From Bacteroidales bacterium (lineage in GTDB: Bacteria > Bacteroidota > Bacteroidia > Bacteroidales > UBA932), in NCBI GenBank assembly GCA_017551425.1, contig JAFZLQ010000116.1, forward strand, positions 1 to 36,896: a stretch of DNA of 36,896 nt, given 5' to 3'. The notes beneath the pieces were generated by a model. The model saw only the letters and a program-made list of their open reading frames with translations. It did no database searches and was not told the DNA's origin. The translations under genes were made by a program, and so were the position numbers. Position 1 is the first letter of the stretch. The number at the start of each line of letters is the position of its first letter. Below are positions 1 through 36,896 of the stretch, piece after piece.

Positions 1-372
1 CGCGGACTCCTCCAGATCTTCGCGGAGAACAGCTGGATCGACAACGACAACCCCTGGGCCCCCGGACGCGAGGACGGCACCCTGCCGCGCTTCACCAAGA
101 CCAATTATCCCTGGAACTCCGAGGACTCCACGCTGTGGACCGTGGACGCCAGCTACCTGCGACTCAAGAGCGCAAGCTTCGGCTACACCTTCTCCCGCAA
201 CAAGTTCTTCGACAAACTGGGAATCGGCAGCGTAAGCCTCATGTTCACCGGTTACAACCTCTGGACCCTGTCTTACATGACACTCCAGGATCCTGAAGCC
301 AAGTCCAGCGACTCCGACGGTACCTACCCGCTCGTGAAGACCTACAACCTGGCCCTCAACATCAACTTCTAA
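1..372 (+). CDS. SusC/RagA-family TonB-dependent outer-membrane transporter, C-terminal end only
   Basis: This is the last 123 codons of a gene that begins before the window. The frame is open from base 1 to the TAA at 370-372. It shows the ending usual for SusC-type beta-barrels: a stretch with W, N, P and G residues, then a segment resembling YLRLKSASFGYTFSRN (about residues 52-67 of the visible part), and a final beta strand ending in asparagine-phenylalanine. SusC proteins form the TonB-driven pore through which a SusD-capped oligosaccharide enters the periplasm. A SusD gene follows after 12 bases, as expected for a SusCD pair. The plug domain and signal peptide lie outside the window, so substrate class cannot be judged. 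Confidence 0.93.
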   Translation, partial: RGLLQIFAENSWIDNDNPWAPGREDGTLPRFTKTNYPWNSEDSTLWTVDASYLRLKSASFGYTFSRNKFFDKLGIGSVSLMFTGYNLWTLSYMTLQDPEAKSSDSDGTYPLVKTYNLALNINF

Positions 373-384
373 AACAGGCTCACA

Positions 385-2262
385 ATGAAAAGATTATTTG
401 GAATACTGACCGTTGCCGCGCTGCTCGCCGGCATGGCCGCTTGTGAAAGCCTCAAACTCGGAGACGAGGGCCTCAGCAAGGCTCCGGAAAGCTCCGGCGC
501 CACCATCGACACCCTGTTCGCTTCCCTCAAGGATGCAGACAAGGTACTGGCTTCGGCATATTACTACCTGCCTTACGGACTCATCTCCGACTTTGACAGC
601 AAGATGGGCAAGGACATAGTCGAGTCCATCACAGACCACTTCGTCTCCAACAAGCACACCGAGGGTGACGGTCCCAACGACCTCTACTACACCGGTGCGC
701 TCGGCGCCAACATTTCCGGCGACGCGGCGGGCGGAGAGACATACCGCTTCGGCAGCGAGAAAGACTATACCGCCATCCGCTACGGCTGGCTCTTCCTCGA
801 GAACGCGGAGAGCATCCCCGACGCCAATCCCACCCAGCTCAAGCGCAAGTGCGCCGAGGCCAAGATGTGCATCGCAATCGCTTACGCCAACATGGTACGT
901 TACGTAGGCGGCGTGCCCATCATCGACCACGCGGTGAGGACCGACGAGGAGATGATCTATCCCCGTGCAACCTTCAAGGAGACCATAGATTATATAGTGA
1001 AGCTCTGCGACGAGGCCGCACCCGACCTCCCCTGGCAGGTGACCGGCGCAGAAGACGGACGCCTCACCAAGGCTGCCGCCCTCGGCCTCAAGCTCCGCAT
1101 GCTCTGCTTTGCCGCATCTCCTACCTTCAACTCGGACAAGCCCTGGAACGACAAGGCATCCGACTGGGAGAAAATGGGCAAGTACGTACGCTACGGCGAG
1201 CACTATGACGCAGGCCTCTGGACAGCCGCCAAGAAAGCGGCCGACGAGTTCATGAGCGCATGGAACGCCGGCGGCTGGTACGCGCTCGTACAGGCAGTCC
1301 CCACCGGAGTGGATCCCGTATCGGGCACGACCTATACCCTTCCCGCCGACTACCGTCTGGCATACCGCAAGTCCTATCGTGACCGCGGTACCACCGAGAC
1401 CATCATCTCCGTGCGCAAGAGCAACAGCACCAGCTATCACGACAAGAACATGGACCTCCAGGACGACTTCGGCTGCGGCGGCACGCTCAACTGGGTCAAC
1501 CGCTTCCCTTATGCCGACGGCACCCCGTTCCCCGAGGACTTCGACTGGAGCAATCCCACCGCAGGCGGCCCCGACCGCAACCCGTTCTTCAAGAGCGACG
1601 CCAACGGAGACCTCAAGGTTGACAACGTTGGTTTCCTCGAGACCCGCGATCCCCGTCTGTACGAGAACGTCTGCGTTCCCGGAGACCTCTGGAAAAACGG
1701 CGTCGTAGGTCCTACCTACACCAACGCAAAGAGCCCCAACTTCCAGGACGGCAACACCGGCTTCCTGCAGATGAAGTTCATCTACCAGACGGAAGCAGAC
1801 CGCAACGTTCCTCCCCACTGGTGCCTTATGCGACTCGCCGAGGTTCTCCTCAACGCCGCAGAGGCCTACAATGAGGCCGACGGCGGTCCTTCCGAGCTTG
1901 CCTACCAGTGGCTCAACGCAGTGCGCGCCCGCGTAGGCCTTCCCCCCGTGGCTGAAGGCATGACCAAGGAGCAGTTCCGCGACGCCCTCATCCTCGAGCG
2001 CGACCTCGAGTTCGGCTTTGAGGAAGTGCGCTGGTTCGACATGGTGCGCTGGGGCCTGACCTCCGCGTTCACCACCAAGCTCAAGGCACTCGACGTTACC
2101 GGCAACAAGCAGAAGAACGCAACCTCGTTCACTTTTGTCGTGAAGGACGCCTATCCTCCGAGAGTGTGGTACAACACCTGGGACACCAAGTGGTACCTCG
2201 CACCCATCCCCGCCATTGAGATTAACAAGGGCTACGGAATGACTCAAAATCCGGGTTGGTAA
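385..2262 (+). CDS. SusD/RagB-family surface glycan-binding lipoprotein (first pair)
   Basis: A 625-residue lipoprotein. The signal peptide ends in LLAGMAAC, so Cys20 is the likely lipidated residue, and acidic residues follow within ten positions, compatible with surface export in Bacteroidota. The body has helical TPR-like segments, including RLAEVLLNAAEAYNEADG about three quarters along. A C-terminal ERDLEFGFEEVRWFDMVRWG segment matches the SusD signature in which an ER-EL-FE-R-D-RW pattern precedes the end. SusD proteins cap the SusC barrel and bind glycan at the cell surface. The gene sits 12 bases after the partial SusC, so the two should form one complex. Its start is the only methionine that gives a signal peptide. 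The bound sugar cannot be read from sequence. Confidence 0.95.
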   Translation: MKRLFGILTVAALLAGMAACESLKLGDEGLSKAPESSGATIDTLFASLKDADKVLASAYYYLPYGLISDFDSKMGKDIVESITDHFVSNKHTEGDGPNDLYYTGALGANISGDAAGGETYRFGSEKDYTAIRYGWLFLENAESIPDANPTQLKRKCAEAKMCIAIAYANMVRYVGGVPIIDHAVRTDEEMIYPRATFKETIDYIVKLCDEAAPDLPWQVTGAEDGRLTKAAALGLKLRMLCFAASPTFNSDKPWNDKASDWEKMGKYVRYGEHYDAGLWTAAKKAADEFMSAWNAGGWYALVQAVPTGVDPVSGTTYTLPADYRLAYRKSYRDRGTTETIISVRKSNSTSYHDKNMDLQDDFGCGGTLNWVNRFPYADGTPFPEDFDWSNPTAGGPDRNPFFKSDANGDLKVDNVGFLETRDPRLYENVCVPGDLWKNGVVGPTYTNAKSPNFQDGNTGFLQMKFIYQTEADRNVPPHWCLMRLAEVLLNAAEAYNEADGGPSELAYQWLNAVRARVGLPPVAEGMTKEQFRDALILERDLEFGFEEVRWFDMVRWGLTSAFTTKLKALDVTGNKQKNATSFTFVVKDAYPPRVWYNTWDTKWYLAPIPAIEINKGYGMTQNPGW

Positions 2263-2282
2263 ACTATTAAATGTACCCGAAG

Positions 2283-5003
2283 ATGAAAAGATTAGCTATA
2301 TATATGATTCTTCCGCTTCTGATGGTTTCCGCCGCGGCGGCCGCCCAGGAAGGAAAGCCGGTGTCGCAGATCGACTCGATCCTGCTCGGCAACCCCTTCC
2401 ACGTACAGGCAGCCACAAGCGCCTCGCTGGACGCCTCGGTTTTTGAGAAAAGCCCTGAAGTGGACATTGCAAAGGCTCTCTACGGCCAGTTCTCCGGAAT
2501 GCTCGTGAAGCAGGGCACCGGCCGCAGCGAAGAAAACCAGTCCAAGCTCCGCCTCCACGGGCACAGCCCGCTGGTCCTCGTGGACGGCTTCCCGCGTGAG
2601 CTCAACGACCTCACCGGAGTCGAGATCGAATCCGTCACCGTGCTCAAGGACGCAGTCGCCGCCGCAATATACGGCGTCAAGGGCGCCAACGGCGTGGTGA
2701 TGATCACAACGAAGCGCGGCACGGACGCACCACTGCACGTTACGGCAAAATACCAGTACGGATTCGCCACCGCCTATCGCAATCCCGAGTTCTCCAACTC
2801 GTACACCTATGCCTATTATATGAATCAGGCACGCGAACTGGACGGTCTCGCCCCGCGTTACACCAACGAGGAGCTGAACGGATTCTACAACAATTCAGAC
2901 CCGTACGCATATCCCAACGTCGATTGGTGGAACGAGATCTACCGCGATCACGGCGACAATCACCGTGCGCAGTTCACCTTCTCCGGCGGTAACCGCAACT
3001 TCCGCTACTTCACATCGGTCGATTACATGAAGGACAACGCAATGTTCGTGACGCCCACCGCGGACGACCGCTACAACGGCCACGTTTACGACAACCGCCT
3101 GAGCATCCGTTCCAACGTGGACGTGAACATCACCGAGTCCACCGCCATGAAGGTGGGCGTGATGGCACGTCTGGCCGAGTTCAACAAGCCTTACATCATG
3201 AGGAGCAGCAACACCATCGAGAAGCTCCTCTACAAGCTCCCTTCCGCCGCTTTCCCCATCAAGCAGTCTGACGGGACCTACGGCGGATCGTCCATCTACG
3301 GCAACAACAACCCCGTGGCCCTGTTCCAGGAGTCTGGCCAGCACCAGTATTCCAACACCAAGGTGCTCGCCAACATGGACCTGCGCCAGGATCTCGGATC
3401 CCTCGTGGAAGGCCTCAGCGCCAACGCTTCCGTTGCATTCGACTACATCGGCAAGCTCACCGAGGTCGCAGAGAAGGAGTTCCAGTATGCCGAGCTCGTG
3501 GGCAAGGAGCTGAAGTACTACGGCACCAACTCCAAGACCGTGGAGTTCGAGCACTGGTTCAGCAGCCTGCAGATGAAGTTCGAGCTTATGGGACGACTGA
3601 GCTACGCCCGCAACTTCGGCGACAACCATGTTGAGGGACACGTAGGCTACCGCCAGCGTTCCTGGATCGAGAACGAGCGCAACGCATCCTCCAAGACCCA
3701 GGAAATCTTCGCCACCGCAAGCTACAACTGGAAGAACCGCATCTTTGCCGACGCAGTGGTCAACTACTCCGGCTCCGCCTATCTCGAGCCCGGCAAACAG
3801 TTCAACTGGTATCCCGCAGTGAGCCTCGGCGCAGTGGTTTCCGAGGAGCCTTACATCAAGGTCGCAGCATCCTGGGGCCTTTCCGGTTCCGACGAAGACC
3901 TCGAGCATGAGCTCTGGCGCCAGTCTTACGGTTCCAGCAACGGCCACAGCTTCTACTTCGGCAACGGAGACCAGCCCAACGGCTATTCCGGCCGCGCAGA
4001 AGGCGACATGGCAGCCCTCACCCTCGCTCCCGAGCGTTCCAACAAGGCTACCGTGGGTATCGAGACCAGGTTCTTCCGCGACCGCCTGCAGCTCAGCGCC
4101 GACGGATTCTGGGAGCAGAGGTCCAACATCCTCATCGAGCCTTCCAACGTTTCTGAAGTCATCGGTATCGGCATGAGCGAGCAGAGCCTCGGCGAGTACC
4201 TGTACCGCGGCGTGGACGCAGCCCTCGCATGGGACGACAAGGCCGGCGACTTCGAGTACGGAGTTTACGGCAACGCCGGCTGGCTCTTCACCGAGGTGGT
4301 GGACGACGGCCAGGCATACCAGGCGTACGACTACCTGTACCACAAGGGCAACCCCGTCGGCCAGCGCTACGGCCTCGAGGTTATCGGCATTTTCCAGAAC
4401 CAGCTGGAAATCAACAACTCTCCCAAGCAGACCTTCGGTGAAGTCCGTCCCGGCGACCTCAAGTACAAGGACCAGAACGGTGACGGCATCATCGACAGCC
4501 AGGACGTGGTGAAGATGTTCGGTTCCAACTATCCCCTGCTCGAGTACGGCTTCGGCCTCCACGCAGGCTGGAAGGGCCTCAAGGTATATGCAGACTTCCA
4601 GGGCATTACGGGCGTTACCGTGAGCTTGCTGGATTCCCCTCTGTACCAGCCCCTTACCGACAGCAACAGCACCATCTCCGACACCTTCCTCAAGCGCGAG
4701 GTCCCCTGGACCCCCGAGAATGCGGACAAGGCCACGATGCCCCGCCTCACCACCCTTGACGGCGAGAACAACTACCGCAGCAGCAACCAGTGGTACCGCG
4801 ACGGCTCCTTCCTCAAGCTCCGCAACGTCGGAGTCTCCTACACTATTCCCAAGAGCCTGCTCAAGATCTGCGACGCCACCGTTTCCGTGAACGGGACCAA
4901 CCTGTTCAGCGTGGACAACATCAAGTTCGCCGATCCCGAACAGCTCGGAGCCGCCTATCCTTCCACCCGGGTAATCTGGGGAAGCGTAAAGTTCAACTTC
5001 TAA
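2283..5003 (+). CDS. SusC/RagA-family TonB-dependent transporter (second pair), short N-terminus
   Basis: About 906 residues from the ATG at 2283, which starts a clean signal peptide ending AAAAAQ. An in-frame ATG at 2271 would only add four residues. Right after a short spacer comes the plug domain (about residues 45-150), with the typical LVLVDGFPREL and SVTVLKDA-AAIYGVKGANGVVMITTKRG elements. The 22-strand barrel ends with SVKFNF. The carboxypeptidase-regulatory-like beta-sandwich that most SusC proteins carry before the plug is absent, and the protein is shorter than the usual 1000-1100 residues. It would import oligosaccharide delivered by the SusD encoded 13 bases downstream. The family is certain; the substrate is unknown. 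Confidence 0.95.
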   Translation: MKRLAIYMILPLLMVSAAAAAQEGKPVSQIDSILLGNPFHVQAATSASLDASVFEKSPEVDIAKALYGQFSGMLVKQGTGRSEENQSKLRLHGHSPLVLVDGFPRELNDLTGVEIESVTVLKDAVAAAIYGVKGANGVVMITTKRGTDAPLHVTAKYQYGFATAYRNPEFSNSYTYAYYMNQARELDGLAPRYTNEELNGFYNNSDPYAYPNVDWWNEIYRDHGDNHRAQFTFSGGNRNFRYFTSVDYMKDNAMFVTPTADDRYNGHVYDNRLSIRSNVDVNITESTAMKVGVMARLAEFNKPYIMRSSNTIEKLLYKLPSAAFPIKQSDGTYGGSSIYGNNNPVALFQESGQHQYSNTKVLANMDLRQDLGSLVEGLSANASVAFDYIGKLTEVAEKEFQYAELVGKELKYYGTNSKTVEFEHWFSSLQMKFELMGRLSYARNFGDNHVEGHVGYRQRSWIENERNASSKTQEIFATASYNWKNRIFADAVVNYSGSAYLEPGKQFNWYPAVSLGAVVSEEPYIKVAASWGLSGSDEDLEHELWRQSYGSSNGHSFYFGNGDQPNGYSGRAEGDMAALTLAPERSNKATVGIETRFFRDRLQLSADGFWEQRSNILIEPSNVSEVIGIGMSEQSLGEYLYRGVDAALAWDDKAGDFEYGVYGNAGWLFTEVVDDGQAYQAYDYLYHKGNPVGQRYGLEVIGIFQNQLEINNSPKQTFGEVRPGDLKYKDQNGDGIIDSQDVVKMFGSNYPLLEYGFGLHAGWKGLKVYADFQGITGVTVSLLDSPLYQPLTDSNSTISDTFLKREVPWTPENADKATMPRLTTLDGENNYRSSNQWYRDGSFLKLRNVGVSYTIPKSLLKICDATVSVNGTNLFSVDNIKFADPEQLGAAYPSTRVIWGSVKFNF

Positions 5004-5016
5004 ACCGGGAAATGAT

Positions 5017-6717
5017 ATGAAAAAGCTTACTTATATAATATCCGCCGTCCTGCTGCTTGCAGGCTGCAACTTCCTGGATTTCGACGAAACTTCCAGCCTC
5101 TACGAGCGCGATGCCATGTACAAGACGTACAGCGACATCCAGAAGATGCTGACCAACATCTACGGCTACATGCCCAACAAGGACATTGTCGCCGTGAGCG
5201 ACGCGATGCGCGACTGCGGCTGCGACGACGCCGAATTCGGCGATCCCAGCGCAACCGTACAGCGTTACAACAACGGCAACTGGTCGGCCCTCTCTACCGT
5301 AGATACCCAGTGGTCCCTGTACAACGCGATCCGCTGCACCTGGGAATTCCTGGAGTCCATCCCGACGGTTGACCTCTCCATTTACAAATACGACGTCAAG
5401 TACCAGCAGTGGCTCGAGCACATCAAGTACTATCCGTACGAGGCACGCCTGCTCAAGGCATACTACCTGTTCGAGCTCGCCCGCCGCTACCGCGACATCC
5501 CCGTGCCCGACAGGATGCTCTCCATCGAGGAGGCCAACTCCATCGAGAAGACCCCCTTCAACGATGTCATCAAGTACATCGTGGAGGAGTGCGACACCTG
5601 CATCAACAAGCTGCCCGCATCCTACCTGGGCATGCTTGACGACGAGTACGGACGCGTGACCAAGGGCTTCGCCATGGCCGTCAAGACCAAGGCCCTGCTC
5701 TACGCGGCAAGCCCCCTGTTCAACGAGAGCGGAGACGCCCAGAAGTGGCTCGAGGCCGCCAAGGCCGCACAGGACCTCATCGACTCCGGCCTCTACAGGC
5801 TCGACCCGGGTCTCTTCTATCCCGGCTCCGGCAAGGAGGACCAGTGGTTCGCATCGCCCGAAGTCATAATGCACATCAGGCGCTCGGACAGCCAGAGCTT
5901 CGAGAGGTACAACTTCCCCGTACGCTTCACTGAAGGCAAGCGCACCTCGATGTCCGGCACCTATCCCACCCAGAACCTGGTGGACGCCTTCCAGACGGCC
6001 GCAGGCTATGACATCACCCTCACCGCGGACGGATGGCAAACCGACGATCCCGACTTCGACATCGAGCATCCCTACAGCGGCCGCGATCCCCGCTTCGCCC
6101 GTTCGATCCTCGCCAACGGCATGGAATTCAAGGGCAGCACCATCGAGACCTACGTGGGCGGCGCCGACTATTCCGCAACCCGCGCCGACCTCGGTTCCCC
6201 TACCGGCTATTACCTCCGCAAGTACGTCCAGGAACTCACGAGCTTCACTCCCGAGGCTGAGTACTCCTGCCAGCACACCTGGGTCGTTTACCGCTACGCA
6301 GAAGCTCTCCTGAGCTATGCCGAGGCTGCGAACGAGTACTTCAAGGATCCCGACAAGACGGACGGCATCCTGCACATGAGCGCACGCGAGGCCCTCAACA
6401 TGATACGCGCCAACGCCGGCATGCCCGACGTGACAGCAAGCGGCTACGAGGCCTTCAAGGCTGCCGTACAGCGCGAGTGGAGGGTTGAGTTCGCCTTCGA
6501 GGACCACCGTTTCTGGGATGTTCGCCGCTGGAAGATCGGTTCCTCCACACAGGGCCAGATCGACGGCGTGAGCATCATCAAGTCCGGCGAGAAGTTCGAA
6601 TACAGCCGCGCCCTCGTAGAGCGCCGCACCTGGGCGGACAGGATGAATCTCTATCCCATCCCCCAGAAGGAACTCTTCTGCAACACTAACCTCAACCCGC
6701 AGAACAGCGGTTGGTAG
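5017..6717 (+). CDS. SusD/RagB-family surface glycan-binding lipoprotein (second pair)
   Basis: A 566-residue lipoprotein. The signal peptide ends LLLAGC (Cys17) and is followed by the acidic DFDE, a composition associated with surface display in Bacteroidota. The C-terminal part contains YAEALLSYAEAANEYF and then REWRVEFAFEDHRFWDVRRW, the SusD hallmark, and ends with NPQNSGW. A C-terminal NP-GW is common in the family; the first SusD here also ends NPGW. It is the partner of the short SusC 13 bases upstream. It differs widely from the first SusD in sequence, so the two pairs are unlikely to be a recent duplication and may recognise different parts or lengths of the same glycan. Confidence 0.95.
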   Translation: MKKLTYIISAVLLLAGCNFLDFDETSSLYERDAMYKTYSDIQKMLTNIYGYMPNKDIVAVSDAMRDCGCDDAEFGDPSATVQRYNNGNWSALSTVDTQWSLYNAIRCTWEFLESIPTVDLSIYKYDVKYQQWLEHIKYYPYEARLLKAYYLFELARRYRDIPVPDRMLSIEEANSIEKTPFNDVIKYIVEECDTCINKLPASYLGMLDDEYGRVTKGFAMAVKTKALLYAASPLFNESGDAQKWLEAAKAAQDLIDSGLYRLDPGLFYPGSGKEDQWFASPEVIMHIRRSDSQSFERYNFPVRFTEGKRTSMSGTYPTQNLVDAFQTAAGYDITLTADGWQTDDPDFDIEHPYSGRDPRFARSILANGMEFKGSTIETYVGGADYSATRADLGSPTGYYLRKYVQELTSFTPEAEYSCQHTWVVYRYAEALLSYAEAANEYFKDPDKTDGILHMSAREALNMIRANAGMPDVTASGYEAFKAAVQREWRVEFAFEDHRFWDVRRWKIGSSTQGQIDGVSIIKSGEKFEYSRALVERRTWADRMNLYPIPQKELFCNTNLNPQNSGW

Positions 6718-6745
6718 CAGTTTAACCGATTAGATTTAGAGTATT

Positions 6746-8206
6746 ATGAAAAGATTGATCAATACTGCTATTTGCCTGGGCGCCATGATGATGGCATTCT
6801 CATGCGTCCTCGACGAAATCGACTCGCAGCCCGCAGTCGAGCCACGCCTGGAATGCGACGCCCTTGAGAGTTATACCATACAGGCACAGAAGCCGCAGGA
6901 CATAGCGTTCACCGTATCCTCCACCACCCCCTGGAAGATCACGGGCTTCGAGAGTGCGCCCTGGATCAAGGTCACCCCTTCATCCAGCGACGAATCCAGC
7001 CTTGCGGAAGACATCATCATCTCCTCATCGGCCAACAACAGCATGGACGACCGCTCCGTGACCCTCACCCTCTCCGGCGACAATACGAACATCAAGTACA
7101 GCATTGTCGTAAAGCAGATGCGCAAGGGCTCGCTGACCGTCACTCCAATAGCACAGACCGACGCTTTCGCTACCGGAGGCAGCTCCAAGACCTTCAAGGT
7201 TGAGTCCAACATCTCCTGGGAGGCCTATGCCGCCGAAGAATGGCTCAAGCTTTCCCCGAGTTCCGGCACCAGCGAAGGCCCCATGAAGACCTTCGACGTG
7301 ACCGCCACCGCAGACGCCAACTCATCCATCGTGCGTACCTGCCTGGTAACCGTTGCCGCAGGCGACGACAAGTACGAGTTCACCGTACAGCAGAACGGCC
7401 AGACCCTCGAATTCCTCCCCGTTGACAATACGGCCATCGACCGCACCGGCGGCGAGATCACCATCGGCGTGGACGCCTCCATGGACTGGAAGGTGGAATG
7501 CGACAACGCAGACTTCACCGTCACCAAGGACGGCGACAAGGTGAAGGTTTCCGCCCCCTGGAACAACAGGTTCGCCGAGCGCAAGGGTACCGTCACCATC
7601 AAGCCCGTCACCGCGGACTATGGCGACGTGAGCTCCTCCGTAGAGGTTAGCCAGGGCGTGAACTTCGAGCTCTCCGGAGGCTGCGAGGTCCTTTCCGACG
7701 GCTCCGTCAAGCTAACCAAGGGCGGCACCTCAAGGGTCTCCACCAAGGATACCTACCGCTACGCCTCCATCACCCTCACCATGGGCGATGTAAGCTTCGG
7801 CGACAAGGGCCAGTTATGCCTGAGCACCCACGACGCCATGATTCCCGACGGCGCGCCCAAGTTCGAGCTCCAGTGCCAGATCAAGCTGGGCTCCAAGGTG
7901 CGTCTCCGCACCAACGGCGGCAAGGATAGCGGTTACGACACGTACAACACCAAGGACATCCCCATCACCAAGGACGATCTCAACAGTCTGAAGACTTACA
8001 AGGTCGATTTCAAACCCGCAGGTGCAGGCGAGGTGGGCCTTGAGTTCTTCTACAACGGAACCAGCAAGGCTTCCATGACTTCCCCTTCGGCGTTCGAATA
8101 CGACCCGGCCGTGGTCTGCCACTACTTCTTCGGCTTTGAAGATTCCCCTTCAGACGATACCTGGTACGTGGTGAAGAGCTGTGACATCACACCGGTTAAC
8201 GAATAA
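6746..8206 (+). CDS. BACON-repeat surface lipoprotein, probable glycan-binding protein
   Basis: A 486-residue lipoprotein with a signal peptide ending FSC (Cys20) and then VLDEID, acidic as in exported surface lipoproteins. Three BACON-like Ig-fold repeats follow at about residues 49-124, 125-218 and 219-303. They are recognised by the pattern of a tryptophan (TPWKI, ISWEA, MDWKV) followed by a W-I/L-V-P-S stretch and a closing VVKQ, VQQNG or VSQG strand. The last 180 residues are a beta-rich domain I cannot assign. BACON domains are known as spacers that hold a terminal binding domain away from the membrane, so this is probably a surface glycan-binding protein of the locus. It lies 28 bases after the SusD gene. 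Confidence 0.85.
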   Translation: MKRLINTAICLGAMMMAFSCVLDEIDSQPAVEPRLECDALESYTIQAQKPQDIAFTVSSTTPWKITGFESAPWIKVTPSSSDESSLAEDIIISSSANNSMDDRSVTLTLSGDNTNIKYSIVVKQMRKGSLTVTPIAQTDAFATGGSSKTFKVESNISWEAYAAEEWLKLSPSSGTSEGPMKTFDVTATADANSSIVRTCLVTVAAGDDKYEFTVQQNGQTLEFLPVDNTAIDRTGGEITIGVDASMDWKVECDNADFTVTKDGDKVKVSAPWNNRFAERKGTVTIKPVTADYGDVSSSVEVSQGVNFELSGGCEVLSDGSVKLTKGGTSRVSTKDTYRYASITLTMGDVSFGDKGQLCLSTHDAMIPDGAPKFELQCQIKLGSKVRLRTNGGKDSGYDTYNTKDIPITKDDLNSLKTYKVDFKPAGAGEVGLEFFYNGTSKASMTSPSAFEYDPAVVCHYFFGFEDSPSDDTWYVVKSCDITPVNE

Positions 8207-8218
8207 AAACGATCTGTT

Positions 8219-9775
8219 ATGAAAAAGATATCATATCTCATTACGCTTGGTCTGGCCATCGTCATCGGCCTGGCCTCCTGCGAGGAAAAGCCGGAGCAGC
8301 CAGTCGATTCGGTGGATCTTCGCTACCGGGTGGCAGACAGCTACGACCTGGACGCCATCTCCCCGAAGCCATTCACGATCGTGGTCAAGTCAACCAAGCC
8401 GTGGACCATCAAGAGCTATCATCCCGAATGGTGCATAATCGAGCTCGAGGAAGGTGAGGCGGTTGCCGACTCCCTCGTGCACGTGGGCCAGGGTGAGAGC
8501 ACTTCCGTCCGCGTACAATATTACGACAACGACCAGCTCGACGACCGCATCGACTACATAGAGATAGAGAGCGGCGGCTGGGTCGGCAAGAAGGTGACCA
8601 TCTACCAGAAGGGCATCGCCTACCTCAATGTTCCCGAATCCGACATCGACGAAGGCCTGATGTTCGAGAAAGCCGGCGGCGAGGCTGAGATTCACGTGAA
8701 TTCCAACCAGCCCTGGAGCGCCAAGGTCATCGAGGGCTCCTGGCTGAGCATCAGCGAGGGCGCCACCGGCCAGCTGGACGGCGTCGTCAAGCTCAGCGCC
8801 AAGGAGAACACCGGCGAGAAGCGCTACGCAGCCGTGGCCGTGTACGACCGCAACGGCGAGGAGCGCGCGGTGGTCAAGTTCACCCAGGACGGTGTGCAGC
8901 TCGACCCCGAGACCTTCGAGATCCGCGCAGGCTACGACCAGCTTTCCGCAACCCTGAGCGTGGTCTCCAACACCAAGTGGGAGGCCGAGAAGGGCGGTGA
9001 GACCGACTGGTTCGAAATCGAGAATCCGAGCGGCCACGACGGCGACGGAGTCATCACCCTCAAGTTCACGGACAACTCGGCAGGCACCTCGCTGCGCAAG
9101 AGCAGCATAGTGCTCAAGACCATCAAGGTCAACGACGACGATGCCGTGGCAACCAAGGAAATCGCCGTCAAGCAGGCCTATCCCATCGCCCCCGTACGTC
9201 ACATGTTCGACAGCGACGAGCTCAGCCTCTGGCATTCCGACAAGGGTGTGGATCCCGTTTACAACAAGGGTGTCGGAACCCTGTTCACCGGCAAGACCGA
9301 TTCCGAGTACAGCCGTGTGAACCAGGGAGACATGCCTTTCGGCAACTATACCTTCCGCTGGAGCAACATGGAAGGCGCGGCCCGCGTCCGCCACTGGTTC
9401 TGCTACAGCGAGAGCGCGGAGCTCAAGCTCGACGTACGCCCCGCAAACAACAAGATCAGCTTCAGCTTCAACGCCCCCGGCGGAGAAGACGCACAGAAGC
9501 CTGCGGTCTCTTCCGAATACACTACGGGCCTCGACTTCTCCCAGCCCATGGAGATCACGTTCAAGTTCGACCCGAGCGGCGCCGACTACTGCCACGTGAC
9601 CTACCTCTGCAACGGTGTGGAGATGATTTCCTTCGACACTTCGGAGAACACGATGCGCAGCACCAAGTGGGGCAGCAAGATCAACATGTACCTGGGCGTG
9701 AGCGCAGACGGCAACCCCGGCAGCGCAGTCCTCGAATGGTATGAATACACTCCTCCTATGAACTGGGACGAATAA
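8219..9775 (+). CDS. BACON-repeat surface lipoprotein, probable glycan-binding protein (second)
   Basis: A 518-residue lipoprotein with a signal peptide ending GLASC (Cys21) followed by EEKPE. It has three BACON-like repeats at about residues 40-135, 136-225 and 226-322, each with a TPW/KPW/QPW- or TKW-type tryptophan and a repeat end such as IYQKG, FTQDG or VKQAY. The remaining 195 residues form a different, tryptophan- and tyrosine-rich beta domain (WSNMEG, HWFCYSES, WYEYTPP) suited to sugar stacking, though that role is inferred. The layout matches the preceding gene, from which it is 12 bases away, but sequence identity looks low outside the BACON pattern. Two such proteins next to SusCD usually mean a set of glycan-binding antennae. 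Confidence 0.83.
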   Translation: MKKISYLITLGLAIVIGLASCEEKPEQPVDSVDLRYRVADSYDLDAISPKPFTIVVKSTKPWTIKSYHPEWCIIELEEGEAVADSLVHVGQGESTSVRVQYYDNDQLDDRIDYIEIESGGWVGKKVTIYQKGIAYLNVPESDIDEGLMFEKAGGEAEIHVNSNQPWSAKVIEGSWLSISEGATGQLDGVVKLSAKENTGEKRYAAVAVYDRNGEERAVVKFTQDGVQLDPETFEIRAGYDQLSATLSVVSNTKWEAEKGGETDWFEIENPSGHDGDGVITLKFTDNSAGTSLRKSSIVLKTIKVNDDDAVATKEIAVKQAYPIAPVRHMFDSDELSLWHSDKGVDPVYNKGVGTLFTGKTDSEYSRVNQGDMPFGNYTFRWSNMEGAARVRHWFCYSESAELKLDVRPANNKISFSFNAPGGEDAQKPAVSSEYTTGLDFSQPMEITFKFDPSGADYCHVTYLCNGVEMISFDTSENTMRSTKWGSKINMYLGVSADGNPGSAVLEWYEYTPPMNWDE

Positions 9776-9787
9776 AAGACATGCCTT

Positions 9788-11605
9788 ATGAAATCATTGT
9801 ATAAATTATCGATTGTTTTCGCAGGTGCCCTTCTCGCCTCCTGCATGGGCGACCTTGAGCCGCTTGAGCCGGTGATCCCCGAGCCCACGGCGGAAACCAA
9901 GACACTTTCTTTCGTCCTGCCTTCCGACGGTTTCAAGACCAAGTGGCAAGCCGGCGACCAGATAGTGATCCACGGCGAGTATGCGGCTGACGAGGTTACG
10001 GTAACGCTTGCCGCCGGCGACATCTCTTCCGACGGAAAGAAGGCTTCCTGCGAAGTCAAGGGGCTCTTCCCCTACATCCGCGAAGACTGCGCCAGCACGC
10101 TTTACGCCTCCTGGCCCGCAAACCTCAGCAGCAACCTGCGCCACTGCTTCTTCTACAGCGGATTCAAACCCGATACCGCTACTCCCCTCCTCGCCGCATG
10201 CAACTCCGGCGACACCTTCCAGTTCAGCGACGTTTCCAGCGCCATTGAATTCATAGTCAAGGGAGATTACGACAGCTTCGCCCTTTCCGGACGCAAGGAT
10301 GCCGTCGTAGGATATGAGTACTATCAGGTCAAGCTCACGGACAAGGAGCAGAACTACAGCCAGTACAAGGAAGGTCCCATGGTTACGGTGAGCGGCCCCG
10401 TCAACGCCGACGGCAAGACGGTGCAGCGCATCTACCTCTCCGGTGACGTGAACCTCCCCGCCGGATACATCCTCAAGTTCTTCAAGGACGGCAAGGCCCT
10501 CATGGCGCTCACGGACAAGGAGCCCCTTTCCGTAGAACGCGGCAAGGTCATCAACCTCGGCGACATCACGGGCAGGCTCAAGGAATTCGAGCTTGAGATC
10601 GATGTGTCCAAGGGCGTTGACATCACCGCCGAGGCCGGCACCGCCAACTGCTACATCGTAACGGAGCCCGGCATCTACAAGTTCCCCGCAGTCAAGGGCA
10701 ACACCACGGACGGCATCGGGGCCGTAGATTACGCCGAGATTCTCTGGGAAACATGGAACAACACAGAGGAAGTCACCCGCAAGAGCGTCGTCCAGGCCTG
10801 CACCTACGAGGGCGGCTACGTGTACTTCCAGATTCCGGACGCCCTCCATCCCGGCAACGCGCTCATCGCCGCCAAGGACGAGGACGACAACATCCTCTGG
10901 AGCTGGCACATCTGGGTTCCCAGGACTCCCGTCACCGAGCAGGAAGGCCCCAACTTCGGAGCCAAGCCCATCCTGAGCCGCAACCTCGGCGCCCTCGTGG
11001 ACGCCACCATCGACAGTCCCACTCCCGTGGAATCCTTCGGCCTGCTGTACCAGTGGGGCCGCAAGGACCCGTTCCCGGGACTCGGCGTGCTGTCCGGCGA
11101 TACGCCCATCACCGTTGCTGGTACTGCCATGACAGTGGTTGACGAGCAGAGCACCGTCGCCGGCGCGGTCCAGCATCCTACCGTACTCTACCATGTGGCC
11201 AAGGGCGACTGGCAGAGCGAGGGTCTGGACGTGGCCAGCACCCTCTGGGGCGAAGGCAAGAAGACCGTGTACGACCCGTGCCCGGCAGGATACACCATGC
11301 CTACCCGTAACAAGAGCTACGCCTTCTGGGGCAGCAGCATGTACGGAGCATCGTACTTCGTGCTCAACGAGGCCAACTGCAGCTTTGCCGTGGATGACCA
11401 GATATTCCCGCTCGCCGGCCACACCACCCACGAAGAAGGCGCATACACAGGCGCCGGACTCGAGACCATCGTATGGTCCGGACGCTGGGACAGCGGCACC
11501 CAGAACGGCTACGGCATGTTCGGCACCGCCGGAGAGAGCCCCAAGTTCAAGAACCAGGGCAACATCCGCTCCATGGCAGGTTCTGTACGTTGCGTCGTCC
11601 TTTAG
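9788..11605 (+). CDS. Mfa-like/FISUMP lipoprotein, copy 1
   Basis: A 605-residue lipoprotein; the signal peptide ends LLASC (Cys19), followed by MGDLEPLE. Residues about 35-265 resemble the fimbrillin/Mfa-like fold (W-x-AGDQIVIHG early, DISSDGKKA, then a YASWPA segment). A middle part contains TANCYIVTEPGIYKFPAVKG and ILWSWHIWVP. The final 210 residues resemble the FISUMP (Fibrobacter major paralogous) domain, with RNLGALVDA, LLYQWGRKDPFPG, YDPCPAGYTMP and the ending SVRCVVL. It belongs to a set of four homologous regions in this window (13060-14952, 16216-18141 and the front half of 18156-21860). It is not preceded by a small-peptide gene, unlike the next two. Role is inferred as a surface-exposed binding or adhesion protein of the glycan locus. 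Confidence 0.8.
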   Translation: MKSLYKLSIVFAGALLASCMGDLEPLEPVIPEPTAETKTLSFVLPSDGFKTKWQAGDQIVIHGEYAADEVTVTLAAGDISSDGKKASCEVKGLFPYIREDCASTLYASWPANLSSNLRHCFFYSGFKPDTATPLLAACNSGDTFQFSDVSSAIEFIVKGDYDSFALSGRKDAVVGYEYYQVKLTDKEQNYSQYKEGPMVTVSGPVNADGKTVQRIYLSGDVNLPAGYILKFFKDGKALMALTDKEPLSVERGKVINLGDITGRLKEFELEIDVSKGVDITAEAGTANCYIVTEPGIYKFPAVKGNTTDGIGAVDYAEILWETWNNTEEVTRKSVVQACTYEGGYVYFQIPDALHPGNALIAAKDEDDNILWSWHIWVPRTPVTEQEGPNFGAKPILSRNLGALVDATIDSPTPVESFGLLYQWGRKDPFPGLGVLSGDTPITVAGTAMTVVDEQSTVAGAVQHPTVLYHVAKGDWQSEGLDVASTLWGEGKKTVYDPCPAGYTMPTRNKSYAFWGSSMYGASYFVLNEANCSFAVDDQIFPLAGHTTHEEGAYTGAGLETIVWSGRWDSGTQNGYGMFGTAGESPKFKNQGNIRSMAGSVRCVVL

Positions 11606-11608
11606 GAT

Positions 11609-12895
11609 ATGAAGTGGCTCAGATACATACTGACAATATTCTTCGCCCTCGCGCTGGCGGGATGTGATCCGGAAGATCCGTCTCCCGTCACCCCGCCTCC
11701 GCCCGGGCCGGAGACTCCGGTAACCCCCGGTGACGATCCGGGGACCGATCCCGGCAACAATCCGGGGACCGATCCCGGCACCGACCCCGGCACCGAAGTG
11801 TCGCCGGAAGACGCCGAGCGCCTCGCCCGCATAGGGCAGACGCCCGTGGTGGCGGTGTACTTCACCGAGTACACCAAGGAGAGCGAGTTCCCCACCCTGG
11901 AGGACGTCAAGTGCTTCACCCACATCAACATAGGGCATGCGCGCTTCAAGAATCCCAAAACCGGAGACGGAGGCCTGGAGATCAAATCCCCCGGGCCAGA
12001 CTACATGAAGCGCCTGGCCGCGTACAAGAAGGACTACCCCGAACTCAAGCTGCTGCTCTTCATCGGCGGCTGGGGCAAGAACGCAGACGGTTTCTCGGAA
12101 ATGGCAAAGAACGACGAGAAGCGCGCCCTGTTCTGCAGCGAGTGCGTACGCATCTGCGACGAGTACAACCTCGACGGCGTAGATCTGGACTGGGAATATC
12201 CCACCTATGCGGCCAAGACCTACCTTGACGACGGCACCATCTATTACAACGGCGCCGACAAGGCGGACAAACAGAACTTCTCCACGCTGGTGAAGGACCT
12301 GCGCGCCGCCCTTGGCAAGGACAGGCTCATCAGCTTTGCAGCATCGGCGGACGACTACCATTCCGCAGACTACATCAACTACAAGGAAGTGCTGCAATGG
12401 GTCGATTTCATCAACGTGATGACCTACTCGATGGGAGACCCGCCCTCGAGGCACAATTCGCCCCTGTTCACATCGGCCAGGTTCAACAATGCCCGCGGCG
12501 GAGCCGACTGCATAAACGGCTACCACAACGAACAGGGCGTACCTTACGACAGGATGAACTACGGCATCGGCTTCTACGGCCACGGCACGAGCCCCTATCC
12601 TTCATCGGTCTCGTACGCCATGGCACGCGAGGCCCTGGAAAAGGGCACAGCCAACGGCAAGAGCGTAAAGGGCTACAACATCCGCTGGTGGGACGAGGAA
12701 AGCAAGAGCTGCTACCTCGGAGACACCATGGGAACGATGTACGCCAGTTACGAGGATATCGAGTCCATCGGCTACCGCATCGCCTTCCTCAAGGAGAAGG
12801 GCCTGCTGGGCGCCTTCGCCTGGGAATACAGGGAAGACGACGCGGAGGGCACCCTGCGCCACGCACTACATGAAGGAATGTTAAACAACCAATAA
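11609..12895 (+). CDS. GH18 family glycoside hydrolase, chitinase-like lipoprotein
   Basis: A 428-residue lipoprotein: signal peptide ending LALAGC (Cys19) followed by DPEDP, then a Pro/Gly/Thr/Asp linker (about residues 24-63), then a TIM-barrel GH18 domain. The GH18 signature is intact: the SxGG-like segment reads LLFIGGWG, and DGVDLDWE places Asp189, Asp192, Asp194 and the catalytic acid Glu196. VMTYSMGDP and a C-terminal GAFAWEYRED strand complete the barrel. In GH18 enzymes, Glu protonates the glycosidic oxygen and the substrate N-acetyl group acts as nucleophile, so the substrate must carry GlcNAc at the cleavage site. The DWEYP form fits chitinases better than endo-N-acetylglucosaminidases, but this is not proof. 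The gene begins 3 bases after the preceding stop. Confidence 0.93.
   Translation: MKWLRYILTIFFALALAGCDPEDPSPVTPPPPGPETPVTPGDDPGTDPGNNPGTDPGTDPGTEVSPEDAERLARIGQTPVVAVYFTEYTKESEFPTLEDVKCFTHINIGHARFKNPKTGDGGLEIKSPGPDYMKRLAAYKKDYPELKLLLFIGGWGKNADGFSEMAKNDEKRALFCSECVRICDEYNLDGVDLDWEYPTYAAKTYLDDGTIYYNGADKADKQNFSTLVKDLRAALGKDRLISFAASADDYHSADYINYKEVLQWVDFINVMTYSMGDPPSRHNSPLFTSARFNNARGGADCINGYHNEQGVPYDRMNYGIGFYGHGTSPYPSSVSYAMAREALEKGTANGKSVKGYNIRWWDEESKSCYLGDTMGTMYASYEDIESIGYRIAFLKEKGLLGAFAWEYREDDAEGTLRHALHEGMLNNQ
11732..11797 (+). repeat. 12-base tandem repeat coding for the PGTD linker of the GH18 lipoprotein
   Basis: The DNA repeats a unit close to GACCCCGGCACC about five times, giving a protein run of D-P-G-T or N-P-G-T units between the lipid anchor and the catalytic domain. 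Such linkers keep a surface enzyme away from the membrane. Near-identical adjacent units could change in number by slippage. Confidence 0.8.
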
Positions 12896-12907
12896 TCATT
12901 TATGCTT

Positions 12908-13039
12908 ATGAAGAAAGAAATCTATCATGCACCCGAAGCTGAGCTCGCTAAGATGTGGGCACAGTCTCTTATCTGTGACAGCATGACCGGAGGAGTAGAA
13001 GACTACGATCTGGTCGGAGGTTATACCTGGCAGGACTAA
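12908..13039 (+). CDS. Small peptide of 43 residues, module copy 1
   Basis: A 43-codon gene in the gap between the GH18 gene and the next lipoprotein gene; an ATG at 12902 in the same frame would add two residues. It starts MKKEIYHAPE and ends GGYTWQD. It has no signal peptide and no membrane segment, one cysteine (Cys23) and an acidic C-terminal half (EDYD). A second peptide gene at 16072-16197 shares KK near the start, Y and AP just after, a Met, Ser, Cys, Ser ladder in the middle (16, 20, 23, 25 here), DYD at 32-34, Gly38 and TW at 40-41. Both peptides sit directly before a lipoprotein gene with a strong ribosome binding site. Conservation across two copies argues that it is translated. 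I do not recognise a family; function is unknown. Confidence 0.72.
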   Translation: MKKEIYHAPEAELAKMWAQSLICDSMTGGVEDYDLVGGYTWQD

Positions 13040-13044
13040 TAATC

Positions 13045-13052
13045 AAGGAGGA
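13045..13052 (+). promoter_or_regulatory. Strong ribosome binding site (AAGGAGGA)
   Basis: AAGGAGGA lies seven bases before the ATG at 13060 and five bases after the stop of the small peptide gene. Most genes in this window have no Shine-Dalgarno sequence, as usual for Bacteroidota, so a near-perfect one is unusual. The same site with the same seven-base spacing precedes 16216. Confidence 0.8.
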
Positions 13053-13059
13053 CCGAATT

Positions 13060-14952
13060 ATGAAGAAATCATTGATTATCGCGGCCATCTTCGGCGCCGC
13101 CCTGGCAGTGTCTTGCCAGAATAAGGAGCTTGTAGAGCAGCCTGTGGAAAAACAGCCTGTCATCAAGTCTTTCACCCTCCAGCTGCCCGACACCAAGGCT
13201 TCCGTAAGCCTCGGCGGCAAAGTCTCCTGGGAAGCTGGTGACGAGATTCTCGTACACACCGGCCATATCCGTAAAGGAGAATACACCATCGTAAAACTTA
13301 ACGCATCCGACATCTCCAGCGATGGTAAAACTGCAAAGATCGCTTTCGAGGAGTTGAAGACCTACGACTGGGTAGCAAACGAATGGACGACCGAGCCCGG
13401 TAAATACAGCGATTATTATGCTGCTTATCCGGCTATGCCCACAGCTTATCCCAATACCTGGTATTGCAGGAGTTACTTCACAGACACCAACAATTTCCTG
13501 ATGGCCGCATGCGACAATGACGGAGTATTTAGTTTCTACTCCCTCTGCAGCATCATCACCTTCTCTGCTTCCGGCGACTTCGACAGCTTCGTCTTCTCCG
13601 GCAACGGCGATGAAACCATCGGCTATGATATCTATGGCGTTGAAATTCTCAACGGTGGTCAGGATTTCAGATACAAAGAGTCCAGCGGCCCCCTTACCAA
13701 GATTGAAGCAAAATTCAACAAGGGTGCGACCAACTACATCTACATTCCCGGCGGCGTCAACCTTTCAGGAGGATTTACCATCAAGTTCCTCAAGAACGGC
13801 AATGTGGTCAAGGTTGCCAAATCTACTGCCGGCGCTGACCTGGCACGCACCAGCATGCTCAACCTCGGCGACATTTCTTCGCACGTCAAAGACTACACCG
13901 CTCCTGTTACCAGCGACCACAAGTCTTCCATCCCGACTTCCGGCGCAACCGACCTTAGCGCAAAGGGTTCCGCCAACTGCTACATTGTCCCTTCTGCAGG
14001 TACATATAAGTTCCCTGCAAATAAGGGCAACTCAAGCGAGCTGGCCGGCCAGGTGTTTGGCGTAGAAATCATTTGGGAGTCTTGGAACAATGCGGAAGAA
14101 GTCACTGAGAACAGTGTAATCGCCAAGGTAGATTTCGAGAACAACTGGATCTACTTCCAGACTCCTTCTCCCCTCAAGCCCGGTAACGCAGTCATAGCCG
14201 CAAAGAATTCCAACGACAAGATCATATGGAGCTGGCACATCTGGGTTCCCCAGACGGCCATCACCACCGCCAGCTTCAATGGCGCCTTTGGAGCAGACGC
14301 TATGAAACGCGACCTTGGAGCACTCATCGATCCCGTAGGCTCCAGTTCAACTCCCGAAACAGTAGCATCTTGCGGCCTGCTGTATCAGTGGGGTCGTAAA
14401 GATCCGTTCCCGTCCGTAGGCGTTATGGCAACTTCAACCAGCGCAGCCACAACCAGCAAGCCTCTGGCAAGCATCTCCAACGTTCAGATAGCAATTGCCG
14501 AATCAATAGCCAATCCTACTGTCTTTGCATACAACGGAGAAACAGCCAACGAGGAGAATGACTGGAAAGGCATGAACTGGACTACCGACGACAACACGAA
14601 TGCATGGGATAACAGTGGAGCGAAAGGACTTTACGATCCTTGCCCTCCCGGATACAAGGTGCCTGCATATGACAGCTCGCTGCCCGCATGGACTGCCGAT
14701 GGCTGGACCTACAGTGATACCAACTTCTGGTATAAACTTGGAGATCTTGTCTTCCCCTTCTCCGGTTACCGCGACGACTGTAGCGGCAGCTGGTCTCACG
14801 CAGCCGACCGCGCAGCAGTCTGGAGCGCCACAAGCAGCGATGCCAACAAAGCGACTTGCCTTGATGTACGTATCAAGAACGCAGCCTTGTCGCTGGCAGT
14901 TACAGGCAAGTACAAGGCCCGCGGCAACTCCGTACGTTGCATCGTAGAGTAA
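13060..14952 (+). CDS. Mfa-like/FISUMP lipoprotein, copy 2
   Basis: A 630-residue lipoprotein: signal peptide ends ALAVSC (Cys19), followed by QNKELVE. The N-terminal Mfa-like region includes VSWEAGDEILVHTGH, DISSDGKTAKI and YSDYYAAYPA. The middle has SANCYIVPSAGTYKFPANKG and IIWSWHIWVP. The C-terminal FISUMP-like region has LLYQWGRKDPFPS, YDPCPPGYKVP and the ending SVRCIVE. It is closest to the copy at 16216, with which it shares stretches of nearly identical DNA such as the part coding YSDYYAAYP. Base composition looks less GC-rich than copy 1 and the SusCD genes. It starts with a strong ribosome binding site, directly after a small peptide gene, and is followed by a terminator. Surface binding or adhesion is inferred. 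Confidence 0.8.
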   Translation: MKKSLIIAAIFGAALAVSCQNKELVEQPVEKQPVIKSFTLQLPDTKASVSLGGKVSWEAGDEILVHTGHIRKGEYTIVKLNASDISSDGKTAKIAFEELKTYDWVANEWTTEPGKYSDYYAAYPAMPTAYPNTWYCRSYFTDTNNFLMAACDNDGVFSFYSLCSIITFSASGDFDSFVFSGNGDETIGYDIYGVEILNGGQDFRYKESSGPLTKIEAKFNKGATNYIYIPGGVNLSGGFTIKFLKNGNVVKVAKSTAGADLARTSMLNLGDISSHVKDYTAPVTSDHKSSIPTSGATDLSAKGSANCYIVPSAGTYKFPANKGNSSELAGQVFGVEIIWESWNNAEEVTENSVIAKVDFENNWIYFQTPSPLKPGNAVIAAKNSNDKIIWSWHIWVPQTAITTASFNGAFGADAMKRDLGALIDPVGSSSTPETVASCGLLYQWGRKDPFPSVGVMATSTSAATTSKPLASISNVQIAIAESIANPTVFAYNGETANEENDWKGMNWTTDDNTNAWDNSGAKGLYDPCPPGYKVPAYDSSLPAWTADGWTYSDTNFWYKLGDLVFPFSGYRDDCSGSWSHAADRAAVWSATSSDANKATCLDVRIKNAALSLAVTGKYKARGNSVRCIVE

Positions 14953-14980
14953 TCACCTGGAATTCAAACACTTATTTATC

Positions 14981-15016
14981 AAAAGGCGACCCTCACCGGG
15001 CCGCCTTTTGGTTTTT
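14981..15016 (+). terminator. Rho-independent terminator closing the first locus operon
   Basis: AAAAGGCG (14981-14988) pairs perfectly with CGCCTTTT (15002-15009), with an inner CCC/GGG helix and a five-base loop. GGTTTTT follows. It lies 28 bases after the stop of the second Mfa/FISUMP gene and should end transcription of the whole upstream operon. Confidence 0.85.
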
Positions 15017-15337
15017 GTATTACTTCCATGACAACGAGAACTTGTCTGGGAGTTTAATCTTTTTGTCTGGCTGGGGCAATGCGGATTTCTGCGGATGGTT
15101 TTTAACTATCTGCTTAGACCGCTGCCCATCAATGGGTGTTTTTGTGTAATTGAAACCGATCATTTTGCGCGAAGTTAAATAGTTTAAATCATTTTTGCAA
15201 GGTTGTGTATTAATCATTCTTCGAAGCAAAGAGCATACGCAGAATTACAATTATTCATTCTTTCCAAAAATCTTTTTTAAAACCGCACTCGTTATTTAAA
15301 ATATCAGCAAAACCTTTGCTCCATTTTTTAAAAAACC
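15017..15337. other. AT-rich stretch without a recognisable gene
   Basis: About 320 bases that are clearly poorer in GC than the genes on both sides. Short open frames exist on both strands (for example 15020-15229 on the minus strand) but none has a start signal or a recognisable product. It may be the edge of a transferred segment together with the toxin-antitoxin remnant that follows. I see no tRNA, insertion sequence ends or integrase. Confidence 0.5.
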
Positions 15338-15368
15338 TTGGAGAATCCAAAAAAGCGTTTCATCTTTG
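15338..15368 (+). promoter_or_regulatory. Bacteroidota-type promoter for the antitoxin gene
   Basis: TTG at 15338-15340 and CATCTTTG at 15361-15368 are separated by 20 bases, close to the -33 TTTG / -7 TAnnTTTG arrangement of the Bacteroides primary sigma factor, with one mismatch in the -7 box. The antitoxin-like gene starts 41 bases downstream. Confidence 0.5.
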
Positions 15369-15409
15369 CAGTCGTAAGGAAAGGGCATAACATTAAAAGG
15401 AAAACAGAG

Positions 15410-15565
15410 ATGGCAAAACCAATCAAAGACACGCCGGTCCTCTACGATGAGGATGCTTACCGCTTCGAAATGGCGGCTCACAATGTTGTCCCACTGCCCG
15501 AAGAGAAAGTGGAAGAGATGTTACGCGATTATGAGGAAATCAAAAAGCATTGTACGTTCCTATGA
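15410..15565 (+). CDS. Small antitoxin-like protein upstream of a GNAT toxin remnant
   Basis: A 51-residue protein that starts MAKPIKDTPVLYDEDAYRFE and is charged and probably helical in its second half (EEKVEEMLRDYEEIKK). The frame is open further upstream to 15338, but the ATG at 15410 gives the start seen in related small proteins of Bacteroidota placed before GNAT acetyltransferase genes. Its stop overlaps the next start as ATGA, the translational coupling usual in toxin-antitoxin pairs. The antitoxin role is inferred from this arrangement. Since the partner is truncated, the gene may be a remnant without a target. Its AT-rich composition differs from the flanking genes. Confidence 0.6.
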   Translation: MAKPIKDTPVLYDEDAYRFEMAAHNVVPLPEEKVEEMLRDYEEIKKHCTFL

Positions 15566-15936
15566 TTGCATGTACATTTCGAGAGTTCATCCCGGAACAG
15601 GACACGCAAAAACCGTTCGATTGTGGCAACACGGATTTGAACGGTTTTTTGTTGGAAACCGGTTCCAAAACAGTTAATGCCTCATCATCAGCGAAGGAGT
15701 TACTTACTGTGACATATATCGTTGAGGATGATAATTCGCACGAAATTATTGCCTATTTCAGCTTATTACACGATAAGATTGAACGCCATTTTTCAGATCG
15801 CCATACATGGAACCGCCTGTCGAGGTATATACCTAATGCCAAACGGCGGGCATCATACCCGGCCTTGAAAATTGGCCGCCTGGCCGTCAACTCCAAAGCA
15901 AAGGCTCAGGGTCTTTCTCGCCAGCAAACTCTTTAG
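15562..15936 (+). pseudogene. GNAT-family acetyltransferase toxin, C-terminally truncated
   Basis: The 124-residue frame starts MIACTFREFIPEQDTQKPFD at an ATG overlapping the previous stop by four bases. It matches GNAT toxins of Bacteroidota through the CGNTDLNGFL segment, a central strand with EIIAYFSLLHDKIE and the KIGRLAVNSKAKAQGL strand that leads into the acetyl-CoA loop. Family members continue for roughly 50-60 more residues (rest of the CoA loop, DAL and F-Y-K-GF parts), but here the frame stops six residues after the loop. In the loop itself the second of the usual glycines is replaced: AQGLSRQ rather than GQGLGRQ. The missing C-terminal half and altered loop make it a probable pseudogene. 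Such enzymes acetylate aminoacyl-tRNA when intact. Confidence 0.7.
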
Positions 15937-16006
15937 GCACAGCGGGTTTTGCGGAAAATGAGGGGATAAATACGCATATTGCGTAATGTGCTTGGGGTAA
16001 AAAGGG

Positions 16007-16014
16007 TATTTTTG
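16007..16014 (+). promoter_or_regulatory. -7 promoter element (TATTTTTG) for the second peptide/lipoprotein operon
   Basis: A perfect TAnnTTTG match 57 bases before the start of the second small peptide gene. A TTG exists at 15992-15994, but its 12-base spacing is too short for a good -33 box. With the terminator at 14981 it suggests that 16072-21860 is a separate transcript. Confidence 0.5.
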
Positions 16015-16071
16015 TATCATTCCGTACTATGATTATAATTTGACACAAATAACCAAAACAATCATAACGTT

Positions 16072-16197
16072 ATGACAAACAAAAAGAACCTTTATTCAGC
16101 CCCCGACATCTATTGGGAAGAGATGTTGGTAAGTTCCGTACTCTGCGAGAGCGGAGACGTCCCTGATTACGATCCTATAACTGGTTTCACCTGGTAA
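16072..16197 (+). CDS. Small peptide of 41 residues, module copy 2
   Basis: A 41-codon gene starting MTNKKNLYSAPD and ending DPITGFTW. It is the counterpart of the peptide gene at 12908: KK, Y, AP, Met18, Ser22, Cys25, Ser27, DYD at 32-34, Gly38 and TW at 40-41 are all kept, while residues in between are mostly replaced by similar ones. A two-residue gap in the middle gives the best alignment. No signal peptide, no transmembrane segment. It has its own promoter element and is followed after 18 bases by a lipoprotein gene with a strong ribosome binding site. The pattern of kept and changed residues points to selection on the peptide. Possible roles (not distinguished by sequence): a leader for coupled translation, a modified or secreted peptide, or a partner of the lipoprotein. 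Confidence 0.72.
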   Translation: MTNKKNLYSAPDIYWEEMLVSSVLCESGDVPDYDPITGFTW

Positions 16198-16200
16198 TTG

Positions 16201-16208
16201 AAGGAGGA
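16201..16208 (+). promoter_or_regulatory. Strong ribosome binding site (AAGGAGGA)
   Basis: AAGGAGGA lies three bases after the peptide stop and seven bases before the ATG at 16216. This decides the start: the in-frame TTG at 16198 just before this site is not the initiator. Sequence and spacing equal those at 13045-13052. Confidence 0.8.
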
Positions 16209-16215
16209 CACGAAA

Positions 16216-18141
16216 ATGAAAAAAGCATTTATTCTCGCAGCCCTCGCCGCTGCCGCACTCGCAGTTTCCTGCCAAGTCAAAGAGGCCGTAATCGACACGC
16301 CTGAAAACGACCCCGCAGAGGTTGACGCCCCTGTAATGCGCACTTTTACCTGTGTATTCGCCCAGCCCACCAAGGTTCAAATTGATGGAGAAAAGGGTTC
16401 GGAGAATCTTGGCAAAACCACATGGGAAGAAAACGATCAGATATTAGTTCACACTGGCCATATCAGCTCCACACAGAGCACTGTTATCACATTAAAGGCA
16501 TCTGATATCAGCGCAGACGGTAAGAAAGCCACTATCACCGTCCCTGACCTGGAAGTATATGACTGGGTCGCTAAAGGTTGGACTACCGATCCCGACAAAT
16601 ACAGCGATTATTATGCTGCTTACCCGGCTGCGGCAACCTCCAACCCAAGCAGTTGCTACGACAAGAACTATTTCTCGGATACCAACAAGCCTTTGCTCTC
16701 TGCATATTCAGACGGTGACACTTTTGTGTTCTATAACCTTACAAGTATTATCACTTTCAGTGTTTCCGGCGACTTTGACAGCTACATCTTCTCCGGCAAC
16801 AACAAGGAGATTGTTGCATACGATACTTATGCTGTTGAGCTCTTGAAAGGAACTCAAAACTTCCTGCATAGCAAATCCTCCGGTGAAAAGACAACTATTT
16901 CCGGAACTTTGACGCCTGGGACCAATTTCATTCATATCCCTAACGGTGCCGATTTCACCGATGGCTTTTCTTTCAAGTTCCTCAAGGGAGACAATGTCGT
17001 AAAGACAGCCACGACAAGTACATCAGTAAATGTCAGCAGAAGCAAGATCCTTGCCCTTGGCGACATTACAGCCAAACTTGAGGACTACTCAGCTCCTACT
17101 CCTCACGAATCCGAGATCCCTATTGCCGGCGCCATCGACCTGAGCGCCGACGGAACCGCTAACTGCTATATGCTTTCCGCTCCCGGCACTTACAAGCTCC
17201 CCGCCGTCATGGGCAACACGAGCAAGAGTCAAGCTGAGAATTTCCTGAACGTATCTGGTGTCGAGCTACTGTGGGAAACTTACAACAATGACCAGGCGGT
17301 TACCAAGAACAGCGTTATCAGCGCCGTTGACTTTGAAGACAACTGGATTTATTTCACGACACCCGAAGCCCTCAAACCCGGTAATGCCCTCATCGCCGCC
17401 AAGAACAGTCTCGGCAGGATTATTTGGAGCTGGCATATCTGGATCCCGGCATCAACTGTAAACAAAGGTTCTTATAATCTGATGGACCGCAACCTCGGTG
17501 CTCTTTACCCTCAGGGAAATGAGGCTCTGAATGCGCTCTCTTTCGGCCTTGCTTACCAGTGGGGGCGTAAAGATCCATTCCCCGGCTCCGGCAGTACTGA
17601 TTCTTCAGATGGAGCTACAATTGCAAGTGATTATTCCATCTCAGTAACTCACGATAATTCAGCGCCTAAAGGATCAATCTCTCTTTCTATCCAGAACCCT
17701 ATGGTCATATATAACACCAACGACACAGACTGGAACGATACTCGAAATGGATCTTTATGGAACGCCGGAAGCGGCGCGAAAACTGTTTACGACCCTTGCC
17801 CTGCAGGATACAAAGTGCCGGATGCGACCGACGCCCCCGTTGTTTTCGCTTCGAACCTTATGTCGTCGGAAGGATGGGTAAAAGACGATACCAATAAGAT
17901 TTTCCAGATAGGTAATCCTGCGCTGATATTCCCTTTATCTGGCTATCTTGATGACTATGAAAACAGCTTCACTTATTCAAAAATTGGCAAACGTACTGTT
18001 ATCTGGGCATCAAAAGAATATGATCTCAAGAGAGGATGTGCAATTGACGTGCGTTTTGATACTAATGAAGGGGCTGGTTCGGCAACATATAGCAAAGCCG
18101 TCAAGTCCCGTCTTGGTTCCGTCCGTTGCGTAGTCGAATAA
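16216..18141 (+). CDS. Mfa-like/FISUMP lipoprotein, copy 3
   Basis: A 641-residue lipoprotein: signal peptide MKKAFILAALAAAALAVSC (Cys19), then QVKEAV. The Mfa-like part has TTWEENDQILVHTGH, DISADGKKATI and YSDYYAAYPA. The middle has TANCYMLSAPGTYKLPAVMG and IIWSWHIWIP. The FISUMP-like end has MDRNLGALYPQ, LAYQWGRKDPFPG, YDPCPAGYKVP and SVRCVVE. The start is set by the strong ribosome binding site seven bases upstream. It is more AT-rich than the flanking fusion gene and most similar to copy 2, which suggests that the peptide plus lipoprotein unit duplicated as a block or arrived together. Surface exposure is likely; the binding target is unknown. Confidence 0.8.
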   Translation: MKKAFILAALAAAALAVSCQVKEAVIDTPENDPAEVDAPVMRTFTCVFAQPTKVQIDGEKGSENLGKTTWEENDQILVHTGHISSTQSTVITLKASDISADGKKATITVPDLEVYDWVAKGWTTDPDKYSDYYAAYPAAATSNPSSCYDKNYFSDTNKPLLSAYSDGDTFVFYNLTSIITFSVSGDFDSYIFSGNNKEIVAYDTYAVELLKGTQNFLHSKSSGEKTTISGTLTPGTNFIHIPNGADFTDGFSFKFLKGDNVVKTATTSTSVNVSRSKILALGDITAKLEDYSAPTPHESEIPIAGAIDLSADGTANCYMLSAPGTYKLPAVMGNTSKSQAENFLNVSGVELLWETYNNDQAVTKNSVISAVDFEDNWIYFTTPEALKPGNALIAAKNSLGRIIWSWHIWIPASTVNKGSYNLMDRNLGALYPQGNEALNALSFGLAYQWGRKDPFPGSGSTDSSDGATIASDYSISVTHDNSAPKGSISLSIQNPMVIYNTNDTDWNDTRNGSLWNAGSGAKTVYDPCPAGYKVPDATDAPVVFASNLMSSEGWVKDDTNKIFQIGNPALIFPLSGYLDDYENSFTYSKIGKRTVIWASKEYDLKRGCAIDVRFDTNEGAGSATYSKAVKSRLGSVRCVVE

Positions 18142-18155
18142 TAAAGCATCACCCC

Positions 18156-21100
18156 ATGTCCATCCGCAGACAATTCACAACGCTGCTGCTCGCCGCCGGA
18201 ATGGCGGCGGGCATGGCAGTGTCGTGCGACAAAGCCCTTGAGGGCACCGAGGCCGGTCAGCAGGACAAGGTTTACGAATTCACCTGCGTCATTGCCTCCG
18301 AGGAGCCCGAGGGCAAGGTAAGCATCTCCGAGCAGGGCAAGCCCCGCTGGGAGGTGGGCGACGAGATTCTCGTACACGGCGGAGGCAAGTCCAACCGCAC
18401 CGTCGTCAAGCTTACCGCCGCAGACATCAGCTCGGACGGCAGGACGGCCAAGATAGCCTTCAGCGGCGTCACCCCGTACGACAGGAGCTCGGACGGCGTA
18501 ACCAGCACGTTCTACGCCGCATACCCCGCTTCCGCCCTGAGCTCGAGCGACCTCTACTGGTACGCCACCTTCACGCAGACCAATCTCCCCCTGATGGCTG
18601 CATACAACGATGGCAGCACCTTCAAGTTCTACAACTGCTGCGGCGCCATCTCCTTCAAGGTGAGCGGCGACTTTGACTCCTACGAGTTCGAAGGCCTAAA
18701 CGGAGAGACTGTGGCTTACGACCAGTACGAGGTGAAGCTGGTTAAGAAATCAAGCGCGTCCCTCGACTTCCACCACTGGGTGGACAATCCCCAGTCGGTC
18801 GTGTCCGGCAGCGTGAAGGCCGACGGCAGCACCGTCAATTACGTCTTCCTCCCGGAGGGCGTCAACTTCACCGGCGGCTTCAAGTTCAAGTTCAAGAAGA
18901 ACGGCAGCCTGGTGAAGGTGGCAAGCTCCACCAAGCCTGTTGACGTGGCCCGCAGCAAGCTTCTCCCCCTGGGAGACATCAGCTCGCACCTCAAGGACCC
19001 GTCCGCCTCTGACACACACCAGTCGCAGATCAACACATCAATCGCTACTGACCTAAGCGAAAACGGCACCGCAAACTGCTACATCGTGAGCAAGGCCGGC
19101 ACTTACAAGTTCCCGGCAGTGAAGGGCAACGGAACACAGAGCGCAGGAACGGTGGCAAGCGTGGAAGTGCTTTGGGAAACCACCTGCACCGCAAACGCAC
19201 CCGGGAAGGGCAGCGTCATCAAGGACGTGGATTTCCAGGATCGCTACATCTACTTCGAGACCCCGTCCACCCTGACTCCGGGCAACGCGCTGATTGCGGC
19301 AAAGAACGCATCCGGCGCCATCATCTGGAGCTGGCATATCTGGATTCCCGCCACCACCATAACCACCGGCACCTACAATCTTGCCTGGGCGGACATGATG
19401 GACCGCAACCTCGGAGCCCTGGTTGCCGCGCCTTCAGGCGGAGACGGCCGCTGCTTCGGCCTCTTCTACCAGTGGGGCCGCAAGGACCCGTTCCCCGGTA
19501 TGCAGAGCATCAGCTCAAGCTCCGTCGTGGGAGTTTCAGGCACCTCGACATCCGTCATCCAGCTCCTTACTCCGGAGAACAATACGACGACGATAGCCCA
19601 GACCATCGCCAATCCGACCGTCTTCTACACCGTAAAGAACAAAGACTGGAATTCCGTAGCCGACGATGACCTTTGGGGAGGCAACTCCGGCAAGAAGACC
19701 ATCTACGACCCCTGCCCTCCCGGATACAAGGTAGCCACCGACGAGAACGCCTCCGGCCTGTTCACCACACTCACCGATGTCACCGGCTGGTCAAGCAACG
19801 TGAGCGCAGGTTACTTCCAGGCAGGATCGCCGGCCGCCACCTTCCCGTATGCCGGCTATATAGACGACTATATCGAGGCTCCGGGATCCTATGCCAATAC
19901 AGGTATTCGCGCCATGATCTGGAGCGCCCAGGGCAGCAGCGAGAAGGCCTACGGACTCGACGTCCGTTCCGACGTCAGCACAGACACGGCCCCGATCTCG
20001 GCCATCCGCAAGGCCAATCCCAAGGCCCGCGGCGGAAGCGTGCGCTGCGTCTCCGAAAACCTGGCGCCGTTCCAGAACGAGGCCGGCATGCCTGTAATGG
20101 GTTCCTCCCACCCCAGGACCGAGTTCGCCCAGAAGGACATGTCCGAGCTTTCCGGCCTGTGCTTCAGCAAGGACGGAGACTTCATGTGGGCGGTCGGAGA
20201 CAACGGCAACCTTTATCAGATCGGCTTCGACATGACCGTCACCACCAAGTTCAGCAAGTCGTACGACATGGAGGGCATCACCATAGATCCTTCCACCGCC
20301 GACCTCTACTTCTGCGACGAGCCCAACGGCATCTACAAGATCGCCGCGCCCAATTACACCACCGTTACGTATCTCTTCTCCATAGCGGAAGCGGCCAACA
20401 TGGGTAATTCGGGCCTCGAAGGCATCACGTACTACAAGAACAACGTGATTTACGCCGGCTCGCAGTCAGGCGCGACGCTCTGGGCTTACGACCTCAACGG
20501 CACCAAGATCTGGAAAAAGCAGCTCGGCACCATCGCCCCCGGCATCCAGGAAGTCGGCGACCTGTACTATGATGCGCAGACCGACCTTCTCTGGGTCAGC
20601 GACTCCGAGGCTTTCAAGCTCTTCGTGTTCGACGGGGCCGTCACCAAGCTCAAGGCCGTTTACGACATCAGCTTCATTGGCAATCCCGAGTCCGTACTCG
20701 TAGATCACGCACGCAGCTGCGTATGGGTTGGCGACGACCGCGGAAGCAGTTCCACCAACACAGACTACATCAGCTCGCGAATTTACAAAATCTCCTTCTC
20801 CAACCTTGGAGGGGGAAGCTCACAGGCAACTGCCCAGACACTCTGCAAGACGGAGTGTCTGGGGCAGAAGCCCATGGTCGTAGCATATCTTACCGAATAC
20901 ACATCCGCGTCCACCCTGAACGCGGATTTCGTTACCCATATCAACTATGCCCACGGGCGCTTTGCCAACCCGGACACCGGCGACGGAGGCATAGTGATAT
21001 CGGAGACTTCCCTCCTTAAGAAGGTCCTCGCCCTCAAGCAGCAGAAGCCCACCCTGAAGGTGCTCCTGATGATAGGCGGATGGGGCGCCAAGGCCAACGG

Positions 21101-21860
21101 ATTCTCGCAGATGGCCTCCGACCCGGCCAAGCGCACCGCCTTCTGCCAGTCCTGCCTGAACCACATACAGACCTATGGCCTGGACGGCATCGACATAGAC
21201 TGGGAGTACCCCACCTACTCCGCCGAGGGCAACGCCGCCAGCCCCGACGACATAGCCAACTTCAACCTGGTACTCAGGGAGTTGCGTGAGACTATCGGAG
21301 ATACGAAGATAATCTCCTTCGCCTCCGCGGACAGTGCAAAATATATGGACTGGACTACCGCAATCAAGTATATCGACTACGTGAACGTGATGACGTATTC
21401 GATGGGCAATCCGCCATACCACAATTCTCCCCTGTATCAATCTTCCATCGCCAGGAGCCGATCATGCGAAGAGTCCATAGAGCTGCACCGCAAGGCAGGC
21501 ATCCCGCTGACCAGAATGAACTTCGGCGTTCCTTTCTACGGGCACGCGATCTCTCCTTACAACAGCGAAGTGAAGTTCTACGAGATGGCCTCCATAATCA
21601 ACAACCATTACTACGAGAAGGGCAAGATCGACGTTACCGGCCAGAACATCCGCGTATGGGACGACGATGCCCAGGTCCCTTATATCGCCGACACTTCCGG
21701 CAAAATGCTCATCTGTTACGACGACGAGGAATCCGTGGCCCTGAAGGGGGCGTTCGCACGCGAAAAGGGTCTTCTCGGCGCCATGGTGTGGGAATACCGT
21801 TGCGATGACGACGACCACACCCTTATGCGTACTCTCTACAACGCAGTTTACGGCAAATAG
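18156..21860 (+). CDS. Fusion lipoprotein: Mfa-like/FISUMP region, SdiA-regulated-like propeller and GH18 domain
   Basis: A 1234-residue lipoprotein starting at 18156, where the signal peptide ends GMAVSC (Cys24); the upstream in-frame ATG at 18126 lies inside the previous gene. Residues about 35-635 repeat the whole Mfa/FISUMP architecture (PRWEVGDEILVHGGG, TANCYIVSKAGTYKFPAVKG, FYQWGRKDPFPG, YDPCPPGYKV, SVRCVSE). Residues about 660-885 form a beta-propeller-like region of the SdiA-regulated type (LSGLCFSKDGDFMWAVGDNG, MEGITIDPSTADLYFCDEPN, LEGITYYKNN). Residues about 904-1234 are GH18, with LLMIGGWG and DGIDIDWE (Asp1010, Asp1013, Asp1015, catalytic Glu1017), VMTYSMGNPP and AMVWEYRCDD. The GH18 part resembles the stand-alone enzyme at 11609. 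It should be an anchored enzyme cutting GlcNAc-containing glycan. The propeller's role is unknown. Confidence 0.88.
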   Translation: MSIRRQFTTLLLAAGMAAGMAVSCDKALEGTEAGQQDKVYEFTCVIASEEPEGKVSISEQGKPRWEVGDEILVHGGGKSNRTVVKLTAADISSDGRTAKIAFSGVTPYDRSSDGVTSTFYAAYPASALSSSDLYWYATFTQTNLPLMAAYNDGSTFKFYNCCGAISFKVSGDFDSYEFEGLNGETVAYDQYEVKLVKKSSASLDFHHWVDNPQSVVSGSVKADGSTVNYVFLPEGVNFTGGFKFKFKKNGSLVKVASSTKPVDVARSKLLPLGDISSHLKDPSASDTHQSQINTSIATDLSENGTANCYIVSKAGTYKFPAVKGNGTQSAGTVASVEVLWETTCTANAPGKGSVIKDVDFQDRYIYFETPSTLTPGNALIAAKNASGAIIWSWHIWIPATTITTGTYNLAWADMMDRNLGALVAAPSGGDGRCFGLFYQWGRKDPFPGMQSISSSSVVGVSGTSTSVIQLLTPENNTTTIAQTIANPTVFYTVKNKDWNSVADDDLWGGNSGKKTIYDPCPPGYKVATDENASGLFTTLTDVTGWSSNVSAGYFQAGSPAATFPYAGYIDDYIEAPGSYANTGIRAMIWSAQGSSEKAYGLDVRSDVSTDTAPISAIRKANPKARGGSVRCVSENLAPFQNEAGMPVMGSSHPRTEFAQKDMSELSGLCFSKDGDFMWAVGDNGNLYQIGFDMTVTTKFSKSYDMEGITIDPSTADLYFCDEPNGIYKIAAPNYTTVTYLFSIAEAANMGNSGLEGITYYKNNVIYAGSQSGATLWAYDLNGTKIWKKQLGTIAPGIQEVGDLYYDAQTDLLWVSDSEAFKLFVFDGAVTKLKAVYDISFIGNPESVLVDHARSCVWVGDDRGSSSTNTDYISSRIYKISFSNLGGGSSQATAQTLCKTECLGQKPMVVAYLTEYTSASTLNADFVTHINYAHGRFANPDTGDGGIVISETSLLKKVLALKQQKPTLKVLLMIGGWGAKANGFSQMASDPAKRTAFCQSCLNHIQTYGLDGIDIDWEYPTYSAEGNAASPDDIANFNLVLRELRETIGDTKIISFASADSAKYMDWTTAIKYIDYVNVMTYSMGNPPYHNSPLYQSSIARSRSCEESIELHRKAGIPLTRMNFGVPFYGHAISPYNSEVKFYEMASIINNHYYEKGKIDVTGQNIRVWDDDAQVPYIADTSGKMLICYDDEESVALKGAFAREKGLLGAMVWEYRCDDDDHTLMRTLYNAVYGK

Positions 21861-21885
21861 CCCCGCAAGGCTGAAGCTTTGACGC

Positions 21886-22488
21886 TCAGTAAAGCAGAAT
21901 CCCGGCGACGGCACCTGCCAGGATCAGCAGGATGGGATTGACGCGCCCCCACATCGAGGCGGCGAATGCGGCGGCCAGCAGCAGCCAGCTTTTCCAGTCA
22001 ACGAAGTTTTCGCGCACGACCTCCACGGACGGCACGCAGCCGGTCCAGGTGGTCCTGAGCACGAGTATCACGGCCGCTGCGGCAATGAGCCCTACGACTG
22101 TGGGCCTGAGCCAGCCCATAGTTCCTTCGTACAGGGTGCTGCCGCGGAACTTCGTGTAGAACTTCACTATCAGCAGTACAATTATGAACGACGGCAGGAT
22201 GAGGGCCAGGGTGGCCACCGCCGAGCCGAAAACGCCCACCCAGTGCAGCCCGGTGGCCTGGAAGAGTACGTCGTAGCCCACATAGGTGGCGGCGTTGATG
22301 CCGATCGGCCCGGGAGTCATCTGGGAAATGGCGACGACGTCGGTGAATGCGCTCTCCGTCATCCAGCCGTGCGCCGTGACCACCTCCGTCTGCAGGAGCG
22401 ACAGCATGGCGTATCCTCCGCCTATCGTGAATGCGCCGATGACGAAGAAGGTGGATGCGATTTGCAGCAGCAGGCTCAGCGTTTCCAT
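21886..22488 (-). CDS. chrA: Chromate transporter (CHR) family protein, second half of a split pair
   Basis: A 200-residue membrane protein with about six hydrophobic segments. The CHR family motif is near the N-terminus, GAFTIGGGYAMLSLLQTE, followed by ISQMTPGPIGINAATYVG. It is the short-chain type, in which two single-domain proteins made by adjacent genes replace the long two-domain transporter. Its start overlaps the stop of the upstream partner (22476-23036) by 13 bases. CHR proteins export chromate or exchange it for sulfate in studied cases, but the natural substrate of such pairs in gut Bacteroidota is not established. It converges with the fusion lipoprotein gene, ending 25 bases from it. 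Confidence 0.9.
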   Translation of the reverse strand: METLSLLLQIASTFFVIGAFTIGGGYAMLSLLQTEVVTAHGWMTESAFTDVVAISQMTPGPIGINAATYVGYDVLFQATGLHWVGVFGSAVATLALILPSFIIVLLIVKFYTKFRGSTLYEGTMGWLRPTVVGLIAAAAVILVLRTTWTGCVPSVEVVRENFVDWKSWLLLAAAFAASMWGRVNPILLILAGAVAGILLY

Positions 22489-23036
22489 CGGCGTTCATTT
22501 AGATAGGTTATACCGAATCCCACCGCCAGCACGCAGAGGAGTATCCAGATGGGCGAGACTCCGAGGAAGGCCACCAGAAGCAGCGCCAGCACCGCCAGGA
22601 GCCATTTCCACCAAGTGGTGCAGGACTTGCGGGCCATGTCTATCATAGGCACCGCGATGAGCGAAACAACCACCGGACGTATGCCCTTGAACGCACGGAT
22701 CACCCAGGGGTTGTCTTTGAATGCGTTGAAGAACATGGCGATGGCCAGTATGATGATGAAGGACGGGGTGATGCTGCCGAGGGTGGCGGCGATGCTTCCC
22801 CGGATGCCGCGGAGCCTGTATCCGGCGAAGATGGAAATGTTCACCGCCATGACCCCCGGCGCACTCTGCGAGAGGGCCACGATGTCCGGCAGTTCGTCCT
22901 CCGATATCCAGCCGCGGGCGGCCATCTCCCGGCGGATGACGGGAATCATGGCGTAGCCGCCCCCGATGGTGAAGGCGCCTATTTTTGCGAAGACGATGAA
23001 TATTTTCCAGAGCGGTACCTGCTTGCTCGCTTCCAT
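22476..23036 (-). CDS. chrA: Chromate transporter (CHR) family protein, first half of a split pair
   Basis: A 186-residue membrane protein with FAKIGAFTIGGGYAMIPVIR near the N-terminus and ALSQSAPGVMAVNISIFAGY, both marks of the CHR family, and several hydrophobic helices. It ends in a short positive tail (NERRWKR), which overlaps the start of its partner. The two proteins are homologous to one another and probably form a heterodimer in the inner membrane. The gene starts five bases after a TACTTTTG -7 element on the minus strand, so its message may have almost no leader. The flavodiiron protein gene is divergent, starting 37 bases away. Confidence 0.9.
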   Translation of the reverse strand: MEASKQVPLWKIFIVFAKIGAFTIGGGYAMIPVIRREMAARGWISEDELPDIVALSQSAPGVMAVNISIFAGYRLRGIRGSIAATLGSITPSFIIILAIAMFFNAFKDNPWVIRAFKGIRPVVVSLIAVPMIDMARKSCTTWWKWLLAVLALLLVAFLGVSPIWILLCVLAVGFGITYLNERRWKR

Positions 23037-23041
23037 ATATG

Positions 23042-23069
23042 CAAAAGTAGCGTTTTTTTGCTATTTTTG
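23042..23069. promoter_or_regulatory. Divergent -7 elements between the chromate-transporter pair and the flavodiiron gene
   Basis: TACTTTTG on the minus strand (23049 to 23042) and TATTTTTG on the plus strand (23062-23069) both fit TAnnTTTG. Each ends only four to five bases from the start codon it faces. If used, transcription would begin at or next to the ATG, giving leaderless messages. No clear -33 boxes were found for either. Confidence 0.5.
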
Positions 23070-23073
23070 CGAT

Positions 23074-24258
23074 ATGATACGTCAGCTAAACCACAAAGTC
23101 GCGTACATCGGCTCCGACGACCTTGGCATAGACCTTTTCGAGAGCCAGTACATAGTCCCCGAGGGGGTTTCCTACAATTCATACCTTATCCTTGACGAGA
23201 AAATCGCCATAATGGACACGTCCGACGCCCGCAAGGCCGACGAGTGGAAGGAGAGCCTCGCAGGGGCGCTCGACGGCCGCAAGCCGGATTACCTGGTGGT
23301 GCATCACCTCGAGCCCGACCATTCCGGCCTCATCGCATGGGTACTGAAGGAGTATCCCGAGGTAAAGCTTGTAGCGGGAGCCCAGGCACTGCGCATGGTC
23401 CCGCAGTTCTTTGCGGATATAGAGCTTGAAGGCCGCACCCTGGCGGTCAAGGAGGGGGATGTGCTGGAGCTGGGCGAACACAGCCTCCGCTTCATCGCAG
23501 CGCCGATGGTCCACTGGCCGGAGGTCATGATGAGCTTCGACGCAGCCGACGGAGCCCTCTACAGCGCAGACGGATTCGGCAAGTTCGGAGCCCTTGGCAA
23601 ATGCGGATTCTACGGGCGGGACGATGACGACTGGGCCTGCGAGGCTCGGCGCTACTACTTCAACATAGTGGGCAAATACGGCGCACAGGTGCAGCAGGTG
23701 CTTGCCAAGGCGGCCGCCCTGCCCATAAAGACCATACGCCCGCTGCACGGCCCTATCCTGGAAGACAATCTGGGCGATTATATCAAACTGTACGACACCT
23801 GGAGCCGCTACGAGCCCGAGACGGACGGCATCTTCATCGCCGTTGCATCCATACACGGAGGCACCATGGAGGTGGCCCAGCACCTTGCGCACCTGCTGGC
23901 GGAGAAGGGCGCGCCCAAGGTGGTGCTGTCCGACCTCTGCCGTTCAGACGTGGCGGAGAACGTGGAAGACGCCTTCCGCTACCCCAAGATCGTCCTTGCC
24001 GCATGCTCGTACGACGCCGGCCTGTTCACCCCCATGCATGAGTTCCTGCACCGCCTGCAGATCAAGGGCTGGTGCCGCAGGAAGGCCGCCCTCATAGAGA
24101 ACGGATCCTGGGCGCCTAGCGCCGGGCGGGTGATGAAGGAGATGCTCGCTCAGATGAAGGAAGTGGAGATTCTGGAGCCCGTGGTGACCATCCGCAGCCG
24201 TATGAAAAGGGCGGATCTCCCCGCGCTTGACGCCCTCGCGGATGCAATTTTAGCCTAG
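23074..24258 (+). CDS. Flavodiiron protein (A-type flavoprotein, oxygen/NO reductase)
   Basis: A 394-residue cytosolic protein. The N-terminal metallo-beta-lactamase-like domain (about 1-245) carries the di-iron ligands: HLEPDH (His78, Glu80, Asp82, His83), His147 in VHWPE, Asp166 in SADGFG and His225 in RPLHGP. The C-terminal flavodoxin-like domain starts around residue 250 (IFIAVASIHGGTMEVAQ for FMN binding). These proteins reduce oxygen to water, or nitric oxide, with electrons from rubredoxin or similar carriers, protecting anaerobes from brief air exposure. The frame is open upstream to 22966 but that part overlaps the divergent gene; the ATG at 23074 gives the family start. No rubredoxin gene is nearby. 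The gene stands alone. Confidence 0.93.
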   Translation: MIRQLNHKVAYIGSDDLGIDLFESQYIVPEGVSYNSYLILDEKIAIMDTSDARKADEWKESLAGALDGRKPDYLVVHHLEPDHSGLIAWVLKEYPEVKLVAGAQALRMVPQFFADIELEGRTLAVKEGDVLELGEHSLRFIAAPMVHWPEVMMSFDAADGALYSADGFGKFGALGKCGFYGRDDDDWACEARRYYFNIVGKYGAQVQQVLAKAAALPIKTIRPLHGPILEDNLGDYIKLYDTWSRYEPETDGIFIAVASIHGGTMEVAQHLAHLLAEKGAPKVVLSDLCRSDVAENVEDAFRYPKIVLAACSYDAGLFTPMHEFLHRLQIKGWCRRKAALIENGSWAPSAGRVMKEMLAQMKEVEILEPVVTIRSRMKRADLPALDALADAILA

Positions 24259-24286
24259 GTTTGCACGAAATCTCGGATTTTTTTAA

Positions 24287-24294
24287 TACTTTTG
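24287..24294 (+). promoter_or_regulatory. -7 promoter element (TACTTTTG) before the TM2 operon
   Basis: A perfect TAnnTTTG match 30 bases before the ATG at 24325, in an AT-rich 66-base gap. A TTG at 24261-24263 is 23 bases upstream, slightly far for a -33 box. It would drive the overlapping genes 24325-28999. Confidence 0.5.
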
Positions 24295-24324
24295 CTTATT
24301 GCAACTTTTTTTAACAACTTTTTT

Positions 24325-24735
24325 ATGAAAAAATTAGTTCTTTCAATCATTGCAGTATTTGCTATTGCAGTTGCTGCAAACGCCAACAGCTACAAGGTCA
24401 ATGACAGCGCTATCGACGCCCTCATCGAGACCTCCACCGAGGTATTCACCGCTGAGTTCATGACTCCTGCTCCTGCAGCATCCGTAGCTCCCGCAAAGGG
24501 CGAAATCAACGGCACCACCGCATTCCTCCTGAGCTGGCTGCTCGGCGAATTCGGCGTACATCGTCACTATCTCGGCACCGCAAAGTGGATGTGGGCAGTC
24601 TATACCTTCACCGGCGGCGGCCTCGGCGTCCTCTGGGGCATCGACACCCTCTTCCTCTTCCTTGACCTGATTGGTGTCGGCGACGGCTACATCAACAAGT
24701 TCATCAACAACGAGAAGATTATCGCTTGGATCTAA
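24325..24735 (+). CDS. TM2-domain membrane protein with signal peptide
   Basis: A 136-residue protein: signal peptide ending AANANS, a polar Ala/Pro spacer of about 45 residues, then a TM2 domain with two hydrophobic helices. The domain shows the family pattern of a first helix with GEFGVHRHYLGTAKW, followed by a glycine-rich turn (GGGLGVLWGIDTLFLFLD). TM2 proteins are small membrane proteins of unsettled role. The start at 24325 is chosen because it yields the signal peptide; the ATG-like start further upstream would add a phenylalanine-rich stretch over the promoter. It is the first gene of a chain of seven overlapping genes. Confidence 0.82.
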   Translation: MKKLVLSIIAVFAIAVAANANSYKVNDSAIDALIETSTEVFTAEFMTPAPAASVAPAKGEINGTTAFLLSWLLGEFGVHRHYLGTAKWMWAVYTFTGGGLGVLWGIDTLFLFLDLIGVGDGYINKFINNEKIIAWI

Positions 24736-25430
24736 TCCGCAAAATAATCTGCCTATCGCTGCTCGCGGCGGCTTTTGTCCCGGCAGGGGCCCAAAGGAAA
24801 GTCAGTGCCGACGTAGAAGTCAAAACGGTAGCGAAAGGTAAACTCAGTACAGTCACCAAGAGCGTCTATTGCACCAGCAATGGACGCTTGGTGACATTAT
24901 ACAAGACCCCTTACACTTATTATTCCGTCGCAAACGCCAAGGGCGAGCTGCAACTGTACAATCCGTCCACCAATGAGGTTACTACGCAGTACGACCCGTC
25001 GCTCAGCTCCAACACAGACCTGCTGGGCATCTTCATGAGCGGCCGCGTGGACGACCTGGGGCTCGGTTTTCTGGGGTTCCGCGTGACGGATACGGGCCGC
25101 GAAGACGGCTACGTCAAGAAAACTTTCTCGCATACGGATCCTTACTACCCCAAGGTCACAATCGTTTACGAGAACTACCTTCCCATTTACTGTGAATATA
25201 CTTCTCCCGAGGGAAAGACTATCAGCCGCAAGTACTTCTCGAACTATCAGCAGTTCGGCCGCATGATGCTTCCTCTCCGTTCTACAGACATCTCTTACGG
25301 CAGCGGCCGCGATTCCACGGTCGTCCGTATCATATATTCCGGTGTCAAGATAGACACCGACGATCCCGCCTTCGACTTCTCCGTCCCCGCTGACGCCAAG
25401 CCCATGAAGCTGGAGGCGCCCGCTAAATGA
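24726..25430 (+). CDS. Exported LolA-like protein of unknown function, TTG start
   Basis: A 234-residue exported protein beginning with TTG at 24726, inside the last ten bases of the TM2 gene. No ATG is available that keeps the signal peptide (IRKIICLSLLAAAFVPAGAQ). After cleavage the protein is beta-rich. Stretches such as KTPYTYYSVANAKGELQLYN and, near the end, DSTVVRIIYSGVKIDTDDP followed by AFDFSVPADA look like the LolA/LolB lipoprotein-carrier fold, where strands end with a d-F-f-P-a pattern. LolA proteins ferry lipoproteins through the periplasm; whether this one does so is a guess. No Cys lipobox is present. The TTG start and overlap suggest translation depends on the TM2 gene. Confidence 0.6.
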   Translation: MDLIRKIICLSLLAAAFVPAGAQRKVSADVEVKTVAKGKLSTVTKSVYCTSNGRLVTLYKTPYTYYSVANAKGELQLYNPSTNEVTTQYDPSLSSNTDLLGIFMSGRVDDLGLGFLGFRVTDTGREDGYVKKTFSHTDPYYPKVTIVYENYLPIYCEYTSPEGKTISRKYFSNYQQFGRMMLPLRSTDISYGSGRDSTVVRIIYSGVKIDTDDPAFDFSVPADAKPMKLEAPAK

Positions 25431-25891
25431 GACCTTCCCTCTTTATATTGATGCTGCTGCTTGCCTCGCAAGTGGCCTCCGGACGCGTAGATGGCGGCTG
25501 CTTCACGCAAGAAACCGTAGCCGCCCGTGGCTTCCACGAAGGGCGGCAGCTGCCTGAAACAGCGTCCGGAGACGATCGCTCTCTGATTACCGGCAAATCG
25601 TTCAGTGACAAGCTTATAGAAGAGAAGGCGCCGGAGGGGGCGAACGCCATTGAGAGGGCGGCATGGAAGGTGAGCCGGCAGCTTACCGGAAAGGACTTCT
25701 ACCGCCCGGTGAATTACATGTTCTTCCGGCAGGCGGTGAAGGAAATCGGGCTGATTCCGGCGATTTTCGCAACGGCGGACCGCATCCTGCGGGACAGCAA
25801 GATCGGCACTTACGACATAGGCCTGGATGCAGCGCATCCGCTTGTGGAGGAGGGGCCCGAGGCGTACGCGCCGGGGAGGGCCGGAAAATGA
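25427..25891 (+). CDS. Exported YidD-like small protein lacking the usual cysteines
   Basis: A 154-residue protein with a signal peptide (LFILMLLLASQVASG), a low-complexity middle part and a C-terminal region, about residues 95-145. That region reads like YidD: YRPVNYMFFRQAVKEIGLIP then ATADRILRDSK and YDIGLDAAHP. In YidD, a membrane-protein insertion factor, this region reads RP-C-S-Y-EA, then G, then RI-RC and YDP. Here both cysteine positions are occupied by other residues. This is either a diverged YidD relative or an unrelated protein; I favour the first at moderate confidence. The start overlaps the previous stop as ATGA, and the same holds for the next gene. Confidence 0.45.
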   Translation: MRPSLFILMLLLASQVASGRVDGGCFTQETVAARGFHEGRQLPETASGDDRSLITGKSFSDKLIEEKAPEGANAIERAAWKVSRQLTGKDFYRPVNYMFFRQAVKEIGLIPAIFATADRILRDSKIGTYDIGLDAAHPLVEEGPEAYAPGRAGK

Positions 25892-26733
25892 GACGGCTGG
25901 CTCTTGCTATAGCGCTGGTCCTGGCGCTTGCGGCACCCCGCGCAGCGGCCCAATCGAACTGGATATCAGTCGATTACGATTTTGCAGAGTACCTCATCGA
26001 CACAGGTCTGAAGAAAGATGCGGCGGCGCTTCTGGGGCGGGACATCTACCGCCAGTCAGACACCCTTACCTTCCTCCGGGGATGGACTGCGTACCAGCTG
26101 CAGGACCTGGCTCCGGCACTGGAGCTGCTGCGGGCGGTCCCGGACGAATCGGCCTTCGCAGACAAATCGTTCTTCTACGGCAATGCGGTATCGGCCCACA
26201 TGGGCGAGTACGCGGCGCCGGCGGCCCTGCTGGAGGCTTACGACGGCCCGTACAAGGAGTTGCGAGGCCTGCAGATGGCAGGTCTGGCGCTTCTGCAGGA
26301 CGATCCCGAGGCCTTCAAACGGGCGAGCGCCGACTTCGGTTATGCCGACTTCGCCCTGGTGGATGCGGAACGCAAGCTGGACGAGATTTACGACTGGCGC
26401 TACGTCAGGCCCGCAAAGAGTCCGCTTCTGGCGGCAGCGGCGTCGGCGGTGGTCCCGGGCCTCGGCAAAGTGTACGCCGGGCGCGTGGGAGAGGGCATCG
26501 AGAGCTTCCTCCTGACCGGAATCAGCGGTGCGATAGCGGCGGAACACTGGATCAAGGACGGGCCGCGGGACTGGAAAACCATCGCCGCGACGGCAGTGTG
26601 CGCGGTGCTTTACATAGGCAACATCTACGGGAGCTACGTCTCCGTGAGCATATACAACAACAACCTGAAGGATGCACAAGATACGGCTATTCTGTACAAT
26701 ATCCATATTCCTCTGCGCGCTGTGTTCAAATAG
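25888..26733 (+). CDS. Exported TPR-like protein with C-terminal membrane domain, copy 1
   Basis: A 281-residue protein starting at an ATG that overlaps the previous stop by four bases, with a signal peptide ending APRAAAQ. Residues about 25-180 are alpha-helical and alanine/leucine-rich with pair repeats like TPRs (TFLRGWTAYQLQDLAPALEL, GLALLQDDPEAFKRA). The last 90 residues contain AVVPGLGKVYAGRVGEGIES, a motif of the DUF5683/TM2-like membrane proteins, and two or three hydrophobic helices. The next gene has the same layout, so the two look like an old tandem duplication. The C-terminus runs 62 bases into the next gene in a different frame. Function unknown; the setting suggests an envelope role. 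Confidence 0.7.
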   Translation: MRRLALAIALVLALAAPRAAAQSNWISVDYDFAEYLIDTGLKKDAAALLGRDIYRQSDTLTFLRGWTAYQLQDLAPALELLRAVPDESAFADKSFFYGNAVSAHMGEYAAPAALLEAYDGPYKELRGLQMAGLALLQDDPEAFKRASADFGYADFALVDAERKLDEIYDWRYVRPAKSPLLAAAASAVVPGLGKVYAGRVGEGIESFLLTGISGAIAAEHWIKDGPRDWKTIAATAVCAVLYIGNIYGSYVSVSIYNNNLKDAQDTAILYNIHIPLRAVFK

Positions 26734-27472
26734 CGCCGCACAGGACTGGGAGTCGATGGCCGTCGCGTACGAACGGCTCATCTACGACGGCGCCGGCCTG
26801 CAGGAGACCAACGAGGCCCTGCTCGCCAAGGCCGAGTGCTACAAGATGCTGGGACGTTACGACGACGCCTCCCAGACCCTCGCACGCATCCGAATGTATG
26901 CGCTCTCGGACGAGGAACGCAACTCCGTGCTTTACCAGCAGGAGCTCTGCCACTTCCTGGCCGGAGACCTGGAACAGGCCGCATCGCTTGCAGGCCAGGT
27001 GGAACCCGACTCCCAGGATATACTGCTGCTGCACGCGCTGGTGCTGGCTTATTCCGGGCGTTACGACGAGTCTGAGCTGATGGCTGCGCGCTGCATCAGC
27101 TGGAACGGGGAGAGTCCCCTGCTGGAGGAGCTTCTTACTCTGTACAGGAATCATCCCGCTGAGAAAAGCGAGAAGACGGCGTTCGTTCTGAGCTTCCTGC
27201 CGCCGCTCGGGCACTTCTACAACGGGGCGTACGGCGAGGGCCTGCTGTCTGCAGGACTGAATGCCGCATCGCTTGCGTACGCCGTCCTCAACTGCGTGGG
27301 CGGATACTGGGTGAGCGGCATACTCGGAGGCCTTATCGCACTGAATTACACATACATGGGGGCGCATGAACGGAGCGGCGAGCTGGCCGCGACCGGCAAC
27401 CACAACGCCCGCATACAGTTTGGCGAGCGCGTACGGGAATTCCTGGCGCACGCAACGGAGGTGACGCAATGA
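26672..27472 (+). CDS. Exported TPR-like protein with C-terminal membrane domain, copy 2
   Basis: A 266-residue protein. The ATG at 26672 lies inside the previous gene but is the only start that gives a full signal peptide (IRLFCTISIFLCALCSNSAAQ region). Residues about 25-160 form TPR-like helical pairs (ALLAKAECYKMLGRYDDASQ, LLLHALVLAYSGRYDESELM). The last 100 residues hold SFLPPLGHFYNGAYGEGLLS and two or three hydrophobic segments, matching PGLGKVYAGRVGEGIES in the previous protein. The family is not characterised to my knowledge. The stop overlaps the nth start as ATGA, so it is part of the same transcript. Confidence 0.72.
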   Translation: MHKIRLFCTISIFLCALCSNSAAQDWESMAVAYERLIYDGAGLQETNEALLAKAECYKMLGRYDDASQTLARIRMYALSDEERNSVLYQQELCHFLAGDLEQAASLAGQVEPDSQDILLLHALVLAYSGRYDESELMAARCISWNGESPLLEELLTLYRNHPAEKSEKTAFVLSFLPPLGHFYNGAYGEGLLSAGLNAASLAYAVLNCVGGYWVSGILGGLIALNYTYMGAHERSGELAATGNHNARIQFGERVREFLAHATEVTQ

Positions 27473-28125
27473 GAAAGGACGAAAGATACCGCGCCATAGT
27501 CGAATGGTTCCGCAGCAACGTGCCGGTGGCGCAGAGCGAACTGCAGTTCCGCAGCCCGTACGAGCTGATAGTGGCGGTGGTTCTGTCCGCCCAGTGCACA
27601 GACAGGCGCGTGAACATGGTGACGCCCGCACTGTTCGAGGCATACCCTACACCGTTCGAGCTTGCCGCTGCGCCTGTGGAGGAGATATATGGATATGTGA
27701 AGTCCGTTTCGTACCCCAACAACAAGGCGCGCCACCTCAAGGGCCTCGGGCAGAAGCTGGTGAGCGATTTCGGGGGGCAGGTGCCCTCCGCCGTCGCCGA
27801 TCTCATGACCCTCCCGGGCGTCGGACGCAAGACTGCCAACGTGGTGGCGTCCATAATCTACGACGAGCCGGTAATCGCCGTCGATACACATGTCTATCGC
27901 GTCTCGCACAGGTTGGGACTGTCCCGCGGCAAGACTCCGTACGAGGTGGAACTCGACCTTGAAAAGCATATCCCGGAAGAGTTTCGGTCTATTTCACATC
28001 ACTGGCTGATACTCCACGGACGTTACACCTGCACAGCCCGGTCGCCCCGCTGCAGCGACTGCGGATTCTCCGGACTGTGCGCATATCATTCCCGCCATGC
28101 CAAAAGTGAAGAACCTGCTGGCTGA
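27469..28125 (+). CDS. nth: Endonuclease III (DNA glycosylase/AP lyase)
   Basis: A 218-residue enzyme of the usual length. It has the helix-hairpin-helix LPGVGRKTANVV with catalytic Lys121, then IAVDTHVYRVSHRLGL with Asp139, and the C-terminal [4Fe-4S] cluster motif with cysteine spacing 6-2-5 (CTARSPRC, SDC, GFSGLC). Endonuclease III removes oxidised pyrimidines and cuts the resulting abasic site in base excision repair. The start overlaps the previous stop by four bases. The end overlaps the miaA start by 29 bases. All catalytic positions are present, so the enzyme should be active. Confidence 0.97.
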   Translation: MRKDERYRAIVEWFRSNVPVAQSELQFRSPYELIVAVVLSAQCTDRRVNMVTPALFEAYPTPFELAAAPVEEIYGYVKSVSYPNNKARHLKGLGQKLVSDFGGQVPSAVADLMTLPGVGRKTANVVASIIYDEPVIAVDTHVYRVSHRLGLSRGKTPYEVELDLEKHIPEEFRSISHHWLILHGRYTCTARSPRCSDCGFSGLCAYHSRHAKSEEPAG

Positions 28126-28999
28126 ACTGCCCGAGCCCGAAATAATCGACATCGACGCACTTAAGCGGTCCCTGGCCGGCGGCCGGACAGAACTGGTGTG
28201 CGTGCTGGGTCCTACCGCTTCCGGCAAGACGCGCTATGCGGTGCAGCTGGCCCGGGAGCTGGGAGGCGAGATAATCTCCGCCGATTCCCGTCAGGTTTAC
28301 AGAGGAATGGACATAGGGACCGGAAAGGACCTGGCCGAGTACGGGGAAATACCGTATCATATTATCGATGTGGCGGATCCCGGAGATGGTTTCAATGTAT
28401 TTCGATTCAAGGAGTGTTTCGGAAAGGCTTTTGCAGACATCCGCTCCCGCGGCGCCGTACCCATACTCTGCGGAGGTACCGGACTCTACATAAACGCCGT
28501 CACCAGCGGATACGACTTCAAGTCGCACAAACCGCTGTCTGCGCCTAGGGATGACTGCGGCGAGGGACTCTTCTGCCAGAAAACTTCCGCTTCGCTCCAT
28601 CCCCCCCGCAAGCGGGTCCCCCCCGTTCTAGTGGCCACGGGCGGCCACTGTTTTCCGGCAGAAGAGTCCCTCACCGCAGTGCCGAGGACGTACTTCATCG
28701 GTACTTTGGTGTCGCGCGAAGTTCGCAACGCGCGCATTGACGCGCGACTGGATGCGCGCCTGCAAGAGGGTATGATAGACGAGATCAAGGGGCTTCTTGA
28801 CGGCGGCGTACCGCCTTCCGTCCTTCTGGCTTACGGCCTTGAGTATAAATACGTTACATTATACCTGCAGGGGGAGCTCGATTACGCCTCGATGCGGGAG
28901 AAACTCGCCATCGCCATACACCAGTTCGCCAAACGCCAGATGACCTGGTTCCGAGGAATGGAACGCAGCGGCGTCGTCATCCACTGGACTGAGGTCTAA
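28097..28999 (+). CDS. miaA: tRNA dimethylallyltransferase, central region replaced by a palindromic insertion
   Basis: A 300-residue protein of the MiaA family, which transfers a dimethylallyl group to A37 of tRNAs reading U-starting codons. The N-terminal half is normal: P-loop GPTASGKT (38-45), Asp63 in ISADSRQVYRGMDIGTGKD and ILCGGTGLYINAV. The C-terminal half is also normal (EGMIDEIKGLLDGGVPP, YGLEYKY, AIHQFAKRQMTWFRGMERSG). Between about residues 140 and 200 the expected clamp region, with its N-x2-R-x2-RA-E signature for tRNA contact, is missing. It is replaced by residues read from an inverted-repeat DNA element at 28554-28680 (a segment such as SASLHPPRKRVPPVLVATGG). The reading frame stays open, but activity is doubtful. 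Bacteroidota often carry a second miaA, which could compensate. Confidence 0.85.
   Translation: MPKVKNLLAELPEPEIIDIDALKRSLAGGRTELVCVLGPTASGKTRYAVQLARELGGEIISADSRQVYRGMDIGTGKDLAEYGEIPYHIIDVADPGDGFNVFRFKECFGKAFADIRSRGAVPILCGGTGLYINAVTSGYDFKSHKPLSAPRDDCGEGLFCQKTSASLHPPRKRVPPVLVATGGHCFPAEESLTAVPRTYFIGTLVSREVRNARIDARLDARLQEGMIDEIKGLLDGGVPPSVLLAYGLEYKYVTLYLQGELDYASMREKLAIAIHQFAKRQMTWFRGMERSGVVIHWTEV
28554..28680. repeat. Nested palindromic element inside miaA
   Basis: Arms 28554-28584 and 28650-28680 are inverted copies matching at 29 of 31 positions. Between them lie two smaller perfect hairpins: CCCGC/GCGGG (28605-28616) and AGTGGCC/GGCCACT (28630-28649). The folded single strand would be a long stem with two inner hairpins. 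The element is read through in frame by miaA and contains homopolymer C runs unlike the rest of the gene. Confidence 0.85.
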
Positions 29000-29487
29000 A
29001 TATTCCGGAAGGTCGTGGATTTGAAATCCTTGACCCACACCTGGCGCTCGAAGGCCTGGTCCAGGGAGATCATGGTCTCCGTGGACTGAACGTAAGGGAT
29101 ACGCTGTATGGTGTTGATGATGGCCTCCATGAGATGGTCGTTGTCTATGCAGTAGAGCTTGACCAGAAGCGCGGCGCGACCGGTTACGAAATGGCATTCA
29201 ACGACCTCGGGGATATGCTTAAGCGCATCCGTAACCTCTTGGTACTTACTGGCTTCCGTAAGGGAAATGCTGATGAAAGCGCAAACGTTGAGCCCAAGGG
29301 CCGACGGCTTCACCATCATCTGGGAGCCGGAAATCACGCCGTTGTCTTCCAGCTTCTTGATACGCTGGTGAACCGCCGCTCCTGAAACGCCGCACTCGCG
29401 TGCGATTTCCAGGTAGGGCATGCGGGCGTTGTTTATAAGATAGTGCAGTATCTTGCGGTCGATCTCGTCGAGTTTATAGTTGGTCAT
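28996..29487 (-). CDS. Lrp/AsnC-family transcriptional regulator
   Basis: A 163-residue DNA-binding protein. The N-terminal helix-turn-helix (about 8-55) has the Lrp pattern LDEIDRKILHYLINNARMPY, then LEIARECGVSGAAVHQRIKKLEDNGVI. The C-terminal RAM effector domain (about 70-150) includes VVECHFVTGRAALLVKLYC. Such proteins sense amino acids or related small molecules and control amino acid metabolism or transport; the target here is unknown. It starts three bases after the topA stop, so it is probably on the topA transcript. It converges with miaA, with stops overlapping by four bases. Confidence 0.94.
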   Translation of the reverse strand: MTNYKLDEIDRKILHYLINNARMPYLEIARECGVSGAAVHQRIKKLEDNGVISGSQMMVKPSALGLNVCAFISISLTEASKYQEVTDALKHIPEVVECHFVTGRAALLVKLYCIDNDHLMEAIINTIQRIPYVQSTETMISLDQAFERQVWVKDFKSTTFRNI

Positions 29488-29490
29488 GCG

Positions 29491-31797
29491 CTACTTCTTT
29501 TTGTTGAACTTCCTGGCAGCGGTAGGAGCGCCGCCGGCGATGATCTCCTTGCACTTGTCTTCTGTAAGAAGCTCTGCATCAACACCTTTGGGTATGCGGT
29601 AGTTGCGTCCGCCGTGCTTGATGTAGGGGCCGTAACGGCCGTTTATCACGCTGATGTCGCTCTCCGTCCACTCGTGGATGGGCGCTGCGACGGCCTCTTT
29701 CTTGACGCTGTCAGAATCAATTACGGAGATGCATTCCTCAAGGCTGACGTTCAGCGGATCCTTGGTACGGGGCAGGGAAACGTTGCGGTCTCCCCACTTG
29801 ATGTACGGACCGAAGCGGCCCTTGGTGGCCACTATCTCAAGCCCCTGGTACTCGCCAACCACGCGCGGCAGGCGGAAGAGCTTTACGGCCTCCTCCAGCG
29901 TGAGGTTCTCTATGATCTGCCCCTTGCTGAGGCTGGCCGACTGGTGCTCGGCGCCCTCGCCCTTCTGTACGTACGGCCCGTACTGGCCCAGACGGGCGGT
30001 AATCATGAGGCCGTCGTTCGGGTCGATGCCGATCTCGCGCTCGATGTGCCCGAACTGCCTGTTGGTCAGGGCCTCATCGACCTTCATATGGAAGGGGGTG
30101 TAGAAGTCGGAAATCACCTTGTTCCACGATTTCTCGCCGCCGGCGATCTGGTCGAAGTCCTTCTCTACGTTGGCGGTGAAATCGTAGTCCATGATATCGG
30201 AGAAACTACCTGTGAGATAGTCTGTTACGAGCATGCCGACGTCTGTAGGGAGAAGCTTGCCCTTCTCTGCGCCCACGACCTCGGTCTTGGCCGATTCGGC
30301 AATCTTGCCGCCCTTGAGCACCAGGTTGCGCACCTGTACCTTCTTGCCGTCCTTGTCGCCCTTCACCAGATAGCCGCGGGCCTTGGTGAGGGTGGTGATG
30401 GTGGGGGCGTATGTGGACGGACGTCCTATGCCGAGCTCCTCCATCTTCTTGATGAGGGTCTGCTCGGAGTAGCGCGGCGGCGCCTGGGTGAACTTGCATT
30501 CGGCGTTGACTGCGGACACGTCGAGCCTCTGGCCCACGGTCAGGCCGGGGAGCTCCACCTCGTCGCGGAGTTCGTCTTCGTCGTCGGTGCCCTCACGATA
30601 GAGGCGCATGAAGCCGTCGAACAGCACCTGCAGCGACTGCATGGTATATTTTTCCGGCCTGCGGTCGATGGAGACCTGGATGTTGGTATTGAGCACCCTG
30701 GCTTCCGCCATCTGCGACGCCACGGCCCTCTTCCATATAAGCTGGTAGAGCTTCTTCTCCTGCTGCGTGCCTTCGATGTCTGTGTTGACGACGAAGGTGG
30801 GACGTATTGCCTCGTGTGCCTCCTGTGCGCCCTTGGAGTGCGTGTGGTACTGGCGGGGGTGCGACATTTCGGCGCCGAAGTTCTTGATTATGAAGTCCTT
30901 GGTGGTGCTGACGGCGAGCGACGAAAGGTTGGTGGAGTCGGTACGCATGTAGGTGATGAGACCCCTTTCGTACAGCGACTGGGCAACGCGCATGGTGGTG
31001 CTCACGGGCAGGTGGAGCCTGCGTGCGGCCTCCTGCTGGAGGGTGGAAGTGGTGAACGGCGGCGGCGGAACCTTCACGCCGTCCTTGCTGTCCACGGAGC
31101 TTACGGTATAAGTGGCGCCCATGCTGTCTTCAAGGAACCTGCGCGCCTCTTCTATGCCGGTGAAGCGCTTGTCGAGCAGTGCGTGCACGGGGGTGCCTGC
31201 AACGTCGAAAACGGCCTCCACGCGATAGAAGGGCACGGGCTCGAAGGCGCCGATCTCCCTCTCGCGGTCCACGACCAGACGAAGGACCACGGACTGTACG
31301 CGGCCGGCGGAAAGACCCCTCTGGATCTTGCGCCAGAGTATGGGCGAAAGCTCGAATCCCACGAGGCGGTCGAGCACGCGGCGCGCCTGCTGGGCGTTCA
31401 CAAGATCCATGTCTATGGCGCGGGGATTCTGCACTGCGTGGAGTATGGCGTCCTTGGTGATTTCGTGAAAGACGATGCGGCGGGTGCGGGCCGGATTGAG
31501 GCCGAGGGTCTCGCTGAGGTGCCAGGAAATGGCTTCTCCTTCGCGGTCTTCATCGGAAGCGAGCCACACGAGCGTGGACGCGTCCGCGAGGCGGCGCAGG
31601 TCGCTCACGACCTTCTTCTTCTCCGCCGGGATGACGTACTCCGGACGGAAGCCGTCTTTGATGTCTATGCTGAGGGTCTTGTCCTGCAAGTCTCGGATGT
31701 GCCCGAAGCTGGACTTCACGACGAAGCCGTCTCCGAGGTACTTCTGAATGGTCTTGGCCTTGGCCGGCGACTCCACTATCACTAAATTCTTTTCCAT
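29491..31797 (-). CDS. topA: DNA topoisomerase I
   Basis: A 768-residue type IA topoisomerase. The Toprim domain opens the protein (NLVIVESPAKAKTIQKYLG and the acidic ASDEDREGEAISWHL). The active-site tyrosine is Tyr283 in GLITYMRTDSTN. The C-terminal quarter contains repeated small domains with GRFGPYIKWG, NGRYGPYIKHG and similar GPY units; these replace the zinc-finger cysteines of the E. coli enzyme, as is usual in Bacteroidota. It relaxes negative supercoils. The lysine-rich tail ends NKKK. A TAAATTTG -7 element lies on the minus strand at 31825-31818. Confidence 0.97.
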   Translation of the reverse strand: MEKNLVIVESPAKAKTIQKYLGDGFVVKSSFGHIRDLQDKTLSIDIKDGFRPEYVIPAEKKKVVSDLRRLADASTLVWLASDEDREGEAISWHLSETLGLNPARTRRIVFHEITKDAILHAVQNPRAIDMDLVNAQQARRVLDRLVGFELSPILWRKIQRGLSAGRVQSVVLRLVVDREREIGAFEPVPFYRVEAVFDVAGTPVHALLDKRFTGIEEARRFLEDSMGATYTVSSVDSKDGVKVPPPPFTTSTLQQEAARRLHLPVSTTMRVAQSLYERGLITYMRTDSTNLSSLAVSTTKDFIIKNFGAEMSHPRQYHTHSKGAQEAHEAIRPTFVVNTDIEGTQQEKKLYQLIWKRAVASQMAEARVLNTNIQVSIDRRPEKYTMQSLQVLFDGFMRLYREGTDDEDELRDEVELPGLTVGQRLDVSAVNAECKFTQAPPRYSEQTLIKKMEELGIGRPSTYAPTITTLTKARGYLVKGDKDGKKVQVRNLVLKGGKIAESAKTEVVGAEKGKLLPTDVGMLVTDYLTGSFSDIMDYDFTANVEKDFDQIAGGEKSWNKVISDFYTPFHMKVDEALTNRQFGHIEREIGIDPNDGLMITARLGQYGPYVQKGEGAEHQSASLSKGQIIENLTLEEAVKLFRLPRVVGEYQGLEIVATKGRFGPYIKWGDRNVSLPRTKDPLNVSLEECISVIDSDSVKKEAVAAPIHEWTESDISVINGRYGPYIKHGGRNYRIPKGVDAELLTEDKCKEIIAGGAPTAARKFNKKK

Positions 31798-31817
31798 AAA
31801 TCTTGCGAATTCGGCTA

Positions 31818-31825
31818 CAAATTTA
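31818..31825 (-). promoter_or_regulatory. -7 promoter element (TAAATTTG) for topA
   Basis: The minus strand reads TAAATTTG from 31825 to 31818, a perfect TAnnTTTG match, 20 bases before the topA ATG. No convincing -33 TTTG was found. Confidence 0.45.
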
Positions 31826-31847
31826 AGGCGTTTTTCCGAATTTGTTA

Positions 31848-31855
31848 TAATTTTG
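31848..31855 (+). promoter_or_regulatory. -7 promoter element (TAATTTTG) for the penicillin-binding protein operon
   Basis: A perfect TAnnTTTG match 18 bases before the ATG at 31874, in the short AT-rich gap divergent from topA. No clear -33 box. It would transcribe the penicillin-binding protein, ddl and prmC, which follow with almost no gaps. Confidence 0.45.
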
Positions 31856-31873
31856 TGTTTTCAAGCATTGGAA

Positions 31874-34222
31874 ATGACTGACAAAACAAAAAAGAAAATT
31901 GTCAAGTGGTACTGGATTCTGCTGGTGGCTCCGTTCGCCGCAGTGTTCCTCCTGCTGCTGCTTGTAGGCATATTCGCAAAGATCCCTTCCTTCGAAGAAC
32001 TTGAGCATCCGGACAACAAGCTGGCCACCCAGGTCCTGGCCCAGGACGGGGAGGTCCTCACGACTTTCCACATAGAAAACCGCACCTACGTTTCCTACGA
32101 CGAACTGTCGCCCAACCTCGTGCATGCGGCCGTCTCCACAGAGGACGCCCGATTCTACAAGCACTCCGGAATAGACATGAAGGGCCTCGCCCGCGTGGCC
32201 GTCAAAACCCTCCTCCTGCGCGACTCCAGCCAGGGCGGCGGCAGTACCATCACCCAGCAGCTCGCCAAGACGCTGTATCCCCGCCAGGAGAACGCCGGCA
32301 AGCTCACCCTGGTCTTCACCAAACTCAAGGAATGGATAACGGCGGTCAAGCTGGAAAGGGACTACACCAAGGACGAGATCATCGCCATGTACCTCAACTC
32401 CATCTTCTTCGGAAGCAGTGCGTACGGCGTGAAGGCGGCCTCAGAGACCTTCTTCTCCAAGGAACCGGCGGAGCTCAACGTGCAGGAGAGCGCCATGCTC
32501 GTGGGCATGGTCAACAAGCCCACCCGCTACAATCCCGTCATCAATCCGGAAAACGCCCTGACCCGCCGCAACTTCGTGCTGGGGCAGATGGCCAAGGCAG
32601 GATACATCACCAAGGCCGAGCGCGACTCCATCCGTGAGCTGCCCATCGTCCTCGACTACCACGTGTTGGACCACAACTCCGGCCATGCGCCCTACTTCCG
32701 CGACATGCTCCGCCGCGACATGAACGCCCGCAAGCCGCGCCGCGCCGACTACCAGTACAAGGAAGACTACGCCGCCGACTCGCTCCGCTGGGCCAACGAC
32801 GCCATCTACGGCTGGCTCGCCAAGAACAAGAAGCCCAACGGCGAGTCATACAACCTCGACAAGGACGGCCTCCGTATCTACACCACCATCGACTACAAGA
32901 TGCAGGTGTTTGCGGAAGAAGCCGTCGTGGAGCACCTCGGAGGCTACCTGCAGGGCGCGTTCAACCGCGAGCTCAAGGGAAAGCGCAACAAACCCTTCGC
33001 CAACGACATAGACAAGGCCACCGTGGACCGCCTGATGAGCCAGGCGCGCAAGTGGAGCGACCGCTACCGCAGCCAGAAAAAGGCGGGAGTTCCCGAGGAC
33101 GAGATTATCGCCCAGTTCGACAAACCGGTGAAGATGCGCGTCTTTGCCTGGAACAAGAAGGGCTACATAGACACCACCCTCACGCCCAACGACTCCATTC
33201 GTTACTACAAGTCGTTCCTCCGCTGCGGATTCGTGGCCGTCGAACCGGGAACCGGCTGCATCAAGGCCTTCGTGGGAGGTCCCAACTACCGCTATTTCAA
33301 GTACGACAACGTCAGCCAGGCAAAGCGCCAGGTTGGCTCCACCATCAAACCGTTCCTCTACACGCTTGCCATGCAGGAGGGCATGACTCCCTGCGACAGG
33401 GTGGTATGCGTGCCGCAGACCTTCATCAACTGGGACGGCTCAGAGTGGACGCCCCGCAGTACCGACAAGGAGGAGGTAATAGGCACAACCGTCACCCTCA
33501 AGTGGGGCCTCGCCAACAGCTCCAACAACATATCGGCCTTCCTTATGAAGCAGTTCGGCCCCCAGGCGATGGCCCAGATGATGCACCGTATGGGCATCCA
33601 CAGCCATCTGGACGAGGTCTATTCCCTCTGCGTGGGTCCTGCGGACATCGCCCTGTACGAGATGGTCGCCGCATACAACACCTTCCCCTCGAAGGGCGTA
33701 TATGCGTCGCCAATTTACGTCACGCGCATAGAAGACAACCAGGGCAACCTCATCACCGAGCATACCAACACCAAGCATGAGGCCATCAGCGCTTCCACCG
33801 CGTTCCTCATGGCCAACCTCATGCAGGGCGTGGTCAACGGAGGCACCGGCAGCCGCCTGCGTTACGCTTACAACCTCAAGGGAGAGATAGCCGGCAAGAC
33901 CGGCACCACCAACGACTGCTCCGACGGCTGGTTCATAGGCTACACGCCCAAGATTACCGCCGGCGCATGGATTGGCGGAGAGGACCGCCAGATCCACTTC
34001 AACTCCCTTGACGGCTCCCGCATGGCGCTCCCCATCTGGGGAATATGGATGAAGAAGTGCCTGGCGGCGGGCATCTTCAACGAGAACGACGTCTTCACGG
34101 CGCCCGCAAGCGTAGACTTCAGCCTCGACTGCTCAACTTCCGGAACCTTCCTCGGCGGGAACGAGGAGCCTGAGGAAATGGAGTCGCAGAGCAACCAGGA
34201 AACCGATTACTACTTCAACTAG
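31874..34222 (+). CDS. Class A penicillin-binding protein 1A (glycosyltransferase plus transpeptidase)
   Basis: A 782-residue inner-membrane enzyme. A short basic cytoplasmic tail and one hydrophobic helix (about residues 15-38) are followed by a GT51 domain with STEDARFYKHSGID (catalytic Glu90) and GGGSTITQQLAKTLYPRQ. The transpeptidase domain has SxxK as STIK (Ser489), SxN as SSN (549-551) and KTG (675-677). The enzyme polymerises lipid II and crosslinks peptide stems. The start at 31874 is chosen over the in-frame 31748, which overlaps topA. The C-terminal tail is polar and acidic (GNEEPEEMESQSNQET). The ddl gene follows after three bases, so peptidoglycan precursor and polymer synthesis are co-expressed. 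Confidence 0.96.
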   Translation: MTDKTKKKIVKWYWILLVAPFAAVFLLLLLVGIFAKIPSFEELEHPDNKLATQVLAQDGEVLTTFHIENRTYVSYDELSPNLVHAAVSTEDARFYKHSGIDMKGLARVAVKTLLLRDSSQGGGSTITQQLAKTLYPRQENAGKLTLVFTKLKEWITAVKLERDYTKDEIIAMYLNSIFFGSSAYGVKAASETFFSKEPAELNVQESAMLVGMVNKPTRYNPVINPENALTRRNFVLGQMAKAGYITKAERDSIRELPIVLDYHVLDHNSGHAPYFRDMLRRDMNARKPRRADYQYKEDYAADSLRWANDAIYGWLAKNKKPNGESYNLDKDGLRIYTTIDYKMQVFAEEAVVEHLGGYLQGAFNRELKGKRNKPFANDIDKATVDRLMSQARKWSDRYRSQKKAGVPEDEIIAQFDKPVKMRVFAWNKKGYIDTTLTPNDSIRYYKSFLRCGFVAVEPGTGCIKAFVGGPNYRYFKYDNVSQAKRQVGSTIKPFLYTLAMQEGMTPCDRVVCVPQTFINWDGSEWTPRSTDKEEVIGTTVTLKWGLANSSNNISAFLMKQFGPQAMAQMMHRMGIHSHLDEVYSLCVGPADIALYEMVAAYNTFPSKGVYASPIYVTRIEDNQGNLITEHTNTKHEAISASTAFLMANLMQGVVNGGTGSRLRYAYNLKGEIAGKTGTTNDCSDGWFIGYTPKITAGAWIGGEDRQIHFNSLDGSRMALPIWGIWMKKCLAAGIFNENDVFTAPASVDFSLDCSTSGTFLGGNEEPEEMESQSNQETDYYFN

Positions 34223-34225
34223 GAT

Positions 34226-35236
34226 ATGGGCAAGTACAATTCGATAGCAGTCATTTACGGCAGCGATTCCTCCGAGTGGGAGGTGTCGTGCCGCAGCGGT
34301 GAGTTCGTTGCCTCCGCAATCAGCGACCGCGATTACGACGTTTACGAGATTTTCGCACGCTTCGGGGTATGGAAGCTCGTGGCTTTCCGCAAGCGGAACT
34401 CCATGAGGGTGACGTTCCCTGAAGAGGCGCGCCCCGACATCGACAAGAGCGACTTCTCCGTGGGCGTGCTCGGCGAGCGCGTGAAGTTCGACTTTGCCTA
34501 TATCGTGCAGCACGGCGCCCCGGGAGAGACCGGCCAGATACAGGGCTACCTGGAGATGCTCCACGTTCCCGTGAGCTCATGCGGCTCCTACGCCAGCATG
34601 ATTGCGTTCAACAAATACGCCTGCAAGGCCTATGTGCGCGACCTGGTGAAATGCGCCCCCGACGTAATAGTACGCAGGGGTGACGACCTTGACGCCGTCG
34701 CCGCGAAAGCCGCCGCATCGCTCAGGTTCCCCGTGTTCGTAAAGCCCACCCAGGGAGGTTCGAGCTTCGGCGTCACCCGCGTTACCGAAGCCTCCGAACT
34801 GCCCGGCGCCATCCAGTACGCCTTCTCGGAGAACGACATGGTGATAGTGGAGCAGGGCGTCGAGGGACGCGAACTGACCTGCGCCGCCTATTGGGACGGC
34901 AAGACAGTGAAGGCCCTCCCTCCCATAGAGATCGTCACGGAAAACGAGTACTTCGATTACGACGCCAAGTACAACGGCCACAGTGCGGAAATCTGCCCCG
35001 CCCCCATCAGCCCGGAAGAGACCGCGGAGCTGCAGCGCACCACCTGCGAGCTCTATTCGTTCATAGGCTGCAAGGGCGTGGTGAGGATGGACTACATCCT
35101 TTCCGCCGACGGCCTTTACTTCCTGGAAGTCAATACGATACCCGGCATGACCAGCGCCTCTCTCGTGCCCAAGATGGTGCGCGAAGCCGGCATGAGCGTG
35201 ACCGACTTCCTCTCCGTGATCATCGAGAATTCATAG
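34226..35236 (+). CDS. ddl: D-alanine--D-alanine ligase
   Basis: A 336-residue ATP-grasp enzyme of typical length. It has an N-terminal HGAPGETGQIQGYLEML, corresponding to the conserved HG-GE-G-IQG segment, FPVFVKPTQGGSSFGV for ATP binding, and FLEVNTIPGMT with the metal ligands Glu301 and Asn303. It joins two D-alanines using ATP to form the peptidoglycan dipeptide that vancomycin targets. The usual Y/F at the DD-ligase specificity site was not pinned down, so a depsipeptide variant is not strictly excluded, but there are no neighbouring resistance genes. The gene starts three bases after the penicillin-binding protein stop. Confidence 0.95.
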   Translation: MGKYNSIAVIYGSDSSEWEVSCRSGEFVASAISDRDYDVYEIFARFGVWKLVAFRKRNSMRVTFPEEARPDIDKSDFSVGVLGERVKFDFAYIVQHGAPGETGQIQGYLEMLHVPVSSCGSYASMIAFNKYACKAYVRDLVKCAPDVIVRRGDDLDAVAAKAAASLRFPVFVKPTQGGSSFGVTRVTEASELPGAIQYAFSENDMVIVEQGVEGRELTCAAYWDGKTVKALPPIEIVTENEYFDYDAKYNGHSAEICPAPISPEETAELQRTTCELYSFIGCKGVVRMDYILSADGLYFLEVNTIPGMTSASLVPKMVREAGMSVTDFLSVIIENS

Positions 35237-36123
35237 TGCTGCTGTCGCAGTTCATACGCGACGGTGCGCGTGCGCTCGAGGCTCTGTATCCTCCCCGTGA
35301 GGCGCGGAGCCTCGTGGAGCGTCTGGCGGAGGAGCTTCAGGGCGTGAAGGCTTACGAGACGGTGCTTGAGCCGTCCCTGGAAGCATCAGCCGCAGTTGAA
35401 GACGGACTCGCGAGGCTGCTCGGCGGTGAGCCTTTGCAATACATCACCGGAGTACAGGAGTTTTACGGGAGGCGATTCCGCGTCGCCCCAGGGGTGCTGA
35501 TTCCCCGGCCGGAAACGGAAATACTTGTGCGGGAGACCTGCGTGAGGGCACTTCAGCTTGACGCGCCCCGCGTGCTTGACCTCTGCACCGGCTCGGGATG
35601 CATAGCCTGGAGCGTGGCGCTTGAAGTTCCCGGGGCGAGTGTTACGGGCGTGGATATCTCCGCCGATGCTCTTGCGGTAGCGCGGGAACAAAACCCTGCC
35701 CTTTTGTTCCCGGAAGGGGGTTCTGACGGCCCTGCGGGAACAAATAATGCGTTTTTGTTCCCGAACTTCGTGCAGGCGGACGTTTTGGGCGGTCTTGCCG
35801 AGTTCCCGGACGGTTCCTTTGACATCCTGGTGGCCAATCCGCCCTATATCCGCGAAAGCGAAAAGGCCGCCATGCACCCCAACGTGCTGGAGCACGAACC
35901 GGCGCTCGCACTTTTCGTCCCGGACGAAGATCCGCTGGTCTTCTACCGCGCCGTCGCGGGTCATGCCCGCAGGCTGCTTGCCCCGGGAGGATGGGGCATG
36001 GTGGAGATAAACGAGTCGCTCGGACCACAGACCGCCGCCGTCTTTGAGGGCGCCGGCCTTAGAAAAGTGGAAATTATGGCCGACTTTTTTGGCCGCGACC
36101 GCTTCGTAAGCTTCGTCCTGTAG
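35236..36123 (+). CDS. prmC: Peptide chain release factor N5-glutamine methyltransferase
   Basis: About 295 residues starting with GTG at 35236, which shares its first base with the TAG stop of ddl (TAGTG). No ATG start is available near the family start. The N-terminal helical part and GEPLQYITGVQEFYGRRFRV precede PGVLIPRPETE, typical of PrmC. The SAM site is VLDLCTGSGC (residues 113-122), and NPPY at 201-204 positions the glutamine. PrmC methylates the GGQ glutamine of release factors RF1 and RF2. Residues about 150-176 are an inserted stretch encoded by two small palindromes (35683-35763), lying in the loop after LAVAREQN, where relatives have about ten fewer residues. Core motifs are intact, so activity is likely. 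Confidence 0.94.
   Translation: MLLSQFIRDGARALEALYPPREARSLVERLAEELQGVKAYETVLEPSLEASAAVEDGLARLLGGEPLQYITGVQEFYGRRFRVAPGVLIPRPETEILVRETCVRALQLDAPRVLDLCTGSGCIAWSVALEVPGASVTGVDISADALAVAREQNPALLFPEGGSDGPAGTNNAFLFPNFVQADVLGGLAEFPDGSFDILVANPPYIRESEKAAMHPNVLEHEPALALFVPDEDPLVFYRAVAGHARRLLAPGGWGMVEINESLGPQTAAVFEGAGLRKVEIMADFFGRDRFVSFVL
35683..35763. repeat. Two tandem hairpins with the same arms inside prmC
   Basis: CGGGAACAAAA (35683-35693) pairs perfectly with TTTTGTTCCCG (35702-35712) around an eight-base loop. CGGGAACAAA (35735-35744) pairs perfectly with TTTGTTCCCG (35754-35763). The arm sequence is the same in both hairpins, at a period of about 52 bases. The stretch is translated in frame as a Gly/Pro/Asn-rich loop of the methyltransferase. 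Confidence 0.85.
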
Positions 36124-36141
36124 GCCTGGGAGGCCGTTTTT
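36123..36141 (+). terminator. Weak terminator-like hairpin after prmC
   Basis: GGCC (36123-36126) and GGCC (36132-36135) form a four-base stem around a five-base loop, followed by GTTTTT. The stem is short, so termination may be partial. Confidence 0.3.
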
Positions 36142-36161
36142 CAACTTAAGCGTTGCAATCC

Positions 36162-36192
36162 TTGGAGTAACGGATAATTATCCCTTACTTTG
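36162..36192 (+). promoter_or_regulatory. Bacteroidota-type promoter for the last lipoprotein gene
   Basis: TTG at 36162-36164 and TTACTTTG at 36185-36192 are 20 bases apart, matching the -33/-7 layout with one mismatch in TAnnTTTG. The ATG at 36215 is 22 bases downstream. Confidence 0.5.
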
Positions 36193-36214
36193 CCACGGCT
36201 AAACTATTGCGACT

Positions 36215-36896
36215 ATGAAAAAGATTTGCTCTCTATTCGCATCCCTTCTTCTCTTCGGATGCAACCCTTCAGAAACAGTGGTCCCCGTTACCCCGGAGCC
36301 GGCGCCTTTCGAGCTCAGCGCCAGGGGGCTCGCAACGATGTTCGCTTCGCTCCCGATGGGGCCGGAGCAGCTTCGCGAGGTCTATGACGCCGTAGGCTTT
36401 TCGAGCGGCAACGGCTACGACGAGGAATATACGCTCGACAGCCTCCTGCTGCGCCCCGGGGCTGGAGTCGGCCCTGGCACCAAGGCGCGTCCGGCCGGTA
36501 CTCCCCTTCGCGAGATGGTGCGGCGCTACCTGGAGGAGCACGCCGCCACCCGCTCGGGAATCGACGACATGATGGAGCTGATTGCCGAATCGGGCTACCA
36601 GCTTTACTGGCCGTATTCGGATTCGTGGGATGGCGAGTCGTATCCCGTCATCACCTTCGATCCCGGTTACGGCGCGGAGTCCAACTACGGGTACGAACTT
36701 TCGCCCGGGCCGGACGGCGCAGTGATCACAGATACCCTCATCGTGGATGAGGCTCTCGCCCAGATGCGGCCCGTCTGGGTAATCAACTCAAATTCCGACG
36801 CCGCGTTTACGCCGCTGGAACTGTTCTCGCGAACCGATTCCGGCTCTGCTACGCAGCAAGAGGGCCCGGGGACCTCCGCTTCGCTACGTCCCTCCC
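36215..36896 (+). CDS. Lipoprotein of unknown function, cut by the window end
   Basis: The frame is open for 227 codons from ATG 36215 to the edge. The signal peptide MKKICSLFASLLLFGC has a lipobox (Cys16), followed by a short Pro/Glu linker. No known domain is evident. Visible features are SGYQLYWPYSDSWDGESYPV followed by ITFDPG (about residues 125-150), a pattern I associate with uncharacterised Bacteroidota lipoproteins, and VWVINSNSDAAF near residue 195. The last bases (from about 36840) read GC-rich and resemble part of the palindromic element in miaA (CTCCGCTTCGCT), so the gene may be entering a repeat. The predicted location is the inner face of the outer membrane or the surface. Confidence 0.7.
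   Translation, partial: MKKICSLFASLLLFGCNPSETVVPVTPEPAPFELSARGLATMFASLPMGPEQLREVYDAVGFSSGNGYDEEYTLDSLLLRPGAGVGPGTKARPAGTPLREMVRRYLEEHAATRSGIDDMMELIAESGYQLYWPYSDSWDGESYPVITFDPGYGAESNYGYELSPGPDGAVITDTLIVDEALAQMRPVWVINSNSDAAFTPLELFSRTDSGSATQQEGPGTSASLRPS

Follow-up and report, generated by a model that had tools for sequence, protein, structure and literature searches.

The window analysed here, a 36,896-nt stretch of DNA from a Bacteroidales bacterium of the UBA932 lineage (contig JAFZLQ010000116.1), contains two tiny open reading frames, each of which lies just upstream of a lipoprotein gene (Table 1). The two encoded peptides align over their full length with 46% identity, and the residues invariant between them are M, KK, Y, AP, M, S, C, S, G, V, DYD, G and TW. 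An in-frame ATG at 12902 provides an alternative start for peptide 1, giving 45 aa. As judged by reading their sequences, both peptides appear to lack a signal peptide. The gap between the stop codon and the lipoprotein ATG is 20 nt for peptide 1 (ATG 13060) and 18 nt for peptide 2 (ATG 16216), and the arrangement described in the initial annotation, with two alignable tiny ORFs each just before a lipoprotein gene of the same family, was thus borne out. The ORF listed for lipoprotein 2 begins with a TTG at 16198, which is an unlikely start, and the ATG at 16216 was preferred. Searches with peptides 1 and 2 against Pfam (E≤0.1) and NCBIfam (E≤1) gave no family match, the region 12500-16500 had no match in Rfam, and peptide 1 had none among phage records. 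The TAnnTTTG motif located 5′ of peptide 2 is one that we take to be promoter-like.

Table 1. Features of the two peptide-lipoprotein pairs in the window.
Feature	Position	Strand	Basis
Candidate precursor peptide gene 1, 43 aa	12908..13039	+	ORF; family HMM match
Predicted leader, peptide 1: YxxP residues 6-9, C23, S25, Y to S = 19	12908..12982	+	motif statistics; putative cleavage site
Predicted core, peptide 1: 18 aa, acidic, TWQD end	12983..13036	+	inference
Shine-Dalgarno AAGGAGG, 8 nt 5′ of lipoprotein 1 ATG	13045..13051	+	
Partner lipoprotein 1, 630 aa, lipobox C19, fimbrillin-like/FISUMP-like	13060..14952	+	ORF; weak FISUMP match
TAnnTTTG promoter-like motif, 65 nt 5′ of peptide 2	16007..16014	+	enriched upstream of family peptides
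Candidate precursor peptide gene 2, 41 aa	16072..16197	+	ORF; family HMM match
Predicted leader, peptide 2: YxxP residues 8-11, C25, S27	16072..16152	+	motif statistics; putative cleavage site
Predicted core, peptide 2: 14 aa, TW end	16153..16194	+	inference
Shine-Dalgarno AAGGAGG, 8 nt 5′ of lipoprotein 2 ATG	16201..16207	+	
Partner lipoprotein 2, 641 aa	16216..18141	+	ORF; weak Fib_succ_major match

Peptides 1 and 2 are members of a many-copy Bacteroidales family. When used as a single query against a set of 5.8 billion proteins, peptide 1 matched only itself; a query alignment of 28 peptides gave 99 matches in the same set, none of which carries a Pfam domain and whose source names, among those listed, all read "hypothetical protein". 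The family pattern is MKKx-YxxP-xxE...(C/A)xS, followed by a variable acidic tail that frequently ends in W or F, and conservation is highest in the N-terminal half. YxxP is present in all 94 members that reach the HMM, in a search biased towards that motif. Of 131 peptides, three misfits were left out, and in 112 of the 128 that were scored a Ser lies exactly 19 residues past the Tyr; the position two residues before that Ser is occupied by C in 88, A in 29 and other residues in 11, with the caveat that the scoring pattern tried [CA]xS first, which favours both counts. The initial annotation had listed the cysteine among the invariant positions, but it is not essential, given the Ala at this site and the 12 of 94 members in which Cys is missing. 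Its C-terminal aromatic is indeed common, with W or F as the last residue in 51/94 members, but is not invariant. Over 20 non-overlapping family pairs, pooled pS was 0.606 and pN 0.211, corresponding to a dN/dS of about 0.20, where the pairs had been picked at ≥55% amino-acid identity, a choice that biases pN low. We regard the family as more than chance, and neutral evolution, the outcome that the initial annotation had named as refuting its reading, was not observed.

Among the loci collected first, 85 of 96 distinct members lie directly 5′ of a lipoprotein gene, defined by a lipobox-type start between -30 and +60 nt from the peptide stop, and the median spacing is 15 nt. A lipobox start likewise follows 34 of 44 further distinct peptides from whole-genome searches that were blind to context, so that the expectation of more homologues beside lipoprotein genes was confirmed; as background, 400 kb sampled from a single genome gave 280 ORF calls of ≥150 aa, and 51 of these have a lipobox. 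The remaining peptides (11/96 and 10/44, respectively) have no following lipobox start, and in a few such cases the peptide precedes a protein that looks type-I-exported (L056, L071 and L076).

The two lipoproteins of the window are 49% identical. The structure model of lipoprotein 1 has a pLDDT of 77, and its top-probability fold match among the best 50 was 3up6, a putative adhesin of Bacteroides ovatus (probability 0.93, rank 16); since this best match is weak (TM 0.19/0.31), the fold of lipoprotein 1 stays uncertain. Pfam matches on 61 partner lipoproteins (the 85 partners minus 20 truncated or short ones and 4 further ones) were mixed, with Fib_succ_major in 6, Glug in 4, Mfa_like_1 in 2, and other families in 1-2 each. 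By eye, partner lipoproteins have an N-terminal pattern in common that is fimbrillin-like.

A Shine-Dalgarno (SD) match of ≥5 nt is present at the lipoprotein start in 44 of 85 pairs and at the peptide start in 0 of 85, a count from which the 11 peptides (of 96) that no lipobox start follows are excluded; the other 41 pairs have no SD of this length at the lipoprotein start. The matches are 5-8 nt long. SDs of ≥6 nt were found in 36 of 109 peptide-linked lipoproteins versus 3 of 241 other lipoproteins, in a comparison for which ORFs were chosen by the lipobox rule rather than by annotation, ORFs with <250 nt upstream and N-terminus duplicates were dropped, and three weak-peptide cases, one of which carries an SD, were kept separate. 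According to the available part of one survey, Bacteroidetes do not use the SD, either to begin translation afresh or to reinitiate it, with values below 10% (PMC6728339), and the available part of another account has Bacteroidia ribosomes ignoring SDs (PMC9976891). The pair is therefore likely to be translationally coupled, because the SD occurs at the lipoprotein start only, and in a phylum that hardly uses SDs. The two-part wiring of peptide and lipoprotein proposed in the initial annotation is real, and its likely basis is such SD-mediated coupling. An RNA structure that hides the SD was rejected: in the 44 SD-bearing pairs, SD accessibility was no lower than with a shuffled upstream part (p=0.91), which leaves unsupported the earlier suggestion of a leader that gates lipoprotein translation through RNA structure. 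The N-terminal conservation of the peptides would also be unlike the C-terminal conservation expected of a ribosome-stalling leader.

Genomes of relatives that have the peptides in nearly all cases also carry an enzyme set, which lies outside the window and consists of an HprK/PEPCK-fold kinase, a signal-peptidase-like protein, a leader-binding RRE of the PqqD type and an ABC exporter, usually in the order kinase - peptidase - RRE - ABC. Bacteroides caecigallinarum ET12 (G014), for one, has the set along with 9 peptide hits. Around the main RRE of 18 genomes, 13 stretches contained all four genes and 5 contained three, and all four were present in 10 of 14 stretches of a second batch; kinase and RRE are on different contigs in G007 and G012. 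PqqD exceeded the cut-off in 18/19 peptide genomes versus 3/14 control genomes, and PqqD alone is frequent order-wide (66/99 genomes). The sole PDB match of the RRE profile at E≤0.1 was the lasso RRE TfuB1 (6jx3, E=1.9e-5). The kinase has a conserved P-loop, NDDNP and PWSGK, and the best 50 fold matches of its model (pLDDT 91) are all PEPCK or HprK. In the peptidase, SM.P (Ser) and LHR (His) are invariant in 12/12 aligned sequences, and its likeness to known proteases is weak (Pfam S24/S26 below cut-off; best PDB match LexA, E=0.011). The ABC exporter, present in 15/18 first-batch stretches, has PF00664 and PF00005 in both proteins examined. No NTP transferase was recognised by eye in the operons.

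Peptides and kinase occur together. With the wide profile A5, 59 genomes of the family comprised 21 with both, 3 with the peptide only (G137, G144, G162), 2 with the kinase only (G141, G169) and 33 with neither (Fisher p=8.4e-11, kinship ignored), where profiles A5 and A4 include sequences from some of the sampled genomes; the first profile, A3, gave 16, 2, 7 and 34 for the same classes and genomes (p=2.4e-7). Across 99 order-wide genomes, with a kinase limit of 1e-20, the corresponding numbers were 5, 1, 3 and 90 (p=4.6e-6, kinship again ignored), the exceptions being G043, G065, G092 and G052. The kinase was also found in 14/14 genomes whose loci held lipoprotein relatives, a non-random choice in that they were searched for peptides because of those relatives. 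Of the 25 genomes that have both, 8 carry a peptide gene within about 3 kb of the enzyme set, as read off coordinates (G033, G118, G121, G123, G126, G134, G148 and G160; precursors are dispersed otherwise), versus 0.64 expected from listed genome sizes and 6 kb either side, a limit set after seeing the cases, the linkage having been noticed first and tested later. Among the options in the initial annotation, this co-occurrence and linkage strongly favour, at the genomic level, a peptide that is modified or exported.

Building on established features (the family and its context, purifying selection, the association with SDs, the joint occurrence of peptides and enzyme set and their linkage, and the modelled kinase fold), we propose that the tiny ORFs encode RiPP-like precursors of exported peptides that are handled by one shared machine and are each coupled to a surface lipoprotein, a reading to which we assign a probability of roughly 0.7. 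The YxxP leader would be recognised by the stand-alone PqqD-type RRE, and the HprK/PEPCK-fold kinase would probably phosphorylate the peptide. The signal-peptidase-like enzyme, with its conserved Ser and His, may remove the leader by cleavage close to the near-invariant (C/A)-x-S, upon which an MsbA-like ABC transporter would export the acidic, often W/F-ended tail. A single enzyme set would serve many precursors scattered over the chromosome, and precursor and lipoprotein would be coupled in translation in vivo, through the SD in about half of the cases. The lipoprotein, mostly fimbrillin-like, would probably hold, present or sense the peptide at the cell surface. More tentatively, and with somewhat less than even odds, we envisage a genome-wide peptide display, in which a single set would process as many as about 16 dispersed precursors. 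SD-dependent translational coupling would tie every precursor to a surface lipoprotein of its own, and this lipoprotein would bear or accept the mature, perhaps phosphorylated peptide. On that view the pairs would also form a class of SD-using genes not listed before, in a phylum said to make no use of SDs.

An alternative that we consider unlikely is that the peptide ORF is a translational leader, which brings ribosomes to the SD by termination-reinitiation or otherwise regulates the lipoprotein, and whose product is unimportant. The short spacing and the restriction of the SD to the lipoprotein start would suit such a role, as would the promoter-like motif found ≤250 nt upstream of 29/87 peptides (6.6 in shuffles). 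However, selection acts on the amino acids, the Tyr-to-Ser distance is near constant, the peptides correlate and are linked with the enzyme set, and the SD-hiding structure is absent. The correlation and linkage also speak against the idea, which we hold to be distinctly improbable, that the peptide is an unmodified partner of its lipoprotein, such as a chaperone or sorting aid, and that the enzyme set acts elsewhere. The frequent pairing with lipoproteins would fit this idea, but the enzyme set co-occurs with the peptides and can adjoin them, and a few peptides precede the unrelated exported-looking proteins mentioned above.

We give a very low probability, lower again, to an SD-dependent regulon that is read by bS21-poor ribosomes, with a regulatory SD of the rpsU type and a secondary role for the peptide. 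In its favour, ribosomes lacking bS21 use strong SDs, according to the part of PMC9976891 available, and the SD is enriched in peptide-linked lipoproteins as given above. Strong SDs were nevertheless found in the 400-kb sample near a possible start of 14/303 genes (5 at internal ATGs), and this specialised-ribosome reading is weakened because they also mark ordinary downstream cistrons there; the matches are moreover 5-8 nt long, and almost half of the pairs have none.

If the RiPP-like reading is true, ORFs that are at best called "hypothetical" become a large repertoire of processed peptides in gut and rumen Bacteroidales, whose maturation genes would be known, as would, for most of the peptides, the partner at the surface. 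It gives a direct test of the role of stand-alone PqqD/HprK-like/signal-peptidase-like/ABC sets in Bacteroidales. The pairs would further provide a naturally occurring departure from the general disregard of SD sequences in Bacteroidota. In the open-access literature, covered through titles and abstract openings and with few subscription papers, no prior description of the system was found among the matches listed.

Several known systems resemble parts of this arrangement. Termination-reinitiation pairs likewise have a short stop-to-start gap and an SD at the second gene, but Bacteroidetes figure without SD use (below 10%) in the available part of that survey (PMC6728339). Lasso peptides also combine a YxxP leader with a stand-alone RRE, TfuB1 being the sole PDB relative at E≤0.1; a lasso-type B2 leader peptidase was rejected, as PF13471 exceeded the cut-off in 0/19 genomes (2 below cut-off). 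The GG RiPPs of Bacteroidales, which are exported by PCATs, are similar in having a leader and an ABC exporter, but here no GG leader is seen by eye and the signal-peptidase-like enzyme is separate; the available part of their description mentions no RRE/kinase/peptidase/exporter set (PMC10352776). DAG-RiPPs of Bacteroidota MNIO clusters also tie RiPP biology to lipoproteins, but in those the lipoprotein signal is part of the precursor, which becomes lipidated, whereas the peptides and lipoproteins reported here are encoded separately, and the account, in the part available, is without YxxP, PqqD or kinase (PMC12636315).

The closest parallel in enzyme content is with the linear polyphosphorylated peptides (LPPs) of Bacillota, whose sets, in the portion of the report available, comprise an SpI-type signal peptidase, a discrete RRE, an HprK-like kinase and an MsbA-like transporter, with YxxP as the recognition motif of such RREs (PMC13381572). 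LPP precursors are given there as 35-200 aa long, with a conserved YxxP N-terminus, a variable C-terminus and the consensus YxxPxVLxHQxIxFETxxS (PMC13381572). Also characteristic of the LPP pathway are an archaeal-type signal peptidase I, an NTP transferase, a precursor gene within the cluster and a polyphosphorylated product; here the peptidase has the invariant Ser and His but weak likeness to known proteases, and a precursor gene near the set was seen in 8 of the 25 genomes. The RRE, HprK-like kinase and MsbA-like exporter are thus common to both, but of the leader only YxxP clearly is, as the pattern here is YxxPxxE...(C/A)xS, which lacks the remainder of the LPP consensus. Compared with the LPPs as described in that portion, the peptides reported here belong to Bacteroidales, 10 or more precursors can scatter over one genome, phosphorylation is predicted, and most precursors adjoin a lipoprotein gene.

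The two tiny genes of the window encode peptides that are 46% identical in alignment and share the residues listed as invariant in the initial annotation. As that annotation had also stated, each stands just before a lipoprotein gene of the same family (see table), and the two partner lipoproteins are 49% identical. Lipoprotein-family genes at 9788 and 18156 have no family peptide upstream, other genes directly preceding both. Between the pairs lie two short ORFs that were classified by eye, neither with a Pfam match at E ≤ 0.01.

Features of the window, and second RREs in relatives' loci
Feature	Coordinates	Remark
Peptide ORF 1	12908-13039	43 aa
Lipoprotein gene after peptide 1	13060-14952	20 nt past peptide stop
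Antitoxin-like ORF	15413-15562	50 aa; between the pairs
Acetyltransferase-like ORF	15565-15933	short, apparently truncated; between the pairs
Peptide ORF 2	16072-16197	41 aa
Lipoprotein gene after peptide 2	16216-18141	18 nt past peptide stop
FISUMP-like lipoprotein gene	18156-21860	fused to GH18 (chitinase-type) domain
Second PqqD-like RRE type, locus L215	~6247-6507	beside 320-336 aa protein
Second PqqD-like RRE type, locus L216	~6053-6319	beside 320-336 aa protein

In a scan of GTDB genomes, the lipoprotein alignment picked out 77 loci, which by title come mostly from Bacteroidales MAGs of ruminant and other animal guts; the named relatives are mostly metagenome-assembled. Many relatives of the peptides were seen upstream of lipoproteins in these loci, and with a 28-row peptide profile (A3), each of 14 genomes reached via lipoprotein loci showed between 3 and 15 copies. 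Homologues had been expected beside lipoprotein genes, and this is what we found: a lipobox start lies downstream, within -30 to +60 nt, in 85 of 96 distinct members (median spacing 15 nt), and follows 34 of the 44 peptides in a second set of loci, drawn from whole-genome searches that ignored context. The comparison rate was 51 lipoboxes in 280 ORF calls of at least 150 aa from a 400-kb sample. Among the exceptions are peptides at L056, L071, and L076 that precede proteins with type I signals by eye; they have A-x-S instead of C-x-S, and since the neighbouring proteins (592-596 aa) look exported without being lipoproteins, the pairing may include exported proteins of other kinds. Another small-ORF family (~82-84 aa, N-terminus MNNNI.YYNAISRE) lies upstream of lipoproteins in Alistipes MAGs (L053, L062, L048), with a Shine-Dalgarno (SD) sequence before the lipoproteins of L053 and L062.

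Family members follow the pattern MKKx-YxxP-xxE, a V/L/E-rich stretch, (C/A)-x-S, and a variable acidic tail, and their mean net charge is -5.5. The Tyr-to-Ser distance is exactly 19 residues in 112 of 128 scored peptides, the scoring having sought [CA]xS first, 12-24 residues past the Tyr, which favours the residue counts and the distance less so. The C-terminal aromatic and single Cys proposed from the window's pair hold in part, in that the final residue is often aromatic (W in 32/94, F in 19/94) but not universally so, and 12 of the 94 peptides lack Cys. Neutral evolution is contradicted by a dN/dS of 0.20, pooled over 20 non-overlapping pairs and biased downward by picking pairs at ≥55% amino-acid identity. 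A conserved N-terminus joined to a variable C-terminus would be expected of a leader-core precursor, but not of a ribosome-stalling leader.

Since YxxP lies at the core of [Y/W]xxPx[L/V/I/F/A], which passages of PMC13381572 give as the motif bound by lasso-type RREs, we searched for such leader-binding proteins. Above-cut-off matches to PqqD (PF05402) are present in 18 of the 19 genomes with peptides (the exception being G010) vs 3 of 14 control genomes, and those to lasso B2 (PF13471) in none of the 19. The neighbours of the PqqD gene encode a protein of ~290 aa, an S24/S26-like protein of 140-150 aa, and an ABC transporter of ~545 aa. The stretch around the main RRE holds all four genes in 13 of the 18 genomes, and three in the other 5; in 14 further stretches, where the ABC matches are often weaker, there are four in 10, three in 1, and two in 3. 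A P-loop marks the ~290-aa protein, and all of the best 50 fold matches listed for its model (pLDDT 91) are PEPCK or HPr kinase. Comparing it with PMC13381572, we take the S24/S26-like protein, which has invariant Ser and His and weak sequence matches to known proteases, to be a putative signal peptidase of the archaeal type. TfuB1 was the sole PDB match of the RRE at E ≤ 0.1, and the ABC protein carries PF00664 and PF00005. In G007 and G012, kinase and RRE are on separate contigs. A second RRE lies near polysaccharide-type genes, by eye, in G001 and G013 (L215, L216). The set is documented in the genomes of relatives only.

The kinase profile (A4) separates genomes cleanly: in the family sample, its matches are either at E<1e-50 or absent. 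Among 59 genomes from the family of G001, scored with the wide peptide profile (A5), 21 have both peptide and kinase, 3 peptide only (G137, G144, G162), 2 kinase only (G141, G169), and 33 neither (p=8e-11; this test and those that follow, linkage included, are uncorrected for the species tree). A5 includes peptides from some of these genomes; A3, which predates the sample, gave 16, 2, 7, and 34, respectively (p=2e-7). An order-wide sample of 99 genomes, with a kinase limit of 1e-20, gave 5 with both, 1 with peptide only (G052), 3 with kinase only (G043, G065, G092), and 90 with neither (p=5e-6, or 5e-5 without G022, a member of both samples). All three A3-positive genomes in it carry the kinase, as do 14/14 genomes of the first A3 search. 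PqqD alone is less specific (27/59 family and 66/99 order-wide genomes). Of the 25 genomes that have both peptide and kinase, 8 carry a peptide gene no more than ~3 kb from the set, 0.64 being expected (6-kb limit), a linkage spotted before it was tested. For example, two pairs directly precede the kinase in G126 (L210), one is right behind the ABC-like gene at an equal place in G160 (L222) and G123 (L221), and one is ~140 nt past the peptidase in G134 (L224).

An SD match of at least 5 nt precedes the lipoprotein in 44/85 pairs and the peptide in 0/85, and in 41 of the 44 it lies 7-9 nt from the lipoprotein ATG. Within the same loci, matches of at least 6 nt occur at 36/109 peptide-linked vs 3/241 other lipoproteins (p=2e-17), and those of at least 5 nt at 54/109 vs 14/241; in the window, among twelve starts examined, only both peptide-linked lipoproteins have one. 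According to passages of PMC9976891 and PMC8710568, the anti-SD is hidden in Bacteroidia ribosomes and rpsU/rpsR are known to carry strong SDs; a survey states, in part of its text, that Bacteroidetes use SDs for neither new starts nor reinitiation (PMC6728339). In a 400-kb sample of G012, strong SDs stand near a possible start in 14 of 303 genes vs 5 at internal ATGs, several of them right past an upstream gene's stop. We therefore favour interpreting the SD at these lipoproteins as a coupling signal. Structure hiding the SD left no sign in the 44 pairs (p=0.91). On contigs C1 and C8 of G012 (L181-L200), several strong SDs stand at downstream cistrons, e.g., that of a gene, SusD-like by eye, which follows the end of a SusC-like one. 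TAnnTTTG, which we take to be a promoter-like motif, occurs within 250 nt upstream of 29/87 peptides (6.6 in shuffles).

In the mechanism that we propose, the RRE would hold the YxxP leader, the kinase would phosphorylate a Ser, the peptidase would cut the leader, and the ABC protein would export the tail. The (C/A)-x-S motif may be either a signal-peptidase -3/-1 site or the phosphate acceptor; in linear polyphosphorylated peptides (LPPs), phosphate is placed on Ser3 of the core in passages of PMC13381572. The partner lipoprotein, judged by eye to be fimbrillin-like in its N-terminal half and weakly matched in fold by 3up6, may serve to anchor the peptide, present it, or sense it.

No earlier report of the peptide-lipoprotein family was found among the open-access literature matches listed. 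Another tie of RiPPs to lipoproteins is provided by the DAG-RiPPs of Bacteroidota, in which, as part of PMC12636315 describes, the precursor itself is lipidated. Judging from portions of PMC13381572, whose main text lacks the word stem 'Bacteroid', the closest described counterpart is the Bacillota LPP family. Both have an RRE, an HprK-like kinase, an MsbA-like transporter, YxxP, and probably the peptidase type, whereas they differ in the remaining precursor consensus, phylum, precursor clustering, and lipoprotein pairing; we therefore regard the family as an LPP-like variant, rather than an LPP.
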